Assembly (NCBI RefSeq): GCF_000949385.2
Contig: NZ_JYKO02000001.1
Span: forward strand, 3,460,648 to 3,524,647
DNA: 64,000 nucleotides
Source: Pseudomonas sp. LFM046
GTDB taxonomy: Bacteria; Pseudomonadota; Gammaproteobacteria; Pseudomonadales; Pseudomonadaceae
Direction: 5' to 3'
Below, in pieces: positions 1 through 64,000 of the stretch (positions are counted from its first letter, which is position 1; the number at the start of each line of letters is the position of its first letter). The notes beneath the pieces were generated by a model. The model had not been told where the DNA came from, did no database searches, and saw only the letters and a program-made list of their open reading frames with translations. A program made the translations under genes and the position numbers.

Positions 1-847
1 ACCGTTCCGCCTGCGTGCACCCTTCAGCGCCAACCTGCAGGAAAGCCAGTACCGCCAGGCCATCGAGCGGGTGCAGGCATACATCCAGGCTGGCGATTGC
101 TACCAGGTGAACTTCACCCAGCGCTTCCAGGCGCCCTGCGAGGGCGATCCCTGGACCGCGTATCAGGCCCTGCGCCGTGCTTGCCCAACGCCCTTTGCGG
201 GTTACCAGGCCTTGGCCGAGGGCGGCGCCATCCTCAGCCTGTCGCCGGAGCGTTTCATCAAGGTCAGCCAGGGCCAGGTGGAGACCCGTCCCATCAAGGG
301 CACCCGGCCCCGGGGACGCACCGCGGATGAAGACCGCGCCCAGGCAGAAGAACTGCTGGCCAGCCGCAAGGACCGCGCCGAGAACCTGATGATCGTCGAC
401 TTGCTGCGCAACGACCTGGGGCGCAGTTGCGCCATCGGCTCGGTGCGGGTGCCGGAGCTCTTCGCCCTGGAGAGCTACCCCAATGTGCATCACCTGGTCA
501 GCGCCATCACCGGCCGCCTGGCGGCGGACAAGGACGCACTGGATCTGATTACCGGCAGCTTCCCCGGTGGGTCCATCACCGGTGCGCCGAAGATCCGCGC
601 CATGCAGATCATCGACGAGCTGGAGCCCACTCGCCGCTCGATCTACTGCGGCTCCCTGCTCTATCTCGACGTACGCGGCGAGCTGGACAGCTCCATTGCC
701 ATCCGCACCGTGCTCGTGAAGGACGGCCAGGCCAGTTGCTGGGGTGGCGGCGGCATCGTCGCCGACTCCGACTGGCAGGAGGAGTACAAGGAGTCGATCA
801 CCAAGGTGAAGGTGCTGATGCAGACGCTGGAGGGGATGGACTCCTGA
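1..847 (+). CDS. pabB: Aminodeoxychorismate synthase component I (5' end outside window)
   Basis: This is the C-terminal part of a chorismate-utilising enzyme. The reading frame is open from base 2, so the start lies before the window. The motif PIKGTRPRG is present, and its Lys (codon 296-298) corresponds to the active-site Lys of PabB; anthranilate synthase TrpE has Ala there, so PabB fits better. GSITGAPKIRAM and the C-terminal GGGGIVADSDWQEEY segment complete the chorismate-binding fold. PabB aminates chorismate to aminodeoxychorismate, using ammonia from PabA, for folate synthesis. It converges on thrH with a shared terminator between them, as I recall for P. aeruginosa PA1758-PA1757. 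Confidence 0.93.
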   Translation, partial: PFRLRAPFSANLQESQYRQAIERVQAYIQAGDCYQVNFTQRFQAPCEGDPWTAYQALRRACPTPFAGYQALAEGGAILSLSPERFIKVSQGQVETRPIKGTRPRGRTADEDRAQAEELLASRKDRAENLMIVDLLRNDLGRSCAIGSVRVPELFALESYPNVHHLVSAITGRLAADKDALDLITGSFPGGSITGAPKIRAMQIIDELEPTRRSIYCGSLLYLDVRGELDSSIAIRTVLVKDGQASCWGGGGIVADSDWQEEYKESITKVKVLMQTLEGMDS

Positions 848-866
848 TTCGGGGGCGGTACGTCCT

Positions 867-894
867 TGTAGGGGCGAATTCATTCGCCCCTACA
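867..894. repeat. Perfect inverted repeat, REP-like
   Basis: Twelve-base arms TGTAGGGGCGAA / TTCGCCCCTACA surround a four-base loop TTCA. The core GGGCGAATTCATTCGC recurs near 55600 and, more decayed, near 60125, always between genes. This suggests a dispersed extragenic palindrome family rather than a site for the local gene. Confidence 0.75.
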
Positions 895-922
895 GGTTCC
901 GAGCACGCTGAAACCAGAAAAT

Positions 923-950
923 GAAAAAGCCCGCATTCGCGGGCTTTTTC
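923..950. terminator. Bidirectional rho-independent terminator between pabB and thrH
   Basis: The arms GAAAAAGCCCGC and GCGGGCTTTTTC enclose an ATTC loop. The stem ends in A and T runs on both sides, so it can serve both converging genes. Confidence 0.85.
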
Positions 951-963
951 ATGGGCACAAGGC

Positions 964-1587
964 TCAGAGGCTCAGCTGGCGGCTGGACGCCTTGATGAAC
1001 TCGCGCTTGAGGTCTTCATAGGTGTGCACCGCCGGGAACTGCGGGAATTCGCGGATCACGTTTTCCGGCGCATGGAACAGGATGCCGGCGTGGGCTTCGC
1101 TGAGCATGGTGGTGTCGTTGTAGGAATCGCCAGCGGCGATCACACGGTAGTAGAGGCTCTTGAAGGCGATCACGGACTGGCGCTTCGGATCCTTCTGGCG
1201 CAGTTGATAGTCCACCACGCGATCGGTCTCGTCGGTGATCAGGCGGTGGCACAACAACGTCGGGAAGCCCAGTTGGCGCATCAGCGGCTGGGAGAATTCG
1301 TAGAAGGTGTCGGAGAGGATGACGACCTGGAAGCGCTCGCGCAGCCAGTCGACGAATTCGACGGCGCCTTCCAGCGGCTTCAGGGTGGCAATCACGTCCT
1401 GGATGTCGGAGAGCTTCAGGCCATGCTCGTCGAGGATGCGCAGGCGCTGCTTCATCAGCACGTCGTAGTCCGGGATGTCCCGGGTGGTCGCCTTGAGCGC
1501 TTCGATTCCGGTTTTTTCCGCGAAGGCGATCCAGATTTCCGGGACCAGTACACCTTCAAGGTCGAGACAGGCGATTTCCACGAGCAT
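964..1587 (-). CDS. thrH: Phosphoserine phosphatase / homoserine phosphotransferase ThrH
   Basis: This 207-residue HAD-family enzyme closely resembles P. aeruginosa ThrH. It dephosphorylates phosphoserine and can pass the phosphate to homoserine, linking serine and threonine synthesis. Visible HAD motifs are DLEGV near residue 9 (nucleophile Asp), SDTFYEF (motif II) and GDSYNDTTM (motif IV). The frame extends upstream to 1638. I chose ATG 1587 because it has a GGGGA ribosome site just before it and gives the family length of about 205 residues. It is divergent from cysH across about 190 bases. Confidence 0.94.
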   Translation of the reverse strand: MLVEIACLDLEGVLVPEIWIAFAEKTGIEALKATTRDIPDYDVLMKQRLRILDEHGLKLSDIQDVIATLKPLEGAVEFVDWLRERFQVVILSDTFYEFSQPLMRQLGFPTLLCHRLITDETDRVVDYQLRQKDPKRQSVIAFKSLYYRVIAAGDSYNDTTMLSEAHAGILFHAPENVIREFPQFPAVHTYEDLKREFIKASSRQLSL

Positions 1588-1775
1588 TTCCCCGCATGGC
1601 TGTTTTGATTGGAGGCGGCACTCTAGCCGCTCGCCCAAACCCGTGCAACGCGCCCACTTATACCCAAATACAGCAGCGCTGCTTCCTGATGGTTATTTAG
1701 GGGCATATCTGGCCTTTGTTAAGATGCGCGGCATAGAGCGCGTCCAGCGCCAACCCATAAAAGGAAGCCTGCCTG

Positions 1776-2510
1776 ATGAGCCAACCCTTCGACGTCGCCG
1801 AACTGGCGGCAACCTATGCGACCAAGTCCCCCCAGGACATCCTCAAGCTCGCCTTCGAGCATTTCGGCGACGAACTGTGGATCTCCTTCAGCGGCGCCGA
1901 AGACGTCGTGCTGGTGGACATGGCCTGGAAGCTGAACAAGAACGTCAAGGTCTTCAGCCTCGACACCGGCCGCCTCCATCCCGAGACCTATCGTTTCATC
2001 GAACAGGTCCGCGAACACTACGGCATCGCCATCGAAGTCCTGTCGCCGGACCCGCGCCTGCTGGAACCCTTCGTCAAGGAAAAGGGCCTGTTCAGCTTCT
2101 ACAAGGACGGCCACGGCGAATGCTGCGGCATCCGCAAGATCGAACCGCTGAAGCGCAAGCTGTCCACGGTCAAGGCCTGGGCCACCGGCCAGCGCCGTGA
2201 CCAGAGCCCGGGCACCCGCTCCCAAGTGGCAGCGCTGGAACTGGACAGTGCGTTCTCCACGCCGGACAACCCGCTGTACAAGTTCAACCCCCTGGCGCAG
2301 ATGACCAGCGAAGAAGTCTGGGCCTACATCCGCATGCTGGAGATTCCCTACAACCCGCTGCACGAGCGCGGCTTCATCAGCATCGGCTGCGAACCCTGCA
2401 CCCGTCCGGTACTCCCCAACCAGCACGAGCGCGAAGGCCGTTGGTGGTGGGAGGAAGCCACCCAGAAGGAATGCGGGCTGCACGCCGGCAACCTGATCAG
2501 CAAGGGTTGA
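1776..2510 (+). CDS. cysH: Assimilatory adenylylsulfate (APS) reductase
   Basis: This 244-residue protein reduces activated sulfate to sulfite in cysteine synthesis. The paired cysteines C116-C117 and the C205-x2-C208 pair are the four ligands of a [4Fe-4S] cluster. That cluster marks the APS-type enzyme of pseudomonads, unlike the cluster-free PAPS reductase of E. coli. The C-terminal KECGLH Cys (C233) is the catalytic nucleophile that carries the S-sulfo intermediate, which thioredoxin resolves. An AGGAAG ribosome site precedes the ATG. A small CxxC protein follows after only four bases, probably in one operon, and the regulator cysB lies just beyond. Confidence 0.95.
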
Positions 2511-2514
2511 CCCT

Positions 2515-2811
2515 GTGCGCATCACCCTGGTGAAGAAAGTCCTGGCTGACGGCCAGGACTGTCGCAAGTGCCAGGATGTGATGGAACGCCTGGAGCGCGG
2601 CGGCCACCTGGGACGGATCGACCGCATCCTGGTGGCCGACGAGCGCAACCCCGCCAGCGCTGGCTGGATGGCCGCGCAGCACTATGGCGTGGATACCGCG
2701 CCCTTTTTCGTGGTGCGTCATGACGATGGACGGGAACAGGTCTACACCGTGTTTCTCGCCTTTCTCCGCGAGGTGCTGCAACCGCCCGCTTCGCCTGAAG
2801 ACGTCGAATAG
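2515..2811 (+). CDS. Small thioredoxin-fold-like protein with CxxC, in the cysH operon
   Basis: This 98-residue protein starts at GTG, four bases after the cysH stop. It has a short beta strand (RITLVKKV), then a C16-R-K-C19 pair at the start of a helix, and later VDTAPFFVV, where Pro63 sits like the cis-proline of thioredoxin folds. I recall a conserved hypothetical (PA1755) in this place in P. aeruginosa. APS reductase needs a thiol donor, so a dedicated reductant or cluster-maintenance partner is a reasonable inference, but nothing here proves it. The low-complexity alternative of a zinc-binding protein is less likely, since no second Cys pair is seen. Confidence 0.8.
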   Translation: MRITLVKKVLADGQDCRKCQDVMERLERGGHLGRIDRILVADERNPASAGWMAAQHYGVDTAPFFVVRHDDGREQVYTVFLAFLREVLQPPASPEDVE

Positions 2812-2813
2812 CC

Positions 2814-2852
2814 CGGATGGGTTGAGCTACGAAACCCGTGCGGTTCGGCATT
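2814..2852. repeat. Degenerate copy of an AGCCCGGATGGGT-type extragenic repeat
   Basis: The stretch GCCCGGATGGGTTGAGCTA followed by CGAAACCCGTGCGG has short complementary ends (ATGGGT / ACCCGT). It resembles the longer inverted repeat at 38271-38345, which carries ATGGGT and ACCCAT arms. It lies between a stop codon and a terminator and codes for nothing visible. Confidence 0.4.
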
Positions 2853-2871
2853 CGACCGGTTCCCACAACCT

Positions 2872-2907
2872 CAACAAAAAGCCCGGCAATCGCCGGGCTT
2901 TTTGTTG
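2872..2907. terminator. Bidirectional terminator between the cysH operon and cysB
   Basis: The arms CAACAAAAAGCCCGGC and GCCGGGCTTTTTGTTG pair around a small loop. Both converging transcripts end in a T run. Confidence 0.88.
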
Positions 2908-2917
2908 AGGCAGCACT

Positions 2918-3901
<984 letters not shown>

Positions 3902-4011
3902 TCAAACCGATTGCGCCGCAGGATGTCGGCGGCGTTTATAACCATATTAATAGGTTGCTGAATAAAACTAGACGTTTTTTTCTGTCTTGCACAACCCGCG
4001 ACCCTCGACAT

Positions 4012-4512
4012 TCAGAAGTCGTTGCGGCCGCGGTGTTGAAGCATGGGGACGAGATACACCGGCACCTCGGAAAGCTGCACCAGACGAGCCGCCGTTCGCC
4101 CCAGGGGTGTATCCAGCGCAGTGCCATGGCTGTGGCTCCCCACGACGAGGAGGTCCACCGAGAGTTTCTGCACTTCTTCAAGGATGACCAGCGGCGGATC
4201 GCCCTGGACGACCCGAACGGCGCGGATCATGTCGAGATCCTGCACGGCTTCGCCCATTTCATCGCGAAAACCTTCCAGCACCCGTTGTTCGATGCTCGAC
4301 ATGACGGTGCCCAAACCCTTGGCACGGAGCTCCTTCAGAGTGTCGTCATCCAGGTAGGTCTGCAGCACCGACTCGGCGAACAGCCCGAGGGGTTCGACCG
4401 CGTGCACTACATAGAGCTGGGCGCTGAAGGCCCGGGCGAGGGACAAAGCGTGTTGGAGTACGTAAGGGGCATAGAGACCGAGGTCCGTGGCATAGAGGAT
4501 GGAGCGGATCAT
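4012..4512 (-). CDS. Universal stress protein, UspA family
   Basis: This 166-residue single-domain protein begins MIRSILYATDLG, the usual beta-1 strand and Asp of the Usp fold. It ends with VVGSHSHGTALDTPLGRTA, close to the ATP-binding pattern G-x2-G-x9-G-(S/T) of ATP-binding Usp proteins. Such proteins bind ATP and help survival under starvation or anoxia. The specific trigger cannot be told from the sequence. The upstream neighbour, a 5'-nucleotidase, ends 44 bases before and points the same way, so co-transcription is possible. Confidence 0.88.
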   Translation of the reverse strand: MIRSILYATDLGLYAPYVLQHALSLARAFSAQLYVVHAVEPLGLFAESVLQTYLDDDTLKELRAKGLGTVMSSIEQRVLEGFRDEMGEAVQDLDMIRAVRVVQGDPPLVILEEVQKLSVDLLVVGSHSHGTALDTPLGRTAARLVQLSEVPVYLVPMLQHRGRNDF

Positions 4513-4556
4513 GAGGCCTCCTACCGCCGTTCATGGCTGGCCTCACCTGAGCTTAG

Positions 4557-5462
4557 TCAGAACTGTGGTTCGTTGCTCACACCGTGGGGAACATGCCCGG
4601 TAGCCACCACGTCCCGTGCTTTCTCGCAGTGCCCGGCCTGGTCGTCGAAGAACACGTCGGCGCCGAAGGTCTCCAGGATGGCGGCCTTTTCCAGCCCACC
4701 GAGGAAGAAGGACTCGTCCAGGCGGATGTCCCATTCCCGCAGGGTCCGGATGACCCGCTCGTGGGCCGGCGCGGAGCGCGCGGTAACCAGCGCCGTGCGG
4801 ATCGGGCAGGCCTCCGGCGGGAATTCCTGCTGCAACCGGTTCAGGGCGGAGAGGAAGGGTTTGAAAGGCCCGCCATCCAGGGGCTCGCGCGCCGAATCCC
4901 GCTCGTGGGCCTGGAAGGCGGCGAGACCGCCAGTCTGATAGATGCGTTCCGAGTGGTCGGAGAAGACCACGGCATCACCGTCGAAGGCGATGCGCAGCTC
5001 GTTGCTCGCCGCGCGGCGCGGCCCGCCGGAGAGGATGGTGGCAGCGGCATAGCCGCTTTGCAGGGCGCCCCGCACATCCTCGGCATGGGTGGACAGGAAC
5101 AGGTGGCAACCAAAGGCACGCAGGTAAGGCTCCGGACTCCGCCCGCCGACGAAGGCCGCGCGAGAAATGCCCAGCCCGTAGTGCTGGATGGAATTGAAGG
5201 CACGCAGGCCGGTATCGGCGCTGTTGCGCGACACCAGGATCACTTCCACCCGCTGCTGCCCAAGCATTTCATTCAGGCGCAGGAGCTTTTCCACCATGGG
5301 ATAGGCATCACCCGGGGCCAGCACCTCGTCTTCATGGTCGATCTGGTACTGGCGGTAGGCTTCGATGCCTTCCGTCTCATAGACCTTGTGGCTCTCGTCC
5401 AGGTTGAACAGCGCCCTGGAGGAAATGGCCAATACCAGCTTGTCGCCCAGTCCTGCGCCCAT
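4557..5462 (-). CDS. Cytosolic 5'-nucleotidase-like protein (5_nucleotidase family)
   Basis: This 301-residue protein has the layout of the bacterial relatives of cytosolic 5'-nucleotidase I. It opens with KLVLAISSRALFNLDES, the HAD-like nucleophile region, and carries VILVSRNSADTGLRAFNSI and [15 protein letters not shown], which hold acidic residues likely to bind Mg. A late segment, ADVFFDDQAGH, supplies a further conserved Asp pair. The family hydrolyses nucleoside monophosphates; substrate preference is unknown here. The start ATG at 5462 begins MGAGLGDKL. I recall the homologue PA1752 next to a Usp gene in P. aeruginosa. Confidence 0.85.
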   Translation of the reverse strand: MGAGLGDKLVLAISSRALFNLDESHKVYETEGIEAYRQYQIDHEDEVLAPGDAYPMVEKLLRLNEMLGQQRVEVILVSRNSADTGLRAFNSIQHYGLGISRAAFVGGRSPEPYLRAFGCHLFLSTHAEDVRGALQSGYAAATILSGGPRRAASNELRIAFDGDAVVFSDHSERIYQTGGLAAFQAHERDSAREPLDGGPFKPFLSALNRLQQEFPPEACPIRTALVTARSAPAHERVIRTLREWDIRLDESFFLGGLEKAAILETFGADVFFDDQAGHCEKARDVVATGHVPHGVSNEPQF

Positions 5463-5687
5463 GATCCCTGCCCTTCCCGTGATTGACTGGCCGGAGCATA
5501 TCGCAGCCCACGCGGGAGCGCGCGCCCTCCCCCGCGTTTCTCAGCCTTTCGCGGAAAAATGCCTACGCCAATGTAGGCCCTGCCGCACAAGGGATCAGCC
5601 CTTGAACCGGGAAGCAGCGCGTACATTACGGGCCTCCGCATTTTCCGCCACTAGGCGGCCATGCACCCAAGACACAGGAGTGCCCCC

Positions 5688-6785
5688 ATGCATGATTCAC
5701 CACCGGTCAACAAACCCGATCGCAACCGCAGGGGGCCTACTTGCGGGATTCGCCCTGCCGGCCGTCTTCACCTCCGCAGAACGATGCTGGTTGCCCTGCT
5801 GCTGGGGGTCACAAGCGCACCTGCATTCGCCGAATCTCCTTGTCGAACGACTGAGAACGGCTACTACCACTACAATCCTGTCATCCTTTCGATCAGTGGG
5901 TATGCCACCCCCGAGTTCAACCCATCCGTGCCGATAGGTACCGTTCTTGACTCGCGAGCGATAGCGCCCCTGGGAATGGGAAACGCCTCTGTGTATTGCT
6001 ACGGTGGTGTTAAAAACTCCCTAAATGGCCGACTGACCGAGCAACCTGAACCGACATACAACACTTATCCGACTCCGGTAAGCGGTGTTGGCGTGCGTTT
6101 TCGCTACGGTAATAACCCCACGTACTGGCCTACCAGCGTCGTTTATGACGGCAGCAATTGGATTGAGGCGCCTTTCAATCCCATCACCATTGAATTCGTC
6201 AAGACCGGCCCCATCACGGCCGCTGGCGAGCTCACAGGGGAAATTGGCGGCACGTGGGTATACAACCGGCAATACCAATTCATATCGTACCAGGTAAAGG
6301 GCCGTATCCAGATCACCCCGAAGGTACCGACCTGCTCGGTCGCAACCAAACAGATCAACGTCCAGATGAGTCCGACGGGTAGCAGCTTTACCTTGAGCGA
6401 CTTCGGTGGTGTGGGCAGTACCACACCCGAGCGCAACTTCAGCATCCAGTTGAACTGCTCCGGCGGAGACGAAGGAACGTCGACCAATGCCTATGTGACG
6501 CTGACGGATAACGTCAATCCCGGCAACCGCACGAATCTGCTGTCGCTGTCGCGAGCTTCCACGGCATCGGGTTTTGCGGTGCAGATCCTGAAAGATGGGA
6601 AGCCGCTGAGTTTCGGTGCCGATTCCAGCAGTGCGGGAAACCGCAACCAATGGAAAGCCGGGAACATCCGGCAAGGACAGGGCGGCTTCACCATTCCCTT
6701 GACCGCGCGTTACATTCAGACGAACGCGAAAGTGCTAGGCGGCACGGCGAACGCGACCGCCACGTTCACGATGAGCTATCAGTAG
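5688..6785 (+). CDS. Orphan fimbrial tip-adhesin-like protein (chaperone-usher type)
   Basis: This 365-residue protein looks like a two-domain FimH-type adhesin. ATG 5688 has a perfect AGGAG seven bases upstream, which sets the start. It leaves an unusually long basic stretch of about 32 residues before the hydrophobic signal core MLVALLLGVTSAPAFA, so ATG 5784 is an alternative. The N-terminal half has two Cys (SPCRTT, VYCYGG), as in a receptor-binding domain. The C-terminal half has the pilin pattern PTCSV ... LNCSGG and ends NATATFTMSYQ, the beta-zipper tail bound by a chaperone. No chaperone, usher or major pilin gene is next to it. Its base composition is visibly lower in GC than its neighbours, which suggests acquisition. 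Confidence 0.82.
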   Translation: MHDSPPVNKPDRNRRGPTCGIRPAGRLHLRRTMLVALLLGVTSAPAFAESPCRTTENGYYHYNPVILSISGYATPEFNPSVPIGTVLDSRAIAPLGMGNASVYCYGGVKNSLNGRLTEQPEPTYNTYPTPVSGVGVRFRYGNNPTYWPTSVVYDGSNWIEAPFNPITIEFVKTGPITAAGELTGEIGGTWVYNRQYQFISYQVKGRIQITPKVPTCSVATKQINVQMSPTGSSFTLSDFGGVGSTTPERNFSIQLNCSGGDEGTSTNAYVTLTDNVNPGNRTNLLSLSRASTASGFAVQILKDGKPLSFGADSSSAGNRNQWKAGNIRQGQGGFTIPLTARYIQTNAKVLGGTANATATFTMSYQ

Positions 6786-6821
6786 CGCGAAGTGTCGTGA
6801 AGCCGTGCGTGGTCTCGGACC

Positions 6822-6884
6822 ATGAACGGCTCCGCCAATGCCACGGCGACCTTCACCTTCAGCCTTGGTCGCGCGCCTCGATAA
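6822..6884 (+). pseudogene. Fossil C-terminal tail of a second pilin-type gene
   Basis: Translating from 6822 gives M-NGSANATATFTFSLGRAPR-stop. The core NATATFTFS mirrors the NATATFTMSYQ end of the adhesin that stops 37 bases upstream, but uses different codons (for example AATGCC against AACGCG). It is therefore not a simple local duplication. No ribosome site or signal peptide is present, and the segment overlaps the 3' end of panE on the other strand. I read it as the leftover end of another fimbrial subunit gene. Confidence 0.45.
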
Positions 6885-7812
6885 AGCGCAGAGCCTGGTA
6901 AAGGGCTCGCACACGAGTCATCTCGAAACCGGCAGCGGAGGCCGCCGCGAGGGGCGCCTCATAGATGGCCCGCAACTCCAGGGGCCGCTTCTGCGCGAAG
7001 TCGTGATACATGCTTGGCAGGTAGTCGGGCATGCGGTCGGTGGAGGCCAGCAGCTTGGCGGCGAAGTTGTCCGGAATCCGGTGACCGCAGGCGGTGGCAC
7101 CCTCCACCACTTCCAGCATGATGGCCTCGATCAGCGCGCGACTGTCGGCATTGCCCATGAGCGCAGTGGTGCCAGCATTCAGCAGCACCGAAAGGCCGTT
7201 GTAAGGCACGTTCCAGACCAGCTTCTGCCAGCGCGCCTGATCCAGGTTGGCCACGGCGGCGGAGTCGATGCCAGCCGCCTTGAACATGGCTGAGCCCTCT
7301 TCCGTCAGCGCCTGTCGCTCCTCGTCATCACGGGCCGGGCCGGAGTGGTAGCCGAGGTTCACCGCACCCAGGGACTGGTGCTCGATGACGCCCGGCCCCG
7401 AGCGGTGCACGCAGATGTAGCAGAGACCGCCCAGCAGGTGCAGGGAGTCCGGCAGCAGCGGGCGCACATCGTCCTCGACGGCCAGACCGTTCTGCAGCAG
7501 CACCACCTTGGCGCCCGGCGCGGCAGCACGGGCAATGACCGGCGCGAGATCGGCGTTACTGGTGGTCTTGGCCCCCACCAGCAGCCAGTCGCAGGGCGGC
7601 ATGTCGGCGGCATCGCGGTAGGCCTGCACGGGAAACAGCGCCTGCGCACCGTGAACCACGCTGTTCAGCTGGAGGCCACGGGCACTTACGGCGTCGAACT
7701 CGCTGCGCAGCAGAAAGTGCACGTCGAAGCCGGCGCGAGCCAGCATCACGCCATAAAAGCCGCCGATGGCGCCGGTGCCGATGATGCCGATGCGCGGTTT
7801 GCTTGAACTCAT
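6859..7812 (-). CDS. panE: 2-Dehydropantoate 2-reductase (ketopantoate reductase)
   Basis: This 317-residue NADP-dependent reductase starts with the Rossmann motif GIIGTGAIGGFYG. It has the ketopantoate-reductase pattern LVGAKTT and a helical C-terminal domain with WQKLVWNVPYNGLSVLLNA, whose Lys and Asn are the expected catalytic residues. The enzyme makes pantoate for coenzyme A. Pseudomonads often carry several paralogues, so this copy may act on another 2-oxo acid. Its ATG directly abuts the TAG stop of the thioredoxin-like gene upstream, so the two are probably translated together. Confidence 0.88.
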   Translation of the reverse strand: MSSSKPRIGIIGTGAIGGFYGVMLARAGFDVHFLLRSEFDAVSARGLQLNSVVHGAQALFPVQAYRDAADMPPCDWLLVGAKTTSNADLAPVIARAAAPGAKVVLLQNGLAVEDDVRPLLPDSLHLLGGLCYICVHRSGPGVIEHQSLGAVNLGYHSGPARDDEERQALTEEGSAMFKAAGIDSAAVANLDQARWQKLVWNVPYNGLSVLLNAGTTALMGNADSRALIEAIMLEVVEGATACGHRIPDNFAAKLLASTDRMPDYLPSMYHDFAQKRPLELRAIYEAPLAAASAAGFEMTRVRALYQALRFIEARDQG

Positions 7813-8199
7813 CTAGGGAAGCTCCTCTGCTGGACCGGCCAAGGCCCGGTCCAGGGCTTGAATCAGATCGTCGCGCCGCAGGCTGGCGTGCAGCGCGCCA
7901 TGGAAAAGGCCATCACGGACCACGAAGAGTGCGGGAAGGTGGAATACCTCATATCGCTCTACCAGCCCACCATTATTACCCGCGTCTATCCAGCACAACC
8001 GCTCAACCGGCAGCCCGGCGCCTGGCAAATGCTGGCGAGCCCAACGGCAACTGGCGCAACCGGCGCTGGTGAACACGACCAGGGAGGTGCCTGTCAGGTC
8101 GAGCAACCGGCGATCGGCATCGAGGTCGGTCAATTCGGCCTCGAGCACTATAGTGTCTGGAGCGATGCCGGAATCCGGGCATCGGGAGTTCGCGATCAT
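7813..8199 (-). CDS. Thioredoxin-like protein with CASC motif
   Basis: This 128-residue protein has a thioredoxin fold. The segment LVVFTSAGCASCRWAR places the redox pair at C48 and C51, and VFHLPALFVVRDG supplies the cis-proline strand. No signal peptide is visible, so it should be cytoplasmic. The ATG at 8199 has AGGAA about eight bases upstream. Its start codon overlaps the start codon of the PilZ gene on the opposite strand. It sits directly upstream of panE without a gap. The partner protein is unknown. Confidence 0.8.
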   Translation of the reverse strand: MIANSRCPDSGIAPDTIVLEAELTDLDADRRLLDLTGTSLVVFTSAGCASCRWARQHLPGAGLPVERLCWIDAGNNGGLVERYEVFHLPALFVVRDGLFHGALHASLRRDDLIQALDRALAGPAEELP

Positions 8200-8608
8200 G
8201 CGTCAGTTCCTGCGTCACCCCACGGACATGCCGGTGGAGCTGGTTCCGCACAAGGGAGGGACCCTACCCTTGCAGCGGCTGCACGATATCAGTCTGGGTG
8301 GGGTAGCGTGCAACTCCCCGCGCGCCTTCCGACGCGGCACCACGCTGCAGCTGATGATCCCGGCGCTGGGCTCGCAGGCGTGCTATTCCGGCACCGTGGC
8401 GTGGTGTCGCAAGGAGGGCACGGAGTACATGATCGGTATCGCCTTCATAGATGAAGAGAATCTGTTCCGTGCCCGGATGGTGGAACAGATCTGCCTGATC
8501 GAGCAGTACCGCAAGCAGCGCGAGCAAGAGACCGGTACCGCCCTCGACTCGGAAGCCGTGGCCCAGGAATGGATCGCCCGTCACGCCGCTGACTTCGCCC
8601 CAGTCTGA
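8198..8608 (+). CDS. PilZ-domain protein (c-di-GMP receptor type)
   Basis: This 136-residue protein carries both c-di-GMP binding signatures of PilZ domains: R2-x3-R6 at the extreme N-terminus (MRQFLRH) and D30-x-S32-x2-G34 (DISLGG). The C-terminal 35 residues form a charged helix after the beta barrel. The start at ATG 8198 is needed to keep the RxxxR arm and follows a GGGAG site. Single-domain PilZ proteins usually act as adaptors for motility or surface polysaccharide systems; the target is not shown here. It is divergent from the thioredoxin-like gene with overlapping start codons. Confidence 0.87.
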   Translation: MRQFLRHPTDMPVELVPHKGGTLPLQRLHDISLGGVACNSPRAFRRGTTLQLMIPALGSQACYSGTVAWCRKEGTEYMIGIAFIDEENLFRARMVEQICLIEQYRKQREQETGTALDSEAVAQEWIARHAADFAPV

Positions 8609-8775
8609 AATCCTGTCAATTCCACGCTCGGCGCGTGCATTCGCCATTGTCGAGCCCGCGTGGAAAGCGTTAAGGTTCCCCACCCCGCGCGTTTTTTCTG
8701 CTGTGCCTTCCGCCAGTCGGGGTTCCCTGGCGGCCGGCACCCGTGACCTGACGACCCTGAAGAATGAAAAGCACG

Positions 8776-9852
8776 ATGGCTGATTTACAGATCGACGACC
8801 TTAACGTTGCCTCCAACGAGACCCTGATCACGCCGGAGCAGTTGAAGCGCGAAATCCCCCTGACCGACGCAGCCCTGGACACTGTCGCCAATGGCCGCCA
8901 GGTGGTCCGCAATATCCTCGATGGCAAGGACCATCGCCTGTTCGTGGTGGTAGGCCCCTGCTCCATCCACGACATCAAGGCCGCCCACGAATACGCCGAC
9001 CGCCTCAAGGGCCTGGCCGCCGAGCTGTCCGATACCCTTTTCCTGGTGATGCGCGTGTACTTCGAAAAGCCGCGCACCACCGTAGGCTGGAAAGGCCTGA
9101 TCAACGACCCCTACCTGGATGACTCCTTCAAGATCCAGGACGGTCTGCACATCGGCCGCCAGCTGCTGCGTGACCTGGCCGAAAAAGGCCTGCCCACGGC
9201 CACCGAAGCCCTGGACCCGATCTCCCCGCAGTACCTGCAGGACCTGATCAGCTGGTCCGCCATCGGCGCCCGCACCACCGAATCCCAGACCCACCGCGAA
9301 ATGGCCTCCGGCCTGTCCTCCGCGGTCGGCTTCAAGAACGGCACCGACGGCAGCCTGACCGTGGCGATCAACGCCCTCCAGTCGGTTTCCAGCCCGCACC
9401 GTTTCCTCGGTATCAACCAGGAAGGCGGCGTCTCCATCGTCACCACCAAGGGCAACGCCTATGGCCACGTGGTGCTGCGCGGCGGCAACGGCAAGCCGAA
9501 CTACGACTCGGTCAGCGTCGCCATCTGCGAGCAGGAGCTGACCAAGGCCGGCATTCGCCCGAACATCATGGTCGACTGCAGCCACGCCAACTCCAACAAG
9601 GATCCGGCCCTGCAGCCGCTGGTCATGGACAACGTCGCCAACCAGATACTGGAAGGCAACAACTCCATCGTCGGCCTGATGGTGGAAAGCCATCTCGGCT
9701 GGGGCAACCAGTCGATTCCGAAGGACCTCGACCAACTGAAGTACGGCGTATCCATCACCGACGCCTGCATCGACTGGGACACCACCGAGAAAACCCTGCG
9801 CAGCATGCATGCCAAGCTCAAGGACGTATTGCCGAAACGCCAGCGCGGCTGA
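8776..9852 (+). CDS. Type I 3-deoxy-7-phosphoheptulonate (DAHP) synthase
   Basis: This 358-residue enzyme condenses phosphoenolpyruvate and erythrose 4-phosphate, the first step of aromatic amino acid synthesis. It is of the AroF/AroG/AroH type: VVGPCSIHD near the N-terminus, WKGLINDPYLD, GARTTESQTHRE and IMVDCSHANSNKDP are all present. I chose ATG 8776 (MADLQIDDL) over the upstream ATG 8764 because it gives the length I recall for the homologue PA1750. Which amino acid inhibits this isoform cannot be read from the sequence. A hairpin with arms CCGCCAG/CTGGCGG lies at 8710-8733 in the leader; I cannot assign it a role. Confidence 0.93.
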   Translation: MADLQIDDLNVASNETLITPEQLKREIPLTDAALDTVANGRQVVRNILDGKDHRLFVVVGPCSIHDIKAAHEYADRLKGLAAELSDTLFLVMRVYFEKPRTTVGWKGLINDPYLDDSFKIQDGLHIGRQLLRDLAEKGLPTATEALDPISPQYLQDLISWSAIGARTTESQTHREMASGLSSAVGFKNGTDGSLTVAINALQSVSSPHRFLGINQEGGVSIVTTKGNAYGHVVLRGGNGKPNYDSVSVAICEQELTKAGIRPNIMVDCSHANSNKDPALQPLVMDNVANQILEGNNSIVGLMVESHLGWGNQSIPKDLDQLKYGVSITDACIDWDTTEKTLRSMHAKLKDVLPKRQRG

Positions 9853-9870
9853 CCGACAGGCAGAAACGAA

Positions 9871-9897
9871 AACGCCGGGCAATTGCCCGGCGTTTTT
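9871..9897. terminator. Bidirectional terminator after the DAHP synthase gene
   Basis: The arms AACGCCGGGC and GCCCGGCGTT enclose an AATT loop and are followed by a T run on the plus strand. The converging acetyltransferase gene may share it. Confidence 0.85.
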
Positions 9898-9911
9898 CTT
9901 TGTGCGCTGGC

Positions 9912-10196
9912 TCAGCCGTTATGCTGAGCCTGGCGCTGACGGCGCTCGATGTAGCGCTCGACGTAGGAGCAGGACGGGATCACGGTGTAACCGTGGTCCT
10001 CGGCGTATTCCAGCGCGGATTCAGTCAGCGCCGCAGCGATCCCGCGACCACGCAGGACGTTCGGCACAAAGGTGCGATAGATGTCCAAAGTCTGTTTCCC
10101 CAGGTCCATATAGGCCAGGTACGCACGATGACCGTCCACGGTGGTCTCGAACTGATGACCTGCCTGGTCATGGTGAATGGACAATGCCTCGCTCAT
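9912..10196 (-). CDS. Small GNAT-like N-acetyltransferase (YjdJ-type)
   Basis: This 94-residue protein is half the size of a full GNAT enzyme and matches the small YjdJ-like branch. It carries RTFVPNVLRGRGIAAAL, an acetyl-CoA-binding R/Q-x2-G-x-G/A motif, followed by a helix and the strand YTVIPSCSYV with a conserved Cys. The ribosome site GAGGAG lies six bases before ATG 10196. A GTG one codon upstream is in frame but sits too close to that site. The acceptor substrate is unknown. Confidence 0.85.
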   Translation of the reverse strand: MSEALSIHHDQAGHQFETTVDGHRAYLAYMDLGKQTLDIYRTFVPNVLRGRGIAAALTESALEYAEDHGYTVIPSCSYVERYIERRQRQAQHNG

Positions 10197-10216
10197 CACT
10201 ACTCCTCTGAGGGGGT

Positions 10217-11488
10217 CTAAAACCTTACCCGTACCTTATCTATCTTTTCCAGCCGAAGGAACATCTCAGCCGTTCCCGAACCGAATTGGACGCTGAGAAA
10301 AGCCTTCCCGTTCTCCACCTTGTGTAATACGCCCTGGTAATAGGCGCCATCGAAGGTGATGAACTGCAGCCGTTTGCCGGCATAGGCCGGCAGATCAGCA
10401 ACATTGACGAACTCGTACTGCTGCACGGCACGTTCTGTGCCTTCATTTTCCTTCGCCGCGGTGATCTTCTCCATCGCCGCAGGCTTGTTGTGCACCGCCG
10501 GGTCCACCCAGGCGAATTCGACCGGCTGCACCAGTTCCTGGTTCACCAGGACCGCCGGACGCAGCATGGACACCACATCCTTGGCTTCGAAGAACTGCAG
10601 CCCATCCCAGGCCATGCCTTCACTCGGGTTCAGCTCCACCCGCAGCGACTGCGGGTCCTTCAGATAACGCCCGTAGGCATCCAGCATCGGCTGTCCCAGC
10701 GCGATCCGCTGGCTGCGCAGCACGGTGTCGAACTGCTGTACCGCAGTCTGCTGGTACGCCTCGGCGGACTGACCGAGCTTGCCGGCGCAGAACTGCTGGA
10801 CCTTGCGCTGGTACTGGTTGTCGTTCAGTTCGAAGATCACGCTGGACAAGTGCGGCGGATTGACCTTCAGGTCGCCCGGCTTCTCCGACATGTTAGACAA
10901 GGACAAGCTGAGGCGCACTTCACCCATATCGCGGGTATCGGATGTCATCGTCAGGTTCAGCTTCTGCGCGCCCGGCTGGAACAGATAGGAAAACTCCGCG
11001 TCCGTCTCCAGGGTCCGATAGCCCATTTCCAGCAACTCGTCGGTGCCGATGTTGCGCACCGAGCCGCAGGCCACTTCGCTCATCGCCGTGAATACACTGC
11101 GCTCGGCCGGCGTGTTGTAAAGCTGCTGCATGAATGGCCCATGCACTTCCAGTGCGAGGCCCTTGAGGTTGACCGCCATCTGCTCGGGGAATTTACCCTC
11201 GGCCAGACGCTCCTTGAAGCTGAGGAGCTCGCGAAGCCCCTGGAACTTCAGCTCTGCCCGCTGAATCTGGAGGCTATCTCCCATGGCAGGTACGCGAAGT
11301 TGCAGGTTCTCAAGGCCAATTCGGCCATCGAAGGAAGAAGTTATCCCCCCGTAGGTGATATCCATCATCGGCGACAACTTGCTGATCGCGTCATCCATGA
11401 TGGATCTGACCGACCACCAGAGCGACAACTTGATGATCAGCCCCACGGCCAGGACCGACAGCAATCCCCACTTGAGAATCTTCGACAT
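10217..11488 (-). CDS. Unrecognised membrane-anchored protein
   Basis: This 423-residue protein has one N-terminal transmembrane helix (about residues 5-25, WGLLSVLAVGLIIKLSLWW). The rest is a long, mostly beta-type region rich in alternating hydrophobic residues (GLENLQLRVPAM, RLSLSLSNMSEK), somewhat like periplasmic AsmA-type or DUF945-type domains. Only two Cys are seen. I do not recognise a specific family and propose no function. It is transcribed away from oprI and has its own terminator-free downstream neighbour 20 bases away, the acetyltransferase, so the two may share a transcript. Confidence 0.75.
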   Translation of the reverse strand: MSKILKWGLLSVLAVGLIIKLSLWWSVRSIMDDAISKLSPMMDITYGGITSSFDGRIGLENLQLRVPAMGDSLQIQRAELKFQGLRELLSFKERLAEGKFPEQMAVNLKGLALEVHGPFMQQLYNTPAERSVFTAMSEVACGSVRNIGTDELLEMGYRTLETDAEFSYLFQPGAQKLNLTMTSDTRDMGEVRLSLSLSNMSEKPGDLKVNPPHLSSVIFELNDNQYQRKVQQFCAGKLGQSAEAYQQTAVQQFDTVLRSQRIALGQPMLDAYGRYLKDPQSLRVELNPSEGMAWDGLQFFEAKDVVSMLRPAVLVNQELVQPVEFAWVDPAVHNKPAAMEKITAAKENEGTERAVQQYEFVNVADLPAYAGKRLQFITFDGAYYQGVLHKVENGKAFLSVQFGSGTAEMFLRLEKIDKVRVRF

Positions 11489-11627
11489 AATGACGTCCTT
11501 GAAGTCTGCGCCTCTCTATGGATATCGGAGGCCGGGCAAGCTTAACAGTCACTCCCTGGCACTGCCACGGCGACTCTTTGTATTGCCGAAGATATTTCTA
11601 GGTTCACTGCAGAAAGTTCAGTTTTCA

Positions 11628-11744
11628 ATGCCAAATCAGCCCACGGGCAACACCCCCAACGCCGGCACCGGTAACGCCTGTCAGGTTACGGGCAAGAATC
11701 CGGCGATAGCGCTGGCACCGACCTACACTTGCAATTCCGACTGA
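11628..11744 (+). CDS. Possible 38-residue small protein
   Basis: The frame reads MPNQPTGNTPNAGTGNAC and then ends ...YTCNSD-stop, with two Cys and many Pro, Asn and Thr residues. There is no clear ribosome site before the ATG, and no signal peptide. Its only support is that a terminator-like hairpin begins one base after the stop. It could equally be part of a small RNA. Confidence 0.2.
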   Translation: MPNQPTGNTPNAGTGNACQVTGKNPAIALAPTYTCNSD

Positions 11745-11745
11745 T

Positions 11746-11774
11746 CAAAGAACAACCAGAACGGCTGTTTTTTG
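11746..11774 (+). terminator. Terminator-like hairpin after the possible small ORF
   Basis: The arms CAAAGAACAACC and GGCTGTTTTTTG pair with one mismatch and one G-U pair around AGAAC. The T run on the plus strand would end a transcript running toward oprI. Confidence 0.4.
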
Positions 11775-11848
11775 ACCAGCGACCTCGCTAATTGCTTGTG
11801 AACTAGCCGGCAAGCTGAAAAAAATGTGCCTGCCTTGCACAAGGTCAG

Positions 11849-11876
11849 TTTACTTACTACAAGTTACGGGTAGTAT
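11849..11876 (+). promoter_or_regulatory. Candidate sigma-70 promoter of oprI
   Basis: A TTTACT -35 element and a TAGTAT -10 element are 16 bases apart. The start of transcription would fall about 60 bases before the oprI ATG. Each box matches four of six consensus bases, so this is a tentative call for a gene known to be very strongly expressed. Confidence 0.35.
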
Positions 11877-11943
11877 GTACGCCGGCTAATTTCCCAAGCT
11901 CGGGGAATTGCTTTATGGAAATGTCCACCTTAAGGGGAACACG

Positions 11944-12195
11944 ATGAACAACGTTCTGAAATTCTCTGCTCTGGCTCTGGCCGCAGTTCTGGCCACCGGT
12001 TGCAGCAGCGTATCCAAAGAAACTGAAGCCCGTCTGACTGCTACCGAAGACGCAGCTGCTCGCGCTCAGGCTCGTGCTGACGAAGCCTACCGCAAGGCTG
12101 ACGAAGCTCTGGCCGCCGCTCAGAAAGCCCAGCAGACCGCTGACGAGGCTAACGAGCGCGCCCTGCGCATGCTGGAAAAAGCCAGCCGCAAGTAA
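11944..12195 (+). CDS. oprI: Major outer membrane lipoprotein I
   Basis: This 83-residue lipoprotein is almost identical to P. aeruginosa OprI. The signal peptide ends in the lipobox ATGC, making Cys20 the lipidated first residue. The mature part is one long alpha-helical heptad region rich in Ala, and it ends in Arg-Lys as Braun-type lipoproteins do. A strong AAGGGG ribosome site precedes the ATG. It tethers the outer membrane to peptidoglycan by its C-terminal Lys in the Lpp family; the L,D-transpeptidase gene next door would fit that step. A terminator follows. Confidence 0.98.
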
Positions 12196-12212
12196 TAGCT
12201 TTCGGGCTATTG

Positions 12213-12245
12213 AAGCCGACCCGGCTTGCTGGGTCGGCTTTTTTA
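12213..12245 (+). terminator. oprI terminator
   Basis: The arms AAGCCGACCC and GGGTCGGCTT enclose GGCTTGCT and are followed by TTTTA. Confidence 0.88.
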
Positions 12246-12332
12246 TTGCCCGCGAATCACCCTCCTCCATCAGCACTGCAGACACTGGAACAACTCCGCT
12301 GCAAAGGCTGCATCCCAAACGGCGGGCAAAAG

Positions 12333-12364
12333 AAAAGCCCGCTGGCGAATCGCTCAGCGGGCTT
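12333..12364 (-). terminator. Terminator of the L,D-transpeptidase gene
   Basis: The arms AAAGCCCGCT and AGCGGGCTTT flank a 12-base loop. On the minus strand the stem is followed by TCTTTT. Confidence 0.7.
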
Positions 12365-12383
12365 TGCTCGTGCAATGGAGCGT

Positions 12384-13346
12384 TTAGAGCTCGGTATTGG
12401 GCATCGTGGCCGCCACGGCCGAATCAGGTTCGGCGATTTCTACCGGCAGACCGTCTTCGGCCGCAACCACTTCACGCACCACGTCCCAGTTCAGGCGGAT
12501 GCGGTTGACCAGGTCTTCGCGCTTGAGCAGGGCGTTGATCACTGCGGTGTGCTTGTCCACCACCGACGGGTCGCCGTGGTCGTCCAGCGGAGCGTGGGCT
12601 TCCAGGTAGACCTTGCCGCCGCTTACGCCGAACTTGTAGGGCTCGTTCATGATGCGCACCGGAGTGCCTACCGGAGCCATGGCCGCCAGGGCCAGCACGT
12701 TGTTGTTCAGCATGCGGAAGCAGCCGTGGCTTACGCGCATGCCGATGCCGAACTTCTTGTTCGAGCCGTGAATCAGGTAGCCCGGAACGCCCAGACTGAA
12801 CTTGAACGGACCCAGCGGGTTGTCCGGACCCGGCGGCACCACGGTGGGCAGCGGATCACCATCGGCGGCATGCTCTTCGCGGATGGACTTGGGCGGATAC
12901 CAGGCCGGATTCGAGGTCTTGCCAGTGATGGTGGTATGGGCAACAGGCGAGCCCCAGCCTTCACGACCAATACCGAGCGGGAAGGTGTGAACCACGTTCT
13001 GCCCTTTCGGGAAGTAGTACATGCGGTACTCGGCGAGGTTGATCACGATACCTTCGCGCGGGCCCGGCGGCAGAATGTAGCGGGTCGGGAGGATGATCTC
13101 GGTGCCTACGCCCGGCAGCCAGGGATCGACGCCCGGGTTCGCGGCAACCATTTCCAGGTAGCCCAGGTCATTGGCGACACCAATGTCGGCGAAGGTGTCT
13201 TCATACTTGGCCTTGATCACCTGGACCTGGCCGACGATGTCTTCGCCGGGCGGGGGCAGGGGCAGCTCCAGGGCTGCAGCAGGCCCCGCCACCAGCAGGG
13301 ACGCTAATGACAGGGAGCGGGCGACGGCTGGAAAGCGCGACAACAT
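12384..13346 (-). CDS. Periplasmic L,D-transpeptidase (ErfK/YbiS/YcfS type)
   Basis: This 320-residue exported protein has a signal peptide ending AGPAAA, then a region before the YkuD domain. The catalytic signature is visible as HGSNKKFGIGMRVSHGCFRM: the His of HGS, and the Ser-His-Gly-Cys-Phe-Arg box with the nucleophile Cys. Most relatives have Ile where this one has Phe. Such enzymes either cross-link peptidoglycan or attach lipoproteins to it. Because oprI lies just beyond the 3' end and needs such an attachment, OprI is a likely substrate by inference. AAGGA lies seven bases before the ATG. Confidence 0.93.
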   Translation of the reverse strand: MLSRFPAVARSLSLASLLVAGPAAALELPLPPPGEDIVGQVQVIKAKYEDTFADIGVANDLGYLEMVAANPGVDPWLPGVGTEIILPTRYILPPGPREGIVINLAEYRMYYFPKGQNVVHTFPLGIGREGWGSPVAHTTITGKTSNPAWYPPKSIREEHAADGDPLPTVVPPGPDNPLGPFKFSLGVPGYLIHGSNKKFGIGMRVSHGCFRMLNNNVLALAAMAPVGTPVRIMNEPYKFGVSGGKVYLEAHAPLDDHGDPSVVDKHTAVINALLKREDLVNRIRLNWDVVREVVAAEDGLPVEIAEPDSAVAATMPNTEL

Positions 13347-13418
13347 CCGGGAATCCTTGACAATCGACTGATTAAAAGACGCGAAATTCTACACTGGTGC
13401 GCGCCGCACCGGGAGCCC

Positions 13419-13700
13419 TCAGGCTTCCGACCAGACCGAGTGCACCCCGTGACGCTGGGCCTCGAGAGTAGAGCGGCAGTGGGTGCACAGGCGCCGGTCA
13501 CGCAGCAGCTCCTGCCCAAGATTACTCCAGCGCGGCTGCGCTGGCAGCAAGCCACCGCAGAGGGTCCGATCGGCGAAACCACCCAATTCCAGCTGGCGCA
13601 CCACCAGGTGCAGGCGCACTTCGCGGCAAGCGAACAGGTCGAGTTGCTCGTCGGGCTCTATCACTTTGTAGCCAAACAGGGACCAGGCGGGGCGCGGCAT
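13419..13700 (-). CDS. Conserved small hypothetical protein
   Basis: This 93-residue protein has a good ribosome site (GGAG, six bases before the ATG). It begins with a Trp/Phe/Tyr-rich stretch (AWSLFGYKVIEPDEQ) and ends with a C-x2-C pair in RRLCTHCRSTLEAQ. Two further Cys lie in the middle, so zinc binding is possible. I recall a hypothetical gene (PA2855) between the transpeptidase and tesA in P. aeruginosa. No function is proposed. Confidence 0.75.
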   Translation of the reverse strand: MPRPAWSLFGYKVIEPDEQLDLFACREVRLHLVVRQLELGGFADRTLCGGLLPAQPRWSNLGQELLRDRRLCTHCRSTLEAQRHGVHSVWSEA

Positions 13701-13756
13701 GGAGGACTCCAGGGAGGGTGCGCAACATTAGCCGAAAGCGAGCTGGGGGAAAAGCG

Positions 13757-14362
13757 TCAGAGCAAGGGTTCGAGGGTCGGCCAGACATTGTCCAGCAACC
13801 GGGGCTGGGCCTTGGCTTGAGGGTGGATCCCGTCGGCTTGCATCATGTCCGGAACGCCGCCCACACCGTCCAGGAAGAACGGCACCAGAGGCACCTGCTT
13901 CTGTGCCGCCAGGGTGCTATAGACGTTGGCGAAAGCCGTGGTATAGCGCGCACCGTAGTTGGGCGGCAGGCGCATGCCAAGCAGCAGCACCGAGGCACCC
14001 TGTGCCCGGGCGCCATCGATCATGCCGGCAAGATTCTGTTGCAATTGGGCCGGCGGCTGGCCGCGCAGGCCATCGTTGCCGCCAAGCTCGATGATCACCA
14101 GTTCCGGCTTGTGTTCCGCGAGCAGCGCGGGAAGCCTCGAAAGCCCGCCAGCACTGGTGTCGCCACTGATTGAAGCGTTCACCACGCGCTGCTTGTAGCC
14201 CTTCTCGGAGAGGCGTTTTTCCAGGAGCGAGACCCAGCCCTGGCTGGTTTTCAGCCCTAGAGCGGCGCTGATACTATCGCCGACGACCAGCACCGTCCCC
14301 GCCATGGCCTCCTGCGCCAGCAGCAACAGGGACAGGCAGCCGCCCAATAACCAGGCACGCAT
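13757..14362 (-). CDS. tesA: Multifunctional esterase / acyl-CoA thioesterase I
   Basis: This 201-residue periplasmic SGNH hydrolase has a signal peptide (LLGGCLSLLLLAQEAMA). The four SGNH blocks are visible: GDSISAALG (catalytic Ser), the Gly of ISGDTSAGG, GGNDGLRG (Asn), and DGIHP near the C-terminus (Asp and His). TesA hydrolyses thioesters, short esters and lysophospholipids. The frame is open to 14443, but ATG 14362 has GGAGAA four bases before it and matches the known 201-residue length. It is divergent from the ABC ATPase gene, with only ten bases between the two start codons. Confidence 0.95.
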   Translation of the reverse strand: MRAWLLGGCLSLLLLAQEAMAGTVLVVGDSISAALGLKTSQGWVSLLEKRLSEKGYKQRVVNASISGDTSAGGLSRLPALLAEHKPELVIIELGGNDGLRGQPPAQLQQNLAGMIDGARAQGASVLLLGMRLPPNYGARYTTAFANVYSTLAAQKQVPLVPFFLDGVGGVPDMMQADGIHPQAKAQPRLLDNVWPTLEPLL

Positions 14363-14372
14363 TGGATTCTCC

Positions 14373-15056
14373 ATGAGCGCAAGCATTCTCGATGCGCGGA
14401 ACCTTAGCAAAGTGGTTCCCAGCGCGGAAGGCGAGCTGATCATCCTTCACGACCTCTCTCTCAGCCTCGACAAGGGCGACAGCCTGGCCATCGTCGGCAG
14501 TTCCGGCTCCGGCAAATCCACACTCCTCGGCCTGCTCGCCGGGCTCGACCTGCCCAGCGGCGGTGAAGTACGCCTGGCTGGCCGCCCTCTGTCGGGTCTG
14601 GATGAAGACCAGCGGGCACGGGTCCGCGCGGAACATGTCGGCTTCGTCTTTCAGTCATTCCAGCTGCTGGACAATCTCAACGCACTTGAGAACGTCATGC
14701 TACCCCTCGAACTGGAAGGCCATCGGGACGCCCGCAGTCGGGCTCGCCAGCTCCTCGAACGAGTGGGCCTGGGCCAACGCCTCAGCCACTATCCGCGCCA
14801 ACTTTCGGGTGGCGAACAGCAGCGCGTCGCCATCGCCCGCGCCTTCGCCGCCGAGCCCGACGTGCTCTTCGCCGACGAGCCCACCGGCAATCTCGACAGC
14901 CACACCGGCGAGCGCATCAGCGACCTGCTCTTCCAGCTCAATCAGGAACGCGGCACCACCCTGGTGCTCGTGACCCATGACGAACGCCTCGCCCATCGCT
15001 GCCGCCGCCTGATTCGCCTGGAAGCCGGCCGCCTGGTCGACCAGGTAGAACCCTGA
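14373..15056 (+). CDS. ABC transporter ATP-binding protein (YbbA-type)
   Basis: This 227-residue ATPase has Walker [10 protein letters not shown], the signature [14 protein letters not shown], Walker [13 protein letters not shown] and the switch His in VLVTHDE. It belongs to the LolD/MacB-like branch that pairs with FtsX-type permeases. Its TGA overlaps the ATG of the permease gene by one base, so the two subunits are translationally coupled. Back-to-back placement with tesA is also known in E. coli (tesA-ybbA-ybbP). The substrate is not known; a role in moving lipids or hydrophobic esters is inferred only from tesA. Confidence 0.92.
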
Positions 15057-17560
15057 TGCGCCGCCTGCCCTTCACTCGCCTGCTGGCCATGGCTGCGCGC
15101 CAGTTGTGGCGCGACGCCCACGGCGGCGAACTGCGGGTGCTGTTCTTCTCTTTATTAGTGGCAGTGGCGGCAAGCAGCGCCATCGGTTACTTCAGCGCCC
15201 GCCTGAATGCCGCGATGCTGCTGCGGGCCACCGAATTCCTCGGCGCCGACCTGCTGTTGAGCGGAACCTCCCCGGCCAGCACCGAGCAGATCGACAGCGG
15301 CCAGCGGCTGGGACTGAAACACGCCCGTGCCGTGGAGTTCTCCAGCGTGATCGCCGCTGACACCGGCATCCAGCTGGCCAGCGTCAAGGCAGTCGACCCC
15401 GCCTATCCGCTGCGCGGCGAGCTCAAGAGCGCCGCCCAGCTCTACGGCGAAGAAACCACCGGCAGCGGCCCGAAATCCGGCGAAGCCTGGGCCGAAGCGC
15501 GCCTGTTCGCCACCCTGAACCTGAAACCCGGCGACAGCATCGACGTCGGCCAGAAGACCTTGCGTCTCTCCCGCGTGCTGACCTACGAGCCGGACCGCGC
15601 GGGCGACTTCTACAGCCTCACCCCACGGGTACTCATCAGCCTGGACGACCTTGACGCCACCGGCGTGGTCCAGCCCGGCAGCCGCGTGCGTTATCGCGAA
15701 CTCTGGAGTGGCCCGGACGATGCCCTTGGCCGATACCGCGCTGCTGTGGAGCCCGGCCTCGCCGCCAACCAGCGGCTGGAGGACGCCCGCCACGGCAACC
15801 GGCAGATCGGCGGCGCGCTTGGCCGCGCCGAGCGCTACCTGAACCTGGCCAGCCTGGCCGCCGTGCTGCTGGCCGGCGTCGCGGTAGCCCTGTCCGCCGC
15901 CCGCTTTGCCGCTCGCCGTTTCGACGCCAGTGCCCTGCTCCGCTGCCTTGGCCTGTCCCGCCGCGAAGCCCTGCTGCTGTTCGGCCTGCAACTGGCACTG
16001 CTGGGCCTGCTGGCCAGCGCCCTGGGCGCCCTGCTCGGCTGGATTGCGCAGGCGGTGCTGTTCAAGCTTCTGGGCGGCCTGCTGCCCGCCGTGATTCCAA
16101 CCGGCGGCATGGTGCCGGCGCTGGCTGGAATCGCCACCGGCCTGCTGGCCCTCGCCGGATTCGCCCTGCCGCCCCTGGCCGCCCTCGGCCGCGTGCCGCC
16201 ACTGCGCGTGCTGCGCCGCGACCTGCTGCCGCTGCCCGCCAGCGCCTGGCTGGTATACGGCACCGCGCTGTTGGCGCTCGGCTTGATCATGTGGCGCCTC
16301 AGCCTGGACCTGAAAATCACCCTGGCCCTGCTGGGCGGCGGTCTGATCGCCGCACTGCTGCTGGGCAGCCTGTTGCTGGCCGGCCTGAATGCCCTGCGCC
16401 GCCTGCTCGTCAGCGCCGCGCTGCCCTGGCGCCTGGGCCTCGGCCAACTGCTGCGCCACCCGCTGGCCGCCGCCGGCCAGTCCCTGGCGTTCGGCCTGAT
16501 CCTGCTGGCCATGGCACTGATCGCCTTGCTGCGGGGCGAACTGCTGGACACCTGGCAGAATCAATTGCCGGAAAACGCCCCCAACCATTTCGCCCTCAAT
16601 GTGCTGCCCGCCGAGAAGGACGCCTTCGCCAGCCGTCTCGCCGTCCTGTCGCCCCACCCCGCTCCGCTCTATCCGGTCGTGCCCGGTCGCCTGACCGCCA
16701 TCAACGGCGAAGCGGTACGCCAGTTGGTGAGCAAGGACTCCCAGGGCGAACGCGCCATCCAGCGAGATCTCAGCCTTACCTGGGCGGCGCAACTCCCCAG
16801 CGACAATCGCCTGGTATCCGGCCGGTGGTGGAGCGATCTGCCCACGTCCGGACTTCCCGGCGTCTCGGTGGAGTCCAAGCTCGCCGAAAGCCTGGGCCTC
16901 AAGCTGGGCGACCGCCTCTCCTTCAGCGTCGGCGGCCTCCAACGGGACGCCCAAGTGACCAGCCTGCGGGAAGTGGACTGGGACAGCTTCCAGCCCAACT
17001 TCTATATGATCTTCGCCCCGGACACCCTGGCAGACCTGCCCGTCACCTACCTCACCAGCTTCTATCTGCCACCGCATCACGACCGCGAGTTGGTGGAGCT
17101 GTCCCGCGCCTTCCCGGCAGTCACGCTGCTGCAGGTGGAGGCCATCCTCGCGCAACTGCGCAGCATCCTCGCCCAGGTCACCCTGGCCGTCGAATTCGTC
17201 CTGCTCTTCGTGCTCGCCGCTGGGCTGGCCGTGCTGTTTGCAGGACTGCAATCCACACTGGATGAACGCATCCGCCAAGGCGCGCTGCTGCGTGCCCTGG
17301 GGGCCGAGCGCCGGTTGCTGGTCAGTGCGCGTCGCGCGGAGTTCGCCCTGCTCGGCGCCTGCAGCGGCCTGCTCGCCGCCCTCGGCTGCGAACTGGTCAG
17401 TGCCCTGCTCTACCGCTTCGCCTTCGACCTGCACTGGCAGCCCCATCCCTGGCTGCTGGCGCTGCCGTTGCTGGGCGCCCTGCTGGTCGGTGGCGCGGGC
17501 GTGCTGGGCACTCGCCGCGCGTTGAACGCCAGCCCGCTGACGGTTTTGCGCGAAGCTTGA
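15056..17560 (+). CDS. ABC transporter permease, FtsX-like (YbbP-type)
   Basis: This 834-residue protein is large, as expected for YbbP. An N-terminal membrane helix leads to a periplasmic domain of about 220 residues. Two membrane blocks follow, each of the FtsX type: about residues 260-480 with several Leu/Ala-rich helices, and the C-terminal 130 residues after a second periplasmic domain. The end reads [16 protein letters not shown], a sequence typical of this family. It forms an export complex with the ATPase encoded just before it. Confidence 0.9.
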
Positions 17561-17594
17561 TAGGCTTTGCCTCCCCAATCCCCGCAGGACCGCC

Positions 17595-18092
17595 ATGAGC
17601 CGCTACCGCCCGCCCCGCACCGCCGGAACCCCCTTGATCACCCCGGAAGGCGAAGCCCGTCTGCGCGCCGAGCTCCACGAGCTGTGGCACGTGCGCCGGC
17701 CCAAGGTCACCCAGGCAGTGAGCGAGGCGGCCGCCCAGGGGGATCGCTCGGAGAACGCCGAGTACACCTACGGCAAGAAGATGCTGCGGGAAATCGACAG
17801 CCGCGTGCGCTTCCTCACCAAGCGGCTGGAGAACCTGAAGGTCGTACGCGACCGGCCGGCCGACCCGGGCAAGGTCTACTTCGGCGCCTGGGTGATCCTG
17901 GAGGACGAGGACGGCGAGCAGGCGCGCTACCGCATCGTCGGGCCGGACGAATTCGACCTTAGGCAGAACCTCATCAGCATCGACTCCCCCCTCGCCCGCG
18001 CCTTGGTAGGCAAGGCGCTGGACGCAGAGGTCCGGGTCAGTACCCCGACCGGGGAAAAGACCTGGTACGTGGTCGAGATCGATTATCCCTAG
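17595..18092 (+). CDS. greB: Transcription elongation factor GreB
   Basis: This 165-residue protein has the Gre layout: an N-terminal coiled coil with the acidic tip in [18 protein letters not shown], and a C-terminal FKBP-like domain. GreB enters the secondary channel of RNA polymerase and stimulates cleavage of backtracked RNA. The Arg-Pro-rich start ([10 protein letters not shown]) and the RRPKV segment support GreB over GreA. AGGA precedes the ATG. It converges on the next gene with 14 bases between the stop codons and no clear terminator. Confidence 0.93.
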
Positions 18093-18106
18093 ACGCCGCG
18101 AAGCAC

Positions 18107-18415
18107 TCAGCGACGGGTAATCAACCCCTGGCGCGCGACACGCACCAATTGGCCGATCACTTCAGGCAAGGCTTCGGCGGCAGGTGACTGGATCACCGCC
18201 AGGTCGAAGCTGTCGCTGGCAAAGCGGGCGAACGATTCCCCTTCACGGGCGAACTGGATGAGGAAATTGCGTTGGCGGCCCCAGCGTTTGGGCCAGCCGT
18301 CGAGGTAGCGCAGGAGTGTCGGCTGGTGGGAGCCGCCGAGCAGGATTCGGGGATTGCGCAAAACCAGGCCGGTGGTGATCGGCGCCAGTCGAAGCAATGG
18401 TTGGGGACAGGTCAT
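18107..18415 (-). CDS. Small conserved protein with a methyltransferase-like end
   Basis: This 102-residue protein contains FASDSFDLAVIQSPAAEALPEVIGQL followed by VRVARQGLI; only short parts of this match. That pattern resembles motifs IV to VI of SAM-dependent methyltransferases, but the SAM-binding glycine loop is missing, so it may be a reduced relative. I would not claim enzyme activity. The frame is open far upstream (to 18976), but those codons overlap thpR and look like shadow. ATG 18415 directly follows a nested hairpin leader that also holds its GGAG site. Confidence 0.6.
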   Translation of the reverse strand: MTCPQPLLRLAPITTGLVLRNPRILLGGSHQPTLLRYLDGWPKRWGRQRNFLIQFAREGESFARFASDSFDLAVIQSPAAEALPEVIGQLVRVARQGLITRR

Positions 18416-18471
18416 GGTGTCATGTCTCCGCCTCGTGGGGGTCCCGCTGGGCAGCGGTGAGAGGCGACACC
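18413..18471 (-). promoter_or_regulatory. Nested hairpin leader covering a ribosome site
   Basis: On the minus-strand RNA three helices are nested. GGUGUC (18471-18466) pairs with GACACC (18421-18416), which touches the AUG. GCCUC pairs with GAGGC (about 18465-18461 with 18434-18430). The apical hairpin is CCGCU-GCCC-AGCGG (18457-18444). Between the two right-hand arms an eight-base bulge holds the GGAG ribosome site. Such an arrangement could control translation, but no known riboswitch class is recognised. Confidence 0.45.
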
Positions 18472-18614
18472 GAACCAGCGTTTTAGCGGAATTTCGAGGT
18501 CCCTGAAGACCTCCGCGCCCCGCAAGTAGCTGACTAAATCGGCGCATGGGGCGACATCCTAGAGAAGCCCGCGCAATACTGTCAAGGCGACCACCACGCC
18601 CTGCGAGGCTCCCC

Positions 18615-20301
<1,687 letters not shown>

Positions 20302-20354
20302 GCCACACCCGCGGGGCCTCCGGCCCCCGTCTCCCAAGCCACCCGAGAGCGCCC

Positions 20355-21389
20355 GTGAAGAGACTCCTGCTGCTGTTTCCCATCGCCTTCAGCGGCGCCC
20401 TGGCCATCTTGCTGCAGTCCGGTGGCGAGTCCGCGCCGGCCGCCTCAAGAGCGGCCGCGCCGACCCCGGACCGCGCAACAGCCTTCGAGCCTGCCCCCGC
20501 CCCGTCCAGCCCGCCTGGCAGGATCACCCCGCAGCCCGTGCCGGCGACTCCGATGGCCTCGCCCTCGCTGAGCGGGACCGAGGTGGATGGCCGCTTCCAT
20601 CTGGATGCCGCCGGCAACCTGGTCGTCAGCGAAGATATCCGGCGCATCTTCGACTACTTCCTCAGCACCCAGGGCGCGGAGCCCCTCGCCAACAGCATCC
20701 GCCGGCTGCGCGGCTACATCGCCGAACAACTGGATGCGCCGGCCGACGGCCAGGCCCTGACGCTGCTCGACCAGTACCTCGACTACAAACGTCAGTTGGT
20801 GCAACTGGAGCGCGATCTGCCGCTTCTCGCTGACCTGACCGCCCTCCACCAACGTGAAGCCGCCGTCCAGGCATTGCGCGCACGCCTCTTCAGCGCCGAA
20901 GTCCATCAGGCTTTCTTCGCCAATGAAGAGGCCTACAACGCCTTCACCCTGCAGCGCCTGGCCATCCAGCGGGACGCCAGCCTGGCCCCGGCAGCCAAGG
21001 CCGCCGCCATCGACCAGCTCCGCAGTTCCCTGCCCGAAGAGCTGCAGACCATGGTCGCCAGCCAGCTCCAGGCGGAACTCCGAGCCCAGGTCAGTGCGCT
21101 TCAGGCCGACGGTGGCAGCCCGGAGCAGGTTCGCCAGCTGCGCCAGCAACTGGTGGGTGCCGAAGCCACTGCCAGACTGGAAGTCCTGGACCAACAGCGC
21201 CTGCAATGGCAGCAGCGGATGCAGGACTACCTGAAGGAAAAGGCCCGCATCGAAGCCAGCGAAGGGTTGAGCGATAGCGACAAGGCTCTCGCCATCAGCC
21301 AACTGGAGGAAGAAGGGTTCAATCCGCAGGAACGATTGCGCCTCAAAGCGGCAGCGGAACTCGCAGCTGCCCGCAAAAAGCAGCCCTGA
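20355..21389 (+). CDS. lipH: Lipase-specific foldase (Lif)
   Basis: This 344-residue foldase is anchored by an N-terminal membrane helix (VKRLLLLFPIAFSGALAILL). A Pro/Ala-rich linker of about 50 residues follows, then the helical chaperone domain. The Lif signature RxxFDYFLS is present as RRIFDYFLSTQGAE near residue 97. It clamps LipA in the periplasm and guides it to its active form. The start is a GTG at 20355. The next upstream start would overlap lipA, and the GTG gives the membrane anchor at the very N-terminus. Confidence 0.94.
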   Translation: MKRLLLLFPIAFSGALAILLQSGGESAPAASRAAAPTPDRATAFEPAPAPSSPPGRITPQPVPATPMASPSLSGTEVDGRFHLDAAGNLVVSEDIRRIFDYFLSTQGAEPLANSIRRLRGYIAEQLDAPADGQALTLLDQYLDYKRQLVQLERDLPLLADLTALHQREAAVQALRARLFSAEVHQAFFANEEAYNAFTLQRLAIQRDASLAPAAKAAAIDQLRSSLPEELQTMVASQLQAELRAQVSALQADGGSPEQVRQLRQQLVGAEATARLEVLDQQRLQWQQRMQDYLKEKARIEASEGLSDSDKALAISQLEEEGFNPQERLRLKAAAELAAARKKQP

Positions 21390-21395
21390 AACGCA

Positions 21396-21421
21396 AAAAG
21401 GCCCGCCGAAGCGGGCCTTTT
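21396..21421. terminator. Bidirectional terminator after lipH
   Basis: The arms AAAAGGCCCGC and GCGGGCCTTTT enclose a CGAA loop. It can serve lipH and the converging DoxX gene. Confidence 0.88.
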
Positions 21422-21435
21422 CATCAGTGGAGCGA

Positions 21436-21870
21436 TCAGCTGGCGATATTGCGGTCCAGGGACATCTTTCCGGCACCTTCGATCAGCAGGGTGGCGCCGA
21501 TCAGGCCAAGAATCATGGCGTATTCGAAGCCGCCATTCGTGATGAAGAAACCACTGGCCCAGTGCACGCTGAAGATCGCGACCACCATCGCCACGATCAG
21601 CGCCGCAGCAGCCGGGCGCACCAGCAGGCCGATCACCAGCGCCACGCCGCCGAAGAACTCGGTACTGCCTGCCATGAGGGCCATCAGGTAACCGGGGGTC
21701 AGGCCGATGCTTTCCATCCACTGGCCAGTGCCCGCCAGACCATAGCCACCGAACATGCCGAAGAGTTTCTGCGAACCGTGAGCCATGAAGGTCAGGCCGG
21801 TGATGACACGCAGCAGGGTGATCCCGTAGCCGGCATTGGTCGCGAGGATGGATTTGATCGGGTTGCTCAT
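21436..21870 (-). CDS. DoxX-family membrane protein
   Basis: This 144-residue protein has four predicted membrane segments. Its first helix carries GITLLRVITGLTFMAHGSQK and is followed by LFGMFGGYG, the hallmark of DoxX proteins. Relatives sit in quinol oxidase or thiosulfate systems or respond to oxidative stress, but most have no known job. ATG 21870 (MSNPIKSIL) is preferred over the upstream frame because AGGA lies nine bases before it and the extra 29 codons are AT-rich and non-homologous. Confidence 0.88.
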   Translation of the reverse strand: MSNPIKSILATNAGYGITLLRVITGLTFMAHGSQKLFGMFGGYGLAGTGQWMESIGLTPGYLMALMAGSTEFFGGVALVIGLLVRPAAAALIVAMVVAIFSVHWASGFFITNGGFEYAMILGLIGATLLIEGAGKMSLDRNIAS

Positions 21871-21971
21871 CGAGGTGTTCCTTGTGTTGGGGGAGTAGAT
21901 GAGCACAAGTTTAGTAGAATTTTTTGATATTAAAATCGCAAAATTCCCAACACACATATCGAATAACTAGA

Positions 21972-23390
21972 TTATTTGTTGATCTTGCCGGGGCTTTTCG
22001 AGGGTTCCAGTAGATAACGCTCACGGTCGAAGGCCAGGTAGTACTTGTTCACGCTGTTCACGTAGCTCACCACCCCCATGCCGGCCTGTTCGGCGGCGAC
22101 CCGCTCTACATGGAAGAACCACTGATTGGGGTTCAGCCCCCGCCGCCGCGCCTCCGCACGCATGCCCTGGACCCGTTGCGGCCCCAGGTTGTAGGCGGCC
22201 AGCACGAACGCCATGCGCTCGCGCTCGTCGAGCTGGGTGCTGGAGAAGCTGCGGCGCAGCTTCGCCAGATACTTGGTCGACGCCTCCACATTGTTGTCGA
22301 GCTTCTGGATGCTCCCTACGCCTACGCTACGGGCTGCCCCGGGCGTGATCTGCATCAGGCCGGTCGCACCACTCGCACCCTTGGCGGCCGGATTTAGGCT
22401 GGATTCCTTGTAGGCGAGCGCCGCGAGGTTCAGCCAATCGAATTGGTGCTGCTCGGCATAACGCTGCAGCACCGGGCGCACCCGTTCGAGGCGCTGGCGT
22501 TCCTTGCGTGCGAGGGGATTGTGCACCTTGTAGAGGCGGCGGTAGATCCGCTGGAAAGCGGCGTCCTGGTCATCGGGCGCCCGGTAATCCGCCAGGAAGC
22601 GATCGACACTGGCCCTCAGCATCGGCGCGTCGCGCCGGACGAACCAGGTCATGTCGCCCTTGCGGTCCAGCACCAGGTGCCGATCCACGCGCAGTTTCGG
22701 CAACACCTTGGCCCAGCGCTCGGCAATGGGCTGCTCCACCGCCGTCAACGGGAAAATGCCGGCCTGCACCATCTCCAGCACGTCCTCCACGGCCAGGGTC
22801 GGATCGACCCACTCGATGACGATCGGGGCCAGCTTGCGCGCGGCCAATCCTTCGTTCACCTGACGCAGCGCCTCCCCGGCAGCGCTGCCCGCCGGGAGCG
22901 CGATGCTGCGCCCGGAAAGCTGCTCCAGACGCTGATAGCGCCGCTGCCCCTGGCGGCTGACCAGCACCAGCGGCACATCCTGGCGCAGCGGCGCGCTGGC
23001 ACTGACATTGGAGCCCACGCCCTGGCTGACCAGTTCACCCGGCGCTACCAGGTCGCCCTCGCCCCGCTGCAGCGCGGTCAGCAACTGGTCCTTGGCCTTG
23101 GGAATGATCTTGACCCTGATCTCGCGCCCGTCGCGGGCATTGCGATTGAGGTACTGCTCGAAGGCGCGAATACGGTGGTACTCGACACCAACCGGCTCAC
23201 CCTTCACTTCGCCAGAGCTGTTGCGACTCTGGTTGACCAGCACCTTGAGCACGCCACTGCGGCGGATCTGAGCCAGGTCGCGGGTTTCGACCGGTTGCTG
23301 CCAGGCTTCCGGCGGGCCGGCCAGACGCGCGCTTGCCGGATAAGGCAGCAGCGCCAGCAGGCAAAGCAGGAACAGCAGCGGTCGCGTCAT
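21972..23390 (-). CDS. mltF2: Membrane-bound lytic transglycosylase F-type (MltF2)
   Basis: This 472-residue exported enzyme has a signal peptide (LLFLLCLLALLPYPASA). An N-terminal solute-binding-type domain (about residues 45-270) is followed by a C-terminal Slt domain. The catalytic Glu lies in YKESSLNPAAKG, followed by GATGLMQITPGAA and the AAYNLGPQRV block. It cleaves glycan strands to anhydromuropeptides. I recall P. aeruginosa PA2865 as MltF2, in the same neighbourhood. No lipobox Cys is present at the signal end, so it may be soluble. GGAGAA precedes ATG 23390. Confidence 0.88.
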   Translation of the reverse strand: MTRPLLFLLCLLALLPYPASARLAGPPEAWQQPVETRDLAQIRRSGVLKVLVNQSRNSSGEVKGEPVGVEYHRIRAFEQYLNRNARDGREIRVKIIPKAKDQLLTALQRGEGDLVAPGELVSQGVGSNVSASAPLRQDVPLVLVSRQGQRRYQRLEQLSGRSIALPAGSAAGEALRQVNEGLAARKLAPIVIEWVDPTLAVEDVLEMVQAGIFPLTAVEQPIAERWAKVLPKLRVDRHLVLDRKGDMTWFVRRDAPMLRASVDRFLADYRAPDDQDAAFQRIYRRLYKVHNPLARKERQRLERVRPVLQRYAEQHQFDWLNLAALAYKESSLNPAAKGASGATGLMQITPGAARSVGVGSIQKLDNNVEASTKYLAKLRRSFSSTQLDERERMAFVLAAYNLGPQRVQGMRAEARRRGLNPNQWFFHVERVAAEQAGMGVVSYVNSVNKYYLAFDRERYLLEPSKSPGKINK

Positions 23391-23624
23391 CGATTCTCCA
23401 GGGGCTTGGCGGTGCAATAGCGCGCGCCGGAGCGTGTAGAGCCGCTGCGCCGCGAATCCTTGGCTGGCGAGCGAGGGGCGCGGAGAGTGTCACAGCTAAG
23501 CGCCCGATGCCAGTCAAAGCGTGGCATTGACTTCAACATATGCCGCCAAGTTCCTGTAAGTATTGGTTTTTTTGAATTAGTTCGAGCTTTGTTATGCTGC
23601 CCTGCTCCAACTCGAGGTAGCACG

Positions 23625-24431
23625 ATGCAACTCATCGATATCGGCGTCAATCTGACCCACCCCAGTCTCGCCGCCGATTCCCGCGCCCTGCTGGAACGCG
23701 CCCAGGCCGCCGGCGTGTGCCAGTTGGTGCTCACCGGAACCAGCCTGGAAGACAGCGAGAAGGCCCTGCTGTCCGCGGAGGAGCTGGATGAAAGCGGCCT
23801 GCGCCTGTTCAGCACCGCCGGGGTCCACCCCCACGAGGCGAGTCACTGGAACAGCGACAGCCATCGCCAGCTGCGCGACCTGCTGGGTGAGACGCGGGTA
23901 CGGGCGGTCGGTGAATGCGGCCTCGACTTCAACCGCGACTTTTCACCGCGCCCGCTGCAGGAGAAGGCCCTCGAGGACCAACTGGCTCTGGCGGTGGAAC
24001 TGGGGAAACCGGTATTCCTCCACGAGCGCGATGCCGACGAGCGACTGCTGGCGATCGTGAGGGAGTTCCGCGACCAGTTGCCTGCCGCCGTCGTGCATTG
24101 CTTCACCGGCGAGAAGCGCGCCCTCTACGGCTACCTCGACCTGGACCTGCACATCGGTATTACTGGCTGGATCTGCGACGAGCGCCGCGGCACCCACCTC
24201 CATGACCTGGTGCGCGACATCCCCCGTGGCCGCCTGATGCTGGAAAGCGACGCCCCCTATCTGCTGCCCCGCAGCCTGCGCCCCAAACCCAAGCACGGTC
24301 GCAACGAGCCGGCCTTCCTCACCGAAGTGCTGCGCGAAGTCGCCCAGCACCGTGGCGAGAGCCAGGAAGCGCTGGCCCGGCACACCACAGCCTGCGCTCG
24401 CGCGTTCTTCGGGCTGCCGGCCGTCGACTGA
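23625..24431 (+). CDS. tatD: TatD-family metal-dependent deoxyribonuclease
   Basis: This 268-residue TIM-barrel hydrolase begins [12 protein letters not shown], the form of the first metal motif found in true TatD proteins (YcfH relatives have DSHCH instead). Other metal ligands sit in [28 protein letters not shown] and ESDAPYL. TatD has 3'-5' exonuclease activity on DNA and takes part in repair of oxidative damage. GAGGT lies before the ATG. The chemotaxis transducer gene follows after about 100 bases. Confidence 0.92.
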
Positions 24432-24533
24432 CCCGCCCAATCCAGCGGCCCGTTGATTCGGATCAAATTCGGTAGGAACGTTCCGGCAGAAAATAGTGGC
24501 ACCTTGCCAATACCTACCGAGTGCATAAGAAAA

Positions 24534-26015
24534 ATGGGTACCTGGATTCGCGATATCTCGCTGAAGTACAAGTTCTGGGCCGTCAACGCGGTCGCCTTCC
24601 TCACCACCCTCCTGCTGGTGCTGCATGCGCTCCATCTGGAGCAGCAGGGCCGCGCCGACAGCGCCCGCAGCGCCGCCGACGCGCAAGCCCAGCTGCTCAG
24701 GTCCTGGCCCGCCGGCCAACCCTTGCCCTCCTCCCCCCGAATCATCACCTTCGCCAACGGCAGTGCGCCGCAGCTGCCCGGCGGCCAGGCCTTGGCCAAA
24801 GCCAGCGGCTGGGTAGAACTGCCCCATGACGGCCTGTTCGGCAGCGATCCGGTGATCGGCGCCCAGGTGCTCGATGGCGCCGACGGCCAGCGTGTCGCTG
24901 TGTTGGCCAGCAGCCCGAGCCTGATCCAGTTGCTCAGCACCCGTTTCGTCGAGTACGCGATTTCCGTGTTCCTGCTGATGGTCGCCCTGCTGGCCGCCTC
25001 GCAATTGCTGATCCGCTTCCTGCTCAGCCACCTCAACACCCTCAAGGATGTGATGCTCCACGTGGAGCGCAGTGGTGATCTGTCCGCCCGCGTCTCCCTC
25101 GACAGCCGCGACGAGGTCGGCCAGATGGCCAGTGCCTTCAACGCCATGCAGGCCGGCTACCAGCGGGTGGTCAGCACCGTGACGCAGGCCGTCGCCCGTC
25201 TCGACGAAGGCGCCGCACGCCTGGCCAGCAGCATGGGCGAAGTGCGCCAGGGCATGCTCGGGCAGCAGAGCGAGACCGACCAGGCCGCCACCGCCATCAA
25301 CGAAATGTCCACCACCGTCCACCACATCGCCCAGCACGCCGCCGACACCCGCGACCAGTCGCAGAACGCCGACCAGCTTGCCGGCGCCGGCCAGTTGGTG
25401 GTGGAGCGTGTCGAGAGCTCCATTGCCGGGCTCTCCACCGGCGTGCAGCAGACCGCCGAGATGATCCAGCGCCTGGCCGAGGACAGCCAGAAGATCAGCG
25501 GCGTGGTCAACGTCATCCACGGCATCGCCGAGCAGACCAACCTGCTGGCGCTGAACGCCGCCATCGAAGCCGCCCGCGCCGGGGAAATGGGCCGTGGTTT
25601 CGCCGTGGTGGCGGATGAGGTGCGCAACCTCGCCAAGCGGGTGCAGGACTCCACCGACGAAATCACCAGCATGATCAGCGCCCTCCAGGCCGGCACCCGC
25701 GACGCGGTGGAGTTCATGCGTGAAAGTTCGCTCAAGGCCGACGATTGCGTGCAAGCGGCCCATGAAGCCGGCGCAGCCCTCGCAGCGATCACTGGCGCCG
25801 TGGCGCAGATGCGTGAAAGCAACACCCAGATCGCCGTGGCCGCCGAGCAACAGAGCCAGGTGGCCGAGGAAATGACCCGCGCCGTGGTGGGGATTCGCGA
25901 TGTCACCGAGCTGACCGTCGGCCAGACGGTGAATTCCGCCGCCACCAGCAGCGAACTGGCGGGGCTGGCCAGCGAGCTGTCCCAGGCCATCCGCCAGCTC
26001 AAGCTTCGCGCCTGA
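24534..26015 (+). CDS. Methyl-accepting chemotaxis transducer
   Basis: This 493-residue receptor has two membrane helices (about residues 12-32 and 145-165) around a small periplasmic region of about 110 residues that I cannot assign to a ligand class. A HAMP linker leads to a cytoplasmic signalling domain with the hairpin tip [27 protein letters not shown]; only parts of this are quoted from memory of the family, and [19 protein letters not shown] is seen. The C-terminus lacks a CheR-binding pentapeptide. ATG 24534 ([15 protein letters not shown]) is chosen; an in-frame ATG lies at 24453 with no better ribosome site. Confidence 0.88.
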
Positions 26016-26110
26016 GGGCTCAGGGGACGCTATCCGCTCCATAGGGAGTTGCCATTCGCCGGCCCGCCAGGGCCGGACTAGACTGCCGGCATCCCCTCAA
26101 GGAGGCGACC

Positions 26111-26467
26111 ATGGGCAAGCGACTTCCCAACATCCACGCCTGGCAGTGGCGTACCTACTCCGACAACCACCAGCATCCGACCAACCTGATCCTGCATGTG
26201 ATCGCCGTGCCGCTGTTCATCGTGGCCGCGATCACCCTCGTCTATGGGTTGTTCAGCTTCAGCTTCCGACCCGTCGCACTGGGCGTGATCGGCATCATTG
26301 CCTCCCTGGCCTTTCAGGGCCGGGGGCACAAGCTTGAAGACGTGCCACCGGTTCCCTTCAGCGACCGCAAGGACGCCATCGGAAGGCTGCTGGTGGAGCA
26401 GTTCGTCACCTTCCCGCGCTTCCTGCTCAGCGGCCAGTGGTGGCGCAACTGGCGCAGGAAGCGCTGA
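26111..26467 (+). CDS. Mpo1-like (DUF962) membrane protein
   Basis: This 118-residue protein has the pattern of the DUF962/Mpo1 family: an early HQHPTN followed by a membrane segment (LILHVIAVPLFIVAAITLVY), and a second one (VALGVIGIIASLAFQGRGHKLE). The yeast relative Mpo1 is an iron-dependent dioxygenase acting on 2-hydroxy fatty acids. The His-rich start would suit that, but activity in this protein is only inferred. The ribosome site AAGGAGG is very strong. Confidence 0.75.
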   Translation: MGKRLPNIHAWQWRTYSDNHQHPTNLILHVIAVPLFIVAAITLVYGLFSFSFRPVALGVIGIIASLAFQGRGHKLEDVPPVPFSDRKDAIGRLLVEQFVTFPRFLLSGQWWRNWRRKR

Positions 26468-26488
26468 ACGCGCTCCCGCTCTCGGCCG

Positions 26489-27286
26489 TCAGCCGAATAC
26501 CACCACCGTCTGCCGACTCATCGCGACCAGTTCGCCGGCAGGCGTCCAGAGTGCGGCTGCGGCATGGCCGTATCCGTCGCGGGCGTGTTCGATCCGTGCG
26601 CGGTACTTGCACCAGTCGTGGGTATCCAGTTTCGCCAGGGGCTGCACGAACTCGATGGTCCAGGTCAGGGTGCTGCCTGGCGCCGGCGCCGGCAGGTGCG
26701 GCACCGTGGCGGGCGGCCAGGCGTCCACCAAGGCCAGCAGGTGGGCCTCACTGACCGGTTCCTTCTCCACCGCCCCCCGGAAGCGTACCCAACCGCCCAT
26801 ATCGCGTTCGCGGCTGTTGGAGAACGGCATGCCGCCCACGGCCCAGCGCATGGCCAGGTGGCGGGTGAACTCCGGCGTAACGCCCTGGATGTAGGGCAGT
26901 TCGGGGCAGTCGTCGACAGCTTTCATCTCGGGCGCAGGCTCGGCATCCATCTGCACCACCGACTGGCGCGAACCGCCGAAGCTGCCCTGCACCAGCGCCA
27001 CCACCTGCCCCTTCTGAAGCACGCGGCAGAACACCTGGCTCACCGCCTTGCCTTCGCGCAGCAACTCAGCCTCGAAGTTCGCCGGCACCTCGGGCTCCAG
27101 CGGACCGACGAAGGTCGTCGCCAGGGACCGCACCGGCCGGCCCGGCTCGACTTTCGCCCGCATGGCCTCAAAGGCCAGGGCCGCCACCACACCACCGAAG
27201 ACGGCCCGTCCCTGCCCCCAGGTCGCAGGCACCACCACTTCGGATGGGTTGCCGCGAGCCGCCTCGATCATCTCGGAAAAGTTCAT
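26489..27286 (-). CDS. Acyl-CoA thioesterase, double hotdog fold
   Basis: This 265-residue protein has two hotdog repeats, as in TesB-like thioesterases. The first repeat starts with WGQGRAVFGGVVAALAFEAMR and includes SLATTFVGPLEP. The second includes TWTIEFVQPLAKLDTHDWCKY and ends VAMSRQTVVVFG, the usual ending of the family. It should hydrolyse acyl-CoA; chain preference is unknown. It converges on the DUF962 gene with 21 bases between the stops. Confidence 0.87.
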   Translation of the reverse strand: MNFSEMIEAARGNPSEVVVPATWGQGRAVFGGVVAALAFEAMRAKVEPGRPVRSLATTFVGPLEPEVPANFEAELLREGKAVSQVFCRVLQKGQVVALVQGSFGGSRQSVVQMDAEPAPEMKAVDDCPELPYIQGVTPEFTRHLAMRWAVGGMPFSNSRERDMGGWVRFRGAVEKEPVSEAHLLALVDAWPPATVPHLPAPAPGSTLTWTIEFVQPLAKLDTHDWCKYRARIEHARDGYGHAAAALWTPAGELVAMSRQTVVVFG

Positions 27287-27399
27287 TGCGATGCCCCGTC
27301 ATTGGTCTGGCGGCGATCTTAGGGCATTGCCTCGCTCACTCGAAAGCACCGTCGCAGGGCTGCCCGGCCAAGGCACAGGGGAGAACTGCCAAGCCTCGC

Positions 27400-28161
27400 T
27401 CAGGCCAGACGCCTGAGGAGTTTTTCCAGGACCTGGTCAGAGCGCACTTCGGCAGCGCGCAGGGCCACCTGCCAGGCACGCACCCGGGGCCGCAGGTCCG
27501 GCTCTCGCTCCACCCTGGCCAGCCACTGGAGATTGTCGTGCCACCAACCCAGGGTGGTCTGCGCCCCCACCAGCAGCTCCAGGGTCCTGGGGGACAGCGC
27601 GAGGACATCCGGATAGGCCTCGACGCTGTAGCGCATGCGTTTGATCAGCAGCCGCAGACGGTGGCGGTCGTGAACGGGGTCGCGCAGGGCTTCCTCCACT
27701 CGACGGCGACTCTTTGCCAGGGATTTTTTGATCGCCTTGCTCAGGCCCTTTACCAGCCCTTCGCGATCGGACACCCGCATCAGATGGGGCCAGGCCTCAA
27801 GCACCTGGAACAGGCGCGCCAGCTCGGGCGACTGGAGGAACTGGGCATAGCCGGCAACGCGCGCTTGTTCCCGCTCGTGGGTCAGTCGATTCAAACCATG
27901 GCTGCGCAGTTCGATGATCAGCACTTCCAGATCCCGTAGCGGCCCGCTCAAGGTGGCCACATCGGTTGCCGCCTGGATCAATACGTCTACGGCCGGTTGG
28001 CCATGAAAGGGGCGCAAAAGGCTTCGCAGGCGACGGGTCGCCACCCGCAGGTCATGGAGCGCCTCCTCGTCGGTGCCGGCCGCGACACGTTCGACGCAAG
28101 CGTGAAGGCGCACGTCCAGGCCGATGACTTGCGCAATCAAGGCGTCCAGCATTCTGGCCAT
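27400..28161 (-). CDS. CHAD-domain protein
   Basis: This 253-residue all-helical protein has the conserved His- and Arg-rich pattern that defines CHAD domains: DEEALHDLRVATRRLRSLLR near the N-terminus and HRLRLLIKRMRYSVE later. CHAD domains bind inorganic polyphosphate, so localisation on polyphosphate granules is likely. No CYTH domain is attached. A GGAG ribosome site precedes ATG 28161. It lies just downstream of tgpA on the same strand, 56 bases away. Confidence 0.9.
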   Translation of the reverse strand: MARMLDALIAQVIGLDVRLHACVERVAAGTDEEALHDLRVATRRLRSLLRPFHGQPAVDVLIQAATDVATLSGPLRDLEVLIIELRSHGLNRLTHEREQARVAGYAQFLQSPELARLFQVLEAWPHLMRVSDREGLVKGLSKAIKKSLAKSRRRVEEALRDPVHDRHRLRLLIKRMRYSVEAYPDVLALSPRTLELLVGAQTTLGWWHDNLQWLARVEREPDLRPRVRAWQVALRAAEVRSDQVLEKLLRRLA

Positions 28162-28217
28162 CTTCAGGCACTCCGGGCTTCAGCGCGAACTACGTCGGGG
28201 AATTGTTCAAGCATGGA

Positions 28218-30206
28218 TCATCGGCGCGCACCCCGCAGGCGCCAGGGCAACGACTTGCGCAGCTCACGCAGCGGCCCCGCCGGGTCGACCTGCTGAGGCC
28301 GGGCATAACGGCTGGCTTCGAAGGCAGCCAGGAACGCGTGGATCTGCTCGGCATGACGGGGCAGCTCGCGGCTGGCTCGCTCGGCGAAGGCCCGAGGCCC
28401 CTCGCCCTTCCCCCGCAGCACGCCATGGCGCGCCAACAGCCGTTCGAAGGCCTGGAACTGGCGTAGCTGCGGATCGCGCTCCCGCCGCCAGGGCGCAAAC
28501 AGCAGCAGCGCCAGCATGCTCATCAGCACCGCCCCGGCGCCCACCAGGCAGAGGCCCAGGGTGCGGCCGTCCACCTGGCCGAACCAGCGCTGCACCAGTT
28601 GCATCTGGACTTCCCCCTGGTAACCCAGCACCCAGCGCTGCCAGCCGTAGTTGAGGTTGTCCCAGGCCAGCCGAATGTCGTTCAGCCAGGCCAACTGACG
28701 GAAGCGCAGAGGCGACAACGGCGAGCCCTCGAGGAAGCTTTCCTCGCCGGCCACCGCCTCTTCCAGGCCTCGTTCGATGCGACTGGGCGCCACCTGGAAC
28801 GTGGGGTCGACGCTGACCCAGCCGCGCTCCGGCAGCCAGTACTCCACCCAGGCATGGGCATCGAACTGGTGTACCAGCACATACTTGCCGGCCGGGTTGA
28901 ACTCTCCGCCCTGGTAGCCCGCCACCACCCTCGCGGGAATGCCGGCGGCACGCAGGACGAAGGTCATGGCGCCGGCGTAATGGGCGCAGAAGCCGCGACG
29001 GGTATCGAACAGGAAGGCGTCGATATTGTTCGCCTCCAGGGGCGGCGGCTTGAGGGTGTAGACGTAGGACTCGCGGTGGAAATGCTCCAGCAGCGCCTTC
29101 ACCAACTCCTGAGGATCGGCATACCGCAGCTTGAGTTCCAGGGCCCAGGCGCGGGCACGCGGATCACTGCCAGTCGGCAGCTGCCGGGCTCGGCGCAGGG
29201 ATGCGGGGTTGCCCTCGGGGTCGCGCACCGCCGACGGCCAGGAGGTGACCTGGTAGAGGAGCGTGCGGTCCACCGGCGTACGCCGTTGCAGGCCGAAGTC
29301 GGCACGGACACGCACGCCCTCCTCATTGGTCTCCCCCACATCGAGGGCGAACAGCCAGGGCTTGCCGCTGGGCTGCATGACGATGCTGTAGCGCAGCGGC
29401 TCCCCTTCCTTGCGCCAGTCCGCCGCCGCGCCGAGTTCGGCGCCCTGGGACTGGGACCATCGGCGGCCGTCGAACTGCTCCAGGGTCAGGGCGCGCCAGT
29501 AGAGCTGGCTTACCGGCGGCACCGGGCCCTCGAAACTGGCGCGGAAGGCCAGCTCGCCGGATTGGCTGAGTTCGGCGATGTCCGCCGGGCTCATGGCATC
29601 GGACAGGCCGGAAACGCCCTTGTCGCTCGGCAACGGAAGCGACCAGAGCGGACCCAGGCGCGGAAAGAACAGGAACAGCAGGAGCATCAACGGCACCGCC
29701 TGCACCAGCAGGCTGCCAGCAGCCTTCAGCGGCACCAGCGGTCGCGCGGCGAAACGGCTTTGCTGCAGCCCCACCAGCGCGGCCAGCAGCGCGCAGGTGG
29801 GCAGGAGACTGTAGAGAGCCGCCAGCATGCCGTCGTTGAACAGGTAGGCGGTCACCTGGGTGAAGAAGCCCAGCATCACCAGCACCAGGGCATCGCGCTG
29901 CCGGCGCAACTCCACCAGTTTGAGAATGAACACCGCCACCAGCAGGACTTCGGCCGCTTCCAGCCCCACCAACGTGCCTCGCGAGAAGAAAACGCCAAGC
30001 GCCACGAAGAGGATCAGCGCCGCCTTGACCACGCTACCGGGGAACTGGGCGCGCATGCGAAACATCTGGATGCGCCAGGCAGCGCAGACCAACCACAGGG
30101 CGATGGTCCACATCGGCAGTTGCGGCAGGTGCGGCACGATCACCAGCACCTGGGCCACCAGCAGCCAGGTCAGGCCGATCCGCGTGATGGATTCGTCCGG
30201 CTTCAT
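28218..30206 (-). CDS. tgpA: Transglutaminase-like membrane protein TgpA
   Basis: This 662-residue protein has about five membrane helices in the first 180 residues, a large periplasmic region, one more helix near residue 555 and a C-terminal cytoplasmic tail. The transglutaminase core is visible: TRRGFCAHYAGAM with the nucleophile Cys at about residue 407, then DAHAWVEYWLP (His) and VSVDPTF (Asp). P. aeruginosa TgpA (PA2873) was reported as important for viability. Its ATG overlaps the stop of the DUF58 gene by one base, so it is the last gene of a coupled operon. Confidence 0.93.
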   Translation of the reverse strand: MKPDESITRIGLTWLLVAQVLVIVPHLPQLPMWTIALWLVCAAWRIQMFRMRAQFPGSVVKAALILFVALGVFFSRGTLVGLEAAEVLLVAVFILKLVELRRQRDALVLVMLGFFTQVTAYLFNDGMLAALYSLLPTCALLAALVGLQQSRFAARPLVPLKAAGSLLVQAVPLMLLLFLFFPRLGPLWSLPLPSDKGVSGLSDAMSPADIAELSQSGELAFRASFEGPVPPVSQLYWRALTLEQFDGRRWSQSQGAELGAAADWRKEGEPLRYSIVMQPSGKPWLFALDVGETNEEGVRVRADFGLQRRTPVDRTLLYQVTSWPSAVRDPEGNPASLRRARQLPTGSDPRARAWALELKLRYADPQELVKALLEHFHRESYVYTLKPPPLEANNIDAFLFDTRRGFCAHYAGAMTFVLRAAGIPARVVAGYQGGEFNPAGKYVLVHQFDAHAWVEYWLPERGWVSVDPTFQVAPSRIERGLEEAVAGEESFLEGSPLSPLRFRQLAWLNDIRLAWDNLNYGWQRWVLGYQGEVQMQLVQRWFGQVDGRTLGLCLVGAGAVLMSMLALLLFAPWRRERDPQLRQFQAFERLLARHGVLRGKGEGPRAFAERASRELPRHAEQIHAFLAAFEASRYARPQQVDPAGPLRELRKSLPWRLRGARR

Positions 30207-31150
30207 CAGCGGCTCCCGAACAGCGCCAGGGCGCGCAGGCAGGCTTCGCGATGCGCTTCCCCGGTGTCCGGTGCCAACTCCTGGCTCCCCAGACGCAGGC
30301 CGAAGGGCTGTCCACTGGCGGAGAACTGCAGCACCCAATGGCACAGCAGGCCCAGGCGCGGCTCCAGGTCGCCGTCCAGTTGCCCCAGGTCGAGCCAGAG
30401 ATCACGCCCCGCCAGGGCCGCGAAATCCTTGACGAGCAGCCCCTGTCCCCGGGAGTAGGCCTTCCAGTGCAAACGCCGCCGCGAGTCGCCGGGCTGATAC
30501 ACCCGGAGCCCCTGGTAGTCGTCCGCGCCGGCACCCAGCACGTGCTGGCCTTCATCGCCGTCATCGTTGCCGCGTCCGGCCATCAGGGGCAGGTCGCCGG
30601 GCAGCGGACGCGGGTAGACGAGCAGTGCCTGGTCCAGGTCCACCCAGCTCCAGGCCACCAGCAAGCCGAGGGGGAAGCGGCTCTCCACCCGCAGCCGCCG
30701 GGGGCGCAGCCAACCACGATGCTGGGTGGGCAGGTGCAACTCGACCTCACGAGAACCCTGTGCGGGTACGTCCTGCATCTGGAGGGGCCTTGGCGGCCAG
30801 CCGATGGCGATGGCCTGGTGCTCACGACCGCCGCTTTCGAGGGTGACATGGAAGTGCGCCTGCTCGCCGAGGAACACTGGCGCGCCGCCGGCGGCCTTCA
30901 GGCTGAGCCCCGACAGGTTGCGGAAGGTGTGCAGGATGGCCACCAGAAACACCGACAGGAGCAGGAACGTCATCCCGTAGGCCAGGCTGTTCTGGTAGTT
31001 GATGGCGACCAGAAGCATGGGCACCAGCGCCAGCCCGAAGGCAGCGCCGGCGCGGCTGGGCAGGATGAAGATGCGCCGCTGGTTGAGCCGGATCTGGCTG
31101 GCCCGGGGGATACGCCGGGTCAGCCAGCGATCGACCTGGACTTCGAGCAT
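30206..31150 (-). CDS. DUF58 membrane-associated protein
   Basis: This 314-residue protein has two close membrane helices (AGAAFGLALVPMLLVAIN and MTFLLLSVFLVAILHTF) followed by a cytoplasmic part with the DUF58 pattern DDYQGLRVYQPGDSRRRLHWKA. DUF58 proteins have a degenerate von Willebrand factor A-like fold and work with MoxR ATPases. Both ends are coupled: its ATG shares one base with the moxR stop, and its stop shares one base with the tgpA start. That gives fixed ratios of the three products. Confidence 0.9.
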   Translation of the reverse strand: MLEVQVDRWLTRRIPRASQIRLNQRRIFILPSRAGAAFGLALVPMLLVAINYQNSLAYGMTFLLLSVFLVAILHTFRNLSGLSLKAAGGAPVFLGEQAHFHVTLESGGREHQAIAIGWPPRPLQMQDVPAQGSREVELHLPTQHRGWLRPRRLRVESRFPLGLLVAWSWVDLDQALLVYPRPLPGDLPLMAGRGNDDGDEGQHVLGAGADDYQGLRVYQPGDSRRRLHWKAYSRGQGLLVKDFAALAGRDLWLDLGQLDGDLEPRLGLLCHWVLQFSASGQPFGLRLGSQELAPDTGEAHREACLRALALFGSR

Positions 31151-32067
31151 CAGAGGGCCGGCACTTCGCGCAGCAGCCACTGCACCAGCGCCCCGCCGCC
31201 ATGGCCGGACGGGTCAGCACGCTCACGCAGGCGATGGCCGACTACCGAGGGCAGCACGGCCTGGACGTCTTCTGGAATCACGTAATCGCGCCCCGCCAAC
31301 ATCGCCCAGGCACGGGCCGCCGACAACAGGGCGAGGCTGGCACGGGGCGACAGGCCCCAGGCGAACTGCGGCTGGCTGCGGGTGGCCTCCACCAGGCGCA
31401 GCACATAGTCCACCAGCGCGTCACGGGCCACCACCTTGGGCACTTCGGCCTGGATCAGCCCCAGTTCGGCATGGGTAAAGACAGGTTCCAGGCGCGGCAG
31501 CAGCTCACGGCGCGCTTCACCCTGGAGTAGCGCTTTCTCGGCTGCCTTCGCCGGATAGCCCAGGGACAGGCGCATGAGGAAGCGGTCCAGTTGGGACTCC
31601 GGCAGGGCAAAGGTGCCGCCCTGGGTGACCGGGTTCTGGGTGGCGATGACGAAGAAAGGTTCCGGCAGCGGGCGGGTCGCGCCCTCGATGGTCACCTGCC
31701 CTTCTTCCATGGCCTCCAGCAATGCGCTCTGGCTCTTGGGGGTGGCGCGGTTGATCTCATCGGCAAGCACCAGCTCGGTGAACACCGGGCCCGGGTGGAA
31801 GACGAACTGGCCGCTGTCCTTGTCGAACACCGAGGTGCCGAGGATGTCGCCCGGCAACAGGTCGGAGGTGAACTGGATGCGCTGGAAGCTCAGCCCCAGC
31901 ACCTTGGCCAGGGCATGGCCCAGGGTGGTCTTGCCCATGCCGGGCAGGTCTTCGATCAGCAGGTGCCCACGGGCCAGCAGGCAAGTCAGCGCCAGGCGCA
32001 CCTGCGGCTCCTTGCCCAGAAGGACCTGGTTCACCGCGTGCAGGCAGGCATCCAGTTTGGTTCGCAT
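31150..32067 (-). CDS. MoxR-family AAA+ ATPase
   Basis: This 305-residue ATPase has Walker A DLPGMGKTTL, Walker B LVLADEINRATPKSQ, and sensor ATQNPVTQGGTFALPE. These MoxR signatures set it apart from other AAA+ groups. MoxR proteins act as chaperones for assembly of protein complexes, usually with VWA-domain partners, here the DUF58 protein encoded next. ATG 32067 has GGGAG eight bases upstream. The first 22 codons of the longer frame are non-homologous and were left out. Confidence 0.93.
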   Translation of the reverse strand: MRTKLDACLHAVNQVLLGKEPQVRLALTCLLARGHLLIEDLPGMGKTTLGHALAKVLGLSFQRIQFTSDLLPGDILGTSVFDKDSGQFVFHPGPVFTELVLADEINRATPKSQSALLEAMEEGQVTIEGATRPLPEPFFVIATQNPVTQGGTFALPESQLDRFLMRLSLGYPAKAAEKALLQGEARRELLPRLEPVFTHAELGLIQAEVPKVVARDALVDYVLRLVEATRSQPQFAWGLSPRASLALLSAARAWAMLAGRDYVIPEDVQAVLPSVVGHRLRERADPSGHGGGALVQWLLREVPAL

Positions 32068-32288
32068 TCGTCGCTCCCTGTGCAATGCGACGATGCTACT
32101 GGCAGGCCAGGCAATGGCAAAGCGCCCAGCCATCTTTACTCATCAAACTGTGCGTCAGCTCGCTACGCGCGCCTTCGCCAGCAGGCCGAAGAACCGCTGC
32201 CCAAGCCGGCCCGCCGAGCCCCCGGGCAGGACAGCGGGCGCGGGGAGCCTTATACTCCCGCGCCCGATCCAGCTTCAGGAATTCCGCC

Positions 32289-32699
32289 ATGGCCAATGCC
32301 TACCTCGACCACCACCTCGCCCTGCTCGCCCACCTGCGCAGCATCCTGGTCGCCCTGGGTGAGGCCGAACAGGTGCCGGAGGAGAACCACGCCCTCTTCG
32401 TCGAGCGCTTCGACGATCTGATGAGCGAACTGCCCCGCGACCCGGAGGCTAGCCAGTACCTGGGCCAGGACCTGATCAGCCAGGTCTTCCACCGCTACCC
32501 GCAGATCGCCCACCTCGTGCCCCGCGACCTGCTCTGGTTCTTCGGTGGCGACTGCCTGCACTTCATGCCGGACGAGGAAATCGAGCTGTTCCAGCGCCTC
32601 GACGAACGCCGCTATGAGGCCGAGCAGAACGACGAACCCTTCGACTGGAACCGCGAAAAGCAGCTGCTGGCTCTCCCGGACAACGGCAGCAAGCACTAA
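32289..32699 (+). CDS. Conserved hypothetical protein, PA2871-region type
   Basis: This 136-residue soluble protein is acidic and has no Cys-pair or signal peptide. Notable parts are PRDLLWFFGGDCLHFMPDEEIELFQ and the repeated DERRYEAEQ. AGGAA precedes ATG 32289. It has the look of a pseudomonad-specific conserved gene and is sometimes annotated loosely as a dehydrogenase, but I see no nucleotide-binding motif to support that. No function is proposed. Confidence 0.75.
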   Translation: MANAYLDHHLALLAHLRSILVALGEAEQVPEENHALFVERFDDLMSELPRDPEASQYLGQDLISQVFHRYPQIAHLVPRDLLWFFGGDCLHFMPDEEIELFQRLDERRYEAEQNDEPFDWNREKQLLALPDNGSKH

Positions 32700-32819
32700 G
32701 CACCCCGGGGCGGCGCCCTGCCGCCCCGGCACGCCCTTCTTCCCCAAGCCGATCTCCCCGACCGCCACCCATCGCTTTGCGCCGATAAGCGATTGCGGCC
32801 CATGGCCAGCCTCTGACAT

Positions 32820-32841
32820 CATTGCGAATCATTCTTAATCA
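32820..32841 (+). promoter_or_regulatory. Candidate Fur box before the ECF sigma gene
   Basis: The stretch ATTGCGAATCATTCTTAATC resembles Pseudomonas Fur sites and shares the AATCATT core of the 19-base consensus (about 11 of 19 positions). It lies about 30 bases before the sigma gene start, where a repressor would block transcription in iron-rich cells. Confidence 0.5.
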
Positions 32842-32871
32842 CTCCTTGAATTTCTTCTCAACGAGGTCAGC

Positions 32872-33390
32872 GTGTCGGCTGGAGATTCTGCGAACCAGCA
32901 TTTGGTGGGGCTGCTCTACCGCGATCATCGCGACTGGCTGTTCGGCTGGCTGCGAAAGACCGTGCATTGCCCCCACCGAGCCGAGGACTTCAGCCAGGAC
33001 ACCTTCCTGCGCCTGCTCGCCCGCCCGGACCTGCAGCCGCCACGGGAACCCCGCGCCCTCCTGGCCACCATCGCCAGAGGCCTGCTGGTGGACCAGTTCC
33101 GCCGCAATGACCTGGAACGCGCCTACCTGGAAGAACTGGCCCACGCGCCCGAGTCGCTGCACCCCAGCCCCGAGGAACAGGCGCTGGTCCTGGAAAGCCT
33201 GCGGGAGATCGACCGCCTGCTCGGCCAGCTGTCCAGCAAGGCCCGCGCGGCCTTCCTCTATAACCGCCTCGACGGCCTCGGCCACGCCGAGATTGCCGAG
33301 CGCCTGGGCGTTTCCACGTCGCGGGTCCGCCAGTACCTGGCCCAGGGCCTGCGCCAGTGCTACATCGCCCTGTATGGAGAGCCGCTGTGA
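32872..33390 (+). CDS. FecI-type ECF sigma factor
   Basis: This 172-residue sigma factor has region 2 (LLYRDHRDWLFGWLRKTV, then AEDFSQDTFLRLL) and region 4 (LSSKARAAFLYNRLDGLGHAEIAERLGVS, quoted in part) with the helix-turn-helix. It starts at GTG with GAGGT before it. It should direct transcription of the receptor gene two positions downstream when the ferric siderophore is present. Its stop overlaps the GTG of the regulator gene in GTGA, the usual coupling for FecI-FecR pairs. Confidence 0.92.
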   Translation: MSAGDSANQHLVGLLYRDHRDWLFGWLRKTVHCPHRAEDFSQDTFLRLLARPDLQPPREPRALLATIARGLLVDQFRRNDLERAYLEELAHAPESLHPSPEEQALVLESLREIDRLLGQLSSKARAAFLYNRLDGLGHAEIAERLGVSTSRVRQYLAQGLRQCYIALYGEPL

Positions 33391-34346
33391 GCCGCGTCTC
33401 CGCACGCGCCCTGGACGAGGCCATCGCCTGGCAACTGTGCCTGGACTCCGGCGAGACCACTGAACAGGAACGCCATGAATTCCAGCGTTGGCTGTCGGCC
33501 CACCCGGACCACGCACGGGTCTGGCAACAACTCGCCGGCATCGACCGGCAGCTGTCTGCCGCCGCCCCGACGCCGGCCCGCCGCGCGCTGCTGCGCAGCG
33601 GTGGCGTACGGCATCGCAGCCTGCACCGGATTGGCACCAGCGCCCTGGGCATGGTCCTGGCGGTGGGGCTCGGGCTGACCCTGCTGGCCCATCAGCGCCC
33701 CCTGGGCGATTACCTGGCCGACGAGATGACCGCCAGCGGCCAGCATCGGGAACTTCGCCTCTCGGACCAGACCTCGGTGCAACTGAACAGCCGCACCGCC
33801 CTGGACATCGACTTCGACGGCCCGCAACGCCGGCTCTTCCTGCGCAGCGGGGAAATCCTCGTGCAGACCGGCCACGGCGACTCGCGCCCCTTCATCGTGG
33901 AAACCGAGCAAGGACGCCTGCAACCACTGGGCACCCGCTTCCTGGTCCGCCGCGACGGGGAAACGACCCGTTTGATCGTGCTCGAATCCGCCGTGGCCGC
34001 CCAACCGAGGAATGGCTCCGCAGAGCGTGTCATCCGCGCCGGTGAGCAGATCAGCATGGACCGGCAGCACCTGGGCCAGACCCATGCGGCGCCGGTGGGC
34101 GCCGAAGCCTGGAGCCGTGGGATGCTGGTGGCGGAGGACATGCCGCTGGCCCAACTGATCGCCAGCCTGGGCGAGTACCGCAGCGGCTACCTCAGCGTCG
34201 ATCCGGCGGTCGCCAACCTGAAGATCAGTGGGGTCTTCCCGTTGAACGACAGCGACAAGGCCCTGGCCGCCCTGCCCCCCAGCCTGCCAGTGCGCATCGA
34301 GCGCTTCAGCGACTGGTGGGTGCGCGTGGTGCCGGCGAAGGACTGA
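33387..34346 (+). CDS. FecR-type anti-sigma / sigma regulator
   Basis: This 319-residue regulator has an N-terminal cytoplasmic DUF4880-like domain (ALDEAIAWQLCLDSGETTEQE), one membrane helix at about residues 92-110 (ALGMVLAVGLGLTLLA) and a periplasmic FecR domain with TASGQHRELRLSDQTSVQLN. The C-terminal part (LNDSDKALAALPPSLPVRIE) resembles a secretin/TonB short domain that meets the receptor. It carries the signal from the receptor to the sigma factor. Start GTG 33387 has GGAGAG upstream. Confidence 0.92.
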   Translation: MSRVSARALDEAIAWQLCLDSGETTEQERHEFQRWLSAHPDHARVWQQLAGIDRQLSAAAPTPARRALLRSGGVRHRSLHRIGTSALGMVLAVGLGLTLLAHQRPLGDYLADEMTASGQHRELRLSDQTSVQLNSRTALDIDFDGPQRRLFLRSGEILVQTGHGDSRPFIVETEQGRLQPLGTRFLVRRDGETTRLIVLESAVAAQPRNGSAERVIRAGEQISMDRQHLGQTHAAPVGAEAWSRGMLVAEDMPLAQLIASLGEYRSGYLSVDPAVANLKISGVFPLNDSDKALAALPPSLPVRIERFSDWWVRVVPAKD

Positions 34347-34381
34347 CACCCCGGCCATACCCCCGCATCCATGACCACACC

Positions 34382-34454
34382 GTGGACGGAACATCACCGT
34401 CCACCCCACCCAAAACCATTCCAGGGACGGAATCGAAAATTTTTTCACCGTCCC
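34382..34454. repeat. Two inverted repeats with the same core before the TonB receptor gene
   Basis: The first is GTGGACGG-AACATCA-CCGTCCAC (34382-34404). The second has arms GGGACGG (34424-34430) and CCGTCCC (34448-34454). Both share GGACGGAA on the left and TCACCGTCC on the right. They fill the gap between the FecR-type gene and the receptor gene, a position suited to an operator or to paired hairpins in the mRNA. Confidence 0.6.
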
Positions 34455-34522
34455 CTGTCACTTTTCGAATCTGCTTCGGCAATTGGGCATTGAGACGATT
34501 TCTCAGTTAGGAGATATTCGCA

Positions 34523-36901
34523 GTGCGCCGTGCCACCACCCCGTTCCGCCACACCCTTCTGGCCGTGGCCATCAGCCTCGGCAGCCTGTCCGCCCAGGCC
34601 CTGGCTGAAACCTACCACTTGCCATCGGCTCCCCTGGCCAACACGCTCAACCGCATTGCGGTCCAGTCCGGCATTGTCCTCAGCGTCGCCCCCGCCCTGA
34701 CCGCGGGCAGGACCGCGCCCGCCGTGGAAGGTGACTTCAGCCCGCTCCAGGCCCTGTCCCAAGCCCTTCAGGGCAGCAGTCTGCGCCTGGTGCAGAACGG
34801 CGCCGACAGCTACAGCGTGGCACCCGTGACCGACGAGGCGATGAACCTGCCCGAGGTGAACATCGACGGCAGCCGCAGCTATGAAACCGCCTGGGGCCCG
34901 ACCACCGGCATGGTCGCCACCCGCACCGCCGCTGGCACCAAGACCGACACCGCGATCAACGAGATTCCGCGCTCCATTTCGGTGATCACCCGCGACCAGC
35001 TCGACTCTCGCCCCACCCTCAACCTCAACGACTCGCTGCGCTACACCGCCGGCGTGATGAGCAGCGGCTACGGCTCGGACTCCCGCGCCGACTGGCTGAA
35101 AGTTCGCGGTTTCGTGCCGACCCAGTTCCTCGACGGCTTGCCGCTGCCGGTCGGCTCCTTCGCCAACCCGAAGATCGAGCCCTGGAACCTTGAGCGCATC
35201 GCCGTGCTGCGTGGCCCGGCCTCCTCCGTCTATGGCCAGACTCCGCCCGGCGGCCTGCTGGACATGGTCAGCCGCCGCCCCCAGGACGAGCAGGCCAATG
35301 AGGTGGAGCTGCAGGCCGGCAACAACGATCACAAGCAGATCAACTTCGACAGCACCGGCCGCATCGACGACGAGGGCCAGTTTCTCTACCGCGCCAGTGG
35401 CACCGTGCGCGACAGCGACTCGCCCATCGACCACATCCCGGACAAGCGCTACAACATCGCACCGAGCCTGACCTGGAACATCAACGACGACACCCGCTGG
35501 ACCTTCCTCTCGCAGTACACCCGCGACGACACGGGCATCACCGGCCAGTTCCTGCCGCTGCAGGGCACCAAGATCGACTCGCCGTTTGGCGACATCTCCC
35601 ACCACAAGAACCTCGGCGAGCCGGACTGGGACTTCTACGACCGGACCTACTACGCCCTCGGCTATTCCTTCGAGCATCGCTTCAACGATGTCTGGCAATT
35701 CCGCCAGAACCTGCGCTACACCAAGAGCGACCTGGAGTTCCAGGCGGTGAACGTGGCGACCTTCAACACCATCGACGACGAAGGCAACGTCAATCGCGAG
35801 TCCGGCATCGTCGACGAAGACATCAGCCAGTTCGCCCTGGACAACAACTTCCAGGCCGACTTCAGCACCGGCGAACTGGGCCACACCGTTCTGCTGGGCC
35901 TCGACCACCAGCGCGCCAACACCAACTACCGCTGGCTCTATGGCATGGGCGTCCCGCCGATCAACGTCAACGACCCGATCTACGGGGGCGACATGTCCGG
36001 CGTCGAATACCTCACGATGCAGGACTTCAACCAGAAGACCTATCAGACCGGCCTCTACATCCAGGACCAGATCGCCCTGGACAACTGGCGCCTGACCCTC
36101 GGCGGTCGCGAAGACTGGATCCACACCGGCACCACCTTCTTCAACCAGAACGATGCCACCAATACCCAGCGCGACTCGGCCTTCAGCGGCAACGTGGGCC
36201 TCAGCTATCTGTTCGACAATGGCATCACGCCGTACATCTCCTACGCCGAATCCTTCCAGCCAACGATGGGCGCCACCGTCAGCAGCACCGAATCCTTCGA
36301 ACCCACGGAAGGCAAGCAGTACGAAGTCGGGGTCAAATACCAACCGCCGGGCACCGATGCCATGCTGACCGCTGCGGTCTACGACCTGACCCAGACCAAT
36401 GTCAGCGTGACCGAGGGCAGCGTGACCCGGCAGATCGGCGAACTGGATGTACGTGGCCTGGAGCTGGAAGCCATTGCTGACGTCACCGAGAACCTCAAGC
36501 TGGTGGCGTCCTACAGCTACACCGACAGCGAGATCAAGAAAGGTCCGGACAAGGGCAACCGCATGCCCCAGATTCCGCGCAACCAGGCCACCGCCTGGGC
36601 GGATTACACCTGGCACAGTGGCCCGCTGGACGGTTTCGGCGTGGCGGCCGGAGTGCGTTACGTCGGCGACACCTATGGCAATACCGCCAATACCTGGCTG
36701 GGCCACGTGGGTTCCTACACCGTCTACGACGCGTCGGTGCACTACGACCTGGGGCGCCTGAACAGCTCCCTGCGCGGTGTCTCCGTGGCGGTGGACGCGA
36801 AGAACGTGTTCAACAAGGAATACCTGTCCACCTGCGACGGCTACTGGTGCTACTACGGCGACGAACGCAGCGTCGTCGGCAGCCTGAACTACAAGTTCTA
36901 A
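34523..36901 (+). CDS. TonB-dependent siderophore receptor with N-terminal signalling domain
   Basis: This 792-residue outer membrane receptor starts at GTG behind AGGAG. A signal peptide ends at SAQALA. The secretin/TonB short (STN) domain covers about residues 30-95 (YHLPSAPLANTLNRIAVQSG), then a TonB box (LPEVNIDG) and the plug (INEIPRSISVITRDQL, LRGPASSVYGQTPPGG). The beta barrel ends in the C-terminal Phe typical of outer membrane barrels. The STN domain and the sigma/regulator pair before it mark a transducer of the FecA, FpvA or FoxA kind. The siderophore cannot be named from the sequence. Confidence 0.94.
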   Translation: MRRATTPFRHTLLAVAISLGSLSAQALAETYHLPSAPLANTLNRIAVQSGIVLSVAPALTAGRTAPAVEGDFSPLQALSQALQGSSLRLVQNGADSYSVAPVTDEAMNLPEVNIDGSRSYETAWGPTTGMVATRTAAGTKTDTAINEIPRSISVITRDQLDSRPTLNLNDSLRYTAGVMSSGYGSDSRADWLKVRGFVPTQFLDGLPLPVGSFANPKIEPWNLERIAVLRGPASSVYGQTPPGGLLDMVSRRPQDEQANEVELQAGNNDHKQINFDSTGRIDDEGQFLYRASGTVRDSDSPIDHIPDKRYNIAPSLTWNINDDTRWTFLSQYTRDDTGITGQFLPLQGTKIDSPFGDISHHKNLGEPDWDFYDRTYYALGYSFEHRFNDVWQFRQNLRYTKSDLEFQAVNVATFNTIDDEGNVNRESGIVDEDISQFALDNNFQADFSTGELGHTVLLGLDHQRANTNYRWLYGMGVPPINVNDPIYGGDMSGVEYLTMQDFNQKTYQTGLYIQDQIALDNWRLTLGGREDWIHTGTTFFNQNDATNTQRDSAFSGNVGLSYLFDNGITPYISYAESFQPTMGATVSSTESFEPTEGKQYEVGVKYQPPGTDAMLTAAVYDLTQTNVSVTEGSVTRQIGELDVRGLELEAIADVTENLKLVASYSYTDSEIKKGPDKGNRMPQIPRNQATAWADYTWHSGPLDGFGVAAGVRYVGDTYGNTANTWLGHVGSYTVYDASVHYDLGRLNSSLRGVSVAVDAKNVFNKEYLSTCDGYWCYYGDERSVVGSLNYKF

Positions 36902-36961
36902 GCCCCACGCACGACGGAAGAAAGGCCGCCCCGCCGGCGGCCCACTCAACAGGGAATCGCC

Positions 36962-38092
36962 ATGCAAAGCCGCACCATTCGGCGCTGGTCCAAGGTCCAC
37001 ACCTGGAGCAGCCTGATCTGCACCCTCTTCCTGCTGATGCTGGCCCTTACCGGCCTGCCGCTGATCTTTCACCACGAACTGGAGCACCTGCTGGGCGAGG
37101 CGCCGGAGCTGCGGGAGATGGCGCCAGACACGCCGCACCTGGGCCTCCAGCAACTGGTGGACGCTGCCCAGCGCCACCGCCCCGGCGAAGTGGTGCAGTA
37201 CCTGGGCTACGAGACGGACGAGCCCAACGGCGTGATCGCCATCACCGCCGCAACCGCCGGCACCGAACCGAACGCGTCCCACACCTTCATGCTCGACGCC
37301 CGCACCGGCGAATCGGTTGCCATGCCGGCTGCCAACGGCGGCGTGCTGATGTTCATCCTGCGGCTGCACGTGGACCTGTTCGCCGGACTGCCCGGCAAGC
37401 TGCTGCTGGCGTTCATGGGCCTGCTGTTCGTGGTCGCCATCGTCTCGGGCGCAGTGCTCTACGCCCCGTTCATGCGCCGCCTGAAGTTCGCCGAAGTACG
37501 CCACCAGCGCTCCACCCGCACGCGCTGGCTGGACCTGCACAACCTGATTGGCATCGTCACCCTGACCTGGGCCCTGGTGGTGGGCGTGACCGGCGTCATC
37601 AGCGCCTGCGCCGACCTGCTCATCAATGCCTGGCGCCAGGACGCCCTCGCCGCGCTGGTACAGCCCTACCACGACGCCCCGCCGCTGACCGAGCGCGCCC
37701 CGGCGGATCGGGTACTGGATATTGCCGGCGAGGCCCTGCCCGGCATGCAGGCGGACTTCATCGCCTTCCCCGGCACGCGCTTCTCCAGCGCCCATCACTA
37801 CACGGTCTTCATGGTGGGCAGCAGCCATCTGACGGCGCACCTGTGGACGCCGGTGCTGATCGACGCACGCACCCTGGAGGTGACGGCCATCGCCCAGCGT
37901 CCCTGGTACATGGATGCTCTGGCCATGTCCCAGCCGCTCCACTTCGGCGACTACGGCGGAGGGCCGATGCAACTGCTCTGGGCTGCGCTGGACGTTCTCA
38001 CCATCATCGTCCTCGGCAGCGGGCTGTATCTCTGGTGGGTACGGCAGCGGCGCGGTGCCGGAACTCGCGAAGCCGCGGAGGTCCCGGCATGA
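36962..38092 (+). CDS. PepSY-associated membrane protein, likely siderophore-iron reductase
   Basis: This 376-residue protein has four main membrane segments: about residues 15-37, 140-160, 195-215 and 340-362. Conserved His residues near the helices (WSKVHTWSS, LRLHVDLF, WLDLHNLIG) could bind haem, as in PiuB- or FoxB-like proteins. Those relatives reduce iron held by siderophores in the periplasm or help their uptake. It follows the receptor gene by 60 bases. Its stop overlaps the start of a small membrane protein gene in ATGA. Confidence 0.88.
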   Translation: MQSRTIRRWSKVHTWSSLICTLFLLMLALTGLPLIFHHELEHLLGEAPELREMAPDTPHLGLQQLVDAAQRHRPGEVVQYLGYETDEPNGVIAITAATAGTEPNASHTFMLDARTGESVAMPAANGGVLMFILRLHVDLFAGLPGKLLLAFMGLLFVVAIVSGAVLYAPFMRRLKFAEVRHQRSTRTRWLDLHNLIGIVTLTWALVVGVTGVISACADLLINAWRQDALAALVQPYHDAPPLTERAPADRVLDIAGEALPGMQADFIAFPGTRFSSAHHYTVFMVGSSHLTAHLWTPVLIDARTLEVTAIAQRPWYMDALAMSQPLHFGDYGGGPMQLLWAALDVLTIIVLGSGLYLWWVRQRRGAGTREAAEVPA

Positions 38093-38262
38093 AGTGGCGG
38101 CAATCCACCTTCGCCCTCCCGCTCGCCATCGGCGGAGTCTCGGCCCTCGGCCTGTTCAGCGCCTTGCTGGGGGATGGCTGGTGGGATGCCCTCGCCTGGA
38201 TAGGCCTCGGTATTCCCGCCGTGCTGGGCACTTGGTCGCTGCTGGGCCGCCCGAGCGCGTAG
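38089..38262 (+). CDS. 57-residue two-helix membrane protein of the iron-uptake operon
   Basis: The small protein MKWRQSTFALPLAIGGVSAL continues into LGLFSALLGDGWWDALAWIG and a second hydrophobic run, ending RPSA. It has two membrane helices and a short basic start. Its ATG overlaps the PepSY gene stop, which strongly supports translation. It is easy to overlook because the same frame is open far upstream. It is probably a partner of the PepSY protein. Confidence 0.75.
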   Translation: MKWRQSTFALPLAIGGVSALGLFSALLGDGWWDALAWIGLGIPAVLGTWSLLGRPSA

Positions 38263-38270
38263 ACATCCAC

Positions 38271-38345
38271 GTTCGTAGAATGGGTCGGCGATACCCATCA
38301 GCCCTGTCCGCATGGGTATCGCTCCGCTCCACCCATCCTACGAAC
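38271..38345. repeat. Long imperfect inverted repeat of the ATGGGT/ACCCAT type
   Basis: Outer arms GTTCGTAGAATGGGT and ACCCATCCTACGAAC and inner arms GCGATACCCAT / ATGGGTATCGC pair almost fully over 75 bases. The sequence type is common between genes in pseudomonads and does not code here. A related, shorter copy lies at 2814-2852. Confidence 0.65.
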
Positions 38346-38348
38346 AAA

Positions 38349-38383
38349 AAAAAGCCCGCCAGGCAATGCCGGGCGGGCTTTTT
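38349..38383. terminator. Terminator ending the iron-uptake operon
   Basis: The arms AAAAAGCCCGCC and GGCGGGCTTTTT enclose an 11-base loop. A and T runs on both sides allow use by the converging small secreted protein gene. Confidence 0.85.
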
Positions 38384-38443
38384 CGATGGGGTGCGTAATT
38401 GCGTGGAGGGTCCGTGAAGATGGACGCCTGCCGACGCCTCGCC

Positions 38444-38632
38444 TCAGCCCTGTCGGGCTTGTTCGGCGCGCTGCTTGGCAGCGACAGCTTCTTGCTGCTT
38501 CTCTTTGAGCTGGACCTTCGCCAGATGGGTCTGCCAGCGTGCCGTCGTACGATCGCCGCCGCCGGCGGCCATGGCGGAAGTGGCCGAAAGGACGATGGTC
38601 AGGGCGGAAGCAAGGGCGATAACAGATTTCAT
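38444..38632 (-). CDS. Small secreted protein, unknown
   Basis: This 62-residue protein has a clear signal peptide (MKSVIALASALTIVLSATSAMA) that would leave a mature chain of about 40 residues. The mature part is a polar helix rich in Gln, Lys, Glu and Ala (QLKEKQQEAVAAKQRAEQAR). ATG 38632 has GGAG seven bases upstream; a TTG two codons earlier is less likely. Paired repeats lie about 145 bases upstream in the long intergenic region. No function is known to me. Confidence 0.7.
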   Translation of the reverse strand: MKSVIALASALTIVLSATSAMAAGGGDRTTARWQTHLAKVQLKEKQQEAVAAKQRAEQARQG

Positions 38633-38937
38633 AATCAAACTCCGGACAACAAAAGGGCAAAACAGAAAGATCAGCGGGAGCCTCGTCGATCAGAGCAGGT
38701 GACTGGAGCACGAGCTAATGCCTGAATGGCGACGGCCCAATGATCGGTTCCGCAAAATAGGACCGGCCCAAGCGCATTCCGTTCGCTAGCTAACGAATTC
38801 CGTTACCCAAAAATCCCTCCAGAGACCGGGAAAAATCCGCTACCGCCGGGAGGCTAGAGCGGCCGGAACCGCCTGTCGGGATAGCGGCAGATACCACCCT
38901 GTACGGACGGCTAGAAGGCATTTCCCGTCGATGCCAC
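38633..38937. other. Intergenic region upstream of the small secreted protein
   Basis: This 305-base stretch contains no convincing gene. It holds the repeat ATTCCGTT twice (38776-38783 and 38797-38804), 21 bases apart, with AACGAAT between them in the opposite sense. The rest shows no clear structure. Confidence 0.5.
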
Positions 38938-39861
38938 TCAGGTGTCGTTTTCGGCAAGCGTCGCGCCGAGCTGCGCCAGTTGCTCACGCAGCCAGCGCAG
39001 GCCGGGCGCCAGCTCCTGCTGGCGGTGCCAGATCAGGCTCACCTGCACGGGCGGCGTCGCCACCGGCAGCGGCGCCACCTCCAGCGCGTAGAGGGCCGCG
39101 AAGTGCTTCGCCAGCCGGCGCGGCACGGTGCCCAGCAGGTCGGAGCGCGCCACGATGGGTGGGATCGTCAGGTAGTGGGGAACCTGCAGCCCAGCCTGAC
39201 GCTTGATCTTCGCCGAGCCCAGGACTATCTCCAGCGGCGAGCCGCGACCGGCGCGCGGCAATATCAGCACATGCTGGCTACCCAGGTACCCCTCCAGAGT
39301 GAGGCCACCCGCGAATGCCGGGTGCTCGGCCCGGCCGATCACGACCAGCTCCTCCTCCATCAACGGCTGGTAGCAGAGATCGGGGTTGTCGAAATAGAGG
39401 TAGTCGATGGCCAGGTCCAGCTCGCCAGTGGCCAACCGTGTCATCAGGCTTTGCGCCTCATCGTCCTGTACTTCCAGCGCCACCCGTGGCGCCTCGCGCC
39501 TCAGCTGTTCCAGCAGCGCCGGCAATAGCATGGCCTGGGCGTAGTCGTTCATCGACAGGCGGAAGCAGTGCTCGGCCTCTGGATCGAAGACCTCCTGTGC
39601 CCCCAGCCCGAGCTGCAGCAGCTTCAGGGCCTGGCGCACCGGGCCGTAGAGCACCTGGGCATGAGCGGTGGGCAACATGCCGCGGGCGGTACGCTTGAAC
39701 AACGGCTCGCCCAATTGACTGCGCAGTCGCGCCAGGGCGTTGCTCACCGCAGGCTGACTCATGTGCAGGCGCGTGGCGGCCCGCGACAGGTTCTGTTCCT
39801 GCATCAAGGCATCGAACACCAGCAGCAGGTTCAGGTCGATTCGGCGCAAATTCAGGTTCAT
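38938..39861 (-). CDS. LysR-type transcriptional regulator
   Basis: This 307-residue regulator begins NLNLRRIDLNLLLVFDAL and has the helix-turn-helix LSRAATRLHMSQPAVSNAL. That start places it in the NodD/LeuO-like branch. The C-terminal domain should bind an unknown small molecule. It is divergent from the hydroxylase-SRPBCC gene with 88 bases between the starts, and inverted repeats lie there, so control of that gene is likely. Confidence 0.9.
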   Translation of the reverse strand: MNLNLRRIDLNLLLVFDALMQEQNLSRAATRLHMSQPAVSNALARLRSQLGEPLFKRTARGMLPTAHAQVLYGPVRQALKLLQLGLGAQEVFDPEAEHCFRLSMNDYAQAMLLPALLEQLRREAPRVALEVQDDEAQSLMTRLATGELDLAIDYLYFDNPDLCYQPLMEEELVVIGRAEHPAFAGGLTLEGYLGSQHVLILPRAGRGSPLEIVLGSAKIKRQAGLQVPHYLTIPPIVARSDLLGTVPRRLAKHFAALYALEVAPLPVATPPVQVSLIWHRQQELAPGLRWLREQLAQLGATLAENDT

Positions 39862-39910
39862 GAATAATGCTCATTTCGACTATCCATTATCGGAATAAAA
39901 CATTCATCAC
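39860..39910. promoter_or_regulatory. Candidate LysR operator in the divergent promoter region
   Basis: ATGAATAATG (39860-39869) is mirrored by CATTAT (39885-39890) and ATTCAT (39902-39907). ATTAT-N10-ATTCAT contains the T-N11-A spacing seen in LysR binding sites. It overlaps the start codon of the LysR gene and lies upstream of the divergent gene. Confidence 0.4.
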
Positions 39911-39949
39911 TAGACTTCCTGGTATGTCAACAAGACTGCCGGAGCAGCC

Positions 39950-41089
39950 ATGAGCCACGACACGCAGGCGTTTCGCGACCGCTATCGCGCGGGTATCCAC
40001 CCCCTCTACAACGCCTGGCTGCATGGCGGTTTCGTGCTGCTCTACGGCGCCGCCTGCCTGAGCTTCTTCCTGGGCCGTCTCAACGACGTGCGGCCCTGGG
40101 AATGGCTGGTGGTGCCGGCGGCGCTGATGTTCTTCAGCTGGGGCGAATACACGATCCACAAGAACCTGGGCCACAACAAGACCCGCCTCGGGGCGCTGTT
40201 CTACAAGCGCCACACCGGCGATCACCACAGCTTCTTCGTGGCCGGGCAGATGACCTGGGAATCAGCGCGGGACTGGCGGGTGATTCTCTTTCCGGCGTGG
40301 CTGATCGTCCTGTTCAGTACCGGCCTGTTCCCGGCCTGGTGGCTGCTCTCGTTCATCAACGCGAACGTCGCGGCCCTCTTCGTGACCACGCTGCTGGCGG
40401 GTTATCTGAGCTACGAAGTCTTCCATGCCTGCGAGCACCTTCCTGCCGGCCATCCCATCGCACGCCTGCCCTGGATTCGCCACATGCGCCGGCTCCACGA
40501 GCTGCACCACCGACGCGACCTGATGCAAAGCCGCAACTTCAACCTGGTCTTCCCGCTGATGGACTGCCTCAAGGGCACCCTGCACTGGGAACCCCTGGAA
40601 CAGGAGCGCTCCATGACCCGAATGCAACACTCGGTAGATATCGCCCGCCCTCCGGAACACGTGCTGGCCTACGCGAGCACCGCTACCCGCTGGCCAGAGT
40701 GGCACCCCTCCTCTCTGCAGGTTGAGGGGCCCATCGGCCCGCTGCCGGCCGGGAGCCATTTCGAGGAGGACATCCACGCGGGCGGCCGTTCCGGGCATCT
40801 CAGCTGGGATGTGACCGAGTACAGCCCGGGCCGCCGCTGGCGCGCCACCGCGCACGGTACCCACGGCCTGGGGCTGCTGCTGACCTACGAATGCGAGAAG
40901 ACGGCGAACGGCACCCGCTTTGTCCGCACCCTGGAATACGGCTTCTCCGGCTGGGTCATGCGTTTGGCCAATCGGCTGGTAATGCGCCGCACGATCGACC
41001 GCGAGTCGGTCGAGTCGATGCGGCAACTGAAGGCGATGGCCGAGCAGCACATAGAGGCTGCGTCGCTGCAGCAGCGGGATACGGCCTGA
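39950..41089 (+). CDS. Membrane fatty acid hydroxylase-type protein fused to an SRPBCC domain
   Basis: This 379-residue protein has two parts. Residues 1-220 form a membrane di-iron hydroxylase of the sterol desaturase/fatty acid hydroxylase superfamily. Its His clusters are H70-x4-H75, H88-x3-H92-H93, H159-x3-H163 and H183-x2-H186-H187, set among about four membrane helices. Residues 222-375 form an SRPBCC (START-like) domain with MQHSVDIARPPEHVLAYAST and ATRWPEWHP, a fold that holds hydrophobic ligands. The joint has a Met (residue 222) where a stand-alone SRPBCC protein would start, so a gene fusion is likely. GGAG precedes the ATG. The substrate is unknown; a lipid handed to or from the SRPBCC cavity is an inference. 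Confidence 0.85.
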   Translation: MSHDTQAFRDRYRAGIHPLYNAWLHGGFVLLYGAACLSFFLGRLNDVRPWEWLVVPAALMFFSWGEYTIHKNLGHNKTRLGALFYKRHTGDHHSFFVAGQMTWESARDWRVILFPAWLIVLFSTGLFPAWWLLSFINANVAALFVTTLLAGYLSYEVFHACEHLPAGHPIARLPWIRHMRRLHELHHRRDLMQSRNFNLVFPLMDCLKGTLHWEPLEQERSMTRMQHSVDIARPPEHVLAYASTATRWPEWHPSSLQVEGPIGPLPAGSHFEEDIHAGGRSGHLSWDVTEYSPGRRWRATAHGTHGLGLLLTYECEKTANGTRFVRTLEYGFSGWVMRLANRLVMRRTIDRESVESMRQLKAMAEQHIEAASLQQRDTA

Positions 41090-41137
41090 GGAAGGTGAAG
41101 CGGCCGAAAGGGACCGCTTCAAGGGATTGCGCTGGCG

Positions 41138-41677
41138 TCAGTCCGGCGTCGCGGCCGGTTCCTCAACGGCCTCGGTCGCCGTCGCGGCAGGCTGAGGACG
41201 CTTGGCCTTGCGCTCCTGCGCCTGCTCCCGCGCGCGGCGTGAGGCCAGCTTGCGTGCGTGCAGTGCCTGGGCTGCCGTCACCTCGCCCACGGGCTGACCC
41301 TGCAGGTCGACACGCGCGGCATTCTCCACCATGCACGCCCAGTAGCGACCACCCGAGCACCAGGAGCCAATGGCCTGCTTCAGTTGCTCTGCCGTCGTAC
41401 CCAGGACTTCCAGGTGCTGCTGCGCGTCTTCAAAGATGCCCTGCTTGAGCGGGACCTTGGGCGCCGGGTTACGCGGGAAGGCCAGGGGGAAGTGCTTTTG
41501 CAGGCGCCAGATGATTTCCACTTCGGGGGAAACCGGCTCACGACGCTGTTTCGGGGCTGCGGTCCGCTTGGCCTTCGGCTTGGGCTTCGACTCCGGTTTC
41601 GCCGGACGAGACTGCTCAGCCTGAGCGCGAAGACGATCCCTCAATTCAGCAAGTTGTTCAAAACCCATCTTACGCAT
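41138..41677 (-). CDS. proQ: ProQ/FinO-domain RNA chaperone
   Basis: This 179-residue protein has a basic N-terminal tail (PAKPESKPKPKAKRTAAPKQ), a central ProQ/FinO domain (IIWRLQKHFPLAFPRN, VPLKQGIFEDAQQHL, YWACMVENAARVDLQGQPVG) and a charged C-terminal tail. Such proteins bind structured small RNAs and mRNA 3' ends. ATG 41677 (MRKMGFEQL) is reported; ATG 41668 is equally possible, since neither has a strong ribosome site. No partner gene is adjacent. Confidence 0.9.
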   Translation of the reverse strand: MRKMGFEQLAELRDRLRAQAEQSRPAKPESKPKPKAKRTAAPKQRREPVSPEVEIIWRLQKHFPLAFPRNPAPKVPLKQGIFEDAQQHLEVLGTTAEQLKQAIGSWCSGGRYWACMVENAARVDLQGQPVGEVTAAQALHARKLASRRAREQAQERKAKRPQPAATATEAVEEPAATPD

Positions 41678-41835
41678 TTACCAGGTTTGGTTCGGTCGGG
41701 GCGGCAGGTTACCCCATAAGCTCCCCGGCTGCAGCCGTCGAATGGGCCTTGGGCGATGGTTGCCCGGTCGAGGACGGGCCGGCAGCGTCCTCGTACCGGT
41801 GTCGCAAGCCACTTGGCCAGCCGTTACCGCCTCGA

Positions 41836-42300
41836 TCAGAGATACCGCAACCCGTACTTCTGCTGCAGCCGGGTGAGCTCGGCGGGATCGGGTTTCCCCG
41901 GCGCGGCGCGACGAATCAGCTCGCCGGCCTCGCGGAAGAACCCTTCTGCCCCGCCGGGCGTGAAGGTCGTGAGAAAGCGACAATCGCTGCTGCCTTCGTT
42001 ACGGAAGCATTGCTCCACTCCCCGTGGCGCCACGACATAGCTGCCGGCAGTGGCAACGTAGGTGGCGTCGCCTATGTGCATGGTCAGCTGCCCTTCGAGA
42101 ATGAAGTTGTTCTCGTCTTCCCCCTCATGCACATGGCGCGGCACCATGCCGCCGGGAGGCAGCACGGTTTCCATCAGGGAATAGGCGCCCCCGGTTTCGG
42201 CCGCGAACACCTTGATGTTCATCTGCGCGCCAGTGGGATGCCGGACCTGGTGGCCCTCATCACGGGAGACCATACGTGTCTGGACGGGTTCCTTTTTCAT
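41836..42300 (-). CDS. Cupin-domain protein
   Basis: This 154-residue single-domain cupin has the two metal motifs: PRHVHEGEDENNFILEGQ (G-x5-H-x-H-x3-4-E type) and YVVAPRGVEQCFRN. Single cupins of this kind resemble quercetin dioxygenase-like enzymes or sugar-binding proteins, and the substrate is unknown. ATG 42300 has GGAGG just upstream; the extra 34 codons of the longer frame were dropped. It is divergent from an AraC-type regulator, which probably controls it. Confidence 0.87.
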   Translation of the reverse strand: MKKEPVQTRMVSRDEGHQVRHPTGAQMNIKVFAAETGGAYSLMETVLPPGGMVPRHVHEGEDENNFILEGQLTMHIGDATYVATAGSYVVAPRGVEQCFRNEGSSDCRFLTTFTPGGAEGFFREAGELIRRAAPGKPDPAELTRLQQKYGLRYL

Positions 42301-42424
42301 GTTGCCTCCATGGGGCGTCTGCGAATGGCGTAGCGACCTGGGCCGCCGGTCAGCCGGCAATGTACCCATGCCGGCTGTGGCAAGATTCATCCATCTGGCC
42401 AATCAATCGCTGAATCCGGACAAC

Positions 42425-43216
42425 ATGCCGACCACCTCTCTCCCACCGTTGGGCCCGCTGGCGAACGCCGTGGTCGCCACAGGTTTCGCTGCCGTGAGCG
42501 AAGGCATTTCCGGCGCACATTGCCATCCACAAGGACAACTGGTGTTGTCCGTGGCGGGTGTGGTCGCCTGCAAGGTGGCCAACACCCACTGGATCGTCCC
42601 CCCACACTGCGCACTCTGGATTCCGGCGGGCATACCCCATGAAAGCCAGGCCTCAGCCAACGCCTTCGGCTATTTCCTGTTCATCGATCCACACGCGTCG
42701 CCGCTGCCGGACGAGTGCTGCACGCTCCGCATGACGCCCCTGCTGCGCGAATTGATCGTCGAACTGGCGGCCGGCGCTGATCGACCCAACGCACGTGGCC
42801 GGAACCTGATGATCCAGCTACTGCTTGAAGCGCTGGGTTCGATGCCGCTGGAACGCACCTGCTTCCCCATCCCGGCGGACCCGCGACTGAAGCTAATCGC
42901 CCAGGCGCTGATCGAGGCCCCCGACGACAGGAAAACCCTCGCACACTGGTCGAATCTGATCGGCATGAGCGAACGCACGCTCTCGCGCCGGCTGTTCGCC
43001 GAAACCGGCATGTCCTTCGGCGCATGGCGCAGGCAACTTCATCTGATGGTGGCGCTGCGGGGCCTGGCCGCCGGCAACAGCGTCCAGCAAGTGGCCGGAG
43101 ACCTCGGCTACGAAGCCGTCACCGGTTTCATCACGATGTTCAAACGCGCCCTCGGCACCACGCCGGCGAAATACTTCACCCGCCACCGGCAGGGTCCGGA
43201 TGGTTCGGATACCTAG
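42425..43216 (+). CDS. AraC-family regulator with N-terminal cupin domain
   Basis: This 263-residue regulator has a cupin-like sensing domain (HCHPQGQLVLSVAGVV, IPAGIPHESQA) and a C-terminal pair of helix-turn-helix units (WSNLIGMSERTLSRRLFAETG, VQQVAGDLGYEAVTGFITMF). The F-K-R-A-L-G-T-T-P-A-K-Y-F ending is the AraC signature. It is divergent from the cupin gene, 124 bases away. An upstream in-frame ATG at 42368 is possible, but the homologous part begins near MPTTSLPPLGPL. Confidence 0.88.
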   Translation: MPTTSLPPLGPLANAVVATGFAAVSEGISGAHCHPQGQLVLSVAGVVACKVANTHWIVPPHCALWIPAGIPHESQASANAFGYFLFIDPHASPLPDECCTLRMTPLLRELIVELAAGADRPNARGRNLMIQLLLEALGSMPLERTCFPIPADPRLKLIAQALIEAPDDRKTLAHWSNLIGMSERTLSRRLFAETGMSFGAWRRQLHLMVALRGLAAGNSVQQVAGDLGYEAVTGFITMFKRALGTTPAKYFTRHRQGPDGSDT

Positions 43217-43224
43217 CCGGGCCA

Positions 43225-44799
43225 CTATTCCTGGCATTGCAGCTCGGCGGGATGGACCGCGCTACCGAGTCGCAGCAGCGCCTCCGCCGTATCGGGGCGG
43301 CCGAAGAACCACCCTTGCGCCAGCACGGTCTGGCCGGTGCAGTTGAGCAGTTGCGCCTGCTCTTCGGTCTCCACGCCTTCGAACACCAGGCCGACGCCGA
43401 GCCGCCGGGCGATGGCGAGGATTTCCGGGACGAAGGAGTTGTTCCGGCTCCGGGGTTCGCTGGGCAACAGGGAGCGGTCGACCTTGATGTAGTCGATCGG
43501 CAGGTGCTGCAGCTGGCTCAGGCTGGAATAGCCGGTGCCGAAGTCGTCGACATAGATGGGGTGCCCGAGATCATGCAAGCGCTGCAACGCCACCATGATG
43601 TCCTGAAGTTCGGCCGTCGAGCGCTCGGTCAGCTCGAACCCGACATGGCGCCTGGGCAACCCCTCCGGCCAGCAGCGATCGAGGGTCGCCAGCAAGCTCC
43701 CGTCGACCAGCTCTGGTGAGCTGACATTGATGGTCACGCGGAAATCCGGCTGTGCCTCGAACAGCTGGCGCATGTCGCTCAGTACGGTGCGGACCACGAA
43801 GGCGGTGATTTCGGTGATCAGGTCGCAGCGCTCGGCGACTCCGATGAATACGTCCGGCGGAACCGGTCCATCGATCCAGCGAATCAGCGCCTCTGCGGAG
43901 ACCATCCGGGGTGAAGGCCCCAGCTCCATGATCGGCTGGTAGCGGACAGCGAACAGTCCATTGGCCAGGGCACGGCGCATCTGCGCGGATAGCGAAACCC
44001 GGCGGCGGTAGGCGATAACCGCGAATGCCCCTGCGCAGCAGCCCAGAATTCCGCCCGCCAGGATCAGCAGGTACATGGCGTTCCGCTCGGCTATCGAGCG
44101 AGCCTGGGCCGTGGCTACGACCGTGGAGCACAGTGGATAGCGGCTCGAACAGAACGCCTGTCCGCCCGACAGATCCGCGACGTGCCCCGCCTCGATGAAG
44201 GCCGGCAGACCCAGCGGATCGAGCCCGATGACCAGCGCTTTTGGCCGGTCTCGCAGTGCGATCACGTAGTGCAGCCCCGGCGCGACCGGCACCCGGAACG
44301 CATCGAGATCCATCATCAGATTCGACCGCCTGGACTGCAGGACCAGCCCATAGGCGTCCGACGAGGAAAGCAGCGGCACGGTCCAGAAGGCGGCCATGTT
44401 CGGCGCCAGGGAGATCGGCACCTGTACAGCAGTGAATGGCGTCGGAAGGATGCCGAGTACGGTTGAGCAGACGAGCCTGTCATCCGCGAGACGCCCTACA
44501 TCCTTGATGTACTTTGCCCGCACCAGCGCTGATCGCATGACGGTGAAATCCTCGCCGGAGCAGACCGCATGAGGCGAAGCATCCATCTCGGCAAGGGTGC
44601 GCTCTGACGCATCGAGCACGACGTCTATTTGCCGAACGACGTCCTCGCCGAGCCCACCTACCGACTGATCCAGCAATCGATGGGCGGTAAAACTGCTGGC
44701 CAGAAGCGCGAGGCCGATCGCGATCAGCACCACGACGCTGAAGAGCAGGTGCTCCGCCCAACGGAAAGAGTGCCAGCCCTGGCCTTTGACCATGTGCAT
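43225..44799 (-). CDS. CSS-motif EAL-type c-di-GMP phosphodiesterase
   Basis: This 524-residue protein has a membrane helix at about 17-37, a periplasmic region of about 200 residues with Cys-Ser pairs (VCSGED, VCSTVLG, FCSSRYPLCS) that mark the CSS domain, and a second helix at about 240-265. The EAL domain keeps its active-site motifs: AEALIRW, ELTERS, DDFGTGYSS, KVDRS and EGVETEEQ, so it should be active. In this family oxidation of the CSS cysteines tunes activity. AAAGGA lies before ATG 44799. A perfect inverted repeat is found 55 bases upstream. Confidence 0.92.
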   Translation of the reverse strand: MHMVKGQGWHSFRWAEHLLFSVVVLIAIGLALLASSFTAHRLLDQSVGGLGEDVVRQIDVVLDASERTLAEMDASPHAVCSGEDFTVMRSALVRAKYIKDVGRLADDRLVCSTVLGILPTPFTAVQVPISLAPNMAAFWTVPLLSSSDAYGLVLQSRRSNLMMDLDAFRVPVAPGLHYVIALRDRPKALVIGLDPLGLPAFIEAGHVADLSGGQAFCSSRYPLCSTVVATAQARSIAERNAMYLLILAGGILGCCAGAFAVIAYRRRVSLSAQMRRALANGLFAVRYQPIMELGPSPRMVSAEALIRWIDGPVPPDVFIGVAERCDLITEITAFVVRTVLSDMRQLFEAQPDFRVTINVSSPELVDGSLLATLDRCWPEGLPRRHVGFELTERSTAELQDIMVALQRLHDLGHPIYVDDFGTGYSSLSQLQHLPIDYIKVDRSLLPSEPRSRNNSFVPEILAIARRLGVGLVFEGVETEEQAQLLNCTGQTVLAQGWFFGRPDTAEALLRLGSAVHPAELQCQE

Positions 44800-44853
44800 C
44801 GTCCTTTGCGGTCGTGGTGACAGCCGCCAGCGGCGGGTGCAATGAGGTGAACC

Positions 44854-44871
44854 ACCTGATTGATATCAGGT
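44854..44871. promoter_or_regulatory. Perfect inverted repeat upstream of the CSS-EAL gene
   Basis: ACCTGAT-TGAT-ATCAGGT has seven-base arms and a four-base spacer. Its distance from the start codon fits an operator. The binding protein is unknown. Confidence 0.4.
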
Positions 44872-45018
44872 AATTCGCAGCATTCAAAGGGTTGGACGTA
44901 TTCCAGATTCGACCCGTGGAAACCCGCGCTTCAGGGCTTCACAGCCATCCGCTTGCAGCCAGACCTTCTGGAGAAATGAAAACGTAAGACAGCGACCCGC
45001 TGGGCCCTGAAACGCAGA

Positions 45019-45054
45019 AACGAAAACGCCGCTCGATTGAGCGGCGTTTTCGTT
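45019..45054. terminator. Terminator of the tRNA operon
   Basis: The arms AACGAAAACGCCGCTC and GAGCGGCGTTTTCGTT enclose a GATT loop. It lies just past the CCA end of the last tRNA of the minus-strand transcript. Confidence 0.85.
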
Positions 45055-45058
45055 TATT

Positions 45059-45134
<76 letters not shown>

Positions 45135-45150
45135 GTACAACGTTACAAAG

Positions 45151-45226
45151 TGGCGTCCCCTAGGGGACTCGAACCCCTGTTACCGCCGTGAAAGGGCGGT
45201 GTCCTAGGCCACTAGACGAAGGGGAC
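45151..45226 (-). tRNA. tRNA-Glu (anticodon TTC)
   Basis: The 76-base gene begins GTCCCCTTCGTCTAG, has anticodon TTC in the loop CCTTTCACG, the T arm GTTCGAGTC and an encoded CCA. A 16-base spacer separates it from the Gly gene. Confidence 0.97.
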
Positions 45227-45232
45227 TGAAAT

Positions 45233-45308
<76 letters not shown>

Positions 45309-45396
45309 ATGCAACTTTTACAGTCGGGTTCGTTAGAACCCAGCTCGACGCTTTCGCTTCGAGGCGAACAAGGCCGCCTAGCCTTGCTCTTGAATT

Positions 45397-45472
<76 letters not shown>

Positions 45473-45487
45473 ATACAACTTTGAAAG

Positions 45488-45563
45488 TGGCGTCCCCTAG
45501 GGGACTCGAACCCCTGTTACCGCCGTGAAAGGGCGGTGTCCTAGGCCACTAGACGAAGGGGAC
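45488..45563 (-). tRNA. tRNA-Glu (anticodon TTC), second copy
   Basis: Identical to the other tRNA-Glu gene. It is the first gene of the transcript, about 80 bases after the promoter. Confidence 0.97.
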
Positions 45564-45644
45564 GCGGCCCGGAACTTACAACAGCTTTGACGCTTTCTTC
45601 CGGCTTCTCAGCTTTGCCTTAGGCATCGCGTCGAAGTGGCGCGC

Positions 45645-45673
45645 ATTCTATGGAGGCTTTGAACACCCGTCAA
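45645..45673 (-). promoter_or_regulatory. Strong sigma-70 promoter of the tRNA operon
   Basis: On the minus strand TTGACG and TAGAAT are exactly 17 bases apart, followed by a GC-rich GCGCGCC discriminator. That discriminator is typical of stable RNA promoters under stringent control. Confidence 0.8.
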
Positions 45674-45794
45674 CCCTCTATCAAAAACTTTTTAAAATCA
45701 AAGACTTCTGGTCAAAATTTGATCCACCTCTATGAGCTTTAGAGTCAAGCCTCTACACTCGGCCGCACCTGACAAGAACATCGGAGCCCTAAAG

Positions 45795-46565
45795 ATGTCG
45801 CCACTCGTGATCACCCTGCTGATCGTCGTCGGTATCGTCATCCTCGTTGTCATTGGCTACATCAATCACCTGGTGGAAAACAGCAAGCTGGAGAAGGCCC
45901 GCCTGAAGGCCGACCTCAACGATCGCATCCGCCGTTGCGCCGATCTTTCCGAAACCCTGCCGGGCCAGATGGTCTCCCCCAGCCTCAAGCTGTTGCTCAC
46001 CCGCCTGCAACTGCAAATGAGCGAGCGCCTCCAGCAACTGGACAAGCACGACAACGCGCTCAAGGCCCGCCTCGAGCAGCTCCGCGCCCTGACCAGCCAG
46101 GGCGAATCCATCAAGGTGAACAATCCGCCGCAGAAGATCCTGACCGAAGCCAAGGCCAAGGAAATTCGTTTCCAGCTGGAAAGCCTCCATGGCCAGATCA
46201 CCCGCGCTGCACAGGAAGGCCTGTTGCCCGCTGGGGAAGCGAAGCACCGGGTTGGCGAGGTTCGCGACATGCTGGTTCAGCTGCATGTGGAGTTCTTCAC
46301 CAACCTCGGCCTCCAGGCCCTGCAGGAAGGCCAGCCGCGCCAGGCCCGCCTGGCCTTCGAACGCGGCGTCCAGTACTTGCAGAAGCAACCCGACCCGGCC
46401 CGTTACCAGAATCAGCAGCAACAATTGAAGGCCCAGCTGGAACGCGCCAATGCCCTGGCACTGGAGAACGACAAACCCAACGCGGACGAACCGAGCGAGC
46501 TGACCGAAGGTCTTAAGTCATTGGAAGACGAAGACACCTGGAAGAAGAAGAACATCTACGACTGA
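45795..46565 (+). CDS. Conserved membrane-anchored coiled-coil protein
   Basis: This 256-residue protein has one N-terminal membrane helix (VITLLIVVGIVILVVIGYI). The rest is helical and rich in Leu, Gln, Glu and Lys, with long coiled-coil stretches and a TPR-like segment (LGLQALQEGQPRQARLAFERG). ATG 45795 has GGAG nine bases upstream; 21 shadow codons before it were left out. I recall it as a conserved hypothetical in pseudomonads and cannot give a function. Confidence 0.8.
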   Translation: MSPLVITLLIVVGIVILVVIGYINHLVENSKLEKARLKADLNDRIRRCADLSETLPGQMVSPSLKLLLTRLQLQMSERLQQLDKHDNALKARLEQLRALTSQGESIKVNNPPQKILTEAKAKEIRFQLESLHGQITRAAQEGLLPAGEAKHRVGEVRDMLVQLHVEFFTNLGLQALQEGQPRQARLAFERGVQYLQKQPDPARYQNQQQQLKAQLERANALALENDKPNADEPSELTEGLKSLEDEDTWKKKNIYD

Positions 46566-46588
46566 TTCGCTCAGACGAGGACCTCCCG

Positions 46589-47251
46589 ATGAGCCTGACC
46601 CTCTACGGCGCCCCGCTCTCTCCCTTCGTACGCAAGGTACGCCTCTATCTGCATGAGAAAGGGCTGGACTACCAGCTTGAGATCATCTCCCCCTTCAGCC
46701 AGCCCGCCTGGTTCCGTGAGCTGAGCCCCCTTGGACGCATTCCCGCCATGCGCGACGGCGACCTGACCCTGGCCGACTCCAGCGTCATCTGCCAGTACCT
46801 GGAGGAGAAGCACCCCGAACTCGCCCCGCTCTACGGCCGCAACGCCGAGGAACGCGCGCGGGTGCGCTGGCTGGAGAAGTATTGCGACTATGAAATCGCC
46901 CCCCTGGCCACCTTCGGGGTTTTCCGCAATCGCACCCTGAAACCCTCCATGGGCCAGCCTTGCGATGAAGCCACGGTGCAGGCTGCCCTCGTGGACAAGC
47001 TGCCACCCCATTTCGACTACTTGGAGAAGGCCCTGGGCACCGCCGAGTACTTTGTGGGTGAGCGCCTGACCATCGCCGACCTCGCCTTCGCCACGCAGAT
47101 GATCAACATGGAACACGGCGGCGAGCGCCTGGACCCTGAACGCTGGCCGCGACTGGCCGCCCATTACGAGCGCATCGCCGCCCGTGATTCGGTGCAGGCC
47201 GTGCTGCCGGGCGAACAGAAGATCCTCGCCAAACTGGCCGGACGCGCCTGA
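46589..47251 (+). CDS. Glutathione S-transferase family protein
   Basis: This 220-residue protein has an N-terminal thioredoxin-like domain (LTLYGAPLSPFVRKVRLYLHEKG; LGRIPAM with the cis-proline; DSSVICQYLEE for glutathione binding) and a helical C-terminal domain (FVGERLTIADLAFATQM). The Ser of LSPFVRK is the likely glutathione-contacting residue. The substrate is unknown. GAGGA precedes the ATG, and the previous gene ends 23 bases upstream, so co-transcription is possible. Confidence 0.9.
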   Translation: MSLTLYGAPLSPFVRKVRLYLHEKGLDYQLEIISPFSQPAWFRELSPLGRIPAMRDGDLTLADSSVICQYLEEKHPELAPLYGRNAEERARVRWLEKYCDYEIAPLATFGVFRNRTLKPSMGQPCDEATVQAALVDKLPPHFDYLEKALGTAEYFVGERLTIADLAFATQMINMEHGGERLDPERWPRLAAHYERIAARDSVQAVLPGEQKILAKLAGRA

Positions 47252-47291
47252 GCCAGCCAACTTCGCGGCCTGACTCCAGCACCTGGCTGAC

Positions 47292-47366
47292 AGGGTGCGC
47301 TGCGTGCACCGCTTCCAGGTTCAGCTCCAACGCCACTGCCCACCACTGGTGCGCACGGCGCACCCT
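47292..47366. repeat. Inverted pair of GGTGCGC-type extragenic repeats
   Basis: AGGGTGCGCTGCGTGCACC (47292-47310) faces GGTGCGCACGGCGCACCCT (47348-47366). The arms pair with few mismatches. This type is widespread between genes in pseudomonads. It does not code. Confidence 0.6.
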
Positions 47367-47439
47367 ATAAAGTCGGCTCCGCTGCGCCATCCAGTACGAC
47401 AGGAGACGTAACCACAGCGCTGATTTCCCAAGCACAAAC

Positions 47440-47469
47440 AAAAAAGCCCGGACTCGTCCGGGCTTTTTT
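47440..47469. terminator. Bidirectional terminator between the GST and msrC genes
   Basis: The arms AAAAAAGCCCGGAC and GTCCGGGCTTTTTT form an almost loop-free stem with A and T runs on both sides. Confidence 0.88.
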
Positions 47470-47482
47470 CGCAGTCAGCCGA

Positions 47483-47965
47483 TCAGAAATCGGTCAGGCG
47501 CAAATAGATGGCTGCAAGTTGCTCGATACCTGCCTGGTCCTGCGCACTGAAGCGCGCCAGCTTCGGGCTGTCCAGGTCAAGCACGCCGATCAGGCGGCCG
47601 TCCTTCACCAGGGGCACCACTAGTTCGCTGTTGGACGCGCTGTCGCAGGCAATATGCCCCGGGAAGGCATGCACGTCTTCCACCCGCTGGGTTTCGCGGG
47701 TACGCGCCGCGGCACCGCAAACGCCTTTGCTGAAGGGAATGCGCACGCAAGCGACCTTGCCCTGGAACGGGCCGAGCACCAGTTCCTCGTTGCGATTGAG
47801 GTAGAACCCGGCCCAGTTCAGGTCCGCCAGTTCATTGAAGAGGAAGGCGGAGAACTGCGAGCTGTTGGCGATGAAATCGCGCTCGTCAGCCAGCAGAGAC
47901 TCCAGTTGCGCCGCCAGAAGCGCATAGCCGGAAAGGCCGGCGCCGGCCTGTTGCAGATCGATCAT
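47483..47965 (-). CDS. msrC: Free methionine-(R)-sulfoxide reductase, GAF type
   Basis: This 160-residue protein is a single GAF domain with all three redox cysteines of the family: two in KVACVRIPFSKGVCG and one in HIACDSASNSELVVPL. The enzyme reduces free methionine R-sulfoxide. GGAG lies nine bases before ATG 47965. The start overlaps the stop of the upstream ATPase gene in ATGA, so the pair is coupled. Confidence 0.93.
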   Translation of the reverse strand: MIDLQQAGAGLSGYALLAAQLESLLADERDFIANSSQFSAFLFNELADLNWAGFYLNRNEELVLGPFQGKVACVRIPFSKGVCGAAARTRETQRVEDVHAFPGHIACDSASNSELVVPLVKDGRLIGVLDLDSPKLARFSAQDQAGIEQLAAIYLRLTDF

Positions 47966-48852
47966 TTGGAAGACTCCAGCAAAGCAAGCCCAACCCAATG
48001 GCGGGCGAATTGATAGGCACAGCGGCCGTTGCGATTGCCGCGCCCCAGGGCCCAGCGAATCGCCAGTTTTTCCAGCTCTTCGGACCACGCCCAATCCAGC
48101 CCGGCGGGTTGCGCCAGCACGCCGATCCAGTGGCGCACCACGGCGAGGAAGTGATCCTGGGTGAAGGGATAGAAGGACAGCCACAGGCCGAACCGATCGG
48201 ACAGGGCGATCTTGTCCTCTACCGCCTCGTTGGGATGCAGCTCACCGTCCACCATCTCCCAGTGGTCGTTGTCGCTCTGCTTCTCCGGCACCAGATGGCG
48301 GCGGTTGGACGTTGCGTAGAGCAGCACGTTGTCGGGAGCACGCTCCAGGGAACCGTCCAGCACGCTTTTCAGCACACGGTAGTCGCCCTCGCCCGCTTCG
48401 AAGGACAGGTCGTCACAGAACAGCACGAAGCGTTCCGACTGCCCGGCCAGCTGCTCCACCACTCGGGGCAGGTCGGCCAGGTGATCACGCTCGATCTCGA
48501 TCAGGCGCAGGCCGGCGCCGGCATGCTCGGCCAGCAGGGCGCGCACCAGGGACGACTTGCCGGTGCCACGGGCGCCCCAGAGCAGCGCGTGGTTGGCGGG
48601 CAGGCCATCGACGAATTGGCGGGTATTGCGGGCCAGCTGCTCGCGCTGGGTATCGACGCCAATCAGGTCGGCCAGGGACAGGTCCAGGCTCACGTCCAGT
48701 GGTTGCAGGTAGCCGCTGCGGCCGTCGCGATGCCAGCGCGCCGCCAGGCAATGCTGCCAATCGATGACAGGGCGGGTAGCGGGCAACAGGGGTTCGAGGC
48801 GGGCCAGCACCGCATCGGCGCGCTCGAGAATCTCATAAAGGCGGGAATCCAC
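47962..48852 (-). CDS. DUF815 AAA-type ATPase
   Basis: This 296-residue protein has Walker A WGARGTGKSSLVRA and Walker B FVLFCDDLSFEAGEGD, with the DUF815 pattern NVLLYATSNRRHLVPE and the acidic ELHPNEAVEDKIALSDRFG. The Asp-Asp-Leu-Ser form of Walker B is usual in this family. AAGGAG directly touches a TTG at 48858 but lies six bases before GTG 48852, so GTG is the start. Function is unknown; it is coupled to msrC. Confidence 0.88.
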   Translation of the reverse strand: MDSRLYEILERADAVLARLEPLLPATRPVIDWQHCLAARWHRDGRSGYLQPLDVSLDLSLADLIGVDTQREQLARNTRQFVDGLPANHALLWGARGTGKSSLVRALLAEHAGAGLRLIEIERDHLADLPRVVEQLAGQSERFVLFCDDLSFEAGEGDYRVLKSVLDGSLERAPDNVLLYATSNRRHLVPEKQSDNDHWEMVDGELHPNEAVEDKIALSDRFGLWLSFYPFTQDHFLAVVRHWIGVLAQPAGLDWAWSEELEKLAIRWALGRGNRNGRCAYQFARHWVGLALLESSK

Positions 48853-48950
48853 GTTCAACTCCTTGCTCAGCCGCAGTCACCAGGCGCTGCCGGCAGACGG
48901 GATAGGCTATGCTTGGCAAGCCCTCGGAACAAGGCCAAATCCTACGCCCC

Positions 48951-51258
<2,308 letters not shown>

Positions 51259-51278
<20 letters not shown>

Positions 51279-51726
51279 GCTGACCCAGCAGCTCGCCCAG
51301 ACGCTCACGCAACTCGGCCATCTCGTTGAGATCCAGGCCACTGGAGCAGATCAGCTCATTGCGCAGGGGCACCACCTTGTCCCGCAGGGCGGCGCCCTCC
51401 TCCGTCAGCGCCAGATGCACCTCGCGCTCGTCGTGCGCCGCTCGCTGGCGACGCACCAGACCCAGCTGTTCCAGGCGCTTGAGCAACGGCGTGAGGGTGC
51501 CGGAATCCAGCAGCAGGCGCTCGCCCAGGGCCTTCACCGTAGGCTGCTCCGGCGGGCGCCCGTGCCACTCCCACAGCACCAGCATCACCAGGTACTGCGG
51601 GTAGGTCAGGCCAAGGGGCTCCAGCAGCGGGCGGTAACCTCGGATCACCGCCCGGGAGGCGGCGTAGAGCTTGAAGCAAAGCTGGTTATCCAGCAGCAGC
51701 TCCGGCTCGATGGACGGCTTGTTCAT
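51259..51726 (-). CDS. ospR: MarR/OhrR-family oxidative stress regulator
   Basis: This 155-residue repressor has the OhrR layout with the reactive Cys at residue 17 ([16 protein letters not shown]) and a winged helix ([24 protein letters not shown]). Peroxide oxidation of that Cys releases it from DNA. Its ATG overlaps the gpx stop in ATGA. Its 3' end overlaps the sagS 3' end by 20 bases on the other strand. P. aeruginosa OspR (PA2825) has the same placement. A perfect palindrome in front of gpx is the likely operator. Confidence 0.9.
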
Positions 51727-52208
51727 TTCAGCAGTGCTTCGATCTCGGCGCTGATCTGTTCCGGCTTGGTGGTCGGCGCGAAACGCTTGATGCGCTGGCC
51801 ATCCTGGCTGATCAGGAACTTGGTGAAGTTCCACTTGATGCCCTGGCTACCCAACAGGCCCGGTGCGCGCTTCTTCAACTGCACATAGAGCGGGTGGGCA
51901 TTGGCACCGTTCACCTCGATCTTCTTGAACAGCGGGAAGCTGACACCGAAGTTCAGTTCGCAGAACTCGGTGATGGCGCCTTCGTCGCCCGGTTCCTGCT
52001 TGCCGAACTGATTGCAGGGAAAGCCCAGCACTACCAGGCCCTTGTCCTTGTACTGCTGCCAAAGGCTTTCCAGGCCCTTGTACTGCGGTGTGAAACCGCA
52101 CTGGCTGGCGGTGTTGACCACCAGCAGGGCTTTGCCGCCGAAGTCCGCAAGGGTCTTGCGCTCGCCTTTGATGGTGGTGACGGGGATATCGAGAATCTTG
52201 TCGCTCAT
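51723..52208 (-). CDS. Glutathione peroxidase-like thiol peroxidase
   Basis: This 161-residue enzyme has the peroxidatic Cys37 in NTASQCGFTPQY, then FPCNQFGKQEPG (Gln) and KWNFTKFL (Trp and Asn), completing the catalytic tetrad. It uses Cys, not selenocysteine, so it probably takes electrons from thioredoxin. It is the first gene of the gpx-ospR operon. A promoter with a palindrome over its -35 region lies just upstream. Confidence 0.94.
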   Translation of the reverse strand: MSDKILDIPVTTIKGERKTLADFGGKALLVVNTASQCGFTPQYKGLESLWQQYKDKGLVVLGFPCNQFGKQEPGDEGAITEFCELNFGVSFPLFKKIEVNGANAHPLYVQLKKRAPGLLGSQGIKWNFTKFLISQDGQRIKRFAPTTKPEQISAEIEALLK

Positions 52209-52243
52209 GGTCGGGGCCTGATGTGGGAATGGATAACGGAAGA

Positions 52244-52272
52244 AAGATAGCCATCAATTAAATTGCACGCAA
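52244..52272 (-). promoter_or_regulatory. Candidate promoter of gpx-ospR
   Basis: On the minus strand TTGCGT and TATCTT are 17 bases apart. The start of transcription would fall about 30 bases before the gpx ATG. The palindrome at 52256-52279 covers the -35 box. Confidence 0.6.
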
Positions 52273-52279
52273 TTTAATT
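52256..52279. promoter_or_regulatory. Palindromic operator, likely bound by OspR
   Basis: AATTAAATTGC-AC-GCAATTTAATT has perfect 11-base arms and a two-base centre. AT-rich palindromes with a central TTGC/GCAA are typical OhrR-family targets. The position over the -35 box supports repression of gpx and ospR itself. Confidence 0.75.
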
Positions 52280-52283
52280 TACC

Positions 52284-52312
52284 CAAGAAAAGGCCCGCCT
52301 TGCGGCGAGCCT
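52284..52312 (-). terminator. Terminator of msrB
   Basis: The arms AGGCCCGCC and GGCGAGCCT pair with one mismatch around TTGC. The minus strand continues into TTTTCTT. Confidence 0.7.
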
Positions 52313-52328
52313 TGGCAAAAACCCGAAT

Positions 52329-52721
52329 TCAGCGCGGTTCGAGCTTCAACGACACCGAGTTGATGCAGTAGCGCAGTCCGGTCGGCCGGGGTCCGTCGGG
52401 GAAGACATGCCCCAGGTGCGCGTCGCAACGGGCGCACCGTACCTCGACGCGGTGCATGCCGTGACTGAAGTCCTCGAGCTCCTTGATGACATCCTTGCCC
52501 ACCGGCTGGAAATAGCTGGGCCAGCCGCTGCCGGAGTCGTATTTGGTATCGGAGTCGAACAGCGCCTCGCCGCAGCAGGCGCAGCGATAGATGCCCGGTG
52601 TCTTGGTGGCGTAGTACTCGCCGGTGAAAGCGCGCTCGGTGCCGCCCAGGCGGCAGACGTGGAACTGGGCGTCGGAGAGCTCCTCGCGCCAGGTTTCCAG
52701 GGGTTTCTCTAGCTTGTCCAT
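52329..52721 (-). CDS. msrB: Peptide methionine-(R)-sulfoxide reductase
   Basis: This 130-residue enzyme has two zinc-binding Cys pairs (RCACCGEAL and RCARCDAHL) and the catalytic Cys in [11 protein letters not shown]. Typical WPSYFQP and [10 protein letters not shown] motifs are present. It repairs oxidised methionine in proteins. ATG 52721 (MDKLEKP) removes 17 shadow codons of the longer frame. It forms a redox-repair group with gpx and ospR, but the terminator between them suggests a separate transcript. Confidence 0.95.
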
Positions 52722-52894
52722 GACAGTCCTCGGCAGTAGTAAAAAAGCGCGATCCCGGCCTTTTCCGGTCATCAGGCCGCACGTATCATGCGCGATTCAT
52801 CAGACGCCAGTCTGGCAGCGGCGTTACAGGCTGCCAAGGCGCATCGATCCCCGTCGCCCGCGCGACTCTTTTCACCTCGGGACATCCACGCATC

Positions 52895-54106
52895 ATGCAG
52901 GTCAGCAAATCGAACAAGCTCGCCAACGTCTGCTATGACATCCGCGGACCGGTGCTCAAGCACGCCAAACGCCTGGAAGAGGAAGGCCACCGCATCCTCA
53001 AGCTGAACATCGGCAACCCGGCGCCGTTCGGTTTCGAAGCCCCGGAGGAAATCCTCCAGGACGTGATCCGCAATCTGCCCACCGCCCAGGGCTACAGCGA
53101 CTCCAAGGGGCTGTTCAGCGCGCGCAAGGCCGTGATGCAGTACTACCAGCAGAAGCAGGTGGAAGGTATCGGCATCGAAGACATCTACCTCGGCAACGGC
53201 GTGTCCGAGCTGATTGTGATGTGCATGCAGGCGCTGCTGAACAACGGCGACGAAGTGTTGATCCCGGCGCCGGACTACCCGCTCTGGACCGCCTCCGTGA
53301 GCCTGGCCGGCGGCAAGCCGGTGCACTACCTGTGCGACGAGCAGGCCAACTGGTGGCCGGACCTGGAAGACATCAAGGCCAAGATCACCCCGAACACCAA
53401 GGCCATGGTGATCATCAACCCGAACAACCCCACTGGCGCCGTGTACTCCAAAGAAGTCCTGGAAGGCATGGTGGAACTGGCCCGCCAGCACAACCTGGTG
53501 GTCTTCTCCGACGAGATCTACGACAAGATCCTCTACGACGGCGCCGTGCACATCTCCACCGCCTCCCTGGCGCCGGACGTGCTCTGCCTGACCTTCAACG
53601 GCCTGTCCAAGTCCTATCGCGTGGCCGGTTTCCGTTCCGGCTGGGTAGCCATCTCCGGCCCCAAGCAGAAAGCCCAGAGCTACATCGAAGGCATCGACAT
53701 CCTGGCCAACATGCGCCTGTGTGCCAACGTGCCCAGCCAGCATGCGATCCAGACCGCCCTCGGCGGCTACCAGAGCATCAACGACCTGGTGCTGCCCAAC
53801 GGCCGCCTGCTGGAACAGCGTAATCGCGCCTGGGAACTGCTGAACGACATCCCTGGTGTCAGCTGCGTGAAGCCCATGGGTGCGCTCTACGCCTTCCCGA
53901 GGATCGACCCGAAGGTCTGCCCGATCCACAACGACGAGAAGTTCGTCCTCGACCTGCTGCTGTCCGAGAAGCTGCTGATCGTCCAGGGCACCGCCTTCAA
54001 CTGGCCGTGGCCGGATCACTTCCGCGTGGTCACCCTGCCCCGCGTCGACGACCTGGAGCAGGCCATAGGCCGTATCGGCAACTTCCTCAAGTCGTACCGC
54101 CAGTAA
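52895..54106 (+). CDS. alaA: Alanine-synthesising aminotransferase (AlaA type)
   Basis: This 403-residue fold-type I PLP enzyme begins SKSNKLANVCYDIRGP, which is typical of AlaA/YfbQ. The PLP-binding Lys is in NGLSKSYRVAGFRSGW, and NPNNPTGAVYS, SDEIYDKI and the C-terminal HFRVVTLPR are conserved. It transfers an amino group from glutamate to pyruvate. It is divergent from msrB across about 170 bases. The next small gene follows six bases after its stop. Confidence 0.94.
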   Translation: MQVSKSNKLANVCYDIRGPVLKHAKRLEEEGHRILKLNIGNPAPFGFEAPEEILQDVIRNLPTAQGYSDSKGLFSARKAVMQYYQQKQVEGIGIEDIYLGNGVSELIVMCMQALLNNGDEVLIPAPDYPLWTASVSLAGGKPVHYLCDEQANWWPDLEDIKAKITPNTKAMVIINPNNPTGAVYSKEVLEGMVELARQHNLVVFSDEIYDKILYDGAVHISTASLAPDVLCLTFNGLSKSYRVAGFRSGWVAISGPKQKAQSYIEGIDILANMRLCANVPSQHAIQTALGGYQSINDLVLPNGRLLEQRNRAWELLNDIPGVSCVKPMGALYAFPRIDPKVCPIHNDEKFVLDLLLSEKLLIVQGTAFNWPWPDHFRVVTLPRVDDLEQAIGRIGNFLKSYRQ

Positions 54107-54112
54107 CGACCC

Positions 54113-54565
54113 ATGGACCTGCAGATCGACGACTTCTACAGGGACTGCGCCGCCGGCCTGCTACAGCTGTACCAGGCCTTTCCACGGCGCATCGCCCTCT
54201 ACGTGGAAGATCTGATCGGCCCTTCCGAGCCAGACGAGTTCGGCCTGCCCAGCAAGCGCCACGAAAGCTGCCTGGGCGCCCTCCTCTGGCTCGCCGACGA
54301 GGGCTATCTGCGCTTTGACAGCACCATCCACTTCGAAGCCCTGGATCAGGCGGTCCTGACCGAGAAAGGATTCCTCCGGCTGTCCCGCGCGCTGCCCGGC
54401 GCGCTGGCAGACACCGAATCCCTGCCCCCCAGCATCCGGCGGGTTCGCGCCAGCCTTGCGCAGCAACTGCGCGAAGCCTTTCGCAATGCGAACAGCGAAC
54501 GCCTCGTACGCCTGTCTCGACTAATCTTCGAGGGCAGCGCCGATACTTCAGACGACATAGTTTGA
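54113..54565 (+). CDS. Conserved hypothetical protein downstream of alaA
   Basis: This 150-residue helical protein starts six bases after alaA. It has a winged-helix-like feel (LGALLWLADEGYLRFDSTIHFEALDQAVLTEKG, quoted in part) with the pattern of a small DNA-binding wing, but I cannot assign a family. I recall PA2829 in the same place. Co-transcription with alaA is likely from the spacing. Confidence 0.75.
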   Translation: MDLQIDDFYRDCAAGLLQLYQAFPRRIALYVEDLIGPSEPDEFGLPSKRHESCLGALLWLADEGYLRFDSTIHFEALDQAVLTEKGFLRLSRALPGALADTESLPPSIRRVRASLAQQLREAFRNANSERLVRLSRLIFEGSADTSDDIV

Positions 54566-54577
54566 AATAGTCCCTGG

Positions 54578-54603
54578 TTGAATACGCCAGGGCCGCCCCT
54601 TAT
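54578..54603 (+). promoter_or_regulatory. Candidate sigma-32 promoter of htpX
   Basis: TTGAAT and CCCCTTAT are 12 bases apart, close to the heat-shock consensus TTGAAA-N11-16-CCCCATNT. The gene that follows is a known heat-shock protease. Confidence 0.55.
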
Positions 54604-54651
54604 ATACCCCGCATACCAAACGCTTTCCGCCGTGAGGAGACTGTTCCAATC

Positions 54652-55524
54652 ATGATGCGCATTCTGTTGTTCCTGGCCACAAACCTCGCAGTCCTGGTGA
54701 TTGCCAGCATCACCCTGAAGCTGCTGGGCGTGGATCGTTTCACCGGCCAGAACTACGGCAGCCTGCTGGTTTACTGTGCCGTGTTCGGCTTTGCCGGCTC
54801 CCTGATCTCGCTGTTCATCTCCAAGTGGATGGCGAAGATGAGCACCGGGACCGAAATCATCACCCAACCCCGCACCCGCCATGAGCAGTGGCTGCTGCAG
54901 ACCGTCGAGCAGCTGTCCCGCGAAGCCGGCATCAAGATGCCGGAGGTCGGCATCTTCCCGGCCTACGAGGCCAACGCCTTTGCCACCGGCTGGAACCGTA
55001 ACGACGCGCTGGTGGCCGTGAGCCAGGGCCTGCTGGAGCGCTTCTCCCCCGACGAAGTGAAGGCCGTTCTGGCCCACGAAATCGGCCACGTGGCCAATGG
55101 CGACATGGTCACCCTGTCGCTGATCCAGGGCGTGGTGAACACCTTCGTGATGTTCTTTGCACGCATCTTCGGCAACTTCGTCGACAAGGTGATCCTGAAA
55201 AACGAAGAAGGCCCGGGCATCGGTTACTTCGTCGCGACCATCTTCGCTGAACTGGTCCTGGGCATCCTCGCCAGCATCATCGTCATGTGGTTCTCGCGCC
55301 GCCGCGAATACCGCGCTGACGAGGCCGGCGCCAGCCTGGCCGGCACCAACGCGATGATCGGCGCCCTGCAGCGTCTGCGCGCCGAACAGGGTGTACCGGT
55401 GCAGATGCCCGACAGCCTGACCGCCTTCGGCATCAATGGCGGCCTGAAGCACGGCCTCGCCGGCCTGCTGATGAGCCACCCGCCGCTGGAAGACCGCATC
55501 GAGGCCCTGCGCCGCCGCGGCTGA
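54652..55524 (+). CDS. htpX: Membrane zinc protease HtpX
   Basis: This 290-residue protease has four membrane helices: two near the N-terminus and two after the active site. The zinc motif HEIGH lies at residues 142-146, and the third ligand Glu is in [10 protein letters not shown]. HtpX degrades damaged membrane proteins together with FtsH. A heat-shock-like promoter precedes it and a strong terminator follows. Confidence 0.96.
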
Positions 55525-55542
55525 AACGAATCACACTGACTT

Positions 55543-55570
55543 GGGCGGCCCACGGGCCGCCCTTTTTTTT
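55543..55570 (+). terminator. htpX terminator
   Basis: The arms GGGCGGCCC and GGGCCGCCC with a two-base turn are followed by a run of eight T. Confidence 0.9.
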
Positions 55571-55592
55571 GCCCACCGGTTTCATCTCGCCC

Positions 55593-55637
55593 TTGTAGGG
55601 GCGAATTCATTCGCCAAGCAGGCCGCAGGCCTGCCCC
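55593..55637. repeat. REP-like element, second copy
   Basis: TTGTAGGGGCGAATTCATTC followed by GCC matches the left two thirds of the repeat at 867-894. The right end instead runs into AAGCAGGCCGCAGGCCTGCC, which contains its own inverted repeat. Confidence 0.65.
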
Positions 55638-55639
55638 AA

Positions 55640-56296
55640 TTACCGGCGACGTAGTCGGAATACCGGTTCGTGCAGGCTGTCCAGCCCGCGGGACGCGAAC
55701 TTCCAGTTCTTCTCCAGCACGTCATTGCGTTCCAGCATCTCCACCTCCCAGCCCGCCTCCAAGTGCCGGCGCACCTCCGCCTCTGGCACCGAGAACGGCG
55801 GCCCTTCGAGGCGCGCCTGCTCGTAGTCCAGGGTGACCATCAGTCCGACACAGTGCTGCGGCAGGATGCGCTGCAGGTGGGCCACATAGTCATCCCGCAT
55901 GGCGGGCGGCAGGGCGATCAGCGCCGCGCGGTCGTAGAGACCCCGGCACTGGGCGACTTCTGCGGCCGTCACTGCGAAGAAATCCCCCTGGAGGATTTCG
56001 ACAGCGCCCACGCGATAGCGACGAAGCGCGCCGTGCTGCGACACCTCTGGGGTCAGGCCCTGCTCGGCAAAGAAATCCACCACCGCCCGTTCGGCCAGCT
56101 CCACGCCCAACACCCGGTGCCCCTGCCCTGCCAGCCAGAGCATGTCCAAGGTCTTGCCGCAGAGCGGCACCAGCACCTGGGATTCGCGGGGGAGACCCAG
56201 TTTCGGCCAATAGCGTTCCAGATAGGGATTGACCTCGCGCTGGTGGAATCCGATCTGATTGTCTGCCCAACGTGCCTGCCAGAACTGCTCGTCCAT
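55640..56296 (-). CDS. tpm: Thiopurine S-methyltransferase
   Basis: This 218-residue SAM-dependent enzyme begins [17 protein letters not shown], the TPMT hallmark. The SAM-binding loop is [20 protein letters not shown], followed by [12 protein letters not shown]. Bacterial Tpm methylates tellurite, selenite and thiols and can give tellurite resistance. GGAGG precedes the ATG. It is divergent from the dioxygenase gene. Confidence 0.95.
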
Positions 56297-56395
56297 GACG
56301 CCTCCATCAATTCGATCAAATAGCTCAAATATTTATGCTGGAAATCGATATATCCAGCCCGGATGATGCCGGAATCCTACCGGAGGAATTCCGAA

Positions 56396-57163
56396 ATGCT
56401 ACCCAGCCTCTACATCTCCCACGGCTCTCCCATGCTCGCGCTGGAGCCCGGCGCCAGTGGCCCGGCACTCAAGCGCCTGGCCGATTCGCTGCCACGGCCC
56501 GAGGCCATCCTGGTGGTGTCCGCCCACTGGGAAAGCGACCGCCTGCTGCTGAGTAGCGCCGCCCACCCAGAAACCTGGCATGACTTCTACGGCTTCCCGC
56601 CACCGCTTTACGCCGTGCAATACCCGGCACCGGGTGCGCCCGAGCTGGCGGTAGAAATCGCCGGCCTGCTGACCGACGCCAGCCTCCCGGCGGGCGTCGA
56701 CCCGGAGCGCCCGTTCGATCACGGCACCTGGGTGCCACTGTCGCTGATGTATCCAGACGCCGACATCCCGCTGGTCCAACTGTCGCTGCCCAGCCGCCTC
56801 GGCCCCGCCTTCCAGACCCGCGTTGGCCGTGCGCTGGCCTCGCTGCGGCAGCGCGGCGTGCTGCTGATCGGCTCCGGCAGCATCACCCACAACCTGGGAG
56901 AACTGGACTGGCGCGCCGGCCCGGACGTGGTGACGCCTTGGGCGAAGGCGTTCCGCGACTGGATGGTGGAGCGCCTCGAAGCCGACGATGAAGCGTCCCT
57001 GCACGACTACCGTCGCCTCGCACCCCAAGCGGCCCGCAACCATCCTCGCGACGAACACCTGCTGCCGCTCTATTTCGCCCGCGGCGCCGGCGGGCAATTC
57101 AGCCTGGTGCACCAGGGATTCACCCTCGGCGCCCTGGGGATGGATATCTACCGCTTCGATTGA
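56396..57163 (+). CDS. LigB-type extradiol dioxygenase (DODA/YgiD family)
   Basis: This 255-residue protein has the metal ligands of DODA-type enzymes: ISHGSPM near residue 7, VVSAHWES and GSGSITHNLGEL, with a distal His in RNHPRDEHLLPL. E. coli YgiD opens the ring of L-DOPA. The native substrate here is unknown. ATG 56396 has GGAGG nine bases upstream; the 11 codons before it were dropped. Confidence 0.88.
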   Translation: MLPSLYISHGSPMLALEPGASGPALKRLADSLPRPEAILVVSAHWESDRLLLSSAAHPETWHDFYGFPPPLYAVQYPAPGAPELAVEIAGLLTDASLPAGVDPERPFDHGTWVPLSLMYPDADIPLVQLSLPSRLGPAFQTRVGRALASLRQRGVLLIGSGSITHNLGELDWRAGPDVVTPWAKAFRDWMVERLEADDEASLHDYRRLAPQAARNHPRDEHLLPLYFARGAGGQFSLVHQGFTLGALGMDIYRFD

Positions 57164-57214
57164 GCGAAGGTTCCAGCCTACGAAGCCAGAAGCCACCAAC
57201 TCACACCCACAAAA

Positions 57215-57237
57215 AAGCCCCGCATTTGCGGGGCTTC
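57215..57237. terminator. Bidirectional terminator between the dioxygenase gene and deaD
   Basis: The arms AAGCCCCGC and GCGGGGCTT enclose an ATTT loop, with an A run on one side and TCTT on the other. Confidence 0.8.
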
Positions 57238-57256
57238 TTCGTTTACGGCATGGCGC

Positions 57257-58942
57257 TTAGTCTTCGCGGTAGCGGCGCAGTTTCAGCTGCTTGCCGGCCA
57301 CGCGGGTGTCCTTCAGCTTGCCCAGCAGGCGGTCGAGGCCTTCTTCGGGCAGCTCGATCAGGCTGAAGGTCTCGCGGATCTGGATGCGACCGATGGCCTC
57401 GCGGGCGATGCCGCCCTCGTTGAGGATGGCACCCAGCAGGTTCTTGGCAGCGATGCCGTCGCGAGTACCCAGGGCCGTGCGGCAACGCACGCGGCCTTCG
57501 GCCAGCGGCATGGGTGCACGACGCTCGCGGTACTCACCGCGCTCGCCACGCTCACCACGTTCGCCACCTTCACGCTCGCGGCGCTCACGGGGCTGGAAGC
57601 TCGGCACCAGCGGCTGCTCACGCTCCACGTCGGACAGGTTCAGGGCCTGACCATTGGTGGCCTTCAGCAGCAGCGCAGCGGCCAGAGCACGAGGCTCGCA
57701 GCCGATGTCGGCGATCAGGCGGTCCAGCAGCTCGCCGTGGCTGGCTTCGGCACCGGCCACCAGCGGGGCGATGCTGGCGGTGAGCTTCTTGATGCGCGCG
57801 TCCAGCACTTGCTGGGCGTTGGGCAGACGTACTTCGGCGACCTTCTGGCCGGTCACGCGCTCGATCACCTGCAGCATGCGGCGCTCACGCGGGGTCACCA
57901 GCAGCAGGGCGCGGCCATCGCGGCCGGCACGACCGGTACGGCCGATACGGTGCACGTAGGATTCCGGGTCGTAGGGCATGTCCACGTTGAACACGTGAGT
58001 GATGCGCGGTACGTCGATGCCGCGGGCGGCAACGTCGGTGGCGACCACGATATCCAGGCGACCGTCCTTCAGGGACTCGATCACGCGCTCACGCTGGTTC
58101 TGGGCGATGTCGCCATTCAGCGCGGCGGCCTTGTAGCCCTTGGCTTCCAGGGCGCTGGCCAGATCCAGAGTGGCCTGCTTGGTCCGCACGAAGGCGATCA
58201 GGGCGTCGAATTCCTCGACTTCCAGCAGACGCAGCACAGCCGGGGTCTTCTGGTCGGCGTGGACCATCAGGTGAGCCTGCTCGATGCGGGCCACAGTCTG
58301 GGTCTTGGCGGCAATCTTGACGTGCTGCGGGGTCTTCAGGTGACGCTCGGCAATCGAACGGATCGACGGCGGCAGCGTGGCGGAGAACAGCACGCTCTGG
58401 CGGCTTTCCGGGAGGGCTTCGAAGATCACTTCGAGGTCTTCCATGAAGCCGAGCTTGAGCATTTCGTCCGCTTCGTCCAGCACCAGCTGCTGCACGGTGG
58501 CGAGCATCTTGTCGTCGCGGCGCAGGTGGTCGCAGAGACGGCCAGGGGTGGCCACGATGACCTGGGCGCCCTGGCGCAGAGCCTTGAGCTGCGGGCCCAT
58601 GGGCGCGCCACCGTAGACGGCGACCACGTTCAGGCCGGGCATCTGCTTGGCGTAGGTTTCGAAAGCGGTGGCAACTTGCAGTGCGAGCTCGCGGGTCGGT
58701 GCCAGGATCAGCGCCTGCGGCTCACGTTTGGCCGGATCGATGAGCGACAGGATCGGCAGCGCGAAGGCTGCGGTCTTGCCGGTACCGGTCTGGGCCTGGC
58801 CGATCATGTCGTGGCCGGCGAGGATCACCGGAATCGACTGGGCCTGGATGGGGGACGGCTCTTCATAGCCGACCGCCGAGATGGCGGCCAGAACATTGGG
58901 ATGAATGCCGAGCGCGGCGAATCCGCCGATTTCCTGGGTCAT
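57257..58942 (-). CDS. deaD: ATP-dependent RNA helicase DeaD (CsdA)
   Basis: This 561-residue helicase has the full DEAD-box set: Q motif PSPIQAQSIP, AQTGTGKT, PTRELA, TPGRL, DEAD, SAT, RGIDVPR and HRIGRTGR. After the core come an Arg/Glu/Gly repeat tract (REGGERGERGERGEYRERR) and a DbpA-like RNA-binding domain at the end. DeaD unwinds RNA in ribosome assembly and mRNA decay, mostly in the cold. ATG 58942 is chosen; the longer frame adds 16 unrelated residues. The leader is long. Confidence 0.95.
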   Translation of the reverse strand: MTQEIGGFAALGIHPNVLAAISAVGYEEPSPIQAQSIPVILAGHDMIGQAQTGTGKTAAFALPILSLIDPAKREPQALILAPTRELALQVATAFETYAKQMPGLNVVAVYGGAPMGPQLKALRQGAQVIVATPGRLCDHLRRDDKMLATVQQLVLDEADEMLKLGFMEDLEVIFEALPESRQSVLFSATLPPSIRSIAERHLKTPQHVKIAAKTQTVARIEQAHLMVHADQKTPAVLRLLEVEEFDALIAFVRTKQATLDLASALEAKGYKAAALNGDIAQNQRERVIESLKDGRLDIVVATDVAARGIDVPRITHVFNVDMPYDPESYVHRIGRTGRAGRDGRALLLVTPRERRMLQVIERVTGQKVAEVRLPNAQQVLDARIKKLTASIAPLVAGAEASHGELLDRLIADIGCEPRALAAALLLKATNGQALNLSDVEREQPLVPSFQPRERREREGGERGERGERGEYRERRAPMPLAEGRVRCRTALGTRDGIAAKNLLGAILNEGGIAREAIGRIQIRETFSLIELPEEGLDRLLGKLKDTRVAGKQLKLRRYRED

Positions 58943-59311
58943 GGGTCTGCCTCGTGTGCATCCGCAAAGACCCTTGTTCCATGGCTGCACATGCCATGAA
59001 GGACCTTTTGGGTCACCCTGGCAGCCTGGTAGAGAATTTGCGTGATCGCTTTATTAGGAATGGATGAAACGTCAAGGGTAGTCCGCAGTGCGGACTTGCA
59101 GCCGAAGGCAAAGCGCCTCGGAAAAAACGCAGTACTTGAACGGAGCCGTCAAATGGCCGGCGCGCATCATACAGGATTATTCTGTCCCGCGTGCAGCTTT
59201 TTCGGCCGCCCCCCTTCATCTCCGCCAGACGGTGTCGGGCAATGGACAAGCCTTCTGCGCGGGTCTATATCCCACCTGCCCTCCCGCTATTCCTACAGAG
59301 GAACGCCCTCC
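58943..59311. other. Divergent promoter and leader region between deaD and the enoyl-CoA hydratase gene
   Basis: These 369 bases hold no convincing gene. A TATGAT -10-like box on the minus strand at 59166-59171, followed by GCGCGCC, could start a deaD mRNA with a 220-base leader, as cold-shock helicase genes often have. The plus side carries the ribosome site of the hydratase gene. Confidence 0.45.
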
Positions 59312-60103
59312 ATGCCCTCCAGTTCCGCCGGCCGCGTCAGCCGCGAAAAGCGCGGCCACATCATGCTGATCGGCCTCGATCGCCCCGCCAAGCGCAACGC
59401 CTTCGACTTCGCCATGCTGGAGGACCTGGTCCTGGCCCTGGGCGAGTACGAACGGGACGACAATGCCCGCTGCGCCCTGGTTTTCGCCCACGGCGACCAC
59501 TTCACCGCCGGCCTGGACCTGGCCAGCGTGGGCGACACGTTCAAGAAGGGATGGAAGGTTCCCGCCGGCGCCATGGACCCCTGGGGTACCTTCGGCGGCG
59601 ACCGCTTGACCAAGCCGCTGATAGTCGCGGTAAGGGGGTACTGCTACACCATCGGCATCGAACTGATGCTGGCGGCGGACATCAATCTCTGCGCCAGCAA
59701 TACCCGCTTCGCCCAGATGGAAGTGCAGCGCGGCATCTTCCCCTTCGGCGGCGCCACCCTGCGGCTGCATCAGGTGGCCGGCTGGGGCAATGCCATGCGC
59801 TGGCTGCTCACCGGCGATGAATTCGATGCCCACGAAGCCTACCGTCTGGGGCTGGTCCAGGAAGTGCTGGCGCCGGAAGACCTGCTACCCCGCGCCATCT
59901 GGCTGGCGGAGCGGGTGGCGGCCCAAGCGCCGCTGGGCGTCAGGGCCACCCTGGCCTCGGCACGGCAGACGCTGGACGAAGGCGAAAAGGCAGCAGCGGC
60001 CAGCCTCCCGGGCACGGCCCAGCGCTTGCTGGCCACCGAGGACGCCCAGGAAGGGCTCAGGGCAATGCTGGAACGACGGGAAGGCCACTTCAAAGGGAAA
60101 TAG
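59312..60103 (+). CDS. Enoyl-CoA hydratase/isomerase family protein
   Basis: This 263-residue crotonase-fold protein has the oxyanion-hole segments HGDHFTAGLDLAS and RGYCYTIGIELMLAADI. The usual Glu positions are changed in part, so it may not be a classic beta-oxidation hydratase. GAGGAA lies before ATG 59312, which fixes the start; 90 upstream codons are shadow. I recall PA2841 next to deaD in P. aeruginosa. Confidence 0.9.
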   Translation: MPSSSAGRVSREKRGHIMLIGLDRPAKRNAFDFAMLEDLVLALGEYERDDNARCALVFAHGDHFTAGLDLASVGDTFKKGWKVPAGAMDPWGTFGGDRLTKPLIVAVRGYCYTIGIELMLAADINLCASNTRFAQMEVQRGIFPFGGATLRLHQVAGWGNAMRWLLTGDEFDAHEAYRLGLVQEVLAPEDLLPRAIWLAERVAAQAPLGVRATLASARQTLDEGEKAAAASLPGTAQRLLATEDAQEGLRAMLERREGHFKGK

Positions 60104-60121
60104 CTGCAGCTTGTGGGCTGA

Positions 60122-60168
60122 GTGGGCGCGAATTCATTCGCAATGCAGGCGGCAAATCTGCCCTGCAA
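60122..60168. repeat. REP-like element, third and most decayed copy
   Basis: GTGGGCGCGAATTCATTCGC keeps the GCGAATTCATTCGC core found at 867-894 and 55593-55637. It is followed by GCAGGCGGCAAATCTGCCCT, itself an imperfect hairpin. Confidence 0.6.
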
Positions 60169-60186
60169 GAGCGAAAAAACCGCCCC

Positions 60187-60804
60187 TCAACGGCTAAGCA
60201 ACAAACGCCCGCCCAGCCCCACCAGGAAAACGCCCATCAGCGTTTCGAACACGGCCTTGAAGCGCATGAAGCCGCCGCGCACGGCGGGGCTGGAGAAGAG
60301 CACGGCCATCCCGCAGTACCAGAGCCCGGATACACCGGCGGCGATGGCAACGATGGCGGCGTAGAACCAGTCCGGCGCATGGGCCGGAACCATCACCGCG
60401 AAAATGCTGCCGTAGAAGGCCAGGGCCTTGGGATTGGTCATGCTCACCAGATAGCCCTTGCGGGCAGCGGCGAAGGCACTGGACTCAAGTGCGTCGGAGG
60501 TGGTCGCCTGCGGCTTGCGGGCGCCGAAGATCATCTTCGCGCCAATCCAGATCAGATAAGCAGCACCCGCCAGCTTGATCCCGGCGTAGACCCATTCCAC
60601 CTGCATCACGATCAGCCCCAGCCCCGCCACCGCCAGCAAGGCCCAGGTCGCGGAGGCGGCGGCCAGCCCGAGGCCGGTGGCCACGCCTGCGCGGCGGGAG
60701 CGCAGGGTTGCGGTGGAGGTGACGATGGCGAAATTGGGGCCCGGACTGACAACGCTCAGGACCAGTACGCCGGAAATGGCCAGCAATGCGCCGATGTAGT
60801 CCAC
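60187..60804 (-). CDS. LysE/RhtB-family amino acid exporter
   Basis: This 205-residue protein has six membrane segments and the family signature VLSVVSPGPNFAIVTSTATL near the N-terminus, then GLGLAAASATWALL. The start is GTG 60804 behind AGAGGA; the frame remains open to 61110, but the extra part is unlike the family. The exported amino acid or homoserine lactone is unknown. Confidence 0.92.
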   Translation of the reverse strand: MDYIGALLAISGVLVLSVVSPGPNFAIVTSTATLRSRRAGVATGLGLAAASATWALLAVAGLGLIVMQVEWVYAGIKLAGAAYLIWIGAKMIFGARKPQATTSDALESSAFAAARKGYLVSMTNPKALAFYGSIFAVMVPAHAPDWFYAAIVAIAAGVSGLWYCGMAVLFSSPAVRGGFMRFKAVFETLMGVFLVGLGGRLLLSR

Positions 60805-60979
60805 GGCATCCTCTCGTCGTATCGATTGGGGGAAATGCTGGGGAGTATATCCGGGGCGCGCGCCGGCGGACGTCAGCCGGTGGTCGTACTTCAGTAGATC
60901 AAAGCGGGCATGTGCAAGGACTGCGTCCCTCTCCCCGAGGGGAAAGGGGGCAGCCAGTCGAAGGAAAATGCCAGGACCA

Positions 60980-61594
60980 TCAAGGCATTGGCGTAGGTTC
61001 GGCCGGTGCCGGCGGCGGGTTGTCCATCGGCGGTACAGCTTCCATCTCGTCAGGCACAACGTTATTCGCCCGCGGGATGCCAGCGGCAAACCAGGCAAGG
61101 TTGCCGGCATTACGAATCAGCAGGACGGGGCTGTCGCAAGGTGTTGGTGGGGTCGGCGTGAGGACGTCGTTGATCGTGAAGTCCCCATCCGTGGCCAGCG
61201 GTACACCGGCCAGGTTGGTGCTGCTTTCCGTGAACGGCGCTACCGCGCCACAGAACAGGGTCGCGAATACGCTCTGGCCAGTAGCCCGGCCTACGTTGTC
61301 GCCCCCACCCAATACCAGGCCTTTCCCCCTGACCGTGATCTGGCCATCGGCGAACACCTTGGCAACAAGATCGTCGATCACCCAGATTTGTCCGGGCGGC
61401 TGCACGCCGCGCACCAGGTTGCGGTTGACCACAGTGGCAATGTTCTCGGTCCCCTGGCCACTGGAGACCGGAATGACGCCTATTCCTCCATTGAAGCTCA
61501 CCAGAATCGCCATTGTGGCAGCGAGGGCCGTGGACGCCAGAACGGCGGATATCAGCAGGGGAATGGTTAACGTTAACGCGATTTTTCCTTTCAT
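60980..61594 (-). CDS. Secreted protein of unknown family
   Basis: This 204-residue protein has a signal peptide (IALTLTIPLLISAVLASTALA). The mature part is rich in Gly, Val, Thr and Asn (VIPVSSGQGTENIATVV, GKGLVLGGGDNVGRATG), with two Cys (TLFCGAV and TPPTPCDS) that could form a disulfide. The end is a Pro-rich tail (PPMDNPPPAPAEPTPMP). GGAGG precedes the ATG. I do not recognise the family. A beta-rich extracellular or cell-surface protein is the most I can infer. Confidence 0.75.
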   Translation of the reverse strand: MKGKIALTLTIPLLISAVLASTALAATMAILVSFNGGIGVIPVSSGQGTENIATVVNRNLVRGVQPPGQIWVIDDLVAKVFADGQITVRGKGLVLGGGDNVGRATGQSVFATLFCGAVAPFTESSTNLAGVPLATDGDFTINDVLTPTPPTPCDSPVLLIRNAGNLAWFAAGIPRANNVVPDEMEAVPPMDNPPPAPAEPTPMP

Positions 61595-61996
61595 TTCTCA
61601 ACCTCCACACTGGCTCCCATCGAACAGATCGACGAGTAGCCGCAGAACGGAGAGCAGGCAGGACGGACCGAAATCCCTTGTCGCAAGGGTTGGCTGGCCG
61701 GGCGACCCCGAGGGGCGTCCCAGGATGGATGACTCGGTGAACAGCCGCTGGCCGTGATCGGATGGCCGGGCTTGCCGCCGCTCTCCTCCGGTGGTGTCTG
61801 AGTCAGCGTCGGAAGACGCCGACCCCACCGTCCGTCAGAGCAGGCACAGGCGCTAACAGCACAAAGGCGGGGGTGCGAGGACTCTGCAAGTACTGCACGT
61901 GTCAGTATACCCCCCTGCATCCGCACGCCTGCCCCGTCTGTCCCTCAGGGGGCACAACGCCATACCCCTCGTCGGGAAAGCGCCCTGCCCCACCGC
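61595..61996. other. Long intergenic region upstream of the secreted protein gene
   Basis: These 402 bases hold no gene I can support. There is a short hairpin GTCGG-AAGACG-CCGAC at 61808-61823, and several GGCCGGG-type repeats. The upstream gene points the same way as the secreted protein gene but is too far off to be assumed co-transcribed. Confidence 0.45.
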
Positions 61997-62860
61997 TCAG
62001 AGAGCGTCCAGGGGAATCTTCAGGTAGCGGATGCCGTTGGCCTCGGCCGGGGGCAACTGTCCCGCGCGCATGTTCACCTGCACTGCCGGCAGGATCAGCG
62101 CCGGCATGGACAGGGTGGCGTCCCGCGCGGTGCGCATGGCCACGAATGCCTCTTCATCGATGCCTTCATGGGCGTGGACGTTCCGCGCCCGCTGCTCGGC
62201 CACCGTGGTTTCGAAGCGATAGTCGTCACGGCCGGGGGCCTTGTAGTCGTGGCACATGAAGAGCCGGGTGTCGTCCGGCAGCTCGAACAGGCGCCGGGTG
62301 GAGCGGTACAGGGAACGGGCATCGCCGCCTGGGAAATCACAGCGGGCGGTGCCGTAGTCGGGCATGAACAGGGTGTCGCCGATGAAGGCGGCATCGCCCA
62401 CCAGGTAGGTCATGCAGGCCGGGGTGTGACCCGGCGTGTGCAAGGCCCGCAGCTCAAGCGAGCCAATGGACAGGCGATCGTCATCCAGAAGGAGGCGGTC
62501 GAACTGACGGCCATCGGTGGCGAAGTCCTGGCCTGCATTGAACAGCTTGCCGAAGCGCTGCTGGACCTGGGTGATCTGCCCTCCGATGGCGAGCTGCCCA
62601 CCCAGTTCGCGCTTGAGCCAGGCGGCGGCAGACAGGTGGTCGGCGTGAACATGGGTTTCCAGCAGCCAGTCGACCACCAGCCCCTGCGCCCGCACGTAGT
62701 CGGCGATACGCGCAGCCCCGACAAAGGACGTGCGGCCACTGGCGGCGCAATAATCCAGGACCGGGTCGATGATGGCGCAGCGGTCACTGGCCGGATCGCT
62801 GACGACGTAGCTGTAGGAACAAGTGGCCGGGTCGAAGAAAGCTTCAACACGGGGGGTCAT
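61997..62860 (-). CDS. Metallo-beta-lactamase-fold hydrolase (ETHE1/Blh-like)
   Basis: This 287-residue enzyme has the MBL metal motif THVHADHLSAA, then HTPGHTPACMTY, GDTLFMPDYGTARCDFPGG and the distal His in MCHDYKAP. That pattern is found in persulfide dioxygenase-like proteins and the Blh partner of BigR. Oxidation of persulfides is plausible. The sequence FDPATCSYSYVVSDP matches the usual N-terminus, which supports ATG 62860 behind GGAGAG. Confidence 0.9.
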   Translation of the reverse strand: MTPRVEAFFDPATCSYSYVVSDPASDRCAIIDPVLDYCAASGRTSFVGAARIADYVRAQGLVVDWLLETHVHADHLSAAAWLKRELGGQLAIGGQITQVQQRFGKLFNAGQDFATDGRQFDRLLLDDDRLSIGSLELRALHTPGHTPACMTYLVGDAAFIGDTLFMPDYGTARCDFPGGDARSLYRSTRRLFELPDDTRLFMCHDYKAPGRDDYRFETTVAEQRARNVHAHEGIDEEAFVAMRTARDATLSMPALILPAVQVNMRAGQLPPAEANGIRYLKIPLDAL

Positions 62861-62972
62861 GGGGCGCTCTCCTGTCCACGTTTTCCCAAGCTTAGTTGCC
62901 GCCGCTCCGGGGCCGGCCCAAGACAGACTCCGGCGATCCCCCAACCCACGCCGAACAGCAGACTGCCACCCC

Positions 62973-64000
62973 TCAGGCCAGGGCGACGGAGCTGGCCATG
63001 AACTCGTTGGCGGGCACCGGTTTGCCGAACAGGAAGCCCTGCAGCAAATCGCAACCCAGACCGGTCAGGAAGGCCTGCTGGGATTCGGTTTCCACCCCTT
63101 CGGCGACGATGCGCAGGTCCAGTGCCTGGCCCAGGGCAACAATGGCGGAGATGATCGCCGCATCATCGCTGTCGTGCTCCAGGTCGCGAACGAAACCACG
63201 GTCGATCTTCAACTCGTTAGCCGGCAGGCGCTTGAGGTACAGCAGGCTCGAATAGCCGGTACCGAAGTCGTCGATGGACAGGTCCACGCCCATCTCGGCC
63301 AGTTGGCGGAGGATCGCCAGGCTGGTGTCGGCGTCCCTCATGGCGACGGTTTCCGTGATCTCCAGCGTCAGGCAGTTAGCCGGCAGGCCGTGGCGTTCCA
63401 GCGACAGGGCCACGCTGTCGATCAGCCCGGCATGGCAGAACTGCAAGGCCGAGAGGTTCACCGCTACCCGCCAGTCACGGTGGCCATCGGCGTACCACTG
63501 GCTCATTTGCCGGCAGGCCTCGTTCAGCACCCAGTTGCCGATGGGGATGATCAGGCCGGTCTTCTCCGCCAGCTCGATGAACTCTTCAGGCATCAACAAG
63601 CCCCGGCGCGGATGCGCCCAGCGCAGCAACGCCTCGGCCCCGATCACCTTCTGGTTGTCGCCGGCGGCGAATTTGGGCTGGTAGTGCAATACCAGCTCAT
63701 TGGCGTCCAGGGCGTGGCGCAGGTCGTGAATCAACTGCAGCTGGTTGCGGGCATTGGTGTTCATCGACTGCTCGAAGAAGCTGTAGCCGTTCTTGCCCGC
63801 GCCCTTGGCGTGGTACATGGCGGCGTCCGCGTTCATCAGCAGCTCTTCGCGGGTCGTGCCGTCGCCGGGATAAAGGGCGATGCCGACACTGGTGGACACC
63901 CGCAGCTCCTGGTCGCCCACCTCGAAGGGCGTGCTGACCAGGGCCACCAGGTCACTGGCCAGGGTCACCGCGTCGTTCGGTTCGCCAAGGCCGGCGAGCA
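62973..64000 (-). CDS. GGDEF-EAL protein, N-terminal part outside window
   Basis: The visible 342 codons hold the end of a GGDEF domain (STSVGIALYPGDGTTREELL, then NADAAMYHAKGAGKNGY) and a full EAL domain. The EAL active-site motifs are all kept: GAEALLRW, EITETV, DDFGTGYSS, KIDRGFV and EGVETESQ. It should break down c-di-GMP. The frame stays open to the window edge, so sensor domains probably lie beyond. Whether its GGDEF half is active cannot be told, since the signature is not included. Confidence 0.93.
   Translation of the reverse strand, partial: LAGLGEPNDAVTLASDLVALVSTPFEVGDQELRVSTSVGIALYPGDGTTREELLMNADAAMYHAKGAGKNGYSFFEQSMNTNARNQLQLIHDLRHALDANELVLHYQPKFAAGDNQKVIGAEALLRWAHPRRGLLMPEEFIELAEKTGLIIPIGNWVLNEACRQMSQWYADGHRDWRVAVNLSALQFCHAGLIDSVALSLERHGLPANCLTLEITETVAMRDADTSLAILRQLAEMGVDLSIDDFGTGYSSLLYLKRLPANELKIDRGFVRDLEHDSDDAAIISAIVALGQALDLRIVAEGVETESQQAFLTGLGCDLLQGFLFGKPVPANEFMASSVALA

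Follow-up and report, generated by a model that had tools for sequence, protein, structure and literature searches.

A Pseudomonas protein joining a fatty acid hydroxylase-type membrane core to an SRPBCC domain, encoded divergently from the LysR-type regulator gene bsrA

In yeast, the fatty acid hydroxylase Scs7p hydroxylates sphingolipids and contains a cytochrome b5 domain; OlsE acts on ornithine lipids. The conserved histidines of the FA_hydroxylase motifs are, we presume, the ligands of a di-metal site. START proteins of the MSMEG_5634/Rv0910 type (PDB 7wa9) bind acyl-AcpM, and are free-standing, mycobacterial and without a hydroxylase. BsrA has been studied as a regulator of biofilm and metabolism (PMC8407307, PMC10926688), with 765 bound regions described (PMC8407307), and a comparative paper on LysR regulators presents it as a biofilm regulator (PMC10926688). 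In contrast, PA2122, which is putatively its neighbor in Pseudomonas aeruginosa PAO1, appears only as an entry in two transposon screens (PMC2246019, PMC9901815). No account of a protein joining a hydroxylase to an SRPBCC domain was found in the literature searched, which excluded subscription journals.

Here, we describe such a protein from a 64,000-nucleotide stretch of Pseudomonas sp. LFM046 (the window, to which unlabelled coordinates refer). The fused gene (39950..41089, + strand) encodes 379 amino acids, with an FA_hydroxylase core at residues 57-210 (40118..40579, +) and an SRPBCC/START-like domain at residues 222-365 (40613..41044, +). The whole protein passes the Pfam cut-offs for both PF04116 FA_hydroxylase (38.6 bits, cut-off 31) and PF10604 Polyketide_cyc2, an SRPBCC family (80.8 bits, cut-off 27.4), and when residues 1-220 and 222-379 were searched apart each half returned the identical call above its cut-off. 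An earlier note on this DNA had read a single frame joining a hydroxylase-type membrane core to an SRPBCC domain, and that reading holds: the C-terminal half has clear SRPBCC similarity in profile as well as in fold, and both halves lie in one unbroken frame in all 80 named loci, the best 80 of 287 relatives confirmed by tblastn with one genome per species, a sample which favors full-length matches. This continuity rules out a sequencing error that fused two genes. In a set of 36 relatives, taken from the window and the 80 named loci, Polyketide_cyc2 was recovered in all and FA_hydroxylase in 34 (E <= 0.001). In comparisons of the window gene with seven close relatives, the hydroxylase half has a dN/dS of 0.12-0.17 and the SRPBCC half one of 0.13-0.27; only one copy of the gene is present in its own genome (E <= 0.001). 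As judged from these sequences, the domain fusion is real and widespread.

The reading that we prefer is a non-haem di-iron hydroxylase, bound to the membrane and equipped with an acyl-holding domain of its own. We consider it moderately probable; its mechanism is plausible, and we infer its reaction, ligand and inducer. The weights given to this reading and to its rivals are not mutually exclusive. The first half has four histidine motifs, HX4H (70-75), HX3HH (88-93), HX3H (159-163) and HX2HH (183-187). Eleven histidines had been counted between residues 70 and 187; the actual number is twelve, of which ten (H70, H75, H88, H92, H93, H159, H163, H183, H186 and H187) are invariant in 36 of 36 aligned rows. 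In fold this half agrees with a solved FA_hydroxylase member, Scs7p (PDB 4zr0, 4zr1), the best structural match to its model, and this match raised our confidence in the preferred reading slightly, from a bare leaning to a modest preference. Scs7p differs in giving no sequence match to the hydroxylase half at E <= 10, and its partner domain is cytochrome b5 where that of the fused protein is SRPBCC. Sequence searches with this half found no solved di-iron enzyme, which counts against the preferred reading; matches to VapC (E 0.55 and 0.75) were judged to be chance. NCBIfam placed the hydroxylase half of the window protein in no family at E <= 10 and gave scattered weak matches for its relatives. 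Further points count against that reading: by a simple hydropathy threshold there are only three stretches (24-44, 111-129 and 132-158), not four; the listed, unprofiled open reading frames around the fused gene include no recognisable electron donor; and the structure models of this half are weak near the second histidine box.

The best solved matches of the SRPBCC half have a helix-grip fold, and the best match to its model, ahead by 2.3 in Z, is an acyl-ACP-binding START protein. The tryptophan needed for acyl-AcpM binding aligns with W251, which is invariant in 36 of 36 rows. This lead in Z for a binding protein counts against the view that the SRPBCC half has a catalytic activity of its own, like that of a cyclase, aromatase or hydrolase, and works on the hydroxylated product, which would make the whole a two-step enzyme with no substrate holder; no polyketide synthase was seen among 20 proteins profiled around such genes, a small sample, and we hold this view to be unlikely. 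The domain might instead sense lipid level and adjust the hydroxylase accordingly, in the manner of ligand-responsive START-fold receptors, but nothing in the sequence hints at a signalling partner and we think this very unlikely. An acyl-holding role for the domain, which we prefer, has its own difficulties: the fused protein misses the cut-off of the MSMEG_5634/Rv0910 family (NF047960; 44.8 against 100 bits), and MSMEG_5634 is reported not to bind E. coli acyl-ACP (PMC9014085). A type II toxin of the Rv0910 type was ruled out by that same score and by the reported finding that MSMEG_5634 does not act as a toxin (PMC9014085).

The junction between the halves carries a feature of its own. The in-frame ATG of Met222 is preceded, at a distance of 6 nt, by AGGAG (40602..40615, +), whose anti-SD pairing energy is -6.6 kcal/mol, compared with -5.8 where the gene itself starts; an energy of -6 is reached at about 7% of all codon positions. 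Six close relatives have -7.4 at the corresponding site, with -5.6 to -6.6 at their true starts; a seventh has -4.3, L091 -10.3 and P. aeruginosa PA7 -5.9. Across 19 fused genes chosen from more than 80 available, the internal site pairs at least as well as the true start in nine, and another nine have no good internal start. Met222 is thus a possible start for a free SRPBCC protein in some lineages. Such a start would suit the idea that two neighbors were joined neutrally, with the SRPBCC protein made separately from Met222 and the join itself functionless, and in one locus (L056) the hydroxylase and an SRPBCC protein of only 36% identity are indeed encoded by two neighboring genes. We nevertheless regard a neutral join as highly improbable, since the join is retained in every one of the best 80 loci of 287 and such an internal start is absent from 10 of the 19 genes.

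The regulatory setting of the fused gene in the window is well-founded on gene order and conservation. A divergent LysR gene had been noted, and it lies at 38938..39861 (- strand), encodes 307 amino acids and passes the cut-off of the BsrA equivalog NF050187 (NCBIfam; 537.1 bits, cut-off 480), so that it is named here as a bsrA orthologue. At a threshold that we chose (E <= 1e-100, five candidates scored per genome), BsrA orthologues occur in 36 of 398 sampled genomes of the family, and all 36 adjoin a fused gene, divergently and 87-132 nt apart by aligned ends; none stands without one. A pair of the same kind is found in another family of the class (L178). The converse fails, as 46 of 82 genomes with a fused gene have no BsrA orthologue, including 6 of 14 in the window's genus. 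The locus had been called a dedicated, inducible system. "Dedicated" agrees with this adjacency; "inducible" goes too far, and activation of the fused gene by BsrA stays putative, because the BsrA study makes no mention of PA2122 in its main text (PMC8407307). As a side observation, a TonB-dependent receptor and a PepSY-type membrane protein, named by eye from their open reading frames, precede bsrA in the window (34523-38092), and similar frames precede the fused gene of L085, which has no bsrA.

Between the two genes lies a conserved operator-like block (39862..39898, no strand assigned) with a 27-nt core at 39863-39889. Forty loci with the pair, the window included, give 28 distinct intergenic sequences that share gaATAAtgCtC.Tt...AaTATCCATTa....aATaA. 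The 27-nt pattern has 0-4 mismatches in all 28 of these regions (one in the window's own site) and at least nine in all 84 upstream regions of fused and lone hydroxylase genes without BsrA; the pattern was derived from the BsrA-containing sequences themselves, which makes the negatives, L085 and L087 above all, the telling part. Of 2000 windows of 300 nt drawn at random from the named loci, ten had a site with four or fewer mismatches, each being the block itself in a locus with BsrA, and the best site outside the block had seven. In the whole genome, no second site matched a shorter form of the block with two or fewer mismatches. The mirrored repeats that had been described are present, namely ATAATG/CATTAT (39864-39869 and 39885-39890) and ATGAAT/ATTCAT (39860-39865 and 39902-39907), along with the palindrome TTCATGAA and a direct repeat of GAATAA 31 nt apart. 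As evidence, repeats of six bases could be chance; it is the conserved block that carries the weight, its retention across BsrA-containing regions ruling out chance.

A possible -10 element of the fused gene, TAGACT (39911..39916, +), is present in 17 of the 28 distinct regions. It also occurs in L085 and L087, two loci of the window's genus which have neither bsrA nor the block but in which TCACTAGACT is retained, as is the stretch leading up to the start codon. Between 39800 and 41200, a search for a sigma-70 consensus promoter gave none. LysR-type activators usually bind near -47, and if TAGACT is the -10 element the block would be centred near that position. TAGAC resembles part of a half-site of the SELEX motif for BsrA quoted in PMC8407307, but since the stretch is kept in L085 and L087 without bsrA, we read it as promoter. 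For P. aeruginosa, the same source has a BsrA ChIP-seq summit at -8 from the bsrA start, as read from its table, and a band shift of the bsrA promoter with BsrA, both of which fit the conserved block (PMC8407307). The block lies right next to the bsrA start codon, and its conservation might serve the expression of bsrA itself, in which case it would vanish with bsrA; this counts against the preferred reading.

P. aeruginosa PA7 (L149) has the same fusion at 67% identity and a divergent BsrA, also at 67%, and its intergenic region holds the conserved box with two mismatches, as in L068, which has the same sequence. By gene numbering and this PA7 copy, PA2122 and bsrA (PA2121) of PAO1 are the putative counterpart pair. 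PA7 itself is the one match among 25 genomes of its genus, a set which may not include P. aeruginosa sensu stricto. In a colony-morphology screen, a transposon mutant in PA2122 is listed as altered in strain TBCF10839 and as wild-type in PAO1, the latter counting against the preferred reading (PMC2246019). The table of a screen in plasma labels PA2122 "lipid biosynthetic process" (PMC9901815).

The fusion itself stands, and the earlier claim that it would be unusual has to be softened. In the window's genus, 14 of 18 genomes have a match, all 14 across both halves, and in the family 117 of 398 sampled genomes do (E <= 1e-10). Counted by row, both halves lie in one stretch in 81 of the 398 family genomes and are split in two in one more (G674), while 24 have a close relative (58-65% identity) that covers no more than residues 1 to about 220; survival of the hydroxylase without SRPBCC in these 24 counts against the preferred reading. 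Further out, 10 of 369 genomes of the class match (E <= 1e-10), as do 14 of 398 in the phylum with an alignment as query (E <= 1e-20), four of them nearly full-length and one of these four (G994) outside the family. The gene is widespread in Pseudomonas, and the few copies elsewhere look transferred. In a tree of the hydroxylase half (49 rows), the fused/not-fused label changes four times, at least two of which are forced by well-supported branches; long outgroup branches make the root unsafe, and the tree neither separates gains from losses nor decides on a single origin of the fusion. Two loci retain C-terminal SRPBCC pieces only, of 60 residues (L058 4843-5022) and 89 residues (L057 5037-5291), apparently decayed copies of the fused gene, that of L058 beside an HdfR-like LysR gene. 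Separately, L050 has the fused gene in two reading frames (5014-6209) in a one-contig genome, by a frameshift or an assembly error.

Most fused genes stand outside the BsrA context. In the 80 named loci, the best of 287, 24 have BsrA, 50 have an HdfR-like LysR gene upstream on the same strand and six have neither. A gene for a propeller protein (strictosidine-synthase-like/SMP-30) lies directly downstream in 50 of the same 80, with a 4-nt overlap in 25 loci if its start is that of L098. In L098 the protein begins with basic residues and then a strong hydrophobic stretch, which suggests a membrane anchor with a periplasmic body. One locus, L117 (Pseudomonas sp. NFIX28), bridges the two contexts with BsrA and the propeller gene together. 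Lone hydroxylases of the family keep the propeller gene downstream in 6 of 11 loci looked at, which also counts against the preferred reading. The window's fused gene has no propeller gene beside it; its genome has one homologue (43%) elsewhere (L163 6073-7134, C1 ~1683581-1684636), near genes of dihydrodipicolinate-synthase-like and Cys/Met-metabolism type. Of the 34 loci with bsrA in the gene table, 16 have a GT4-type glycosyltransferase behind it, in the same orientation (e.g. L070 2838-4016). The one member profiled, from L077, resembles glycolipid synthases far under their cut-off (132.7 against 480 bits). This neighbor, together with Scs7p as best structural match, could be taken to mean that the enzyme, like Scs7p and OlsE, hydroxylates an intact membrane lipid which the SRPBCC domain lifts from the membrane, a view that partly overlaps our own; the glycosyltransferase is however confined to one locus group and was not seen beside the window's bsrA, and we judge this view quite unlikely.

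The hydroxylase with an acyl-holding domain remains the reading that we prefer, supported by the conserved joint frame, the ten invariant histidines, the matches to Scs7p and to an acyl-ACP-binding START protein, and the adjacency to bsrA with its box. In such a protein, helices would hold the enzyme in the inner membrane, and both the metal site and the SRPBCC domain would face the cytoplasm. The pocket of this domain would take up a long acyl chain, whether free, attached to CoA or ACP, or forming the tail of a lipid, and present it to the metal site, which would add a hydroxyl group. BsrA would bind the box, keep its own expression in check and, together with an inducer related to the substrate or product, activate the fused gene. 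In other Pseudomonas, a propeller hydrolase or lactonase, anchored in the membrane and facing the periplasm, would receive the product. A bolder version, which we offer as a long shot, is a self-loading hydroxylase whose START domain feeds a carrier-derived acyl chain to the metal site, the hydroxy-acyl product or a lactone processed by the periplasmic propeller being the signal and BsrA's inducer, and a free START protein begun at Met222 acting as a shuttle.

In many Pseudomonas, then, one protein probably couples a hydroxylating membrane enzyme with a pocket domain for a fatty molecule. Because relatives have the second domain fused, separate or missing, the fusion is a natural model for how a membrane hydroxylase is supplied with a water-insoluble substrate. 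As no bsrA orthologue in the 398 sampled family genomes (E <= 1e-100) stood apart from the fused gene, this gene is a first place to look for the signal of BsrA. Elsewhere in the window, five tRNA genes form a small tandem array (45059-45563, - strand), three for Gly(gcc) and two for Glu(ttc).
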